Positions 1 through 34,401 of a stretch of 34,401 bases of DNA are shown piece by piece (within the stretch, counting starts at the first letter, position 1; each line of letters starts with the position of its first letter). The DNA comes from a virus. The stretch covers positions 1 to 34,401 of the IMG/VR virus record IMGVR_UViG_3300021962_000347. The stretch is one strand, 5' to 3'. Position numbers and translations under genes: made by a program. A model generated the notes under the pieces. That model was not told the DNA's origin, searched no databases, and worked only from the letters and a program-made list of their open reading frames with translations.

Positions 1-960
1 CTCATCAATCAAGTCTTCTTCATTAAAGAGGTCAAGATTCATATGATCTTCTACAACCTTAATATCTGCACAACCAGCCTGTTGTAACGAATTGATGTAG
101 AGGTCAAATAGATATGGGTTGCTCTTATTTTGAACAACGACTTTAATATAACAGTCTTTTAGATTTTTGTCAACAGAAATTTTAGATATGTCAGTAACTT
201 CCAGTCCGTCGTCATTGTAGAACAACTTATGAAAAATTCTACTGGTGTTTTGAACAAATTCTAATTCTCGTGTCTCAGTATCAAACACATGAAATCCTCG
301 AGGATCATTATAGTCACTCCAAGTCATTTCATAAGGAGCACCAAGATAGTGAATATTACCATGTGAAGACTTGTGATGAAAGTGTCCAGACATTACCATA
401 TCAAACTTAGAGAATACATTCTTGTCTAGACCACCATGACTCGGCACACCTCTATACATTTCAAAGCCATCAATCTCAAAGTGTCCCATAAGAATCTGTG
501 CGTCTGTATTCTTTAGAAACTCCATGGTTCGTTCATAGTTGTCATCACAAATCCAAGGACAAAGAACTATCTTTGTACCGTCAAGAACAATTTCTACTGG
601 CCCATCCCAATAAAGAGACATATTATCTTGTGCATACTTACTATGACCATACAATTGTTTCATCGAATTGATATTATTCGTGTTCTTGTAAAAAGTATCA
701 TGGTTGCCAATAATGATATGTGCGAATAAGTTACGCTCACAGATTGGCTTGATAAAGTCTTCTTCTAGTTTTGAAGCGCTGTTAAAATTAATGAACTTTC
801 TACGATCAACAACATCGCCAAGATGCAAGATATGAGTAATGCCCATCCTATCAATTTGCGGAAAAAACTGCTCAGTAAAATAAGAGCTAATATGATTCCC
901 AAAGACAACATTATCATTTCTGACTCCCCAGTGTGTGTCTGTTACAATAGCGACTTTCAT
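1..960 (-). CDS. 47: gp47-like recombination endonuclease subunit (partial)
   Basis: Catalytic subunit of the gp46/gp47 (Rad50/Mre11-type) complex, which resects DNA ends for recombination-dependent replication. The frame is open through base 1, so the C-terminus lies outside; 320 residues are visible against about 340 in T4 gp47. The translation starts MKVAIVTDTHWGVRND and shows the metallophosphoesterase motifs in order: DTH near residue 8, HLGDVVDRR near 46-54, IGNHD near 83-87, and GHFHHK further on. These residues bind the two metal ions. The start ATG (958-960) overlaps the stop of the gp55 gene as TAATG, so translation is probably coupled and transcription probably shared from the sigma70-like promoter before gp55. 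The gp46 partner is expected just left of the window. Confidence 0.93.
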   Translation of the reverse strand, partial: MKVAIVTDTHWGVRNDNVVFGNHISSYFTEQFFPQIDRMGITHILHLGDVVDRRKFINFNSASKLEEDFIKPICERNLFAHIIIGNHDTFYKNTNNINSMKQLYGHSKYAQDNMSLYWDGPVEIVLDGTKIVLCPWICDDNYERTMEFLKNTDAQILMGHFEIDGFEMYRGVPSHGGLDKNVFSKFDMVMSGHFHHKSSHGNIHYLGAPYEMTWSDYNDPRGFHVFDTETRELEFVQNTSRIFHKLFYNDDGLEVTDISKISVDKNLKDCYIKVVVQNKSNPYLFDLYINSLQQAGCADIKVVEDHMNLDLFNEEDLIDE

Positions 961-1484
961 TATGACTCCTCATAAAACTTTTCTAGACCCCTTTTGACAA
1001 TTTCTTTTTTCTTTTTCTCTTCCATATTCTCTTCATAGGTCTTTACAAATTCATTCATATAGTCAGTTGGTTTCATTGTAATTGTTGTGGTAAATTCTTC
1101 GTTATCGTTTATATGTAACATTTCTTTTTCTAAAACTTTATGTTTGATATAAAGAACTTTCTTTTCACTTTGAATGCGACGAAGAAAAGCGAACCATATG
1201 ACCTGTGTAAAATAAGCAAAAGGATTGCTAGACTTTTCAGGATTAAAATTACCAATACATTTAATAGCGTTTTCTATACCGTCTCCAATCATCTCCTCTC
1301 GAAAGGGGTAGTTGATGAAGTTAGGTTTCTGTGACAGCCTTGTTGCGATATCATATATACACTTTCCTATTGTGTTAGGAATTCGCGGAGGTTCATCCCC
1401 ACACGCCTCAGCTTCTTTAACCTTGTCTAAGTATATAACTATCTGTCTTAAAAATTCTGCATTATTAACGTATTGGTTTTTCAT
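960..1484 (-). CDS. 55: Late-transcription sigma factor gp55
   Basis: A small sigma-family factor that directs host RNA polymerase to the short late-promoter element TATAAATA. The 174-residue product is close to T4 gp55 (185). It contains the characteristic stretch IATRLSQKPNF followed by YPFREEMIGDGIENAIKCIGNFNP and a region-2-like helix with aromatic residues (FAYFTQVIWFAFLRRIQSE, residues about 88-106). The start is set by AAGGGCACCAT before ATG. A host-type promoter lies 40-65 bases upstream, so the factor can be made before the late genes it serves, whose TATAAATA boxes appear throughout this window. The stop overlaps the gp47 start (TAATG). Confidence 0.92.
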   Translation of the reverse strand: MKNQYVNNAEFLRQIVIYLDKVKEAEACGDEPPRIPNTIGKCIYDIATRLSQKPNFINYPFREEMIGDGIENAIKCIGNFNPEKSSNPFAYFTQVIWFAFLRRIQSEKKVLYIKHKVLEKEMLHINDNEEFTTTITMKPTDYMNEFVKTYEENMEEKKKKEIVKRGLEKFYEES

Positions 1485-1520
1485 ATGGTGCCCTTAATTT
1501 AAAATTGTCACAGTTTTCTC

Positions 1521-1549
1521 AGTATAATGTAAAAAAAAATTATTGTCAA
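1521..1549 (-). promoter_or_regulatory. Sigma70-like promoter for gp55
   Basis: On the minus strand TTGACA (1544-1549) and TATACT (1521-1526) are separated by exactly 17 bases, most of them T. The -10 box ends 37 bases before the gp55 ATG. This is a near-consensus host housekeeping promoter, unlike the TATAAATA elements before the virion genes. It probably drives gp55 and gp47 early or middle in infection. Confidence 0.75.
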
Positions 1550-1562
1550 GAGGTTTTTTCTC

Positions 1563-1590
1563 TTTACAGGAATAAAAATTCGTGTATAAT
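1563..1590 (+). promoter_or_regulatory. Possible plus-strand sigma70 promoter
   Basis: On the plus strand TTTACA (1563-1568) and TATAAT (1585-1590) are separated by 16 bases. It faces into the 3' end of the gene at 1611-2003 with no plus-strand gene downstream, so any transcript would be antisense. A chance match in AT-rich intergenic DNA is quite possible. Confidence 0.35.
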
Positions 1591-1610
1591 GCCATTAAGG
1601 GCAATCAAGA

Positions 1611-2003
1611 TTAATGAAGTTTCTGCTTATCCGTTGGAGGCTGAAGTTCATAAAGAATTTCTCTAACATCATCGGACAGATTTTCTTCTGTAAGTTCCAG
1701 TTCTTCCTCTCTTTGTTCAAGAGCTGCGTGAAGATAATCTCTTTGTTTTTTTCTATGTTTAACAAACGATTCGTAACATTGAGCGCCAAAGTCATTTGGA
1801 TATCCTAAATCCATCATGATATGTTTGTATTGTACAAATACATTTTCTTCTTGAACCAGTATCATCCAATCTTTCATTTGAAAACCACCGTTAGGCATTA
1901 CCCAATATGAAACAGGATCTTCCATGAAGAATCCTTCTTCGGACTCTTCTATAACATTACCAATAATGTCTTCACCAGTCGTTAGTTTGTATACTTTTAA
2001 CAT
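1611..2003 (-). CDS. Conserved small phage protein of unknown function
   Basis: A 130-residue acidic protein. The N-terminal 60 residues (MLKVYKLTTGEDIIGNVIEE, then FFMEDPVSYWVMPNGGFQMKDW) look like a small beta-barrel; the 'TGEDIIGNV' pattern resembles Sm/LSm-like folds, but that is an inference from the pattern only. The C-terminal half is charged and helical (KHRKKQRDYLHAALEQREEE). I recall similar proteins beside uvsW in marine T4-like phages, without a function. The start follows AAAGGACTAACC, two bases after the UvsW stop, so it is probably in the same transcript as uvsW and upstream of gp55. Confidence 0.7.
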   Translation of the reverse strand: MLKVYKLTTGEDIIGNVIEESEEGFFMEDPVSYWVMPNGGFQMKDWMILVQEENVFVQYKHIMMDLGYPNDFGAQCYESFVKHRKKQRDYLHAALEQREEELELTEENLSDDVREILYELQPPTDKQKLH

Positions 2004-2005
2004 GG

Positions 2006-3460
2006 TTAGTCCTTTAAGTTGATTGAATAAAGTTTATATGTAAAATTCTCTTTGGAATATGTATCAGCCCTTTCCATGAAGTGTTTCAGAGCATAATTCT
2101 TATAATTCTTCCAAGATAAATCGTCAACTATATCATACAAAGTCACCGATTTCTTCGACTCAGATATACGCAGCCCGCGACCAATAGACTGCAAATTACG
2201 AATACGAGACTTAGAGGGAGAACAGAAGACAACGTTGTGTAAGTTACGAATGTTGATGCCAGTGCTAAAAGTACCGTAGGAAGCAACAATGATACTATTG
2301 CTTTCGTTTTCAACCATATGTCTAATATCTTCCCTGTGGTCAGCAGATACGCCACCATAAACAAAGTGGCTATTTTCTCTTTTATCTTTAATAAGCTCAT
2401 ATAATACCTTTCCGTGTTTTTCGACGAATTGAAAGAGTAATAAACTATTACCTTCCAAACTTAAGGCTAAATTTCTTATGAACTTGTTTCTTGCATCATT
2501 TGTTACGATGTATTCTATTTCTTCGTTGTATGATTTCGATTTATTTAAACGCTTTATGTCATCTGGATAATTGAGTACTAACGCTTTGATACTTAGATCG
2601 GCAAGAACATTTTTTTCCATAAGTTCACTTGTTTTAATAACTTGATTTACTGGTCCAAATAATCCTTCTAGTACAAGTTTATTTGTTTGCGTACCATCAA
2701 GAGTACCAGTAAATCCGTAACGATAAGGACAATTCGTCATTTTCGTTAAAATATTAGTCAGTGATTTAGCCTTGAATAAATGTGCTTCGTCTCCTATTAC
2801 TACATCATATCTTTGAAACCAATCTTTTTTCATTTTATATAAAGATTGCCAAGTTGATATGACTATTTGATTCTCAATATTCTTTTCGGCACCAGCCATA
2901 ATCATATGAATATCAAGAGGATTGTTGTTGTTATATTCAACAAAATCAGACCGCATTTGATGAACTAGTGACGTTGTTGGAACGATAATTAAAACATTTC
3001 GTCCTTGTTCTATGTGATGGCGTGTGAGTAAGTAAATAATAAAAGATTTACCAGATGCGGTTGGACAAACCATCAATGCTCGTCTCTTATTTAGGCCATA
3101 AGAAACTGCTTCGTTTTGATAATCTCTAGTTTTGAACTGTGTTTTGTATCTTTGTGCTAGTTCATAACCACTATTTTCAGAGAAGTTTTCTGAAGGAATA
3201 AGTTTAGGATCAATAACTACATTGTAGTCTCTTTTCTGACAAAAAGAAACAACATATGGTAATAAACCAGAATATACCTGTTGTGTAAGAAAATTAAAGA
3301 CGCGAATCTTTCCATCCCATACTTTATTTCTGTATAAAGGATGAAACTTTGCGCCGGGTACATCAAATGTAAAATAGTCCGTTAGTTCTTGTGAAGTAGA
3401 CGGATCACATTCGCATTTGATATACACATCATTAATTTTCTTTATATTCACTATTTCCAT
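2006..3460 (-). CDS. uvsW: UvsW RNA-DNA and DNA helicase
   Basis: Superfamily 2 helicase that unwinds R-loops and branched DNA, and in T4 shifts replication from origin-dependent to recombination-dependent initiation. At 484 residues it matches T4 UvsW (503). The N-terminal domain (1-105, with FHPLYRNKVWDGKIRVF) is typical of UvsW. The helicase core follows: TRDYQNEA near 111 (motif I upstream Q-like element), Walker A PTASGKS 133-139, DEAH 224-227, FTGTLDG 250-256 (motif III region), and QSIGRGLR near 429-436 (motif VI, arginine finger). It lies seven bases after the IscA-like gene. No strong Shine-Dalgarno sequence precedes its ATG (GGTGTCTAAATCAAT), suggesting modest or coupled translation. 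Confidence 0.95.
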   Translation of the reverse strand: MEIVNIKKINDVYIKCECDPSTSQELTDYFTFDVPGAKFHPLYRNKVWDGKIRVFNFLTQQVYSGLLPYVVSFCQKRDYNVVIDPKLIPSENFSENSGYELAQRYKTQFKTRDYQNEAVSYGLNKRRALMVCPTASGKSFIIYLLTRHHIEQGRNVLIIVPTTSLVHQMRSDFVEYNNNNPLDIHMIMAGAEKNIENQIVISTWQSLYKMKKDWFQRYDVVIGDEAHLFKAKSLTNILTKMTNCPYRYGFTGTLDGTQTNKLVLEGLFGPVNQVIKTSELMEKNVLADLSIKALVLNYPDDIKRLNKSKSYNEEIEYIVTNDARNKFIRNLALSLEGNSLLLFQFVEKHGKVLYELIKDKRENSHFVYGGVSADHREDIRHMVENESNSIIVASYGTFSTGINIRNLHNVVFCSPSKSRIRNLQSIGRGLRISESKKSVTLYDIVDDLSWKNYKNYALKHFMERADTYSKENFTYKLYSINLKD

Positions 3461-3466
3461 ATTGAT

Positions 3467-3772
3467 TTAGACACCAAAACTTTCACCACAACCACACTGA
3501 GCGGTGGCTAATGGATTTATAACTTTGAGAAAACTACCTCCTAATTCTGTAACATAATCTATTTCACTGCCTATTACAAACATTTCTGCAAGTGGATCCA
3601 ATACTAATATATTCTCAATAGGGTCGCCCCATTTGTATTCACTGTTATCTTTATAAAATCCCCAAACATATTGAAACCCACTGCAACCTCCGCCTTTAAC
3701 ACTTAATGTAACTAGGTCGCCATTTGCCACCTCTTTTAAATATTCTATTGCTTTACTTGTTAATGTTACCAT
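3467..3772 (-). CDS. IscA/HesB-family Fe-S cluster assembly protein
   Basis: An A-type iron-sulphur carrier of 101 residues, the usual family length. The three cluster-binding cysteines are present: C30 in VKGGGCSGFQY, and C93 and C95 in the C-terminal QCGCGESF motif. The family delivers Fe-S clusters to apo-enzymes; in phages it is an auxiliary metabolic gene that may support host or phage Fe-S proteins during infection. The gene overlaps the end of the cytidylyltransferase gene by 20 bases, and AAGGGAAAG lies upstream of its ATG. It belongs to a three-gene auxiliary cassette inserted between uvsY and uvsW. Confidence 0.92.
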   Translation of the reverse strand: MVTLTSKAIEYLKEVANGDLVTLSVKGGGCSGFQYVWGFYKDNSEYKWGDPIENILVLDPLAEMFVIGSEIDYVTELGGSFLKVINPLATAQCGCGESFGV

Positions 3773-4166
3773 TAATGATTCTTTCCCTTAACTCTGAGCT
3801 ACTTAATTTATGTCTTCTTTTGTTGTAATGAATACCCATTTTATGTTTAATATTTTTGCCAGTAAATTCTTTTGAATAATATTCTTCACCAATAAATCGA
3901 ACATCAATAGGAAGATGTGTTAATAAATCTTCTAATTCATTTTCTGTGGTGTATGGTATGATTTCATCTACATATTTAACAGCACTCAATTGTATGTGTC
4001 TTTCCATTAGAGTTTGAATAGGTTTGTTTTTACTTGGCCTATCAACTGTAGGATCAGTTTGCAAACCACAGATAAGATAATCACAATTGTTTTTTGCTTC
4101 TCTTAACATTAAGACATGACCAGAATGTAATAGATCAAAACAAGATGCTGTAAATCCTACGATCAT
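3753..4166 (-). CDS. Cytidylyltransferase-like nucleotidyltransferase (TagD type)
   Basis: A 137-residue nucleotidyltransferase resembling glycerol-3-phosphate cytidylyltransferase, which makes CDP-glycerol from CTP. The N-terminal GFTASCFDLLHSGHVLML carries the HxGH nucleotide-binding motif at residues 14-17, and KLSSSELRERI near the C-terminus corresponds to the second conserved signature (RTxGISTT in TagD). The substrate cannot be told from the sequence; ethanolamine-phosphate or a sugar phosphate are alternatives. Its ATG overlaps the cupin stop (TAATG), so the two are probably translated together and may act in one pathway, for example surface polymer or lipid head-group modification. 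Confidence 0.88.
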   Translation of the reverse strand: MIVGFTASCFDLLHSGHVLMLREAKNNCDYLICGLQTDPTVDRPSKNKPIQTLMERHIQLSAVKYVDEIIPYTTENELEDLLTHLPIDVRFIGEEYYSKEFTGKNIKHKMGIHYNKRRHKLSSSELRERIINGNINK

Positions 4167-4498
4167 TAATGATCCCTTTCACCTTCAAACACAGTTACAA
4201 AATATAATTCTTCGTCTGTTGTATTTACTACACGATGATATTCACCGTCTTGAATAACAACAATATCTCCTTGTTTTACTGCAAATTGATGTTCGTCAAT
4301 AAACATAAAGCCTCTACCGCGTACAAATATATAAACTTCTTCTTGACCTTCATGACTGTGCCCGCGTGTTGATTGTTTTGGAAAAAGTAAAGTACTACTG
4401 ACAATATTACGCTTCAATGATTTGTTATCTATAAGTTTATAGGTTTCATTCCATTTAACAACACTTCCACTGAGTTCAAAATCTCGAGCAACTTTCAT
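4166..4498 (-). CDS. Small cupin-fold protein
   Basis: A 110-residue single-domain cupin. Both cupin motifs are visible: G46-H47-x-H49-x3-E53 through G61 in the first, and G77-D78 through H88 and N92 in the second, giving the usual three-His/one-Glu metal site. Related proteins are sugar-phosphate isomerases, dioxygenases and metal-bound stabilisers; the pattern is nearest to the mannose-6-phosphate isomerase type II-like group, but the reaction is unknown. The start at 4498 (MKVARDFEL) is preferred over an upstream ATG at 4534 because AAGGAGTTTTTC precedes it and it lies just beyond the uvsY stop. It is coupled to the cytidylyltransferase. Confidence 0.88.
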   Translation of the reverse strand: MKVARDFELSGSVVKWNETYKLIDNKSLKRNIVSSTLLFPKQSTRGHSHEGQEEVYIFVRGRGFMFIDEHQFAVKQGDIVVIQDGEYHRVVNTTDEELYFVTVFEGERDH

Positions 4499-4508
4499 GA
4501 AAAACTCC

Positions 4509-4943
4509 TTATGCGCCTGTTCTAAATCTTTCAAAATCTAAAGCCGTTTTTAAAAGATAACCTCGTTTCCCTATCATCTCTATAATTTTTTCTAGAAAAT
4601 AAACTTTTTCTTCCTGTTCGCCAATAAGTAACTTATGTTTGATTACTTGCGAATCTGACTCTACATGAAATTTAATATCACCACGCAAAATTTTTCTTGG
4701 ATTTGGCTCCCATCCAAGTTCTTTAAGTTCTTCTAAAGACATATCACCTTCATAGTATTCTGTCTTTAGTTTAATAAGTCTTGTGTGTTCTGCACGAAGT
4801 TTGCGTAGTATTCCATGTTCTGCTGTGTAGAACCGGTAGTACTTTGCATGTAGTTTAGGTATATTTCGTGCTTCGTCTGAAAGCTGAGCTACGTTAAAAT
4901 CAACGTCATTTTGCCATTGTACATGTATTTCATCAAGCGTCAT
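4509..4943 (-). CDS. uvsY: UvsY recombination mediator
   Basis: Loads the UvsX recombinase onto single-stranded DNA coated with gp32. The 144-residue product is close to T4 UvsY (137). It shows the same layout: an N-terminal helical segment (LHAKYYRFYTAEHGILRKL), a basic stretch (RLIKLKTEYYEGD), and a C-terminal helix pair ending IIEMIGKRGYLLKTALDFERFRTG, matching the T4 C-terminal oligomerisation region with IKSRGFAIKH and MRAFEAG. AGGAGTATAGT precedes the ATG and a consensus sigma70 promoter lies about 30 bases upstream. It heads the module that also carries the auxiliary cassette and uvsW. Confidence 0.9.
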   Translation of the reverse strand: MTLDEIHVQWQNDVDFNVAQLSDEARNIPKLHAKYYRFYTAEHGILRKLRAEHTRLIKLKTEYYEGDMSLEELKELGWEPNPRKILRGDIKFHVESDSQVIKHKLLIGEQEEKVYFLEKIIEMIGKRGYLLKTALDFERFRTGA

Positions 4944-4972
4944 ACTATACTCCTATAGTTCTAGAAAACTAT

Positions 4973-5001
4973 ATTATACATCAAATTTGTTCAATTGTAA
5001 A
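4973..5001 (-). promoter_or_regulatory. Sigma70-like promoter for the uvsY cluster
   Basis: On the minus strand TTTACA (4996-5001) and TATAAT (4973-4978) are separated by 17 bases. The -10 box ends 30 bases before the uvsY ATG. The -35 box lies inside the 3' end of the second tube-like gene. This would let the recombination and auxiliary genes be transcribed without the late sigma factor. Confidence 0.75.
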
Positions 5002-5484
5002 GCGTTTATGCCTAAAAGTTGCTGTTGCTTCCGCATATGTTATATCAGTATTTCTGGTATCAAAAGCAATTTCGGAAAGATTTGTCGGAAACATGTCTTC
5101 GAAATTGACACGAATATTTGGATTAGCTGTACTATTTAGTATTGTCAATTGAGCGTCGGAGAATACACCACTAGTATCTCCTTGCTTTCTCGTTACTAAA
5201 GTCTTATGTTGATTAAAGTTATCTGGAAAAGCAATGGCAATCATCCAGTTAAAAATTTCTAGATAGTTGTTCATATTTTCATCTACACGAAAAGTAATAG
5301 AAAACTCTCCGTATTCTAGATGATCTGGATTAAAATACAATCGTGAAAAAGGCGTCTGTACCTGAACTTCTGCCATTGAAATAGACGGCAATGTTGCAGA
5401 CTGTATATACAGTTCTACATTCGGCAGTCTACGAATCGTAAACTGAAATCCAAGTGGTGATAAGAAGTTTTGACCGGTTGCCAT
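4981..5484 (-). CDS. Second gp19-family tail tube-like protein
   Basis: A 167-residue beta-rich protein of the T4 gp19 tail tube family. It shows family features: FLSPLGFQFTIRRLPNVEL, then an 'S.TLPSI...EVQTPF' segment comparable to 'A.IPASTLGTIEVPYFGRKVKIAGDRTF' of the main tube protein at 13000-13548, then FSITFRVDENMNNYLEIFNWM, parallel to WTVTVINDEDFLVRNALEQWM there. It sits after gp23, in the place occupied by gp3 in several T4-like marine phages. It may be a tube terminator, initiator or minor tube protein; which one cannot be decided here. It has its own late promoter and follows the capsid terminator. No strong Shine-Dalgarno sequence is seen (ATAGGATAACAA before ATG). Confidence 0.78.
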   Translation of the reverse strand: MATGQNFLSPLGFQFTIRRLPNVELYIQSATLPSISMAEVQVQTPFSRLYFNPDHLEYGEFSITFRVDENMNNYLEIFNWMIAIAFPDNFNQHKTLVTRKQGDTSGVFSDAQLTILNSTANPNIRVNFEDMFPTNLSEIAFDTRNTDITYAEATATFRHKRFTIEQI

Positions 5485-5511
5485 TTGTTATCCTATAAAC
5501 AATTATACTGG

Positions 5512-5519
5512 TATTTATA
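5512..5519 (-). promoter_or_regulatory. Late promoter, second tube-like gene
   Basis: TATAAATA on the minus strand, 28 bases before the ATG at 5484 and just beyond the gp23 terminator. This matches the T4 late-promoter element recognised by gp55. Confidence 0.8.
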
Positions 5520-5550
5520 CAAAAAAAAGGAGAGGACCGAAGCCCTCTCC
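5520..5550 (-). terminator. Rho-independent terminator after gp23
   Basis: A 9-pair stem, GGAGAGGGC paired with GTCCTCTCC (5529-5550, one G-T pair), closes on a TTCG tetraloop in the extra-stable C(UUCG)G form. Eight T residues follow on the minus strand. It lies 40 bases after the gp23 stop, so it should end capsid transcripts or fix their 3' ends. Confidence 0.93.
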
Positions 5551-5589
5551 TCTAATTCAGGATGGATTAACTCCATTCTTATTGTCGAA

Positions 5590-6855
5590 TTACATGATGT
5601 TTGTAACTGTAATTCTACGATAGTATACGTTTGAGTTAGCTGTAAGTGTCGAAGAAGAAGCACCAGAACCAGTTGCGAATGGATTTGCAGCCATGCCGTA
5701 GCGTGTCTTAAATCCGATCTTTGGCTGGAATGTGTCTTCGCCAACTGCGCGAACCATCTGCAATGGTACATATGGGCAGTAGAAGAGACCAGCGTCAAAT
5801 GCGCTAGAACCCTTGTAACCGACAACCATGTAGTTAGCAGCTGCATATGGGTCGATGTATACGCGCATACGACCATTCAGAACACCAGCGAAGGTGTTGC
5901 CTGTGTCGTCTACACTCAAAGAATTGCTGTTAAGAGCAGGGGCGTAGTCAAGAACACCGGCCATCTGAAGAGCAGAAGCTACGTCAGAAGAGCAGATAAC
6001 TACGTTGCCTTTGCCGCGACGTGTAGCTTTCGCAATTGCGTTGGCTTCGATCTCGGTCTGGAACATCAGGCCCTTGAACTTCTCAACTGACCAACGGCCG
6101 TTTGAGTCAACGTCAAGGTTGAATGTGCCTGGTGATGTTGTACCAGCAGCACCTGTGTTAGCAGTTACATAGATTGTGCGAATAACTTCGCGGTTGATTT
6201 CAGCAAGAATCTCGCTTGTAAGAATGTTAGCGAGTTCTGACTCAGCGTCAAGGCCGTGAATTGCCTTCAGGTCTTGTGCCAATTCAGTTGTGTATTCTGC
6301 TTTCAGAGCGCGTGACTTTGCAGTTACGGACACTTTGTCGATGGTGAAACCCATTTCAGCAAATGTTGCATTGGCTTCGGCATCGGACGTAGCCATACCA
6401 GAACCAGTGTTAGCAAGTGCAGAAATGTTTGGAATGCCACCAGCGTGTGTGCCTTGGTCTGTCGAGAAGTCTGTGTCGGCTTCGTCGAACAGAGCTTCGC
6501 CTGTGACTGCTGTTGTGTTAGCATATTGGGCCTTCATTGCGAAGATAAGACCGGTTGGGCCTGTCATTGGCTGAACGCCGCAAACATCATACGCAATCAG
6601 GTTTGGCATTGCACGGCGAACCAAGCTGATCAATACGGGATCGTATGTGTCAACCTGAGCAGAACCGGCGTTGTTTGCTGGTGCAGCTTCGTTCAACAAC
6701 GAAGAAACTGACCATGCATTGCTCTCTTTAAGAGAACGCTCGGTGTTCTCCAACATTTGAGCAACGACAGCACGCTTGTGACTGTCTTTAATGGCTTCTA
6801 GTTCAGGATGCTCTAGAACTGGCTGCCACTTCTTATTTAATTCTTCAGTAAGCAT
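5590..6855 (-). CDS. 23: Major capsid protein gp23
   Basis: The hexameric shell protein of the head. At 421 residues it is shorter than T4 gp23 (521), as in many marine relatives. Family landmarks include WSVSSLLNEA, DPVLISLVRRAMPNLIAYDVCGVQPMTGPTGLIF, and a C-terminal YGMAANPF. The LLNE|A at residues 53-57 fits the (I/L)xE cleavage site of the gp21 protease at the same relative place as T4's cut after residue 65, so the mature protein probably starts near A57. AAGGAGATAATCCAA precedes the ATG, a late promoter overlaps the end of gp22, and a UUCG terminator follows. A high-output gene. Confidence 0.97.
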   Translation of the reverse strand: MLTEELNKKWQPVLEHPELEAIKDSHKRAVVAQMLENTERSLKESNAWSVSSLLNEAAPANNAGSAQVDTYDPVLISLVRRAMPNLIAYDVCGVQPMTGPTGLIFAMKAQYANTTAVTGEALFDEADTDFSTDQGTHAGGIPNISALANTGSGMATSDAEANATFAEMGFTIDKVSVTAKSRALKAEYTTELAQDLKAIHGLDAESELANILTSEILAEINREVIRTIYVTANTGAAGTTSPGTFNLDVDSNGRWSVEKFKGLMFQTEIEANAIAKATRRGKGNVVICSSDVASALQMAGVLDYAPALNSNSLSVDDTGNTFAGVLNGRMRVYIDPYAAANYMVVGYKGSSAFDAGLFYCPYVPLQMVRAVGEDTFQPKIGFKTRYGMAANPFATGSGASSSTLTANSNVYYRRITVTNIM

Positions 6856-6886
6856 TTGGATTATCTCCTTATTAGTAAACTTAAAT

Positions 6887-6894
6887 TATTTATA
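6887..6894 (-). promoter_or_regulatory. Late promoter, gp23
   Basis: TATAAATA on the minus strand, 32 bases before the gp23 ATG, directly next to the gp22 stop at 6895. Confidence 0.85.
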
Positions 6895-7821
6895 TTACCG
6901 AATATTTTTGAAAGTCTTAGTAATCGATGCAGCGTAGCGAGCAACGGCAGGATCGACATACTGAGTTGACTGTTCATCAACAGGATCTAGATCATCCTTA
7001 TTTTCAGTTATTACTTCAGAAGTTTTCGTGAAGTAATTTTCCTTGACGATTTCAATCTTGCGTTTATAATCTTCAAGGTCATTATATTCTAGGCCTTCTA
7101 CGAGAGAACGAAGTTTTTCAACCTGTGTCTCGGCAAGACCTTGTGAAACTTCTTCGAAAATGTCGGACTTATCGGCGCTTTCTAAACGCTTCTTAAGTTC
7201 GATTGTTTCGTCAACTTGTTCGTTAAGTTTCTTCTCAAGCTCTTCGATCTTTTCAGACATTTCGCCAACTAGATCAACACTCTCTTCAGGAATTGAGATT
7301 TGATGTTCATTGAATAGTGTCTTAAGACCATCGATGAAGGACTCAGTGATGTCGGCGCGGAGTGAAGACTCGATACCAACTTCATTATCTTTCATCCATG
7401 TTTCTACAACATAGTCTAGATATGTGTCAACTTTTTCTGTAAGATCCTTAGTCGCTACTTCAACCTGTTCGTCTAACTTCGAAGAAAACTCTTCTTCTAG
7501 ACGAGCGACTTCGCTGCTAACTTTCTCATTAACAACTGTTTCGAAAATAACAGCAGCCTTTTCTTTAAACTCTTCTGTAAGTTCTTCGCCTGAGAAAATA
7601 GCGTCGATATGTTCACCCATAGACTTATCGGCTGAACGAGCGACTTTCTTAGGACCAGAACCCTTTTCTTCTGAGGGGACAGCGCCGGCAGCTTCTCCCG
7701 CAGCAGCTGAATCAGCTTTGCGTTTCTTTGCCTTTACTGGTGTTGGATCAGCAACTTCAGAATTCTCGCCGTCGGCTTTGAATTCATCTAGCTCCTGAAC
7801 TTCAAGTTCTTGTTCTGACAT
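6895..7821 (-). CDS. 22: Prohead core scaffold gp22
   Basis: The main internal scaffold on which the prohead forms, later degraded by gp21. The 308-residue product (T4: 269) is highly charged. The first 60 residues are low-complexity, with a KKRK cluster and an AAAGEAAGA stretch; residues about 80-270 are predicted by eye to be long helices and coiled coil, rich in E, K, L and V (SEKIEELEKKLNEQVDETIE). The C-terminus ends RYAASITKTFKNIR. Identification rests on composition, length and position between gp21 and gp23. AAGGAGATTTCAA precedes the ATG, and a late promoter lies 43 bases upstream. Confidence 0.9.
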   Translation of the reverse strand: MSEQELEVQELDEFKADGENSEVADPTPVKAKKRKADSAAAGEAAGAVPSEEKGSGPKKVARSADKSMGEHIDAIFSGEELTEEFKEKAAVIFETVVNEKVSSEVARLEEEFSSKLDEQVEVATKDLTEKVDTYLDYVVETWMKDNEVGIESSLRADITESFIDGLKTLFNEHQISIPEESVDLVGEMSEKIEELEKKLNEQVDETIELKKRLESADKSDIFEEVSQGLAETQVEKLRSLVEGLEYNDLEDYKRKIEIVKENYFTKTSEVITENKDDLDPVDEQSTQYVDPAVARYAASITKTFKNIR

Positions 7822-7863
7822 TTGAAATCTCCTTAATGGTATTCTTCAAAGTTTTGTTTTTTA

Positions 7864-7871
7864 TATTTATA
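7864..7871 (-). promoter_or_regulatory. Late promoter, gp22
   Basis: TATAAATA on the minus strand in the 65-base gap between gp21 and gp22, 43 bases before the gp22 ATG. Confidence 0.85.
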
Positions 7872-7886
7872 AAAAATAATATTTTG

Positions 7887-8549
7887 CTAGAGTGAATTCA
7901 AAAATCTTGAAAATAATTTAAACTTTTGTTCTTCTAGCTGTTCTTTTGATAGCTTCTTCGTTTCAGTTACAATCTGATCAATACGATCTTGCGCTCTCCA
8001 AGAACCAGAAGCAACATCGTAAACCCATTCTACACCTTCCATAATGCCTCTTACAAAAGCATCTGGCGCGGAAGGATCAGCCACAATGTCACCCGCAGTA
8101 GCAAGCATAAAGTCGTTTTGAACTTCCATTATGCCTTGTTTGTTCGCTTTTAATGAACCCATGCCACGAGATGAAACACCAAGTGTTGCGCCTTCATCCA
8201 TTAAACTCTTTACTACTTTGCCCATTGGTGTGTCCATGATCTTCGCTTTACCAACAAAATTAGAACCTTCTTGTTTTAGTTCTGTGATCATATGGGACAC
8301 TCTGTCAAGATTTACCGTTGGACCTTCTGGATGACCAAGTTCACCAAAAGCACGATTCTTCTCGACAAAATTCTTGTTATATCTAGCTACTTCTTTTGCA
8401 ATAACAGGAGCAGGATACATTCTACCATTTCGATTTTTAATATCTCCTTGCATGAAGATACCTTCAATGAAATAGTTTTTCTTTCCACTCTCTTCTATTG
8501 TCTCGGTAACGTATTGAACGTCCTCCATAACTTCGCAGATAAGTTTCAT
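7887..8549 (-). CDS. 21: Prohead maturation protease gp21
   Basis: Serine protease that cleaves the scaffold, core and capsid proteins and then itself during head maturation. The 220-residue product is near T4 gp21 (212). Candidate catalytic residues are H73 in FGELGHPEGP, S126 or S127 in LGVSSRGMG, and the acidic position D154 in GDIVADPSAPDAF, as in the herpesvirus-like protease fold. GRMYPAPVI near 42-50 is another family signature. GGAGGAGACGAATA precedes the ATG, which overlaps the stop of the 89-residue gene as TAATG. Its likely targets in this window are gp22, gp23 and the 744-residue core protein. Confidence 0.95.
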   Translation of the reverse strand: MKLICEVMEDVQYVTETIEESGKKNYFIEGIFMQGDIKNRNGRMYPAPVIAKEVARYNKNFVEKNRAFGELGHPEGPTVNLDRVSHMITELKQEGSNFVGKAKIMDTPMGKVVKSLMDEGATLGVSSRGMGSLKANKQGIMEVQNDFMLATAGDIVADPSAPDAFVRGIMEGVEWVYDVASGSWRAQDRIDQIVTETKKLSKEQLEEQKFKLFSRFLNSL

Positions 8550-8818
8550 TATTCGTCTCCTCCGGCTACGGGCGTTCTGTATACTGTAGCCACATCGGTA
8601 TTGAGAGAAATATAATACTCATGTGACCAACAGTCGATTATTACAGAATCTCCTGGTCCAACCATCGTAGTAGCAATTACGTTCGAATCGGTTGTACCAA
8701 TCTCTACGTTTGCAACTGATGATGCATTTGAATTATATACTCTTTGCCAACGGCTATCAGAAATTTGTACATGCGTGTCATCAAGGACGGCACTATTTGC
8801 AACTGGTTTAAAAGCCAT
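8549..8818 (-). CDS. 89-residue unknown protein in the head cluster
   Basis: I do not recognise this protein. It is small, acidic and apparently all-beta (RWQRVYNSNASSVANVEIG, then a GDSVIIDCWSHEYYIS strand pair and ATVYRTPVAGGDE), with no membrane segment. It sits between the long core protein and gp21 and is joined to both by TAATG overlaps (8818 and 8549), with GGGAGGCAGTATA before its ATG. Position and coupling suggest a virion or prohead protein made in step with them, perhaps a decoration or fibre-capping protein. It does not look like T4 gp68, which is helical. Confidence 0.7.
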   Translation of the reverse strand: MAFKPVANSAVLDDTHVQISDSRWQRVYNSNASSVANVEIGTTDSNVIATTMVGPGDSVIIDCWSHEYYISLNTDVATVYRTPVAGGDE

Positions 8819-11052
8819 TATACTGCCTCCCTAGCGAAATTAATAATTTCAGAAAACGATGTCTTATCGCTCATCATTTTTTCTTCCATTTTCTTTTTAT
8901 TTGAACCATTAAGGTTTTTGTATAAATTATTTAGAAGTTTTGCCTGTTCTACTGTTAGTTTAATTGTAGAACCGTCTTTTAACGTCATAACACCTTCATG
9001 AATAACAGACTCTTCTGTTGGTTCCATACCAACAACATCATCACCTTTACCTTGTGCTTGTAACCTAAAAGTCTTAATGATTTCAGCTCTTTGTACTCTG
9101 TCAATAGAAGTAATCATATCATTAGGACGTTTTAGAATTTTACGCAACTCTACTTTTACTCTATCTGCACTTGGTGCATCCATAAAGAATTTTGGCAGGC
9201 CTTCGATATCTACTTTGAAGAAACCTTCTGACATTGCCTGTTTTGTAGCAGTAGCATACATTACTTCTTTCCAACGATCACCATAACGACTCTTGAATTC
9301 ATCTGTTTTGGATTTCATTGATTTGACAATCTCTTCACGCTTCTTCATTTGAGCATCAGACATTTCTTTGACATAACTGTTTTGAAGCGCTCTCTTTTTA
9401 GCTTCACCAGCATCAGCCATGGCTTTCTTTAGTCTCTCTTTTGCTGCTGTCACACGATCAGCAGCTTCTTTATCTCTTTCTGCCCTTCTAGCTTTTTTGT
9501 CCATTGAAGCTGATTTAGCGTCTTGTCGACCTCTTGCACTAAGTCTAATATTGCCATGTTTGTTGACAACAGCTTTTTTAACAAGTCTACCTGCACCTCT
9601 TGCTACTGCACCAACACCACGAGCAACAGCGCCGATTAATTCATCTAACTGTTCTTCTGTTAAATCGTCTACATTAATGCCTTCATCAAGTAAAAACTGT
9701 GCAAGAAACTGTGTTTCTGCTTCTTTTACAACAGTCAAATCCATTGTAACTACAGCAAAGTTTTTTGGACCTAATGCGAGTACTTTTCCTTTAATCTCTT
9801 TTGCTTTTTGATCGGCTTCTTGTTTTGTTTTAAACATAAACAACTTTTGAGCTTCATCAAGTACTTCTTCTTTGACTGCCCATTTGCCAGCAGACTTACC
9901 AACGCCTCTGATAACTTTGCCGCCAACTTCTTTTGCCTTCTTACGAGCATCTGCTTCGTTGTCGTATAGATGCAAAGCGCCTTTTTTCTCGTCGAGTTTA
10001 ACTTCGTGTGATTCGCCTAATGAATGTTTTATAGCCGCGTCAAGCAATTCTTCAGCTTTTTTGTCACTTACTTTCAATGCCTTCTTAATAGCGGCAATGC
10101 CTTGCTGAGCATTTTTAGTTGGACCTATAATCTTTAGAATTTTTTTCATTTCTGCGGCAGAAGCTGCTTCACTAACAACTTCTTCTTTTTTTAGATCAGC
10201 CGGTTTCATATTATGATATTTCATAAGTCTAGTTGCTGCCGACATACTAACAAAAGGAATATCTGCCTTATATAATTGTATTAATCCATTTTTATCATCT
10301 TTAACTTTATCCATAATAGCCATTAATTTGTTAGCATTGTCTACACTAATTCTTTTGCCACGCATTGGTTCATATGCTTTTTTCAATGCATCGATTTGAC
10401 TTGCACTCATCTTTGCTTCAGCAACTACTTCTTCAGTGAACACAACTTCGAACGATGTTGTCGCGCCAGTCTTTGGATCAAGAGCCATCATACGCTCTTT
10501 ACCTTTTGTTGCATTCTTGTAGTCTTTGCTAACTTTACGGAAGTTTGCTTTTGAGATATGAATTTTACCGTTTTTAATCTCGTAGTTCTTTGCTTCATCA
10601 ACTTTAACAGCCTTAGAAATAGCTTTTCTACGCTTGTGTAGATATTCATCAGAACTATCTACATCACCGTCATTGTCTATGTCTTTGTCTTTTCTATCGC
10701 TAAACTTTTTTTTAAGAGCCTTTTGGTTTACCGGATCCATGCCTTCGGCCATAGAACAATCTTCTTCGTGTTCTCCGTCTTCACCGCCGCATTCCGGACA
10801 CTCGTCATCATCATCGTCGTCATCGTTGTCTTCACCGTCATGCTCTTCGTAAACTTCTTCGTCCTTGCCTTTTTCCAAGTCGGCAAGACGCTTCTTCTTC
10901 GCAGGAGACTTCTTTGTACCATTGTAGATGCCAGGATCATCATCGTGACCAGGGTAATTGGTCTTGTTGACAATGTGTTTATCCTTGAATCTTTTTTCGT
11001 CACCGGCTTTTGGCTCGGCAACTTCTTTGATGAAGGCTTGGAATTTTTTCAT
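8818..11052 (-). CDS. Long modular prohead core protein
   Basis: A 744-residue protein between the gp67-like and gp21 genes, where T4 carries gp68, and far longer than gp68. Residues 60-105 are extremely acidic with a CPEC...C cysteine group; 121-137 contains DKDIDNDGDVDSSD, an EF-hand or dockerin-like calcium loop. From 150 on, short modules are divided by repeated hydrophobic-x-E-A/G motifs: VDEA 151, VAEA 210, VSEA 293, LDEA 398, VKEA 442, LDEG 455, MSEG 607 and IHEG 684. These resemble gp21 cleavage sites. Residues 359-395 and 403-437 are two copies of one fold (LHLYDNEADARKKAKEVGGK against LFMFKTKQEADQKAKEIKGK). Residues 505-605 are basic helix. Probably an internal core polyprotein; a role after cleavage is unknown. 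Confidence 0.82.
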   Translation of the reverse strand: MKKFQAFIKEVAEPKAGDEKRFKDKHIVNKTNYPGHDDDPGIYNGTKKSPAKKKRLADLEKGKDEEVYEEHDGEDNDDDDDDDECPECGGEDGEHEEDCSMAEGMDPVNQKALKKKFSDRKDKDIDNDGDVDSSDEYLHKRRKAISKAVKVDEAKNYEIKNGKIHISKANFRKVSKDYKNATKGKERMMALDPKTGATTSFEVVFTEEVVAEAKMSASQIDALKKAYEPMRGKRISVDNANKLMAIMDKVKDDKNGLIQLYKADIPFVSMSAATRLMKYHNMKPADLKKEEVVSEAASAAEMKKILKIIGPTKNAQQGIAAIKKALKVSDKKAEELLDAAIKHSLGESHEVKLDEKKGALHLYDNEADARKKAKEVGGKVIRGVGKSAGKWAVKEEVLDEAQKLFMFKTKQEADQKAKEIKGKVLALGPKNFAVVTMDLTVVKEAETQFLAQFLLDEGINVDDLTEEQLDELIGAVARGVGAVARGAGRLVKKAVVNKHGNIRLSARGRQDAKSASMDKKARRAERDKEAADRVTAAKERLKKAMADAGEAKKRALQNSYVKEMSDAQMKKREEIVKSMKSKTDEFKSRYGDRWKEVMYATATKQAMSEGFFKVDIEGLPKFFMDAPSADRVKVELRKILKRPNDMITSIDRVQRAEIIKTFRLQAQGKGDDVVGMEPTEESVIHEGVMTLKDGSTIKLTVEQAKLLNNLYKNLNGSNKKKMEEKMMSDKTSFSEIINFAREAV

Positions 11053-11085
11053 TTTTATTATTCCTCGTTAGTCTGTTTATTTTAA

Positions 11086-11334
11086 TTATTCTTCTTCTTC
11101 ATCAACATTGTCGCTATCATCTTCAAACTCTTCTGTCTCATCATCAACATCTACTTCAATATCTTCATCAGCGCCATTCATAATTCTATCCGCAACCTCT
11201 TGCCGTCGAGCATCGATTGCTGCTGAAATTTTGTCATGCATTACACCGTCAAAAGCGGTTTTAAAATCATTTGGTTTTTCTTCATGTGCAAACTTCAATA
11301 AATCCGCAATGTTATATTGTCTATCATCAGCCAT
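11086..11334 (-). CDS. 67: gp67-like prohead core protein
   Basis: An 82-residue protein with a short helical N-terminus (IADLLKFAHEEKPNDFKTAF) and a C-terminal third made almost wholly of D and E (residues about 56-82). T4 gp67 is 80 residues with the same helix-plus-acidic-tail design and the same place next to portal gp20, where it helps shape the prohead core. Sequence identity is not strong enough to be sure from reading alone. CAGGAGTTAATT precedes the ATG and a late promoter lies 18 bases upstream. Confidence 0.8.
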   Translation of the reverse strand: MADDRQYNIADLLKFAHEEKPNDFKTAFDGVMHDKISAAIDARRQEVADRIMNGADEDIEVDVDDETEEFEDDSDNVDEEEE

Positions 11335-11351
11335 AATTAACTCCTGTATTA

Positions 11352-11359
11352 TATTTATA
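11352..11359 (-). promoter_or_regulatory. Late promoter, gp67-like gene
   Basis: TATAAATA on the minus strand in the 36-base gap after gp20, 18 bases before the gp67-like ATG. It could serve the gp67-like, core, 89-residue and gp21 genes as a unit. Confidence 0.8.
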
Positions 11360-11370
11360 AAATAATAAAA

Positions 11371-12933
11371 TTATTGTTCAAGTTCTTGATCGTCTTCTTG
11401 ATCATCTTCTGGTGGCTGTTCTTCACCATCTTCTGGTTCTTCTTCAGCTTCCATGTCTTGCATTTGTTTCAATTCATCTTCAATTTGTTTATTTATTTCT
11501 ATAATTTCGTCTTCTGTCTGCATTAATACATTTTTGCGTACCCATTCAACAGAATAATACTTGCCCACAAATTCATCAAGGTCACGCATTAATGTAATTC
11601 TGTTTTGAAGAATTTCTGATTCTTTTAACTCTTCAAAATGGTTATCAAACATAAAATCAAAACGAAGATTTGATTGAATTTCAGGCCAGTCTTCTGGTGT
11701 GATTACACCTTTCAGTATCAATTGTTTTTCTAAAATCTTATCAAAAAGAATTGAGAAACGATTACGCAATCTTGCAATAAATCTTGAGAATTTAATTTCG
11801 TCCCTTGAAATTTCTGATGCTCTACCAAGTGAGAAGCCATTCTCTGCTTCAAGTCTTGATATCGGCACATTCAATGCTTGATATACTTTCTTTTGAAAAT
11901 ATAATATGTCTTCCATTTCACCTAAGTTTTGACCACCAGGAAGAGTTGTAATCTCTGTGCCTCGACCACCTTCTCGACGTGGGAGCCAGAAGTCTTCTAA
12001 CATAGTCATAAACTTACGATCATCCCGCACTTCACCAGTCGATGCATCATATACAAGACGATTCTTATGTTTTGTCATCATATCGCGTAGATATTGTTCT
12101 GCCTTCATCTTAGGCAAGTTACCAACATCGATATAGAAGATACGGCGTTCTGGCGCACGAGAAATACGATAGATAACAGCGGCGTCTTCTAACATACGCA
12201 ACTGGTTTATTGGTTTGATTGCTTTGTGTAGATGGGAAAGAACTAATGAATTGTTTTCATTCACAATACCAGATGTTGTATGTATGATAGAATCTCTCGC
12301 AATCTTTAATCCACGAGTGCCGTCTATATTACTGCCATGGCTTTTTGATGCAAACCCTTTGTCATTATAAATGTAGTATTCATTCTTTGTCTGTTGAATT
12401 ACAGCATCGCCATCTTTCTTCTTTGCAATCTCTTTAATCTTACGAATCTTACGAGGATCAATATATCTAAGTTCTTTGATACCTTCTCTAGGTTTTGATT
12501 CGTTAATAATTGCGTGATAGTAGAGTCTTCCATCTACATACCATTTCTGAAATACATCGTAACCGATGTTTGAAAAATCTAATAACCGAAGAACTTCATC
12601 AAATTCTTCACGAATTCTTTTCTTGATTGTTTCTGGTTGTTCTATATCGTCTGTAACACACTCAACAATTTTTTCTTGTGAGGACGATACAATTGCTTCG
12701 TTAACAATATCTTCTATTGCTCTTTGAACTTCTGGCTGTTGAACCATGTTACGATACTTGGTAACAAGTTCTGCCTCATTCTTTGCAGTACCTTCTAAAT
12801 CAACATATGTACCATATGTACCACCACCAGAGACAAGAATAGCACCATCGTCGTTGACTGGTTCAGCAAACGATTTTAACTTTTCTTCGTCCTCTTTTTT
12901 TCTTTTAATTTCAAAACCAAAAAGTTCTGCCAT
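11371..12933 (-). CDS. 20: Portal vertex protein gp20
   Basis: Forms the dodecameric portal through which DNA is packaged and to which the neck attaches; it also nucleates prohead assembly. The 520 residues match T4 gp20 (524). Landmarks include EDIVNEAIVSS, LLDFSNIGYDVFQKWYVDGRLYYH, RYIDPRKIRKIKE, RISRAPERRIFYIDVGNLPK, KAEQYLRDMM, WLPRREGGRGTEITTLPGGQNLGE and LNVPISRLE, all typical of the family and long used as T4-like markers. The C-terminus is very acidic. AAGGATTTAAAT precedes the ATG. No clear late promoter precedes it, so expression may depend on transcripts crossing the hairpins after gp19. Confidence 0.97.
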   Translation of the reverse strand: MAELFGFEIKRKKEDEEKLKSFAEPVNDDGAILVSGGGTYGTYVDLEGTAKNEAELVTKYRNMVQQPEVQRAIEDIVNEAIVSSSQEKIVECVTDDIEQPETIKKRIREEFDEVLRLLDFSNIGYDVFQKWYVDGRLYYHAIINESKPREGIKELRYIDPRKIRKIKEIAKKKDGDAVIQQTKNEYYIYNDKGFASKSHGSNIDGTRGLKIARDSIIHTTSGIVNENNSLVLSHLHKAIKPINQLRMLEDAAVIYRISRAPERRIFYIDVGNLPKMKAEQYLRDMMTKHKNRLVYDASTGEVRDDRKFMTMLEDFWLPRREGGRGTEITTLPGGQNLGEMEDILYFQKKVYQALNVPISRLEAENGFSLGRASEISRDEIKFSRFIARLRNRFSILFDKILEKQLILKGVITPEDWPEIQSNLRFDFMFDNHFEELKESEILQNRITLMRDLDEFVGKYYSVEWVRKNVLMQTEDEIIEINKQIEDELKQMQDMEAEEEPEDGEEQPPEDDQEDDQELEQ

Positions 12934-12962
12934 ATTTAAATCCTTATCTTAGAAATAGGGGA

Positions 12963-12984
12963 AAGGGGAGTTAAAACTCCCCTT
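12963..12984 (-). terminator. Hairpin between gp19 and gp20
   Basis: A perfect 10-pair inverted repeat, AAGGGGAGTT and AACTCCCCTT, around a 2-base loop, 16 bases after the tube gene stop. On the minus strand it is followed by TCCCCTATTTCT rather than a pure T run, so it may be a leaky terminator or an mRNA 3'-end stabiliser. Confidence 0.7.
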
Positions 12985-12999
12985 CAAACCTAATTCAAA

Positions 13000-13548
13000 T
13001 TAGCCGGTCGAACGACCAGTGATACCACCAGAAACTTCCCAGAAATCATATTGGAATGTCACTGTAAATTCTTCAATCGTGTCTACTGTTTCCCAAGCCA
13101 TTTCAATCGTTGAAACTTCTGAAGGATACAGACCGTTGAATGTATATTCACGAATTGGTACACCTGTTTTAGAAAACTGTGTAATCTGTGCTTGTGCCTT
13201 ATAGAGCAATGGCGAAGCAGAACCAAACTGACGAACGTTCGTTGCGTGAGTATTGATTGAATGCATCCATTGTTCTAGTGCATTGCGTACTAGGAAGTCT
13301 TCATCGTTAATTACTGTGACTGTCCATTCAGCGAATGTTCTGTCGCCAGCAATCTTTACTTTGCGACCAAAGTAAGGAACTTCGATTGTACCTAGTGTTG
13401 AAGCAGGAATTTGTGCCGCCTTGATCATGAAAGGCGTCTTAATTGCTGCCGCAGCGTTAACTGGATTTTGAAGCGTGACTTGGAAGAGAGAGTTGCGGGC
13501 ACCTCCTAATACAAGTTGGCTTCGAATTTCTTGGACGTTAAAAGCCAT
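13000..13548 (-). CDS. 19: Tail tube protein gp19
   Basis: Forms the inner tube of the contractile tail, through which DNA passes. The 182-residue product (T4: 163) has the family pattern: RNSLFQVTLQNP, IKAAQIPASTLGTIEVPYFGRK, AGDRTFAEWTVTVINDEDF, LEQWMHSINTH, and a C-terminal IEMAWETVDTIEEFTVTFQYDFWEV. It follows sheath gp18, the standard T4 order. TAGGAGATTAAAC precedes the ATG, a late promoter lies 26 bases upstream and a hairpin follows. A paralogue of the same family is found at 4981-5484. Confidence 0.95.
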   Translation of the reverse strand: MAFNVQEIRSQLVLGGARNSLFQVTLQNPVNAAAAIKTPFMIKAAQIPASTLGTIEVPYFGRKVKIAGDRTFAEWTVTVINDEDFLVRNALEQWMHSINTHATNVRQFGSASPLLYKAQAQITQFSKTGVPIREYTFNGLYPSEVSTIEMAWETVDTIEEFTVTFQYDFWEVSGGITGRSTG

Positions 13549-13573
13549 GTTTAATCTCCTATAATATTTCTTT

Positions 13574-13581
13574 TATTTATA
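13574..13581 (-). promoter_or_regulatory. Late promoter, gp19
   Basis: TATAAATA on the minus strand, 26 bases before the gp19 ATG, running up to the gp18 stop. Confidence 0.85.
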
Positions 13582-15417
13582 TTAGAATCTGCCAACAATC
13601 TCTTCAAACTCTACGCCTGTTCGAACAGCAACAAAGTTAAGCTGAATGAAGTTAATAGCCTTCGCTGGCTTAATGTAAATGTCGCCGACAAACTCGTTAC
13701 GGTCAATAACTTCGCCTGTGTTATTTGTTTCGTCGCAAACAACGCGGAAGTCATAGATACCGCGACGACCTTGAACATCGCGTAAGAATGGTTCTACCAA
13801 GTTTTTAAACTGTGCGCGAGTAAACTCATCGTTGAATTCGAAGAGTGTGTACTTGGCAGCAGTTGCAATTGCCTTTTCAAGAACGATGAAGAGGCGACGA
13901 ACGTTGATACGATCAAATGCACTTGGTTTTGCCTGTAATGTTTTATCGCCAAAGAGCAATGTGCCTTGGCCTGGTTGTGTAATAACTGGATTGATACCTG
14001 CCTTGTAAAGAATGTCTCGTTCGGCTTTGGTTGGGTTCCATGCCAATTTTACGATATTCTTAATAATACCACGATTGTAACCAGCAGGTGACCACCATGG
14101 GTCATTTGTATTGTCTGTACGAACACATAGACCAGCAATATCGCCGTTCAATGGTACATATCGATATACGTCATTGTATTTGTCGTACTGATACTTGTGT
14201 CCAGAGTCTACAACAGCGTAAGATGTTGATGTTAAACCGTTTCTGAAAGCAACAACTTGATCAAGTTCTGCGCCATATGATTGATTTACAACATCACTGG
14301 CTTCTGGCGAAACGAAAGCAACACAGTCTTTACGAACTTCACAGATATTATCGATGATGTAGTTAGCAATTACTGTATTTGCAGTGCCGCATAAGAACAG
14401 AGAAATGTCAACGTCTTCTGCTGAACGATATCGATCAATACCAGCAGCATATCGGCCAAGAGTTTGTGTTGTCTCTGTGGCATTGGAACCATTTGTACCA
14501 CCGGCAAGTGTTAGATAGTTATCAGCACTATCTGCAAGTGATGTACTTGTTACATAAATATGATTTGATCTTTCGTTAATTACCTCTTGATAATAGATGT
14601 TGTTTCCATCTTCGTCGGTATCGGTTGATAGTTTTCCTAAGTTTGCAAATACTTCTAGGACAGTGTTTGCTGTACCTGTTATACCGCCACCTTCATCGAC
14701 AACAACAACGTGAACGTTTGCAGCGCCTGGCTGAACGTCAACTAGATTGTAGTATCTCCACTTTTTAGTTGCAGCGGTTGGTGAGTTTTCTGCCAACTTG
14801 TAAGTAGTATCAAAAGTAATAACTTGGTTTGTGCCATCAGAACCACCTACTACTGTAACAATAAGGTCTTGGAAACCAAGAGAGTTATTGCCAACTCGTA
14901 GAATATCGTTTACTTGAAGGTCTGCCGCAGTAACTTCTGTCTCAAGAATTGTTGCCTGATTGTTACCTTGTTCAATTGAAACGATTGTCATATCGGACGA
15001 AAAATCTGTATTGCTATAGCAAAGAGAAACCATTAGGTTGTTTCCTAATGAGCCAGGATCTTTAGCAACAAATGTTGTTGTGGAGGAAATGGCTTCTACT
15101 TCTTCTCTTGTCTCGTATTGTGCTGTTGTACCAGCGTCAACAGCGTTATTTGCGTCTGTTGAAACAACACGAGTTACATATAACTTATTGCCATACGACA
15201 GAAAGTTTGCAGCAGTAAACCATGTACGATAGTTATCGGCGTTTGGCTTGCCAAAAATGTTGACTAATTTTGTTTCAGTGTCTACTAAAACTCTTGTATT
15301 AACGGGTCCTTTTTGGAAAACACCGACGAGCGCGCCTTCTGTCGTAGATACGGCAGGCACCACAGTAGATAGATCGATTTCCGATACATTGACCCCAGGA
15401 CTTACTTGGAATGGCAT
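13582..15417 (-). CDS. 18: Tail sheath protein gp18
   Basis: The contractile sheath subunit; its contraction drives the tube through the host envelope. The product is 611 residues (T4: 659). The N-terminus MPFQVSPGVNVSEIDLSTVVPAVSTTEGALVG is the classic sheath start. The C-terminal half has the conserved sheath core: GDIAGLCVRTDNTNDPWWSPAGYNRG, LFGDKTLQAKPSAFDRINVRRLFIVLEKAIATAAKYTLFEFND, and EFVGDIYIKPAKAINFIQLNF. The start at 15417 is preferred over 15438 because GAGGAGAATTAAC lies just before it; the seven extra residues are unlike the family. A late promoter lies about 50 bases upstream. Confidence 0.96.
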   Translation of the reverse strand: MPFQVSPGVNVSEIDLSTVVPAVSTTEGALVGVFQKGPVNTRVLVDTETKLVNIFGKPNADNYRTWFTAANFLSYGNKLYVTRVVSTDANNAVDAGTTAQYETREEVEAISSTTTFVAKDPGSLGNNLMVSLCYSNTDFSSDMTIVSIEQGNNQATILETEVTAADLQVNDILRVGNNSLGFQDLIVTVVGGSDGTNQVITFDTTYKLAENSPTAATKKWRYYNLVDVQPGAANVHVVVVDEGGGITGTANTVLEVFANLGKLSTDTDEDGNNIYYQEVINERSNHIYVTSTSLADSADNYLTLAGGTNGSNATETTQTLGRYAAGIDRYRSAEDVDISLFLCGTANTVIANYIIDNICEVRKDCVAFVSPEASDVVNQSYGAELDQVVAFRNGLTSTSYAVVDSGHKYQYDKYNDVYRYVPLNGDIAGLCVRTDNTNDPWWSPAGYNRGIIKNIVKLAWNPTKAERDILYKAGINPVITQPGQGTLLFGDKTLQAKPSAFDRINVRRLFIVLEKAIATAAKYTLFEFNDEFTRAQFKNLVEPFLRDVQGRRGIYDFRVVCDETNNTGEVIDRNEFVGDIYIKPAKAINFIQLNFVAVRTGVEFEEIVGRF

Positions 15418-15467
15418 GTTAATTCTCCTCGTTAGCAAGTATGCTTATTTGCAAGATTTCTTTTTGA

Positions 15468-15475
15468 TATTTATA
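15468..15475 (-). promoter_or_regulatory. Late promoter, gp18
   Basis: TATAAATA on the minus strand, 51 bases before the sheath ATG at 15417 and 17 bases after the PAAR gene stop. Confidence 0.85.
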
Positions 15476-15491
15476 TTTTTTTGAACTTCAA

Positions 15492-15950
15492 TTAAGGTTC
15501 AGGTGTTACATAATAAGGCGCACTAGGGTCGGTGTTTTGATCTAAACATACTTGATTTACCCAATCGTAGTTAGTACACCCATCGTCCAGAACATTTAAT
15601 GTACGACTATTTCCTGCAACTGTGGTCAATGTACCTTCAAATGGAGTTCCTGCACCTCCATTAGCAAAAACGTTTGTAGACGAAGATGATGCAGCATTTG
15701 GTACCCAACTACTATGTCCTGCTGTAGCATCTCCTAAACGATGTACTTTTATATTGTTAACGTAAACGTTTGGACTTCCGGCCGCGGCCGGATCTCCACA
15801 TGCAGTTACATCACCAATTCTAACTGTTTTTGCACCATTTACATATACATCAGGCGAACCTGTAACGTAATTGGTGCGATGAAATGGATTTGGTGTTCCA
15901 CTTGCATGGCCAACATGTGCATCTAGTCCTACTCTTACAACACCTGGCAT
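15492..15950 (-). CDS. PAAR-repeat spike tip protein
   Basis: A 152-residue protein that probably sharpens the central spike of the baseplate, like T4 gp5.4 (97 residues). Two PAAR-type repeats are visible: GSPDVYVNGAKTVRIGDVTACG and GSPNVYVNNIKVHRLGDATAGHS, with His and Cys residues that could hold the tip metal. The C-terminal 50 residues are an extra segment with two cysteines (DDGCTNY and QVCLDQN) and a PYYVTPEP end, which might carry a small effector or plug domain. The start at 15950 is the TAATG overlap with the gp17 stop, with GGAAGGTGG upstream; a GTG at 15962 is less likely. Its place between gp17 and gp18 is unusual compared with T4. Confidence 0.88.
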   Translation of the reverse strand: MPGVVRVGLDAHVGHASGTPNPFHRTNYVTGSPDVYVNGAKTVRIGDVTACGDPAAAGSPNVYVNNIKVHRLGDATAGHSSWVPNAASSSSTNVFANGGAGTPFEGTLTTVAGNSRTLNVLDDGCTNYDWVNQVCLDQNTDPSAPYYVTPEP

Positions 15951-17569
15951 TATTGAAGCCACCTTCCGTCGCCTGTATCTACTCTAACAGGTTCTTCAAT
16001 TGCTTCGTTACCATCATAAAATCCAATTGGCATCATTTCATCCATAAGTTCTTCTTCATTTCGTTCTCTAAGTCTAGCCATAGTATTTATGTCAGTCATA
16101 TCCTTGAAATATTGTTGACTACTTAACCATGCAAACAATACAAGAGTCATTACCATATCATCATGACAACCAGATTCTGCTTCATAAGATGCACCTCTGC
16201 GAGAAAATGTAGACAATTCTGATATTGTTTCGAAGTTATTTACAATAAGTTGGTCTTGTTCTATTAACAATTTTAAAACAGAACAACCAACAGATTTGAC
16301 TACTTTCGTTGTGCGAATACCTCTGTCTGTGTTGGGTTTAAACCCACTAGATATTCTTTTGCCGCTTCTTCCTGCTGTTTCTGTAGATACTATATTTTCA
16401 TACTCATAGTCATAATATAATAGACTTGAAACCTGTTCACCTATATCATTAATTTCTACAAGTGTCAACGCTTCGTTATATGATTTTGCAATTCTATGAA
16501 TTACCTCTGTATATTCAACAGGTGTAATTGTATTATCTCTAAAAATACAAACTTGTTTATATGGCATATTTGTTACATCAAAAACACTAAATGCAGAATA
16601 ATCAAGTCCTTTACCACGAGAAACGTCAACAACACAGACATAAGAATGACCCATTTCTGGTTGACTATAAATCTTTAATGTCGCATCTTTACTTTCAAAT
16701 ATTGGTCTTCTTGAAACCAAATCTTTAAGTTTGCCGCCATCGATAAGAGTACCAGAACTACCTAAAAACTCACAACAAAACTCTTGTGTAAACTTTTGAG
16801 TATCAAAGTCAAGCCCCTCTAATGTCTCTTGTTTCCATCTTTCGTCTCTTCCTGGTACTTTCCACCAAGGAACTTCGACATATTGATATCCATTTGTACC
16901 TTCTTTCGCACCTTCACATGTCTTGTAGAAATGATTCAGACCATTTGGTGTAGATGTAAAGAGTATCTTTGTTGTTTCGCCAGATGAAATAGTTGGAAAA
17001 ACAGAAGCAAAGAAATCGTCCCAATTCTCTACAAAGGCAGTCTCATCAATGTACAAGAGACTAATAGACTTGCCCCTGATAGCACTACTAGAAGTCGCAG
17101 AAGCAATAATTTTACATCCATTTTCAAATTCAACACTCCCTTTATTCCATTCAATTACACCTTGTTGTAACCATTTTGGCAAGGCTTCAAATGCAAGTTT
17201 AATACGATCAAGTATCTCTCTGGCTGCATCACCCTTATTAGCAAGAAGTGCTACAGTTTTATGACTATTGAAGAGTATATAATGTAATATTATTACAACA
17301 GCTGTTGTGGTTTTGCCAGCCTGTCGAGAAGTATTGACAACAACCCTTCGATTGTTTGTAGTTAAATCTATGATTTCTTTTTGATATTCATACAGTTCGA
17401 TAGGAATAAATCCGCGGTCAACATGAACTATTTTGATATATTTCTCGGCAAAATACTTTACATCTTTTGTACAGCGGACAAACTCTTGTACTTTGTCTTC
17501 TGTCCATTGAATAGATGTATTTTTTCTTTTTAAATTAATATTACCTAAGTAACCACGTTCATCATTCAT
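15950..17569 (-). CDS. 17: Terminase large subunit gp17
   Basis: DNA-packaging motor: an ATPase that pumps DNA into the prohead and a nuclease that cuts concatemers. The 539 residues compare with 610 in T4. Walker A is SRQAGKTT at 81-88, Walker B LLYIDE at 171-176 with the catalytic E176, and the coupling motif TSTPNG at 205-210. The RNase H-like nuclease domain follows, with D315 in VVDVSRG, E372 in LVEINDIGE and the third acid in CHDDMVM, matching T4 D401, E458 and D542. The start overlaps the gp16 end by 8 bases. No promoter is visible at once upstream, so it depends on the neck operon. Confidence 0.97.
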   Translation of the reverse strand: MNDERGYLGNINLKRKNTSIQWTEDKVQEFVRCTKDVKYFAEKYIKIVHVDRGFIPIELYEYQKEIIDLTTNNRRVVVNTSRQAGKTTTAVVIILHYILFNSHKTVALLANKGDAAREILDRIKLAFEALPKWLQQGVIEWNKGSVEFENGCKIIASATSSSAIRGKSISLLYIDETAFVENWDDFFASVFPTISSGETTKILFTSTPNGLNHFYKTCEGAKEGTNGYQYVEVPWWKVPGRDERWKQETLEGLDFDTQKFTQEFCCEFLGSSGTLIDGGKLKDLVSRRPIFESKDATLKIYSQPEMGHSYVCVVDVSRGKGLDYSAFSVFDVTNMPYKQVCIFRDNTITPVEYTEVIHRIAKSYNEALTLVEINDIGEQVSSLLYYDYEYENIVSTETAGRSGKRISSGFKPNTDRGIRTTKVVKSVGCSVLKLLIEQDQLIVNNFETISELSTFSRRGASYEAESGCHDDMVMTLVLFAWLSSQQYFKDMTDINTMARLRERNEEELMDEMMPIGFYDGNEAIEEPVRVDTGDGRWLQ

Positions 17570-17951
17570 TAGTCATTTTCTCTATCATCTGTTGTAGGTC
17601 CGCTGTAGAACCAACAAATAAATTGTTATTCACTGTCTGTGGGTTTACTTTTTCTTCTTTATCGACCAATTCTTTTTTCTTTTTAGAAAGATCAAGCAAG
17701 TCTTTGTTTGCATCTACAAGAGTTTTCATCAGTGTCGATACGACCTCATAGGCTCTTGGATGCTCAGAAGCACGAGCAACATCAATCATATCTTCAAGTG
17801 CTTTGTTGCCTTGTTCTATGACTGAGTATAGATTTTCTCTTGTATATCTGAAATCATTTTCGATGTTATCGTCGTGACGAGGAACGATAACTTCTACAGG
17901 TTCTGACTGTAGAGGAGTAATTCCTAAAGATTTTGCAATAGTATTGTCCAT
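17562..17951 (-). CDS. 16: Terminase small subunit gp16
   Basis: Recognises viral DNA and regulates the gp17 motor. The product is 129 residues, shorter than T4 gp16 (164). The central region (DFRYTRENLYSVIEQGNKALEDMIDVARASEHPRAYEVVSTLMKT) is the family hallmark, an antiparallel coiled-coil hairpin used for ring formation, followed by a basic KKKKELVDKEEK stretch and an acidic end. The start at 17951 is chosen because AAGGA sits eight bases upstream; a longer TTG start at 17969 would overlap gp15 and lacks a ribosome site. It is one base from the gp15 stop. Confidence 0.93.
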   Translation of the reverse strand: MDNTIAKSLGITPLQSEPVEVIVPRHDDNIENDFRYTRENLYSVIEQGNKALEDMIDVARASEHPRAYEVVSTLMKTLVDANKDLLDLSKKKKELVDKEEKVNPQTVNNNLFVGSTADLQQMIEKMTNE

Positions 17952-17952
17952 A

Positions 17953-19254
17953 TCATGATCCTTCTTCAATAACTACTACATAGTCCCAATCGTCATCAAA
18001 GTTAACAGAAGTATATGTTACAGAATTATTATCTGGAGCACTTACTGTAACAGTTGGTGCTGTCTCATAAGGTCCACCGGACTCGGTGACTGTGATTGAA
18101 TGAACGCCATAACCAATGACATTAGCGGTCGCCGTTGCTGTTGTACCAGCAGGAGGATCAGCAATTGTAATTGTTGGTGCAGAACTATATCCAGAACCAG
18201 CGTTTGTAATTGTAATACCAGTTACTTCATAGTTTGAAATTGTCGCGGTGCCTGTTGCAACATCACTGCCCGTTTCTGGATCCGAGAAAGTAACCGTTGG
18301 TGCAGTATCATAGCCCCAACCACCATCATCAATTGTAACTGTACTATCTACAGTATCACCAGACAATGTAGCCGTTGCTGTTGCCGTTGATGTATCTGGA
18401 GCAGCAATTGTAACTGTCGCAGAGTTATAACCAAGGCCTGGAGAAGTAACTGTAATTTCATTGACAGCATAACTTGTAAGATTTGCTGTTGCCGTTGTTG
18501 TACTTACTTGTGATGATACAAAGTCTGCTGGCGAACCATTTGCAAGCAAACCAGGATAAACATTGACACTATCCAATACAGTGTTTGACCAAGAACCACT
18601 TGATAATGCATTGTAGAAGTTTGTATTTGCAAACTTGATAATCTTTTTAGTAGAGACCGGCCCAAAGAAATAACCTTTCATCGTGAATGTCAAGTTCCAA
18701 AGAACCACCTGTCTTTCTTGAAAAGATCCCTCATATACCTCTTCAGAAGTTACGCCAGTTAAAATTGTAGGAATATCAAAATACAAATCTAAATCATCTA
18801 CTAATTTGACTGATGTTGTCCACTCAGGTTTAAAGAATGGCAATATCTGTTCAAGTATCTTTGTACCATCTTCTGAATACTTTGCCATAATAGAAAGAGT
18901 AAAATCTAAATTATATGGCGCAGGAGTATATTGTCTACTTAATCCGTTATCATTGGCTGATAATGCTCTTGTATTGCGAGATAGTGTCGTAAGTCTACGA
19001 TCTGGATCATAGGCAATGTTTTCCATTTGAAACGACATACGAGGTAGTGTGATTGCCTGTGGCCGTGTCAATGTAGGATTTTGATCAAGCATTGCAAGAA
19101 ATTTTTGTTGAGGCCCATAAGAAATCGGAACTTTAAATCTTTTCTGTTGTGTACCATCGTTTAATGAACGAGATATGATAATCTCATTAAAAAGTGTGCC
19201 GAAAATAACGACATATCTTCGCATTGTTTGATGATAAAATTCATGTCCAAACAT
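17953..19254 (-). CDS. 15: Tail terminator / sheath stabiliser gp15 with repeat extension
   Basis: The protein that caps the tail tube and sheath and joins the tail to the neck. The first 215 residues match T4 gp15 (272) throughout: an N-terminal FYHQTMRRYVVIFGTLFNEI, KVPISYGPQQKF, TLPRMSFQMENIAYD, QYTPAPYNLDFTLSIMAKYSEDGTKILEQILPFFKPEWTTSV and WNLTFTMKGYFFGPV. A C-terminal extension of about 185 residues follows, carrying four repeats near 265-410 with a GxGYxxAPTVTI core, unlike T4. The start at 19254 is a TAATG overlap with gp14, with GGAGGT eight bases upstream; the ATG at 19260 is too close to it. 433 residues. Confidence 0.93.
   Translation of the reverse strand: MFGHEFYHQTMRRYVVIFGTLFNEIIISRSLNDGTQQKRFKVPISYGPQQKFLAMLDQNPTLTRPQAITLPRMSFQMENIAYDPDRRLTTLSRNTRALSANDNGLSRQYTPAPYNLDFTLSIMAKYSEDGTKILEQILPFFKPEWTTSVKLVDDLDLYFDIPTILTGVTSEEVYEGSFQERQVVLWNLTFTMKGYFFGPVSTKKIIKFANTNFYNALSSGSWSNTVLDSVNVYPGLLANGSPADFVSSQVSTTTATANLTSYAVNEITVTSPGLGYNSATVTIAAPDTSTATATATLSGDTVDSTVTIDDGGWGYDTAPTVTFSDPETGSDVATGTATISNYEVTGITITNAGSGYSSAPTITIADPPAGTTATATANVIGYGVHSITVTESGGPYETAPTVTVSAPDNNSVTYTSVNFDDDWDYVVVIEEGS
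18025..18470 (-). repeat. Four GxGY/APTVTI repeats in gp15
   Basis: Four copies, each about 40 codons, of a beta-rich unit (an 'ITVTxxGxGYxxAPTVTIxxP' pattern, then Ala/Thr-rich ATATAT). The cores are PGLGYNSATVTI, GGWGYDTAPTVTF, GSGYSSAPTITI and GGPYETAPTVTV. The units differ in DNA sequence, so they are old or rapidly diverging duplicates. Confidence 0.85.
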
Positions 19255-19940
19255 TACCATCTACCTCCTTCACTAAACGGATCAGATTCGCTGAAGTCGA
19301 TAATGTTGTCTGCTGCGGTTTCTATTTGAGTATTATCTGCTAATGTATCTACTGTCTCAATATCAGTAATAGCAGTATTTGTAGTTGCAATATAACTTGC
19401 AAAGACATTATCAATTTCTGTAACGCCTGTACTAAATGTTTCTTGTGAGTATTCAAATAAATCACAACGAATATCATATGTCTGTAAAGAACCCATTTGA
19501 TAAAAAATAGCTTCGTGTTCAACAAATTTAATTTCAAAAATCTTTCGATTTAATGGAAAATAAATTAAATCACCAATAGTTGGTACTGGTTTTGTTGTAT
19601 ATTTACCAACTTCTTGTTCATAAGTTCTTTGTGCTACGGTGAATGTAATTTCATCACGAATTTCCAATCCAAATTTAGATAAGAAATCACCATCGCCTTC
19701 AAAGCCATCAACATTTTTGATGTACATTTCAACAAGCAATGCGTTATTAAATATTGGTAAATCGTCTTCATTTAGAATATCATCTAAACTGGTATATTCT
19801 GTATCATTATCTGTTTGTCGTTTTCTATTGATGTAATAAACATCGTGACCGTATATTTTAATAGACTCAATAACCAAGTCTTCAATGAGATATTGTTCCA
19901 TTGAACTCTGGAAATTATTGAAGTAGACCGAAGTTGCCAT
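19254..19940 (-). CDS. 14: Neck protein gp14
   Basis: Forms the lower neck ring that seals the packaged head and joins the tail. The 228 residues compare with T4 gp14 (256). Family features include the start MATSVYFNNFQSSMEQYLIEDLVIESIKIYGHDVYYI, FGLEIRDEITFTVAQRTYEQE, PTIGDLIYFPLNRKIFEIKFVEHEAIFYQMGSLQTYDIRCDLFEYS, all matching T4-like gp14 in order. AGGATAAGACC precedes the ATG. It lies 5 bases after gp13 and its stop overlaps the gp15 ATG, as expected for a co-transcribed neck operon. Confidence 0.95.
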   Translation of the reverse strand: MATSVYFNNFQSSMEQYLIEDLVIESIKIYGHDVYYINRKRQTDNDTEYTSLDDILNEDDLPIFNNALLVEMYIKNVDGFEGDGDFLSKFGLEIRDEITFTVAQRTYEQEVGKYTTKPVPTIGDLIYFPLNRKIFEIKFVEHEAIFYQMGSLQTYDIRCDLFEYSQETFSTGVTEIDNVFASYIATTNTAITDIETVDTLADNTQIETAADNIIDFSESDPFSEGGRW

Positions 19941-19944
19941 GGTC

Positions 19945-20685
19945 TTATCCTATCATATCGGTAACCGGAAGCGAATAAGAAGAAATCATCTCCTCTTCTA
20001 ACCTCTGAATTTCAGCAGCCGCGTCCTGTAGAATTTGTTCTCCGTTAAATGTTACACCGCCTGGCAATTGCATACCAGTGAACTTTGTGAGATTTGACCC
20101 CCATTGATATTTAATCTTTGCTGTTGCATAGTTTTGTAACCAACGATCTTTATAAACATCAGCATATACAGTAGGGTCAACTATATTATAACACTCTGCT
20201 ACGATATAATGACCAACATTAACTTTTTGCCAATCCATATCAATATACAATCGATTTATATGTCGATTGTAACGAATTGGTTGTTTACCAACTAAAAGTT
20301 CTTCAATGAACTGAATGTGTTGCATGGCCATCATATAATGGGTGAGCGAATAGTTGCTCATGTCATAAATATCATTAAGTGCAAACTGGTAGCGAATATT
20401 AAAAAGATTATTAACGGAAAGTGAATCGCCAATATCAAAAAGATTAACAACACCAATGATATTTTCTGCAACAGGGATATAACCATTTGTTTTATCGTCT
20501 GCGGTGATAACATGTTTTAAAAATGTTCTTTCTGCGCCGTCGAAGTGGTAGTCCCAATAATATGACAAAGCCTCATCAATGCGATCCGACACTTGATCGT
20601 CATCGACATTAATTTCGATAACTGGTTTACCTAACTTTCTTAGGCACCATTCTGAAAATTCTGATCTTGTTGTTGGCTGTGCCAT
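19945..20685 (-). CDS. 13: Neck protein gp13
   Basis: Forms the upper neck ring, the head-completion adaptor bound to the portal. The 246 residues compare with T4 gp13 (309). The N-terminus (RSEFSEWCLRKLGKPVIEINVDDDQVSDRIDEALSYYWDYHFDG) is characteristic of the family; IRYQFALNDIYDMSN and the YADVYKDRWLQNYATAKIKYQWG stretch further support it. GAAAGGCGTTAA precedes the ATG. It begins the neck operon gp13-gp14-gp15-gp16-gp17, with a late-type promoter upstream at 20712-20719. Confidence 0.95.
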   Translation of the reverse strand: MAQPTTRSEFSEWCLRKLGKPVIEINVDDDQVSDRIDEALSYYWDYHFDGAERTFLKHVITADDKTNGYIPVAENIIGVVNLFDIGDSLSVNNLFNIRYQFALNDIYDMSNYSLTHYMMAMQHIQFIEELLVGKQPIRYNRHINRLYIDMDWQKVNVGHYIVAECYNIVDPTVYADVYKDRWLQNYATAKIKYQWGSNLTKFTGMQLPGGVTFNGEQILQDAAAEIQRLEEEMISSYSLPVTDMIG

Positions 20686-20711
20686 TTAACGCCTTTCTAA
20701 TCCTTTAACTA

Positions 20712-20719
20712 TATTTATG
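20712..20719 (-). promoter_or_regulatory. Late-type promoter, neck operon
   Basis: CATAAATA on the minus strand, 27 bases before the gp13 ATG and overlapping the stop of the long fibre gene. One base differs from TATAAATA; NATAAATA forms are accepted in marine T4-like phages. The same variant precedes the long fibre gene. Confidence 0.65.
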
Positions 20720-23700
20720 CCTTACTTGCAAATATAACGTCAACATATTGGACCGCAAGGTTAAAACTGTGACTGTGTGAACTACCAGTAAAGGTCGCGT
20801 TAGCAGTATGACTATGTGCCGCAATATTATGACTATGCGCGCCAATGTTGTGAGCGTGAGCGCCGCCGGCACCTGTACTACCTGTCGTTGCACCATTGTT
20901 TACGCTAATGTTAAGAGCGTTAGATGGTATAGCGCCTTTACCTGCACCACCACCGTAACCATTAGCAGTATTTACGGTCTGTGTATATGTATGAGTATGG
21001 CCTGGTATTGTGTTATTACTAAGTGTAGTATTACCAGTGTTAATTGTCGTTGCAGCAGTATTATTACCGCCGTTAGCTACAGACACAGCAACGTTACCAG
21101 CGGCAGTCGCAGAAACCGACCAACTCGAAAATGCAGTTGTAAATGCTTCAGTACCGCCAGTACCTACTGTACCACTAATAACACGAAGCGCTTTGTTGTT
21201 ATGTGTTGTTATCTTTGTCCAGCCGGTTGGTGCCGCTGTTTGTTGGAAAAGCATGATCGTGCCGGTTGCGAAGAAACTAGAAGAAGCAAGTTTGGCATCT
21301 AGTGCCGCTTGTAATCCATCGACGTTCGATATAATGTGGTTATGCGAGTCGTCAGCGACTGTAACACTAATCGATGTTGTACCGGAACCACTCACATCAC
21401 CACTAAGTGTTATGGTCTGGTTGCCTGTCAAATATGAACCAGATGGTTGTATACCGGCTTCAGCGAGTGTGTTATTAACCCACGCCGTGCCATTCCACTT
21501 TAGAATTTCGCCAGCTACGTTAGTTGTGACAGTGACATTGCTTAAACTATCTAATGTATGGTTATGACTTGTTGATGACTTACCATCTAGGGCTGACTGT
21601 AAACCATCTACGTTACTTATGATGTGATTGTGACTATCATCAACAATAGCTACTGTTAGTGTAGCATTACCTAAGTTAGTAAATGTTGCACTACCTGTCG
21701 CATCGCCAGCAAGTGTTAATACAGGATCTGATGTAGCAGTCGTCGCTAGAGATACGTTACCACTACCATCTATACTTGCACTACCTGTAACAGCGCCTGT
21801 CAGACTTAGTGTACGAGCTGTTTGCCAAGCACTTGCTGATGTAGCGTTACCACTTAAAGCACCTTCAAAAGTTGATGCTACAACTGTACCACTTGTAATT
21901 GTTAAATCGCCTGTACTAGCGCCTGTCGCTGTGGTTGTACCAAAAATAAACTTATCAGCTGATTCGTCCCAACCCATAAATGCGTTATCGCCGGTCGTGC
22001 CGCGTTCAATTATGATACCTGCATCACTTGACGCAGCTGTTGTGCCAGTTCCAAGTTCAAGTAGAATATCTTCAATAGTTGTATTTGTTGCACTGTTTGT
22101 AACTGTCGTGCCGTTAACTGTTAAGTTACCGGACACTGTAAGATTGACTGCCGTTGCTGTACCAGTTAATGCTGGACTTGCTAATGGCGCTTTTGCATCT
22201 AAAGCAGTCTGTAACCCGTCAACATTTGATATGATATGATTGTGCGAGTCGTCTGCTACAGTGACACTAATCGATGTTGTGCCTGAACCACTCACATCGC
22301 CGGACAATGTAATGGTCTGGTTGCCTGTTAGATATGAACCAGATGGTTGAATACCAGCTTCGGCAAGTGTGTTATTGACCCAAGCAGAACCGTTCCACAC
22401 TAATACTTCGCCAGACGAATTAGTCGTAACTGTTACGTTGCTTAAACTGTCTAGTGTATGATTATGTGATGCAGTTGCGTAATACGCACTAGATTGACCA
22501 TCGAGCAAGTCAGCATCAAGGCCAGACCCAGCGCCATCAACCGTTTTAATCTTAGTTAAAACATCTGCTGCTGTATAACTTGATGAAGCAAGTTTAGCAT
22601 CCAACTGTGATTGAATAGCGCTTGTAACACCATCAACATAGTTCAATTCTGTAGTTGTTAATGTAGCGCCATCCAAAATATTAATTTCAGCAAAATTAGC
22701 GGTTACACCATCCATGTTATTCAGTTCACTTGCTGTTGCTGTGATACCTAAATCTGAAAGTGAACTTACTGTGCCTTTTGCGTTCAATTGTGTTTGGATG
22801 TTGCTAGTTACGCCATCAAGATAATTGATTTCTGCTGTAGAAGCGGTGACGCCATCAAGAAGATTCAATTCGGCCGCTGTACTAGTAACTGCTGTGCCGC
22901 TAAGTTCCAATGTAGCAACATTAAGAGTGCCTGGCGTGACTGTTAAAGTACCTGTGCTAGTACCTGTAGCGATTGTTGTACCAAGAACAAATTTATCGTT
23001 AGTTTCATCCCATCCAATAAATACGTTATCACCTGTTGAACCACGTTCAATTATAATACCCGCATCGCTTGCTGCGGATGTTGTACCGGTTCCAAGTTCA
23101 ATAAGAACGTCTTCGATGGTCGTGTTTGTTGCACTGTTTGTAATTGTAGAACCATTAACCGTTAAGTTGCCTGATACCGTAAGATTAACAGCGGTTGCTG
23201 TACCTGTCAAGGCTGGACTTGCTAATGGCGCTTTAAGATCAAGTGCGGCTTGCAGTCCATCAACATTGCTTATGATATGGTTATGACTATCATCAACAAC
23301 AGCTACTGTCAATGTGCCGTTGCCTAAGTTCGTTAATGTAACACTACCTGTCGCATCACCAGCCAATGTAATTGTTGGATCACTTGTAGCGGTTGTTGCC
23401 AACGAAACATTGCCACTACCGTCAACACTTGCGCTACCTGTAACAGCGCCTGTTAGACTTAGTGTACGAGCCGTGCTCCAGGCGTCTGCTGTATCTGCAT
23501 TACCTGTTAGGTCGCCAACAAATTCGCCTTGCGAAAGTGTAATGCCGGCCGCTGCAAATGTGCTGTGTGTTGATCCGTCAATGGTTGCTGTAATGGTTCC
23601 AGTACCACTGTCAGCAACAACAAAGGAACTATCTCCTTCTGTAAGAGTTGTACTACTTAAAGCAGCTAGTCCATTGTCTACATATGCTTTGATTGATTGT

Positions 23701-25559
23701 TGGGTGGCTAAATGACTTGCCGAATTAGACGACATATCATCTTCATCTTTGATTGATGTACCTGATATGGTACCATTTAATACAGCACTTGTCAATGTTT
23801 TATTTGTAAGTGTGTCAGTAGTAGCCCGTCCCACAAGTGTATCTGTAGATGTTGGCAGAGTAAGTGTGCCTGTATTTGTAATACTACTAATAACCGGTGT
23901 TGTAAGTGTCTTGTTAGTAAGCGTTTGACTAGCCGTTGTTAAAACGATACTAGAAGTGTCACTTAAATCTGTACTAGCAATAGTAATGTTTGCGGTACCA
24001 TCAAATGACTGTCCAGCGATTGTTCTTGCAGTAGCAAGAGCCGTTGCAGTATCAGCATTTCCTGTTACATCGCCTGTCACATTGCCGGTTACGTTACCAG
24101 TCAAATTGCCAGTTACATCGCCTGTCACATTGCCGGTTACATCGCCAGTTAAGTCACCTTCAAATACGTTTGCTACAAGTGTGCCAGCAGTGATTGTTAA
24201 GTCACCAGTACTAGCGCCTGTTGCGGTAGTTGTACCAACAATGAACTTATCTGCTGATTCGTCCCAACCCATGAAGGCATTGTCGCCAGTCGTACCACGT
24301 TCAATAACGATACCGCTGTCATTTGCGCTTGATGTAACGCCATTGTTTAGTTCAATAAGATTATCACTTACAACAGTATTTGTTGTATTAAGCGTTGTGG
24401 TTGTGCCGTTGACCGTTAAGTTGCCACTCAGTGTTAGATTAACGCCTGATGCGGTGCCGGTAATTGTCGGATCACTAATGTCTGGACTTGTAAGAGTCTT
24501 GTTGGTTAATGTTTCTGTGCCGGCCAGTGTAGCAAAACTACCATCAGTTAATGCGCTGTTAAACTCTGCGGTCGATCCTGTTAGAGTATTATCTGCAAGA
24601 TCAATAGTTTTGTTAGTTAGTGTTTGTGAACCAGTAAGTGTTGCAACTGTACTGTCTATAGCAATAGCAACTTGGTTATCACTCACAGTAGTATCAATGC
24701 CTGTGCTACCTGCAAAAGTTAAAGTTTGACCAGTAGCAAATGTGTCAGTATTTGGAGTGCCTTGGTTATCGCTTATTGTAAAACTACTACTGATGTTATC
24801 AATCTGTGTCTGAATATTTGATGTAACACCATCAACGAAATTTAATTCAGCTACCGTTGCTGTTAAAGTTGTTGTACCATCGTTTAGTGTAGCATAAGTT
24901 GTTGTGCCTGTTAGCGTTGGATCACTAATACTAGGCGATGTTATTGTTTTATTAGTAAGAGTTTGCGCGGAGTTTAAGTCAACAGCGGTACCGCCACCAA
25001 TTGTTGTGCCTGATGGCAATGCTATTGCACTACCAGAAGCAGTTATTGTAGCGCCTCCTAAATTGATAGACGTACCACTAAGATATATGTCCCTAAACCT
25101 ATAATCTGATGAACCTAAATCATATGTTTCGGTTGTGTCTGGAGTTAAATGTCCAGCAATAGTTGTTGCGCCTAAAGTTTTATTTGTTAGTGTATCAGTT
25201 GTCGCACGACCTACTAATGTATCCGTTTCTGCTTGAATTGTTACTGTAACATCACCTGTCGGATCAGCTACGGTAAGAGTAAGTTCATAGTCATCAGCCG
25301 TTGCGCCTTCGAAAACAATACTACTATCAGTGATTGCAAGACCACTAATTTCTGGACTTGAAACGATGGGACTTGTAAGAGTCTTGTTGGTTAATGTTTG
25401 AACACTGCCCAAGTTTACAAGCTCTGTGCCGCCTGCGGTACTATTATCATGGACTCTGATAGTATTTAAATCTGTATCAATGGTAAGTTCGCCGGCCGCG
25501 CCTGTAAAGGAATTGTTTTGGGAAGTATTACCTCTTCGAAATTGTACCGTTGTTGGCAT
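20715..25559 (-). CDS. Long tail fibre / adhesin with Mtd-like N-terminus and HxH tip
   Basis: A 1614-residue trimeric fibre. Residues 1-50 (MPTTVQFRRGNTSQNN, FTGAAGELTIDTDLNTIRVHD) strongly resemble the N-terminal domain of the phage BPP-1 major tropism determinant, a likely base-anchoring module. The shaft has many TLTNKTL repeats, repeated AVNLTVSGNLTVNG and DSHNHIISNVDGLQ modules, and a (VTGN/VTGD)n tract near 24055-24160. The tip begins with FATGTIMLFQQTAAPTGWTK (tail-collar domain) and ends with an HxH-rich segment (HTH, HAH, HSH three times, SHSHSF) like the iron-binding tip of T4 gp37. TAGGAGCTCAAT precedes the ATG. The tip resembles that of the fibre at 32344. Function as a receptor-binding fibre is inferred. 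Confidence 0.9.
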   Translation of the reverse strand: MPTTVQFRRGNTSQNNSFTGAAGELTIDTDLNTIRVHDNSTAGGTELVNLGSVQTLTNKTLTSPIVSSPEISGLAITDSSIVFEGATADDYELTLTVADPTGDVTVTIQAETDTLVGRATTDTLTNKTLGATTIAGHLTPDTTETYDLGSSDYRFRDIYLSGTSINLGGATITASGSAIALPSGTTIGGGTAVDLNSAQTLTNKTITSPSISDPTLTGTTTYATLNDGTTTLTATVAELNFVDGVTSNIQTQIDNISSSFTISDNQGTPNTDTFATGQTLTFAGSTGIDTTVSDNQVAIAIDSTVATLTGSQTLTNKTIDLADNTLTGSTAEFNSALTDGSFATLAGTETLTNKTLTSPDISDPTITGTASGVNLTLSGNLTVNGTTTTLNTTNTVVSDNLIELNNGVTSSANDSGIVIERGTTGDNAFMGWDESADKFIVGTTTATGASTGDLTITAGTLVANVFEGDLTGDVTGNVTGDVTGNLTGNVTGNVTGDVTGNADTATALATARTIAGQSFDGTANITIASTDLSDTSSIVLTTASQTLTNKTLTTPVISSITNTGTLTLPTSTDTLVGRATTDTLTNKTLTSAVLNGTISGTSIKDEDDMSSNSASHLATQQSIKAYVDNGLAALSSTTLTEGDSSFVVADSGTGTITATIDGSTHSTFAAAGITLSQGEFVGDLTGNADTADAWSTARTLSLTGAVTGSASVDGSGNVSLATTATSDPTITLAGDATGSVTLTNLGNGTLTVAVVDDSHNHIISNVDGLQAALDLKAPLASPALTGTATAVNLTVSGNLTVNGSTITNSATNTTIEDVLIELGTGTTSAASDAGIIIERGSTGDNVFIGWDETNDKFVLGTTIATGTSTGTLTVTPGTLNVATLELSGTAVTSTAAELNLLDGVTASTAEINYLDGVTSNIQTQLNAKGTVSSLSDLGITATASELNNMDGVTANFAEINILDGATLTTTELNYVDGVTSAIQSQLDAKLASSSYTAADVLTKIKTVDGAGSGLDADLLDGQSSAYYATASHNHTLDSLSNVTVTTNSSGEVLVWNGSAWVNNTLAEAGIQPSGSYLTGNQTITLSGDVSGSGTTSISVTVADDSHNHIISNVDGLQTALDAKAPLASPALTGTATAVNLTVSGNLTVNGTTVTNSATNTTIEDILLELGTGTTAASSDAGIIIERGTTGDNAFMGWDESADKFIFGTTTATGASTGDLTITSGTVVASTFEGALSGNATSASAWQTARTLSLTGAVTGSASIDGSGNVSLATTATSDPVLTLAGDATGSATFTNLGNATLTVAIVDDSHNHIISNVDGLQSALDGKSSTSHNHTLDSLSNVTVTTNVAGEILKWNGTAWVNNTLAEAGIQPSGSYLTGNQTITLSGDVSGSGTTSISVTVADDSHNHIISNVDGLQAALDAKLASSSFFATGTIMLFQQTAAPTGWTKITTHNNKALRVISGTVGTGGTEAFTTAFSSWSVSATAAGNVAVSVANGGNNTAATTINTGNTTLSNNTIPGHTHTYTQTVNTANGYGGGAGKGAIPSNALNISVNNGATTGSTGAGGAHAHNIGAHSHNIAAHSHTANATFTGSSHSHSFNLAVQYVDVIFASKA
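20895..20993 (-). repeat. Fibre-tip block shared with 32497-32595
   Basis: A 99-base stretch in the long fibre tip, coding for the YGGGAGKGAIPSNALNISV region. It matches 32497-32595 in the other fibre at 97 of 99 bases by eye, whereas flanking tip DNA is clearly more diverged. Confidence 0.85.
21302..21563 (-). repeat. Fibre shaft module, copy 1
   Basis: Codes for a module running from SHNHTLDSLSNVTVTTN through AEAGIQPSGSYLTGNQTITL to DSHNHIISNVDGLQ. It has a nearly identical protein copy at about 22201-22464. Edges are approximate. Confidence 0.85.
22201..22464 (-). repeat. Fibre shaft module, copy 2
   Basis: Second copy of the module at 21302-21563. The proteins are the same over most of the length but the DNA differs: comparing 21361-21420 with 22261-22320 by eye gives about 10 differences in 60, all synonymous. 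Edges are approximate. Confidence 0.85.
24055..24160 (-). repeat. Tandem VTGN/VTGD codon repeats
   Basis: Short tandem repeats of four codons (GDVT, GNVT, GNLT) in the long fibre shaft, repeated eight or more times. Such arrays are length-variable by slippage in fibre genes. Confidence 0.85.
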
Positions 25560-25588
25560 ATTGAGCTCCTATTGAATATCTATGTATC

Positions 25589-25596
25589 TATTTATG
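25589..25596 (-). promoter_or_regulatory. Late-type promoter, long fibre gene
   Basis: CATAAATA on the minus strand, 30 bases before the long fibre ATG, overlapping the stop of the 170-residue gene. Confidence 0.6.
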
Positions 25597-26104
25597 CGCC
25601 CACATAGGCTTCTGCGTCACCATAATCTATACTTTCTGTAGTACCGACCGGATCCATAAAACTAAAAACACTACCCAAGTTTACACCAAAGGCATCAGTG
25701 CCGCTTGCTTCAAAAGGTGTTTCTTGAACCGTTTGTGCAACATTATAACTCATATCAAAATCGTCAACGGATCCTGGCGCTGTATTAAATGTTGAGTTTG
25801 GATAACTAGAACCAGATCCGCCGCCAGCGCCCGCATCAGCCCAATAGACTTTACTGGAACCATCTGTGCGTAGTACTTGACCAGAGATACCAAAAGTACC
25901 GTTGGCACTAATAAGTCCTGTTGTAGTGATTGTACCCACATTAAGGGTTGATAGTTTGGCACCAATTTCAAAAACGGTGGTTCCGTCTGTACTATACAGA
26001 ATGCCATCGGCAATGTTTAATGCCAATTCGCCTGTAGTAATATTTGATGTTGTAGGCGCATTACCAGAAACGGAGCTACGCTTCAACTTAATTGTAGAAG
26101 CCAT
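25592..26104 (-). CDS. Small fibre-type virion protein, 170 residues
   Basis: N-terminal module MASTIKLKRSSVSGN, then ITTGELALNIADGILYSTDGTTVFEIG, is shared with the proteins at 26181, 27843 and, more distantly, 20715. It is probably the part that docks a fibre or decoration protein on the virion. The middle (GISGQVLRTDGSSKVYW) resembles the common fibre element 'GQ.L.TDGSG...W'. The C-terminal half is acidic and unrecognised (FSFMDPVGTTESIDYGDAEAYVGA). AAGGGATAAAAGA precedes the ATG. A hairpin separates it from the upstream gene and its own promoter is not obvious. Confidence 0.82.
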   Translation of the reverse strand: MASTIKLKRSSVSGNAPTTSNITTGELALNIADGILYSTDGTTVFEIGAKLSTLNVGTITTTGLISANGTFGISGQVLRTDGSSKVYWADAGAGGGSGSSYPNSTFNTAPGSVDDFDMSYNVAQTVQETPFEASGTDAFGVNLGSVFSFMDPVGTTESIDYGDAEAYVGA

Positions 26105-26126
26105 TCTTTTATCCCTTATATAAGGT

Positions 26127-26163
26127 TATGTGGGTGAAAGGAATATTATTCCCCACCCACATA
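26127..26163 (-). terminator. Long hairpin between two fibre genes
   Basis: The arms TATGTGGGTG and CACCCACATA form ten pairs, and the loop contains a further inner stem GGAAT/ATTCC. It lies between the stop at 26181 and the ATG at 26104. No T run follows on either strand, so it may end, weaken or stabilise transcripts. Confidence 0.6.
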
Positions 26164-26180
26164 TATCTATCAAAATAAAA

Positions 26181-27557
26181 TTAGTAAGTTCCGCCGTCAA
26201 TAACAGCGTCTAACTGAGCCAACGCACCACTACTAGCAATATCTACTGTAGTAGTTGGTTCAGAAGTAAGACCTGCCCAAACTTTGAAAACACCAGAGTT
26301 AGAAGCGTCACGGAAGATACCAGCATATTTTTCAGTGCCATCGTTATAAACACCATACCAACCAACATCATTTGTATCAGAAGAGTTGTCAGCAGCAAGT
26401 TTAAGTAACGAGTCACCAATGGAAACTGTTGTCGAGTCGACAATTGTTTGTGTACCAGCAATGTCTAGGTTACCACCAACATACAAGTTGCCAGCGACAC
26501 CAACACCACCAGATACGACCAAAGCGCCGGTCGATGTTGAAGTTGATGCAGTTGTGTCTGTGACACGAGCAACACCGCCAACATATAGATTTTCAGCAAC
26601 ACCAACACCGCCTGTTACTTTAACAGCACCAGTTGTTGTTGAAGTAGAACCTGTAGCGTTTGTAATGGTAAGTGTACCGGATGAAGCAATGTTACCAGAA
26701 GTATCAGCAACTGTGAAAGCACCATCAACATCAATACCGCCATCAAGCGAGGCAAGACCACCAACATCTAATGTATCTACTGTTGTAATGCCGCCGTCTG
26801 TGGCCACAACAAAGTTAGAACCATTAACATCGATACCACCATCTAGACTTGATAGACCGTCTACGGTTAATGTGCTTCCTGTGTCTACTGCACCTGCCGC
26901 AGATACACTAAACGCTGCACTGTTTACGTCAATGCCGCCGTCGAGCGAGGAAAGACCGTCAACGGTAAGAGCGCCATTCAGACTAGCATTACCTGCACTG
27001 TCTAATGTAGTTCCTGTAGAACCGTAACCGCCACCAATGTATGTATTTGATGTAACGGTTAGGTCAGATGTGATTGTAACATCATCTGGCAAACCAATTG
27101 TAACAGTACCATTTGAGCGAGAAACATCGACTTCGTTTGCGGTTCCACTAATGGCAATAACAGCGCCTGTCGCACTGTCTGCAAGCGTTACAGCGCCTGA
27201 AGTAACGGAGAAGTCTCCACTATCAAAAGATGCAATACCTTTATTGCTTGAAGTAGCGTCTTCACCAGCAATTGTAATTGTACCGCCTGATTCTGAAACA
27301 TCAATACCTTCGCCAGCCGCAAAAATAATGCTGTCGTTAGAAAGTCCAGCATTGTCTACAGTAAGGGTAATCGTTGCTTGGTCAGAACCATTTGTAGATG
27401 TTAGGTTGTATTGATCGCCTGAAAGTCTAAAAACGGTCGATCCGTCAGAAGAATATAGTACTTTGTCAGCTGTATTGATGGCCAACTCACCCGCGGCGAG
27501 TGAAGATGGTACAGAAGCTGCTGTGTTGCTTCTTTTAATTTGGACTAATGACGCCAT
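26181..27557 (-). CDS. Fibre-like virion protein with repeated modules, 458 residues
   Basis: Starts with the shared module (MASLVQIKRSNTAASVPSS, then LAAGELAINTADKVLYSSDGSTVFRLSG). The middle has three to four repeats of LTVDGLSSLDGGIDVN about 34 residues apart, then two of STSTGALVVSGGVGVAGNLYVGG. The C-terminal domain (TIVDSTTVSIGDSLLKLAADN, NDVGWYGVYNDGTEKYAGIFRD) is a common element of marine phage fibre proteins. It ends VIDGGTY, a C-terminal motif found on two further proteins here. GAAAGGAAACTTAACCC precedes the ATG. A late promoter lies in the 3' end of the upstream gene. Confidence 0.88.
   Translation of the reverse strand: MASLVQIKRSNTAASVPSSLAAGELAINTADKVLYSSDGSTVFRLSGDQYNLTSTNGSDQATITLTVDNAGLSNDSIIFAAGEGIDVSESGGTITIAGEDATSSNKGIASFDSGDFSVTSGAVTLADSATGAVIAISGTANEVDVSRSNGTVTIGLPDDVTITSDLTVTSNTYIGGGYGSTGTTLDSAGNASLNGALTVDGLSSLDGGIDVNSAAFSVSAAGAVDTGSTLTVDGLSSLDGGIDVNGSNFVVATDGGITTVDTLDVGGLASLDGGIDVDGAFTVADTSGNIASSGTLTITNATGSTSTTTGAVKVTGGVGVAENLYVGGVARVTDTTASTSTSTGALVVSGGVGVAGNLYVGGNLDIAGTQTIVDSTTVSIGDSLLKLAADNSSDTNDVGWYGVYNDGTEKYAGIFRDASNSGVFKVWAGLTSEPTTTVDIASSGALAQLDAVIDGGTY
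26720..26960 (-). repeat. Repeats coding for SLDGGIDV modules
   Basis: Three clear copies of a unit coding for VDGLSSLDGGIDV and a diverged VGGLASLDGGIDV version, spaced by 30-35 codons, in the 458-residue fibre gene. Confidence 0.8.
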
Positions 27558-27576
27558 GGGTTAAGTTTCCTTTCTT

Positions 27577-27840
27577 CTATGTAAACTGAGACCTTTTTCC
27601 AGGTTTGTCGAAAAAAGGCACCTTTTTACCTGGATTATTTTGTTTATTTATATTTTCTTCACTGTCCACATATTTTGTTTCTTCATTATTTTTCAAAACA
27701 TTTTCATGAGAAGTCTTTCGTTGAGCTTCTAAAACTTCTAACTTTGTCTCTAACATTAAAACCTTTGCGACTAAATCAGCAATCATAACTTTCTGTTTGT
27801 CACAATATACTTTAAGCACTTCAACATCAATTTCACTCAT
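27577..27840 (-). CDS. Small coiled-coil protein, 87 residues
   Basis: I do not recognise a named family. Residues 1-45 form a heptad-like helix (VLKVYCDKQKVMIADLVAKVLMLETKLEVLEAQ) that should make a coiled coil; the rest is polar with two PGKK/PGKR elements (NNPGKKVPFFDKPGKRSQF). Small coiled-coil proteins in this position may act as fibre oligomerisation or bridge proteins, but this is a guess. GGAGGAGAATATTAAAA precedes the ATG. Its 3' end contains a late promoter for the next gene. Confidence 0.7.
   Translation of the reverse strand: MSEIDVEVLKVYCDKQKVMIADLVAKVLMLETKLEVLEAQRKTSHENVLKNNEETKYVDSEENINKQNNPGKKVPFFDKPGKRSQFT
27645..27652 (-). promoter_or_regulatory. Late promoter inside the 87-residue gene
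   Basis: TATAAATA on the minus strand, 88 bases before the ATG at 27557 and within the coding sequence upstream. An inverted repeat CCAGGT/ACCTGG (27599-27604, 27628-27633) falls in the resulting leader. Confidence 0.65.
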
Positions 27841-27842
27841 TT

Positions 27843-28460
27843 TTAATATTCTCCTCCGTCTATGCCTCCAAACGTTGGTGATGAACTTGTAATTTGTAAA
27901 ATTTCTCCATCAGACCCATTTAAAAAGTTAAGAAACGAAGTATTTGAAGCATAAAGTACTCCGTTTTCTGTGAATGAAGTTTTTCCTGTTCCACCATCAC
28001 TTGTTGCAATTGGTTCATCTAATTCTGATATAGTTACACTTTGTATCGTTCCACCTGTAATATTTACATTAGAACTGGCTACTTCATCTACATATGTTTT
28101 AATAGCATATGCAGACATAATTTGAGTATTACTTACTGAAGACTCTGTGGTAATAGAATTAATTATTTCCGTTATATATGTAGTGTCCGATCCAGAAGAT
28201 TGAATTCTAAAATTCGCAACTGATAAATTATCAATGTTTGAATTTACGTCAACAATAATCGCTGAATTGGCTGTTAATGTACCAGGTGTATGATTCAGGT
28301 AGTCCATAAAAGAACCACCAGCAATTGTAATTACTGTATTAGAACTTGTACCAATAAAAAGATTATTGCTAGAAAAGGAGTACGCAAGTTCACCATACTC
28401 TAAACTTGTTGGAGTATCCGTACTGTCTGATCTTTTGATTTGAATGATATTATCAGGCAC
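27843..28460 (-). CDS. Fibre-like virion protein, 205 residues
   Basis: Carries the shared N-terminal module (MPDNIIQIKRSDSTDTPTSL, then EYGELAYSFSSNNLFIGTSSNTVITIAGG). The middle has TESSVSNTQIMSAYAIKTYVDEV, which resembles the AIKAYVDNGL segment of the long fibre. The C-terminal part (EPIATSDGGTGKTSFTENGVLYA, then LNGSDGEILQIT) is a widespread phage fibre element, ending GGIDGGEY. The start codon is GTG at 28460, directly after the upstream stop TAA, with GGAGGAAG before it. Confidence 0.85.
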   Translation of the reverse strand: MPDNIIQIKRSDSTDTPTSLEYGELAYSFSSNNLFIGTSSNTVITIAGGSFMDYLNHTPGTLTANSAIIVDVNSNIDNLSVANFRIQSSGSDTTYITEIINSITTESSVSNTQIMSAYAIKTYVDEVASSNVNITGGTIQSVTISELDEPIATSDGGTGKTSFTENGVLYASNTSFLNFLNGSDGEILQITSSSPTFGGIDGGEY

Positions 28461-28670
28461 TTAGAAACTTCCTCCATCCAAATCTAACTTTTTTACAGTA
28501 TAGATTTGTGTCTCGGAATCAAAAACTAAAGTGCTGTTTGTTTCTGCGGCAGCTGGTTGGGTTACATTAGATAAATCTTCGATAGAACTGCCGCCACCAA
28601 CAGACGCTTTAACAGGTATTAATCTTCCTGTTTGTTGTATCTTTACTGATAAATTTGTTGGAATAGTCAT
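28461..28670 (-). CDS. Small virion-type protein, 69 residues
   Basis: Unrecognised. It has a short beta-type N-terminus (MTIPTNLSVKIQQTGRLIP), a GGGSSIEDLSNV element like the LDSLSNVTV of the long fibre, and ends KKLDLDGGSF. The ending is the same type as VIDGGTY and GIDGGEY on the two larger neighbours. GGGGAGAAATAACTT precedes the ATG. It lies directly before the 205-residue gene with no gap, so they are surely co-translated. Confidence 0.75.
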   Translation of the reverse strand: MTIPTNLSVKIQQTGRLIPVKASVGGGSSIEDLSNVTQPAAAETNSTLVFDSETQIYTVKKLDLDGGSF

Positions 28671-28684
28671 AAGTTATTTCTCCC

Positions 28685-29020
28685 CTATGACTTAGTAATT
28701 TCGGGTGTAACTGTTGCAATACCTTCAACAATTCGCGTAACCGTGCCTCCACCAGAAACAACTTCTATATCATACAAATAACGGCCGGCAGTAATTGCCG
28801 CTGTGGTACTACTGTTCATAGCCAGAGTAACTTCGCCCGCTTCAGCATCACTTACTGTTACAGTAAAGGCATGATAAGCCGATGTGAAAGGACTCTTCCG
28901 CATCTGGCCTCTTCCTGTATAATCTGTCAAATTTACAGCTGTACCTGATTCGTTTGCAACGGTTATGGTAGCTGTAAAATCAGTCCCTTGATCTATAGTA
29001 AGATTGCTTTTAATAGCCAT
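28685..29020 (-). CDS. Beta-sandwich virion-type protein, 111 residues
   Basis: MAIKSNLTIDQGTDFTATIT and VANESGTAVNLTDYTGRGQMRKS, followed by VTVSDAEAGEVTLAMNSSTTAAITAGRYLYDIEVVSGGG, give an Ig-like sandwich as in the N-terminal domain of BppU-type baseplate proteins and in many phage accessory proteins. It is probably a baseplate or fibre-attachment protein. The pattern comparison is from memory and should be treated as tentative. Two tandem late promoters lie upstream. Confidence 0.72.
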   Translation of the reverse strand: MAIKSNLTIDQGTDFTATITVANESGTAVNLTDYTGRGQMRKSPFTSAYHAFTVTVSDAEAGEVTLAMNSSTTAAITAGRYLYDIEVVSGGGTVTRIVEGIATVTPEITKS

Positions 29021-29046
29021 TTTTTATAATCCGGTTATGTTTTTTA

Positions 29047-29065
29047 TATTTATAACATATTTATA
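29047..29065 (-). promoter_or_regulatory. Two tandem late promoters
   Basis: TATAAATA occurs twice on the minus strand, at 29047-29054 and 29058-29065, 27 and 38 bases before the ATG at 29020. They would start a transcript covering the small fibre genes. Confidence 0.75.
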
Positions 29066-29067
29066 TA

Positions 29068-29442
29068 TTAACTGCCATCGATAATTTTCATAGGCGTTCC
29101 AATTTGTGTCAATCGCATTGCATTTTCAAAATCTTGGTTTTTCTCAAGTTGCTTCTGATGGTTAATTTTCATATTAAGATCCATCTTCATCATTTCTTTT
29201 ACTTCGATATTATCTTTTACCATTTCGTTTCTAAAAGATTCTGTAGCAGCAGCTCCTTGTCTTGTTTCTTTCGCGTTTTCAATCAATAGTATAGGCAACA
29301 ATGACATTGCACAAGACCACACATCTTCTTCTTCACCTGTCTGAGGATGTAAACCTCGTATTTGAATAAACCAACCACAATCAAATTTCCTACAAGGTTT
29401 AAATTTATCCAAAGGACAATTTTGTTTTACTTCAAGTTTCAT
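29068..29442 (-). CDS. Conserved Cys-motif protein, 124 residues
   Basis: The N-terminus has four cysteines (C9, C17, C22, C44, in EVKQNCPLDKFKPCRKFDCGWF and VWSCAM), which could bind zinc or an Fe-S cluster. The C-terminal half is a helix (residues about 60-110, rich in E, K, M and N). The cysteine pattern with 'CPLDxFKPCRxxDC' is, as I recall, common in marine T4-like phages with no known function. The start at 29442 is preferred over a TTG at 29448 because GGAG lies eight bases upstream. A TATAAATA box occurs 75 bases upstream within the oxygenase gene. Confidence 0.75.
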   Translation of the reverse strand: MKLEVKQNCPLDKFKPCRKFDCGWFIQIRGLHPQTGEEEDVWSCAMSLLPILLIENAKETRQGAAATESFRNEMVKDNIEVKEMMKMDLNMKINHQKQLEKNQDFENAMRLTQIGTPMKIIDGS

Positions 29443-29460
29443 ATTCAATTCTCCAAAATA

Positions 29461-30207
29461 TTAACTAAAATGTCTCCAGTTTTGTAAAGGTTGAAGCGCA
29501 TTTGGGTATTCATTTGTATTTATAGTCGTTAAAAGAACATCACCAACAATACTAATCCTAGATTGTTTTAAATCTTCAAGTTTGTTTGGATCAATTTTTA
29601 AAGGGTCTCTTCCAACCATATCAATTCTATTATCTTTATCACCATCAAAATAAGCAACAGAATGTGATAAATTTCCTGGCAAAATAACACACATATTTTC
29701 TTTAATTTCAATTGGCCACCAGTTTCCTTGATATGCAGACCATCCTGGCGAAGTTTTCGTTGATTGCGAAAATCCTTGCCAAGGTTCATATCTCGGTCTC
29801 ATGTCATGAAAACAAAGTTTTTGGTTGACATTTTCAGGAACGTTGATATAATAGATATATGAAAGATGGGTTTCGGCATGATGATGCATTGGATTGCCAT
29901 GGCCATCATCCAAAACATTGACAAATCCTTTTGTAATAGAATATATAAACTGTGCAGGATCAACGCCTAGCAAATCAATGTATGTTTTACATTGTCCAAT
30001 TATATAATGCCATAGAGGTTCTAAATCTAGATCATGGTGTGATAGTACTCGACCATATCCATCAGGTCCTCTATATCCTGGATAATTCGGATCATGATAA
30101 ACATGATTTGAATGATTCTTCCAAAAAACTTCTCTCATTTCTTCATGAAGAGTAAAACTGCCGTCTTCAAGCACCAATGTTGGAAACAGTGTATGTAACT
30201 GTTGCAT
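29461..30207 (-). CDS. 2OG-Fe(II) oxygenase-like protein, 248 residues
   Basis: The metal and cofactor pattern of this oxygenase superfamily is visible: an H108-H109-H110 cluster with E112 and H114 (HHHAETHLSYIYYINVP), the distal H182 in LPGNLSHSVAYF, and R217 in SRISIVGD, which would bind 2-oxoglutarate. The family hydroxylates proteins, nucleobases or small molecules; related genes are common in marine phages. The HLSYIYYINVP pattern is near the 'LSGVYYL' oxygenase group. The target is unknown. It sits in the fibre cluster just downstream of two PP-loop genes. GGAGAAAATCAAC precedes the ATG. Confidence 0.83.
   Translation of the reverse strand: MQQLHTLFPTLVLEDGSFTLHEEMREVFWKNHSNHVYHDPNYPGYRGPDGYGRVLSHHDLDLEPLWHYIIGQCKTYIDLLGVDPAQFIYSITKGFVNVLDDGHGNPMHHHAETHLSYIYYINVPENVNQKLCFHDMRPRYEPWQGFSQSTKTSPGWSAYQGNWWPIEIKENMCVILPGNLSHSVAYFDGDKDNRIDMVGRDPLKIDPNKLEDLKQSRISIVGDVLLTTINTNEYPNALQPLQNWRHFS
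29517..29524 (-). promoter_or_regulatory. Possible late promoter inside the oxygenase gene
   Basis: TATAAATA on the minus strand within the coding sequence of the oxygenase, 75 bases before the ATG at 29442. It could be chance. Confidence 0.5.
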
Positions 30208-30231
30208 TGTTGATTTTCTCCATTACAATAA

Positions 30232-31113
30232 TTATTCAATTAAACACGACTCAACTTTATCTTCAAACCAATAATAATCCATATACACAGGTTCCGAATC
30301 TCTTTTATAAAAATAATTATTATCATAAACAAAACCAGAGTCCTCTGGCCAAATTTTTGACCTTACTTTGGTTTTTACTGGAATCTGATATACATGACTT
30401 TTAATAATTTGTCTTTCAAGCGTTTCGTCGAATATATGGTACGACGAATATTTAGATTTGTCAATATGTAATTCTGCACTTCTTCTCAATTCATATATTA
30501 TTTGTTTGCTATATGATGTAAAAGGTAAAACATTTTCTGTGCCATCATATAGTCCTGCTGTGTATAGAGCGCGTAAATTAGTTCTGTAAGTAAACTTGCC
30601 TCTTTTTAACGCTCTAGGTATAATAGATGGCATTATATCTCCTGTGTAAATCAGTATAGATTCTTTTGGCATATTTTCTAAGATAATTAAATGATAAAAA
30701 GTTTGCCAATAATCTAAAATAGGAAAATTGTTTTTTTCAGTTATAAGGTCACGATATTTTTTTAACTCTTCAATTGTCAATTTAATAGGTAGATATTTTT
30801 TATTAGCTTCTTTACAAATTTTAGTAAGGTCTTTTGTTTCATCTACCGTCCAAGGACATACAATAGATGCAGCCGTGAAATCAACATTATTATCACAGAG
30901 GGATTTAAATACAAAAGCACTATCCATGCCTCCACTGTGAGCCATGTATATATTTTTATATTTGCTTTTAATTTCTTCACATGCAACAGACACGGCTTCT
31001 TTTAAAGAAGATTTTTTAAAAGAACCTCCATCTTTCATAGTACATGTTATGCTGTTGAGATTATATCTCAAATCTCTTATATTGGTGGTAAACCAATCAT
31101 CATGGACTATCAT
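30232..31113 (-). CDS. PP-loop ATPase, asparagine synthase-like
   Basis: A 293-residue member of the N-type ATP pyrophosphatase (PP-loop) superfamily, which adenylates a substrate before amide or thio transfer. The PP-loop SGGMDSAFVF lies at 60-69 in AHSGGMDS. Downstream LIYTGDIMPSIIPRALKRGKFTYRTNLRALYTAGLYDG is not a family I can name. It has no visible glutaminase domain, so it is not a full asparagine synthase. The start ATG overlaps the stop of the QueC-like gene as ATGA, implying coupling and a joint role. The substrate is unknown. Nucleotide modification, sugar amidation and peptide ligation are open possibilities. Confidence 0.78.
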   Translation of the reverse strand: MIVHDDWFTTNIRDLRYNLNSITCTMKDGGSFKKSSLKEAVSVACEEIKSKYKNIYMAHSGGMDSAFVFKSLCDNNVDFTAASIVCPWTVDETKDLTKICKEANKKYLPIKLTIEELKKYRDLITEKNNFPILDYWQTFYHLIILENMPKESILIYTGDIMPSIIPRALKRGKFTYRTNLRALYTAGLYDGTENVLPFTSYSKQIIYELRRSAELHIDKSKYSSYHIFDETLERQIIKSHVYQIPVKTKVRSKIWPEDSGFVYDNNYFYKRDSEPVYMDYYWFEDKVESCLIE

Positions 31114-31904
31114 AAATCAAACTCAAACATTTCATTGCATGTGAAATAATCTGTGGTCCGATTTTTGTCCGGAGGCACAACCAAATGTCTAAATGCTCTA
31201 GTTCTATTATTGGCATTCCAGGGGTCATTATCATTAATGTTTAAATATTTGCCGAATCTTCCTGCTTTTTGTATAAGATCGTCAATTTCTTCTGCTGTTT
31301 TGCCGGCCTTCTTAAGTAGATAATACAAATATCTGACCTTACATTTCATACATTGGCCGCATCGATTGCAGCCAGATGATGTAAGGCTTCTTAATTCTTT
31401 GGGCATACTTTCATATGTTTCCCACCTGCCCATTGGTTTAGTATCTCTATTCATAAATGGCCAATAGATGGGACAGTTGATAGTCTGTGAAATGACTCGG
31501 TGTATAAGACCTCTACGTCCTAAAAATTTATTATCGTCAACTTTATAAAAGTTTTCTATTGGTTCATTAGTATTAAAAAACCAATTTGACGGAGCAAAAT
31601 TATAAGTGTTGTAACCAAGATAAAGAGTATCAACCTTAAATTTATTAGCTAACAAAGCCTCATTATAATGAAGATTCACCATAGTATTTTCGTGCAATAC
31701 TTCTTCTGTATCTGAAAAATTATAATCAAAATCTCTTACGTTCTTTTTTAACCATCCACATGTTTGAGGATACATTTCTAAATCTTCGCCGTTGGTATCT
31801 AAACGAACAATTCTAGAAACAACTTCATGTTCTGTGTTTTTTAAAACATGGTATAAAAGGGCGGTACTATCAGTACTACTAGACGCCGGCACAAAAACTT
31901 TCAT
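31110..31904 (-). CDS. QueC-like PP-loop protein with degenerate loop
   Basis: A 264-residue protein starting MKVFVPASSSTDSTALLYHV. The position of the SGGxDS loop is filled by SSSTDS (8-13), so two glycines are replaced. C179, C182, C185 and C188 form a CxxCxxCxxC zinc-type cluster in SSGCNRCGQCMKCKVRYL, matching the layout of the C-terminal metal site of QueC, the preQ0 synthase. It is shorter on one side and lacks the rest of the known QueC signature, so it may do a different reaction or be an inactive partner of the neighbouring PP-loop enzyme. AAGGTGAGTAA precedes the ATG. Confidence 0.75.
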   Translation of the reverse strand: MKVFVPASSSTDSTALLYHVLKNTEHEVVSRIVRLDTNGEDLEMYPQTCGWLKKNVRDFDYNFSDTEEVLHENTMVNLHYNEALLANKFKVDTLYLGYNTYNFAPSNWFFNTNEPIENFYKVDDNKFLGRRGLIHRVISQTINCPIYWPFMNRDTKPMGRWETYESMPKELRSLTSSGCNRCGQCMKCKVRYLYYLLKKAGKTAEEIDDLIQKAGRFGKYLNINDNDPWNANNRTRAFRHLVVPPDKNRTTDYFTCNEMFEFDL

Positions 31905-31939
31905 TTACTCACCTTTCATCATTTTAATTATTAAATTTT

Positions 31940-32302
31940 TTACTCCACAACCTCTTCAGCTGCGGCAACTGCTGCATCAATTAATGCTTGTGCTTCAGCT
32001 GCAAGTCGTTCTTCTTCTGCAATCCTAGCAGCTTCTGCTGCAGCTGCTGCGGCCGCTGCTGCTTCAATTTCTGCAAGTTTTGTGTTATATCTTTCTACAC
32101 AAGTAGCTGCCCATGCTGGTAATTCTGATATAATTTCGTTTTGACTGCCATCATTAAATTCTATTTCGCCTGCGGCAGAATCATTCCAATTCCACTGTAA
32201 GGCATGTATGTTTTCAGGTACGCCGGTCATGTCTATTCCTTGGACCCAAACATTACCAACATAAACTGTTTCATCTATTGGAATAACTGTAACTCTTGCC
32301 AT
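31940..32302 (-). CDS. Fibre-associated protein with Ala-rich helix, 120 residues
   Basis: The N-terminal half (MARVTVIPIDETVYVGNVWV, then IDMTGVPENIHALQWNWND and GEIEFNDGSQNEII) resembles small proteins next to fibre genes in marine phages, probably acting in fibre assembly; I recall no named function. The C-terminal half is nearly all Ala, Glu and Leu (EIEAAAAAAAAAEAARIAEE), a long helix likely to be a coiled coil. GAGGATAAAATATA precedes the ATG. It lies 41 bases after the fibre gene at 32344. Confidence 0.72.
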   Translation of the reverse strand: MARVTVIPIDETVYVGNVWVQGIDMTGVPENIHALQWNWNDSAAGEIEFNDGSQNEIISELPAWAATCVERYNTKLAEIEAAAAAAAAAEAARIAEEERLAAEAQALIDAAVAAAEEVVE

Positions 32303-32343
32303 TATATTTTATCCTCTTTTTTGTTGATTTTATATCAAATTAT

Positions 32344-34401
32344 TTAGTTTTTAGTTGCAACAATAACATCAATATAATTAACCGCTAGGTTAAAAGTATG
32401 ACTATGTGAACTACCAGTAAAGGTTGCATTATGATTGTGCGTAGCAATCGTATGAGTATGCGATCCACCACCGCCCGTAGCGCCAGTCGATGCATTATTG
32501 TTTACGCTAATGTTAAGAGCGTTAGATGGTATAGCGCCTTTACCTGCACCACCACCGTAACCACTAGCAGTATTTAAGGTCTGTGTATATGTATGCGTGT
32601 GAGAAGGCATCTGAGACGTACTAATTGTTGTTGCACCAGTGTTTGTATTACCGCCAGTGGCCACAGAAACGTTACCAGCTGCGGTAGCAGAAACGGACCA
32701 ACTCTTAAATGCGTCCGTAAACGAAACACCAGTTGTAAACTGTGATGCGGTGCCAGTAACAACACGGATAGCTGAGTTATTATAGTTTGTTGTGTCTTTT
32801 GTCCATCCTGTTGGTGCAGATGTTTGTCTGAACAACATGGTCGTGCCGGCAGGACAATATGCCCAAGCACCAGTAAATGTTCCAGCCGTTAAAGTGTTTG
32901 TACTTGGATTGTATGTCAGCGAACTATCTTCGTTTAGGCGTTTATAACCAGCAGCTGAGTTGTCTGTGAATACCACATAACGGGTAGCAGCAGTACCTTC
33001 ATCGTCTTCAATATATGGTTCAACAGTAATGTTACCACTACCGTTAAAGTTTACACCGTTGATTGTGCGTGTAGTTTGTAGTATCGTTGCTGTTGCAGCA
33101 TTGCCAGAAGTGTTCTGATTACCACTTGTGTTAACGCCTGGCAAGTTAATGTTTGCTGTACCATCGAATGACACGCCGCCAATCGTTCTAGCGGTTTGAA
33201 GTGCGGTTGCAGTAGAAGCGTTTCCGCTTAAAGCACCAGAGAATGTCGTAGCCGTCGCTGTACCGGTGATTGAAACACCACTTGCTGATGTTGCAAGTTT
33301 AGCAATAGCGTTATGGTATAATGTAACTGCGCCATCTTGATCAGCCCATAAAGCATTTTCTGATGTACTTGTTCTAAGATATATATCGCCGCCAGTACTT
33401 TGAATGTAAAGATCGCCAGTACCTTGTTCTTCAATATAAGAATTTAGTCCATCATGTACGATTTGTAAATCACCAGATGTACCGAATAACGCTGAAATAT
33501 TGTCATTGAATGTTAAATCACCAACATCTTTGATATCTGCAGCATCACTTCTAAGGAAAGATCCAGAAGTTACACCATCAAGTAGGTCAGCGTCTAGTCC
33601 AGAACCTGCACCATCAACTGTTTTAATTAATGTAAGGATTTCAGATGCAGTTTGATCCGCTGTAGCACCAGACTCGATAGTATCAAGTTTTGCACCATCA
33701 GCACTAACATCGCGACCATCAACTGTTTGAGCTCCACTGAAAGTAATGTTGCCAGTCATTGAAGTTAGACCAGCAAATGTAGGCGAAGCAGAAGTTCTTA
33801 AGTCTTGTGGTGTACTAACTGTTAAAATACCATGTGTTGTATTTGATGTAACTGCTGTTGTTACGCCAAAACCACCAAGAACAGCAAGTTCTTTATTAAG
33901 TAATGATATATCCGTTGTACCAGAAGAACCATCAAGTGTCAAGGTTGTATTAACTGTCTGCCAAGATAAATTACCAGAACCATCTGTTTGTAAATATTGA
34001 CTTGCATCGCCATCGTTTGGAGGCAATGTAAAAGTATAATCAGCAGCAAGAGTTGCAGGCGCTTGAATTGCAATGTAGTTAGAACCGCCAGCAGCACCTT
34101 CGTAGAAACGAACATCGCCTTGATTTTCTACAGCTACAAGAGGAGTGTTTACAGCAACTTCTGCATTTACATTTGCTACATGAATTTCATTCCAGACTAA
34201 AGCGGTTGTACCAAGGTCGTATGTATTATTTGCAGAAGGAACGATAGCACTATCAACACGAGCAGTATATGTTACGGTATCTGATGTAGCATTACCTAAA
34301 TCTACATTTCCGTTAAATGTGGCCGTTCCACCAGCAGTAAATGTTGTTGTAACAAGTGTTGCAATTGTTGCATTTGTGGATAATACATTGTTTGCATGAA
34401 C
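32344..34401 (-). CDS. Tail fibre protein with collar-type HxH tip (partial)
   Basis: The frame is open to the right edge, so the N-terminus is outside; a TTG at 34026 lies inside the coding frame and is not the start. Visible residues, about 685, include YDLGTTALVWNEIHV, TLPPNDGDASQYLQTDGSGN (a common fibre element), the DGAGSGLDADLLDG motif and modules such as GDITFNDN. The C-terminal domain starts CPAGTTMLFRQTSAPTGWTK (tail-collar domain) and ends with HxH motifs (HTH, HTH, HNH, HSH) and NYIDVIVATKN. The tip is closely related to that of the long fibre at 20715, sharing one 99-base stretch with two differences. Probably a second receptor-binding fibre. Confidence 0.88.
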   Translation of the reverse strand, partial: VHANNVLSTNATIATLVTTTFTAGGTATFNGNVDLGNATSDTVTYTARVDSAIVPSANNTYDLGTTALVWNEIHVANVNAEVAVNTPLVAVENQGDVRFYEGAAGGSNYIAIQAPATLAADYTFTLPPNDGDASQYLQTDGSGNLSWQTVNTTLTLDGSSGTTDISLLNKELAVLGGFGVTTAVTSNTTHGILTVSTPQDLRTSASPTFAGLTSMTGNITFSGAQTVDGRDVSADGAKLDTIESGATADQTASEILTLIKTVDGAGSGLDADLLDGVTSGSFLRSDAADIKDVGDLTFNDNISALFGTSGDLQIVHDGLNSYIEEQGTGDLYIQSTGGDIYLRTSTSENALWADQDGAVTLYHNAIAKLATSASGVSITGTATATTFSGALSGNASTATALQTARTIGGVSFDGTANINLPGVNTSGNQNTSGNAATATILQTTRTINGVNFNGSGNITVEPYIEDDEGTAATRYVVFTDNSAAGYKRLNEDSSLTYNPSTNTLTAGTFTGAWAYCPAGTTMLFRQTSAPTGWTKDTTNYNNSAIRVVTGTASQFTTGVSFTDAFKSWSVSATAAGNVSVATGGNTNTGATTISTSQMPSHTHTYTQTLNTASGYGGGAGKGAIPSNALNISVNNNASTGATGGGGSHTHTIATHNHNATFTGSSHSHTFNLAVNYIDVIVATKN
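32497..32595 (-). repeat. Fibre-tip block shared with 20895-20993
   Basis: Partner of the block in the long fibre gene at 20895-20993. The two differences are at the GGYGG upstream region and within the TLNTA/TVNTA codons. Confidence 0.85.

Follow-up and report, generated by a model that had tools for sequence, protein, structure and literature searches.

The question raised by this locus is whether a 744-residue protein encoded among the head genes of an uncultured T4-like phage of bacteria serves the prohead core as one chain, or is a polyprotein that the head protease cuts into several internal head proteins, some of them injected with the DNA, as a preliminary description had proposed. 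The window, by which we mean the whole 34.4-kb stretch of an IMG/VR virus record that was analysed, carries on its minus strand genes for the sheath, tube, portal, a gp67-like protein, the 744-aa protein, an 89-aa protein, gp21, a gp22-type scaffold and gp23 (Table 1). The reading that we consider best, with a probability of roughly 0.6, is that the 744-aa protein is a modular prohead-core polyprotein processed by gp21, and that some of its basic modules are kept with the DNA and delivered.

Table 1. Features of the 744-aa protein and of its neighbours in the window; arrows mark predicted cuts.
Feature	Coordinates	Strand	Predicted cut	Basis
gp21 head maturation protease, proposed processing enzyme	7887..8549	-		PF03420 Peptidase_S77, E 1e-34
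744-aa modular prohead-core protein (proposed), gene-68 position	8818..11052	-		ORF, synteny with IMG/VR gp21 loci, motif statistics
Conserved C-domain, residues 687-744 (MTLKDGSTIKLT...SFSEIINFAREAV)	8821..8994	-		HMM family; pLDDT ~90; same place in IMG/VR loci
Module 610-686	8995..9225	-	IHE↓G686	Structure model
Segment 445-609, helical stretch and widespread module MSDAQMKKREEIVKSMK...RYGDRWKEVMYATATKQAM	9226..9720	-	MSE↓G609	Family matches
Module 401-444, pI 9.7	9721..9852	-	VKE↓A444	Tandem paralogue of 356-400
Module 356-400, pI 9.4	9853..9987	-	LDE↓A400	Paralogue of 401-444
Module 296-355, pI 9.0	9988..10167	-	LDE↓K355	Best-predicted internal module
Module 213-295 (KMSASQIDALKKAYEP...), pI 9.5	10168..10416	-	VSE↓A295	Shared with relatives
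Module 154-212, pI 9.5	10417..10593	-	VAE↓A212	LDE↓A in L002 at the junction preceding the next module
Conserved N-domain, acidic stretch and EF-hand-like module DKDIDNDGDVDSSDEYLHKRRKAISKA, residues 11-153	10594..11022	-	VDE↓A153	Family N-domain
Capsid-targeting-like N-terminus MKKFQAFIKE	11023..11052	-	after E10	Likeness to T4 ipII/ipIII
gp67-like small acidic prohead protein	11086..11334	-		PHROG 1064 'prohead', E 3e-4; adjoins portal gene

The gene lies between those of the gp67-like protein and gp21, which is the place of gene 68, with one small ORF in between. That ORF encodes the 89-aa protein (8549-8818, minus strand), which is of no known family; ORFs of 75-125 aa similar to it occupy the same place in many relatives. 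The window also has two different tail-tube (phrog_45) proteins, one downstream of gp23 (4981-5484, minus strand) and one upstream of the portal (13000-13548, minus strand). The two statements about neighbouring genes on which the original proposal depended proved correct. The proposed processing enzyme is a Peptidase_S77 protein encoded by the second gene downstream of that for the 744-aa protein, and it has GEL-HP and GVSSRG motifs in common with T4 gp21. The gp23 of the window has SLLNE↓A at residue 56, equivalent to GSFLTE↓A in T4 gp23 and kept in nearly all gp23 homologues examined.

The N-terminus of the 744-aa protein, MKKFQAFIKE↓V, resembles the T4 capsid-targeting sequence, a likeness that had been overlooked. 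T4 IPII and IPIII start with MKTYQEFIAE↓A (translated from the T4 record), and within the T4 sequence positions 4 and 7 direct targeting and positions 8 and 10 direct processing (PMC9026906). These key positions are Y4, F7, I8 and E10 in T4 and F4, F7, I8 and E10 here, so that the 744-aa protein has the N-terminal targeting sequence that characterises an internal protein. A change to D at position 10 prevents T4 IPIII from being processed. A strict form of the targeting pattern occurs in 23 of 40 family members as against 2 of 904 other ORFs.

The eight sites first proposed for gp21 cleavage (VDE↓A153, VAE↓A212, VSE↓A295, LDE↓A400, VKE↓A444, LDE↓G457, MSE↓G609 and IHE↓G686) are all found at these residues. 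A ninth [ILVM]xE↓[AG] site, MAE↓G103, was not among them, and LDE↓K355 had likewise been missed. In composition-preserving shuffles of the 744-aa protein 2.47 [ILVM]xE↓[AG] sites are expected against the nine observed (p ~2e-4); the strict [IL]xE motif with any P1' residue is not enriched in this one protein by the same kind of test (8 vs 7.3 expected). V stands at P3 in four of the eight sites first listed; T4 gp21 prefers L or I there. MAE↓G103 and LDE↓G457 are weakly supported as cut sites, and the latter sits where a predicted helix ends in the structure model. The AlphaFold model as a whole is poor (mean pLDDT 56), and its low-confidence gaps include or border sites 153, 212, 295, 355, 400, 444, 609 and 686.

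No Pfam family scored above cut-off in the 744-aa protein or in five long relatives, PHROGs returned only families of unknown function for the 744-aa protein, and a fold search with the weak model retrieved only other poorly characterised phage proteins (E < 1e-3) with TM-scores of ~0.1 to the query, too low to be informative. Homology to T4 gp68 was considered and rejected (hhalign probability 0.2%, 10 columns).

Searches with gp21 gave 80 IMG/VR loci which, among those long enough, mostly have the same gene order, and at which the ORF in the gene-68 position is 141 to 839 aa long among uncultured relatives. From 63 complete relatives gathered through the C-domain, a consistent design emerges, and it is repeated in hundreds of uncultured relatives: the C-domain is present in all 63, an N-domain opening with the targeting sequence is present in nearly all, and the middle varies widely, with different, shuffled modules and 'EExxLDE↓A'-like junctions between the two domains. 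Modules recur in other orders and numbers (m2 in L006, L010 and L018; m1 in L006, L026 and L121), and the 'LSKxTLGSYVKKA' module reaches four or more copies per chain. In some rows of the family the HMM for this 'LSKT' module drifted to the flanks of EF-hands, so that the counts in those rows are upper values. Comparison of the relatives shows modules to be gained, lost and duplicated as cassettes bounded by the predicted junctions. Modest support for such boundaries comes from the ends of homology segments, 33-46% of which fall within 10 residues of a junction as against 23% by chance, about 1.4-2 times the random rate. The shortest culturable version, Sinorhizobium phage phiM12 gp070, is a protein of 135 aa encoded between the portal and gp21 genes and consists of N-domain, VNE↓A and C-domain. 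A tblastn search of cultured phages with one C-domain query (E 0.01) found no match, and a variant query found the domain in Melnitz phages.

Within the 744-aa protein itself, the N-terminal piece 11-153 is acidic. Its EF-hand-like module, DxDNDGDVDxSDxYLHKRRKAISKA (10603-10740, minus strand), matches the end of HTVC008M AGE60467 with 84% identity and recurs in marine T4-like phages; an LxE site follows the module in Melnitz gp21 and L018 as well. Module 213-295 is found amid different neighbours in L002, L156 and HTVC008M AGE60466, and [IL]xE bounds its counterpart in L002 and HTVC008M. Residues 301-340 have pLDDT values of 84-94. Modules 356-400 and 401-444 are tandem paralogues (shuffle p < 5e-4) whose repeat unit is bounded by junctions, each copy ending at one. 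The module of segment 445-609 occurs in 14 of the 40 family members and also in 39 records of cultured phages; no match to module 610-686 was found among cultured phages. Seven of the eight predicted pieces after residue 153 have a pI of 9.0-9.7 and one has 5.9, so that most of these predicted products are basic like the T4 internal proteins (pI 8.9-9.5).

Whether the motif is under selection was judged from 40 diverse representatives with <50% identity. They contain 113 motifs against 45 expected (z ~9-10); when the register is shifted by one residue there is no excess or even depletion, and controls with xD, xK or a reversed motif give a much weaker signal. At the same loci the known gp21 substrates gp22 (z 14) and gp21 itself (z 8, homologous positions counted) are enriched as well, and the portal gp20, tube gp19 and sheath gp18 show no enrichment. 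A second set of 86 further module-bearing proteins, gathered through the LSKxTL module rather than through the 744-aa protein, gave 200 motifs against 104 expected (z 9.8); here the off-register and xD controls showed depletion. Chance clustering of motifs was ruled out by the shuffles, the off-register controls and the non-substrate proteins. The family has [L/I]xE above chance, as a substrate of an S77 gp21 should; some of its sites have V or M at P3. The junction that precedes the C-domain has I, L, M or F at P3 in 37 of the 40 sequences aligned, and the E at P1 is the most conserved linker position (1.2 bits vs 2.1-3.7 for most upstream linker neighbours). In five divergent members the motif lies about a dozen residues upstream of this junction, and IHE↓G of the window is displaced by a few. 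An alignment of homologues had been named in advance as a check on the polyprotein proposal, and at the pre-C-domain junction it shows the expected pattern of a conserved site in a varying linker.

The cassettes are not confined to proteins at the gene-68 position. At least 341 IMG/VR stretches contain the LSKxTL cassette, and the proteins that bear it reach 1431 aa among the matches listed. Related modules occur in cultured HTVC008M, Melnitz, Cr30, S-SKS1, S-B05, DSL-LC02 and Syn9, where they are mostly annotated as hypothetical. In virus L195, LSKxTL cassettes lie both within the gp67-like protein and towards the N-terminus of the gp22-like scaffold (L195:4638-5984, L195:7920-9095). In Caulobacter phage Cr30 a 682-aa cassette protein (L174:3762-5810) is encoded near a cytidylyltransferase gene. 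Another protein, of 1126 aa (L194:3141-6521), combines a targeting-like N-terminus, a cytidylyltransferase-type domain and several junction-bounded modules. Its head is 37% identical to S-CREM2 gp154, a standalone cytidylyltransferase with the targeting sequence MKNFSSFLTE↓A. S-CREM2 gp154 was detected in purified virions by mass spectrometry, with the caution that such virion-detected proteins might be preparation contaminants (PMC10665884). Another virion-detected protein, S-CREM2 gp160, consists of several segments with [IL]xE between them and gave no BLAST match to the 744-aa protein family. We consider it possible, at slightly less than even odds, that T4-like phages from many environments share a pool of small junction-bounded cassettes, carried in several prohead-targeted proteins (the gene-68-position protein, gp67-like and gp22-like proteins and the cytidylyltransferase) and freed by gp21 for injection.

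In the gp21-processed polyprotein that we favour, the IP-like MKKFQAFIKE would take the 744-aa protein into the core as this assembles, to join gp22 and the gp67-like protein. During maturation gp21 would then cut after the E of the [ILVM]xE junctions, a step to which their conservation and the shuffling of modules point. The most secure predicted cuts are those after residues 10, 212, 295, 355, 400, 609 and 686, and those after 153 and 444 are probable. The products of cutting would be the two end domains, of which the N-domain is acidic, and several mostly basic modules of ~45-165 residues; the C-domain would function in the core together with the gp67-like protein. At least some basic modules would probably stay with the DNA after packaging and pass into the host like T4 IPI-III, which is an analogy and the least certain step. 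Cleavage at several junctions is, from the sequence comparisons, a prediction that we hold with considerable confidence, and delivery of modules to the host has about an even chance by analogy. The analogy is a plausible one and draws on the IP-like targeting sequence, the basic pI of the fragments and the kinship of module-bearing proteins with virion-detected ones. The core of the preliminary description, a single chain of several modules cleavable by gp21, is well supported by the targeting sequence, the enrichment that is substrate-specific and runs through the whole family, the conserved junction within variable linkers and the shuffling, whereas its injection part rests on analogy.

Cutting does not imply delivery, because T4 gp22 and gp67 are cut likewise and their fragments mostly exit the head and are discarded. 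Hence the 744-aa protein might be a core scaffold only, its junctions cut by gp21, its pieces leaving the head as debris, and its extra modules tuning core volume or head size. The gene-68 position beside a gp67-like neighbour, the occurrence of the same motif enrichment in gp22 and the presence of cassettes inside gp67-like and gp22-like proteins would all fit such a role. We nevertheless regard it as unlikely that this is the whole function, since the targeting sequence is of the IP type, the length varies from 141 to 839 aa among relatives with the same head genes, and the modules are mostly basic, diverse and shuffled, some of them being joined to a cytidylyltransferase with a virion-associated relative. 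It is very improbable that the protein stays uncut, with junctions that are acidic linkers and recombination joints only incidentally like the motif: acidic EExxLDE linkers do offset the basic modules, the strict motif is not enriched in the 744-aa protein alone and some junctions have L or I at P1', yet the enrichment exists in register only, being absent or turned to depletion one residue away and weak or turned to depletion with D or K in place of E, P3 and P1 are conserved in a variable linker, and gp21 lies two genes away with a gp23 that has the same motif.

The proposed polyprotein resembles several known systems without matching any of them. Like T4 IPI, IPII and IPIII, the 744-aa protein has MKxFxxFIxE with the key positions, a predicted cut after E10 and mostly basic predicted pieces of IP size, so that it would work as if such internal proteins had been strung together; the T4 proteins, however, are encoded by separate genes, whereas here several modules share one chain that has many internal sites and core N- and C-domains. 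With T4 gp67, gp68 and gp22 it shares the place between portal and gp21 and the several gp21-type sites per chain, but it has no detectable similarity to gp68, and its family reaches 839 aa, with shuffled modules and the IP-like targeting sequence. The N-domain, C-domain, junction and synteny are common to phiM12 gp070 (phrog_26626), which lacks inserted modules. Caulobacter phage Cr30 AGS80949 and cyanophage S-SKS1 AGH31595 are long repeated-module proteins with xxE junctions, but they lie away from the gene-68 position and have no C-domain. Polyvalent proteins, the closest idea in print, combine many domains in one virion-delivered phage chain and were likened by their authors to viral polyproteins (Iyer et al. 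2017, PMC5512222). They have an embedded peptidase, known or predicted, and larger enzymatic domains, whereas a separate head protease and small modules are predicted here; the Pfam searches of the 744-aa protein and the five long relatives revealed no named effector domain or embedded peptidase. In SPN3US and phiKZ the prohead protease also cuts a single head-protein chain several times after xxE (PMC10052503), but there the cuts fall in a propeptide that is discarded to leave one mature protein, unlike what we propose for the 744-aa protein. In the open-access literature that was searched we found no paper describing such a polyprotein in T4-like phages.

T4 has few internal head proteins, and each has its own gene. 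If there is a shared pool of cassettes as described above, one or a few long genes would load many different small proteins into the head for injection, a polyprotein strategy whose cargo list evolves, and the cassettes would let abundant environmental T4-like phages vary the proteins that they carry without new genes, promoters or targeting signals. Such a cassette system would also give a sequence rule by which candidate delivered proteins could be listed in many uncultured genomes, and the role of virion-carried small proteins in T4-like viruses other than the coliphages would become directly testable by N-terminal proteomics.

What the first reader, a model, noticed from the sequence alone, without database searches (positions are those of the whole stretch)
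30232..31904. Coupled pair of PP-loop proteins, one with a degenerate loop, inside the tail-fibre cluster
A QueC-like protein with a CxxCxxCxxC site but SSSTDS in place of SGGxDS is joined by ATGA overlap to a PP-loop enzyme with an intact SGGMDS loop. QueC makes preQ0 in 7-deazaguanine pathways, but no QueD, QueE, FolE or transglycosylase is in this window. A pair with one intact and one degenerate active site suggests a heteromeric or substrate-carrying complex. Its placement with virion genes and not DNA metabolism suggests that the substrate may be a virion or surface component. The oxygenase-like gene directly downstream may complete a three-gene modification cassette.
Basis: partly seen in the sequence, partly recalled or inferred. 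Interest (0 to 1): 0.72.

Follow-up and report, generated by a model that had tools for sequence, protein, structure and literature searches.

The report
Phage QueC-like and PP-loop enzyme pair
A marine T4-like phage carries, among its tail-fibre genes, two overlapping ATP-using enzyme genes plus an oxygenase gene, and distantly related uncultivated phages repeat this combination, which suggests an undescribed chemical-tailoring cassette whose target is still unknown.

Summary
P1 (31110-31904, -) has SSSTDS and C179xxCxxCxxC188; it overlaps P2 (30232-31113, -, intact SGGMDS) by ATGA, and a 2OG oxygenase follows.

P1 is a divergent QueC-like protein. It falls below every curated cut-off but aligns full length with Pfam-confirmed phage QueC proteins (BLASTP E 6e-5 for a single pair; 1-2 of 5000 shuffles score as high). 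It keeps the Ser/Asp/Ser ligands of the loop and the Cys4 site but lacks QueC's YxQxHxxE, VPxRN and YPDC motifs.

P2 belongs to a PP-loop family found here in uncultivated phages only. Of 11 other loci with a P2 relative, 10 hold a second PP-loop gene within 6 kb and 9 an iron oxygenase. Sixteen control loci hold no PP-loop gene. ATGA-coupled PP-loop genes recur in L056 and L080/L081. P1 itself was not found elsewhere, but L083 pairs a P2 relative with an intact QueC-like protein.

Most likely this is a late-expressed, two-subunit ATP-dependent ligase or amidase working with an oxygenase. The target is unproven. A 7-deazaguanine substrate is possible: one P2-type trio sits inside a FolE-QueD-QueE operon. 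The absence of preQ0 genes in this window means little, because it is a 34-kb fragment.

The parts
31110..31904 (-). P1: QueC-like protein, 264 aa, degenerate PP-loop and four-cysteine site
   Evidence: full-length match to phage QueC L083:12359-12964 and shuffle tests
31866..31883 (-). P1 loop SSSTDS (residues 8-13), aligned to SGGxDS of QueC
31341..31370 (-). P1 C179xxCGxCxxC188 site, aligned to the QueC zinc site
31110..31113 (-). ATGA stop/start overlap coupling P1 and P2
30232..31113 (-). P2: PP-loop ATPase, 293 aa, of a family otherwise seen only in uncultivated phages
   Evidence: PDB profile hits NAD synthetase 1.1e-6 and TtuA 0.0015
30919..30936 (-). P2 intact loop SGGMDS (residues 60-65)
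30814..30816 (-). P2 Cys100, invariant in 14 aligned family members
29461..30207 (-). P3: 2OG-Fe(II) oxygenase 24 nt downstream of P2; likely same transcription unit
   Evidence: Pfam 2OG-FeII_Oxy_5 4e-11, phrog_81 1e-18; homologues near P2 relatives in L077 and L079
29068..29448 (-). P4: conserved small protein normally directly after a collar fibre gene (context, not part of the cassette)
31940..32302 (-). Small tail-associated protein upstream of P1 (context); homologue called tail assembly chaperone in CRP-361
29517..29524 (-). T4-type late promoter TATAAATA upstream of P4; none lies between it and the window end, so P1-P2-P3 are probably read from further upstream

Best explanation
P1 and P2 are the two subunits of an ATP-dependent ligase or amidase of the PP-loop (N-type ATP pyrophosphatase) superfamily, carried as a late-expressed cassette in the tail-fibre region together with the 2OG oxygenase P3. 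P2, with the intact loop, activates a carboxylate (or carbonyl oxygen) of the substrate as an adenylate. P1, a QueC-like protein that has lost the glycines of its own loop but kept the phosphate-binding side chains and the Cys4 (probably zinc) site, acts as the partner that binds or presents the substrate. P3 hydroxylates the substrate or product. The target is more likely a virion or cell-surface molecule made late in infection than phage DNA. Shown: the genes, loop states, overlap, family assignments and recurrence of the combination. Inferred: complex formation, division of labour, late expression, reaction type and target.
For: P2 relatives (15-30% identity, all core motifs kept) in 11 contigs. 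A second PP-loop gene lies within 6 kb in 10 of these 11 loci and an iron oxygenase in 9 of 11; 16 control loci (13 tail-fibre loci, 3 QueD regions) hold no PP-loop gene and only 2 hold a weak 2OG match. ATGA coupling of consecutive PP-loop genes recurs in L056 and L080/L081. Fibre genes sit just upstream of P2 relatives in L074, L077 and L079. Loop states and cysteine sites are complementary: P1 has Cys4 and no GG, P2 has GG and no Cys4. Other PP-loop genes with altered loops sit in such clusters: L082 SGGWES and SSGLDS. P1 is a real coding gene by codon usage. L083 joins a P2 relative, a subtilase, an intact QueC-like protein and an AspH-like oxygenase in one run, which looks like protein or peptide tailoring.
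Against: No complex or activity was tested. P1 was not found in any other contig. Single-sequence AlphaFold models were useless (pLDDT 31 and 37). The oxygenase profiles were built from the same loci, and several loci are related (L074/L076, L080/L081), so counts are not independent. The tail-fibre end of T4-like genomes is a general hot spot for cargo genes, so location alone proves little. In L080/L081 the P2-type trio sits in a deazaguanine operon and not with fibres.
Confidence: 0.38

Rival explanations
1. The pair belongs to a 7-deazaguanine pathway: P2 and P1 together replace QueC and turn CDG (7-carboxy-7-deazaguanine) into an amide, nitrile or other derivative used on DNA, tRNA or as a free nucleobase; the other genes lie in the unsequenced part of the genome.
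For: P1 is QueC-like. Three P2-family genes lie between FolE and QueD/QueE in L080/L081, whose 240- and 354-kb contigs have no PF06508 QueC. All four P2-bearing contigs over 200 kb have FolE, QueD and QueE; P-SSM2, S-SCSM2R and G056 have no QueD over the cut-off.
Against: P1 lacks the QueC substrate motifs YxQxHxxE, VPxRN and YPDC. No TGT or 9g-type DpdA (no positive control) was found. In the window and in the L074-L079 group the genes sit with fibres. In G050 the CDG genes are 60 kb from the P2 relative. Only three independent large contigs were available.
Confidence: 0.22
2. P1 and P2 are two separate cargo ('moron') enzymes that happen to be neighbours; each acts alone on small molecules or host components, and P1 is still an active ATPase because its Ser/Asp/Ser ligands are kept.
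For: P1 keeps S8, D12, S13. P2 relatives have many different neighbours (FA hydroxylase, amidoligase, Rieske, radical SAM, subtilase). P1 was not found elsewhere.
Against: ATGA overlap, and recurrence of PP-loop genes beside each other in 10 of 11 other loci.
Confidence: 0.27
3. P1 is a decaying, non-functional QueC remnant and only P2 and P3 matter.
For: Loss of both loop glycines and of all three QueC substrate motifs.
Against: Open 264-codon frame with core-like codon usage, full Cys4 site, conserved PF...D and CGQC..C..R positions shared with intact phage QueC, good ribosome-binding site, tight coupling.
Confidence: 0.06

Closest known systems
QueC (PF06508), 7-cyano-7-deazaguanine synthase
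   Same: P1: PP-loop at the very N-terminus, collinear layout, PF...D segment and CGxCxxC..R cysteine site
   Different: SSSTDS for SGGxDS, Cx2C in place of Cx8C at the start of the site, no YxQxHxxE, VPxRN or YPDC; below the Pfam cut-off; overlaps a second PP-loop gene
Cap9 / QatC, QueC-family enzymes of type IV CBASS and qatABCD
   Same: QueC scaffold reused outside nucleoside synthesis; works with a partner protein from the same operon; QatC also lost the Tyr/Asp substrate residues (PMC13329287, PMC13279940)
   Different: Both keep SGGxDS; their partners are a CD-NTase or QatB, here a second PP-loop ATPase; defence operons of bacteria, here a phage tail-fibre region; no PADLOC match
N-type PP-loop ATPases: NAD synthetase, TtuA, LarE
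   Same: P2 profile matches NAD synthetase 1.1e-6 and TtuA 0.0015; LarE best by hhalign for P2 alone
   Different: Similarity limited to the PP-loop half; different C-terminal half; invariant Cys100; below every NCBIfam cut-off
Phage QueC-like protein beside a P2 relative in L083 and in L056
   Same: QueC-like plus P2-family gene in one neighbourhood
   Different: Intact SGGADS loop; in L083 a subtilase gene lies between; in L056 10 kb apart
P-SSM2 tail-fibre cluster with piuC
   Same: P4 homologue, fibre genes and a 2OG oxygenase together
   Different: No PP-loop gene there

Membership tests
QueC (PF06508), for P1 | Score over the Pfam gathering cut-off | tested here: not met
   no hit; weak phrog_1550 hit E=0.005
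QueC (PF06508), for P1 | SGGxDS loop | tested here: not met
   SSSTDS; Ser/Asp/Ser kept, both Gly lost
QueC (PF06508), for P1 | C(x)8CxxCxxC zinc site | tested here: inconclusive
   CxxCxxCxxC: four Cys present, first spacing shortened; metal not tested
QueC (PF06508), for P1 | YxQxHxxE, VPxRN, YPDC (PMC13329287) | tested here: not met
   none present in P1
QueC-like scaffold, for P1 | Full-length similarity to Pfam-confirmed phage QueC proteins | tested here: met
   24% over 190 aa, E 6e-5 single comparison; 1/5000 and 2/5000 shuffles as good
QatC / Cap9 | SGGxDS, defence operon with QatB or CD-NTase | tested here: not met
   SSSTDS; no PADLOC hit to P1 or P2; neighbours are phage tail genes
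P2 phage PP-loop family (this work) | N-I/L-Y/H...SGGxDS, Cys100, Phe198 | tested here: met
   alignment A4, model E 1.3e-75 (P2 is one of the 14 rows, so partly by construction); independent pairwise E 1.5e-14 to L074
LarE | NCBIfam TIGR00268 over cut-off | tested here: not met
   13.6 of 150 bits
Asparagine synthetase (PF00733), for P2 | Pfam hit | tested here: not met
   no hit for P2; 3 of the 8 family members aligned hit, best 3.5e-4
7-deazaguanine pathway enzyme | Acts on CDG or preQ0 | not testable with these tools
   only genomic context in L080/L081 and large contigs
Heteromeric complex P1-P2 | Physical interaction | not testable with these tools
   no complex prediction available; single-chain models failed

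The most novel reading that the evidence does not exclude
The pair is a phage version of QueC-based protein conjugation: using ATP it attaches a 7-deazaguanine-derived (or other carboxylate) group to a tail-fibre or other virion protein, and the 2OG oxygenase finishes the modification. This would be chemical dressing of the virion by repurposed nucleobase enzymes.
Probability: 0.07. Interest if true: 0.92.

Novelty: new variant of a known kind. Interest (0 to 1): 0.6.

Why it matters
QueC-family enzymes have only just been shown to modify proteins in anti-phage defence. A phage lineage that repeatedly places paired PP-loop ATPases beside iron oxygenases and fibre genes would be the phage-side counterpart, or else a new branch of 7-deazaguanine chemistry that dispenses with canonical QueC. 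Either outcome can be tested with a handful of genes, and no cultured phage record searched here holds P1, P2 or the three relatives tried.

Tried and rejected
Eight-residue pattern scans of IMG/VR with P1 and P2 and motif patterns for AxSGGMDSA and the Cys site gave only chance matches. tblastn of P1, P2 and three P2-family or neighbouring PP-loop proteins in 50,697 phage records gave nothing meaningful. The Aerococcus hit from genome contigs is chance: a shared 8-mer with stops in frame. Carboxymuconolactone decarboxylase and Fer4 hits of P1 are sub-threshold cysteine or helix matches. Single-sequence AlphaFold models were too poor to search, so no fold search was run. Masked copies of P1/P2 were generated as search masks but not used. 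DpdA search with phage 9g DpdA was empty but lacked a positive control. Literature searches found no description of such a cassette, within an open-access library only.

Full report
Setting. The window is a 34,401-base virus record from a T4-like phage: late sigma factor, UvsW, major capsid, scaffold, prohead protease, portal, tail tube, sheath, terminase and neck genes are all recognised. The sheath is closest to Sinorhizobium phages phiN3/phiM12 at 56%. Ten perfect T4-type late promoters TATAAATA occur, all on the minus strand; 3.2 are expected on both strands and none of 100 shuffles reaches ten.

Observation. Codon usage shows both are genuine genes. P1, P2 and P3 sit between a small tail-associated gene (31940-32302) and P4, a conserved protein that in other phages follows the collar fibre gene directly. 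The trio is therefore an insert into a fibre/chaperone module. A 2OG oxygenase near P4 is not unusual by itself: P-SSM2 has piuC there.

P1. Curated libraries give nothing over cut-off. Evidence that P1 is QueC-like: (a) its best PHROG match is QueC-like phrog_1550, E 0.005; (b) hhalign ranks QueC profiles above LarE, MnmA, ThiI and other phage PP-loop profiles, and reversed P1 scores far lower; (c) it aligns over 190 residues with a phage protein that Pfam itself calls QueC (L083:12359-12964), sharing S8, D12, S13, P149-F150, D154 and the C..CGQC..C..R block; (d) 1 of 5000 and 2 of 5000 shuffles score as high against two QueC profiles. This is good but not overwhelming support. P1 lacks the substrate motifs that define canonical QueC (PMC13329287). 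In QatC the loop residues S156, D160 and S161 hold the ATP phosphates (PMC13279940), and P1 keeps all three equivalents. 'Dead' is therefore not established; 'altered' is.

P2. A looser pattern built on NIY...SGGxDS uncovered a real family in uncultivated phages: L056, L057, L058, L060-L063, then L077 and L080-L083 by an alignment-based scan. Fourteen members align with invariant N54, S60, G61, G62, S65, C100 and F198. The profile reaches NAD synthetase (1.1e-6) and TtuA (0.0015) in the PDB, which places P2 in the N-type PP-loop superfamily. P2 and three related proteins have no match in 50,697 phage records.

Recurrent combination. Around P2 relatives (within 6 kb), 10 of 11 other loci hold a second PP-loop gene and 9 of 11 hold an iron oxygenase (2OG, Asp/Asn hydroxylase type, fatty-acid hydroxylase or Rieske). 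With the window the figures are 11 of 12 and 10 of 12. Sixteen control loci hold no PP-loop gene; two hold a weak 2OG match. The oxygenase profiles were built from these loci, so that contrast is biased; an independent Pfam scan of 110 neighbouring proteins also found many oxygenases. L074/L076 and L080/L081 are near relatives, so the number of independent cases is about nine. Two cases match the window's ATGA coupling: L056 (CAATGAAA) and the last two genes of the L080/L081 trio (AGATGAAA). Altered loops are seen again in L082: SGGWES in a P2 relative and SSGLDS in another PP-loop protein. In L083 a P2 relative, a subtilisin-type protease, an intact QueC-like protein and an AspH-like protein follow each other.

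Deazaguanine link. In L080/L081 three P2-type genes and two Rieske genes lie in one run with FolE, QueD and QueE, and those large contigs have no PF06508 QueC. All four P2-bearing contigs over 200 kb (three independent) carry FolE, QueD and QueE. Three other large phages have no QueD over cut-off. In G054 another P2-type copy lies 1.6 kb from FolE. TGT was not found. The numbers are small and large phages often carry these genes, so this is a lead and not proof.

Mechanism. PP-loop enzymes activate a carboxylate or carbonyl oxygen with ATP and pass it to a nitrogen or sulfur nucleophile (general knowledge of the superfamily). P2 has everything needed for activation. P1 has a QueC-type frame, an altered loop and the Cys4 site. 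With the overlap, the simplest reading is a heteromer in which P2 activates and P1 binds or presents the substrate, and P3 oxidises. Complex, chemistry and target are inferred. The fibre-side location and protein-tailoring neighbours elsewhere (protease, amidoligase, hydroxylases, radical SAM) favour a virion, peptide or surface target; the L080/L081 operon favours a nucleobase. The known Cap9 reaction, which joins a 7-deazaguanine to a protein N-terminus (PMC11996544), shows that the two need not be alternatives.

Limits. Searches of IMG/VR need exact pattern matches, so absence of P1 elsewhere is weak evidence. No structure of usable quality was obtained. The window is a fragment from a metagenome.

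Noticed in passing
L080:5326-13665 (and the near-identical L081): One run with FolE, a Rieske oxygenase, three tandem P2-type PP-loop genes, QueD, a second Rieske oxygenase and QueE, with no PF06508 QueC in the 240- or 354-kb contig: a possible QueC-less deazaguanine pathway.
   Followed up: partly
L083:9111-13830: 2OG-like gene on the other strand, then P2 relative, subtilisin-like protease, QueC-like protein (protease and QueC genes overlap by 1 nt) and AspH-like protein; looks like a peptide or protein tailoring cluster on a phage contig.
   Followed up: partly
L082:9890-18210: Four PP-loop genes in 8 kb, two with altered loops (SGGWES, SSGLDS), beside two Asp/Asn-hydroxylase-like genes and a desaturase-like gene.
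   Followed up: partly
L074:8511-12154, also L076, L077, L079: Conserved island after the fibre genes: a second PP-loop family (340-400 aa), fatty-acid hydroxylase, P2 relative and 2OG oxygenases; in L074/L076 also an amidoligase, in L079 radical SAM proteins.
   Followed up: partly
window 4981-5484 and 13000-13548: Two different tail-tube (phrog_45) genes in the same phage.
   Followed up: no
window 3753-4166: Short gene matching phage heptose-1-phosphate adenylyltransferase (phrog_7878), a possible surface-sugar gene outside the fibre region.
   Followed up: no
window 29068-29448 (P4): Small protein with a conserved CPLxKFKPCRxFDCGWF motif found directly after collar fibre genes in phages of different families, including the podovirus CRP-361; function unknown.
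   Followed up: partly
L024:9305-18816 (Synechococcus phage S-SCSM2R): P4 homologue beside a cluster of 2OG oxygenases, glycosyltransferases, a radical SAM maturase and an amidinotransferase.
   Followed up: no
window 30814-30816 (P2 Cys100): A cysteine invariant in all 14 P2-family members although overall identity is 15-26%; may be catalytic.
   Followed up: partly
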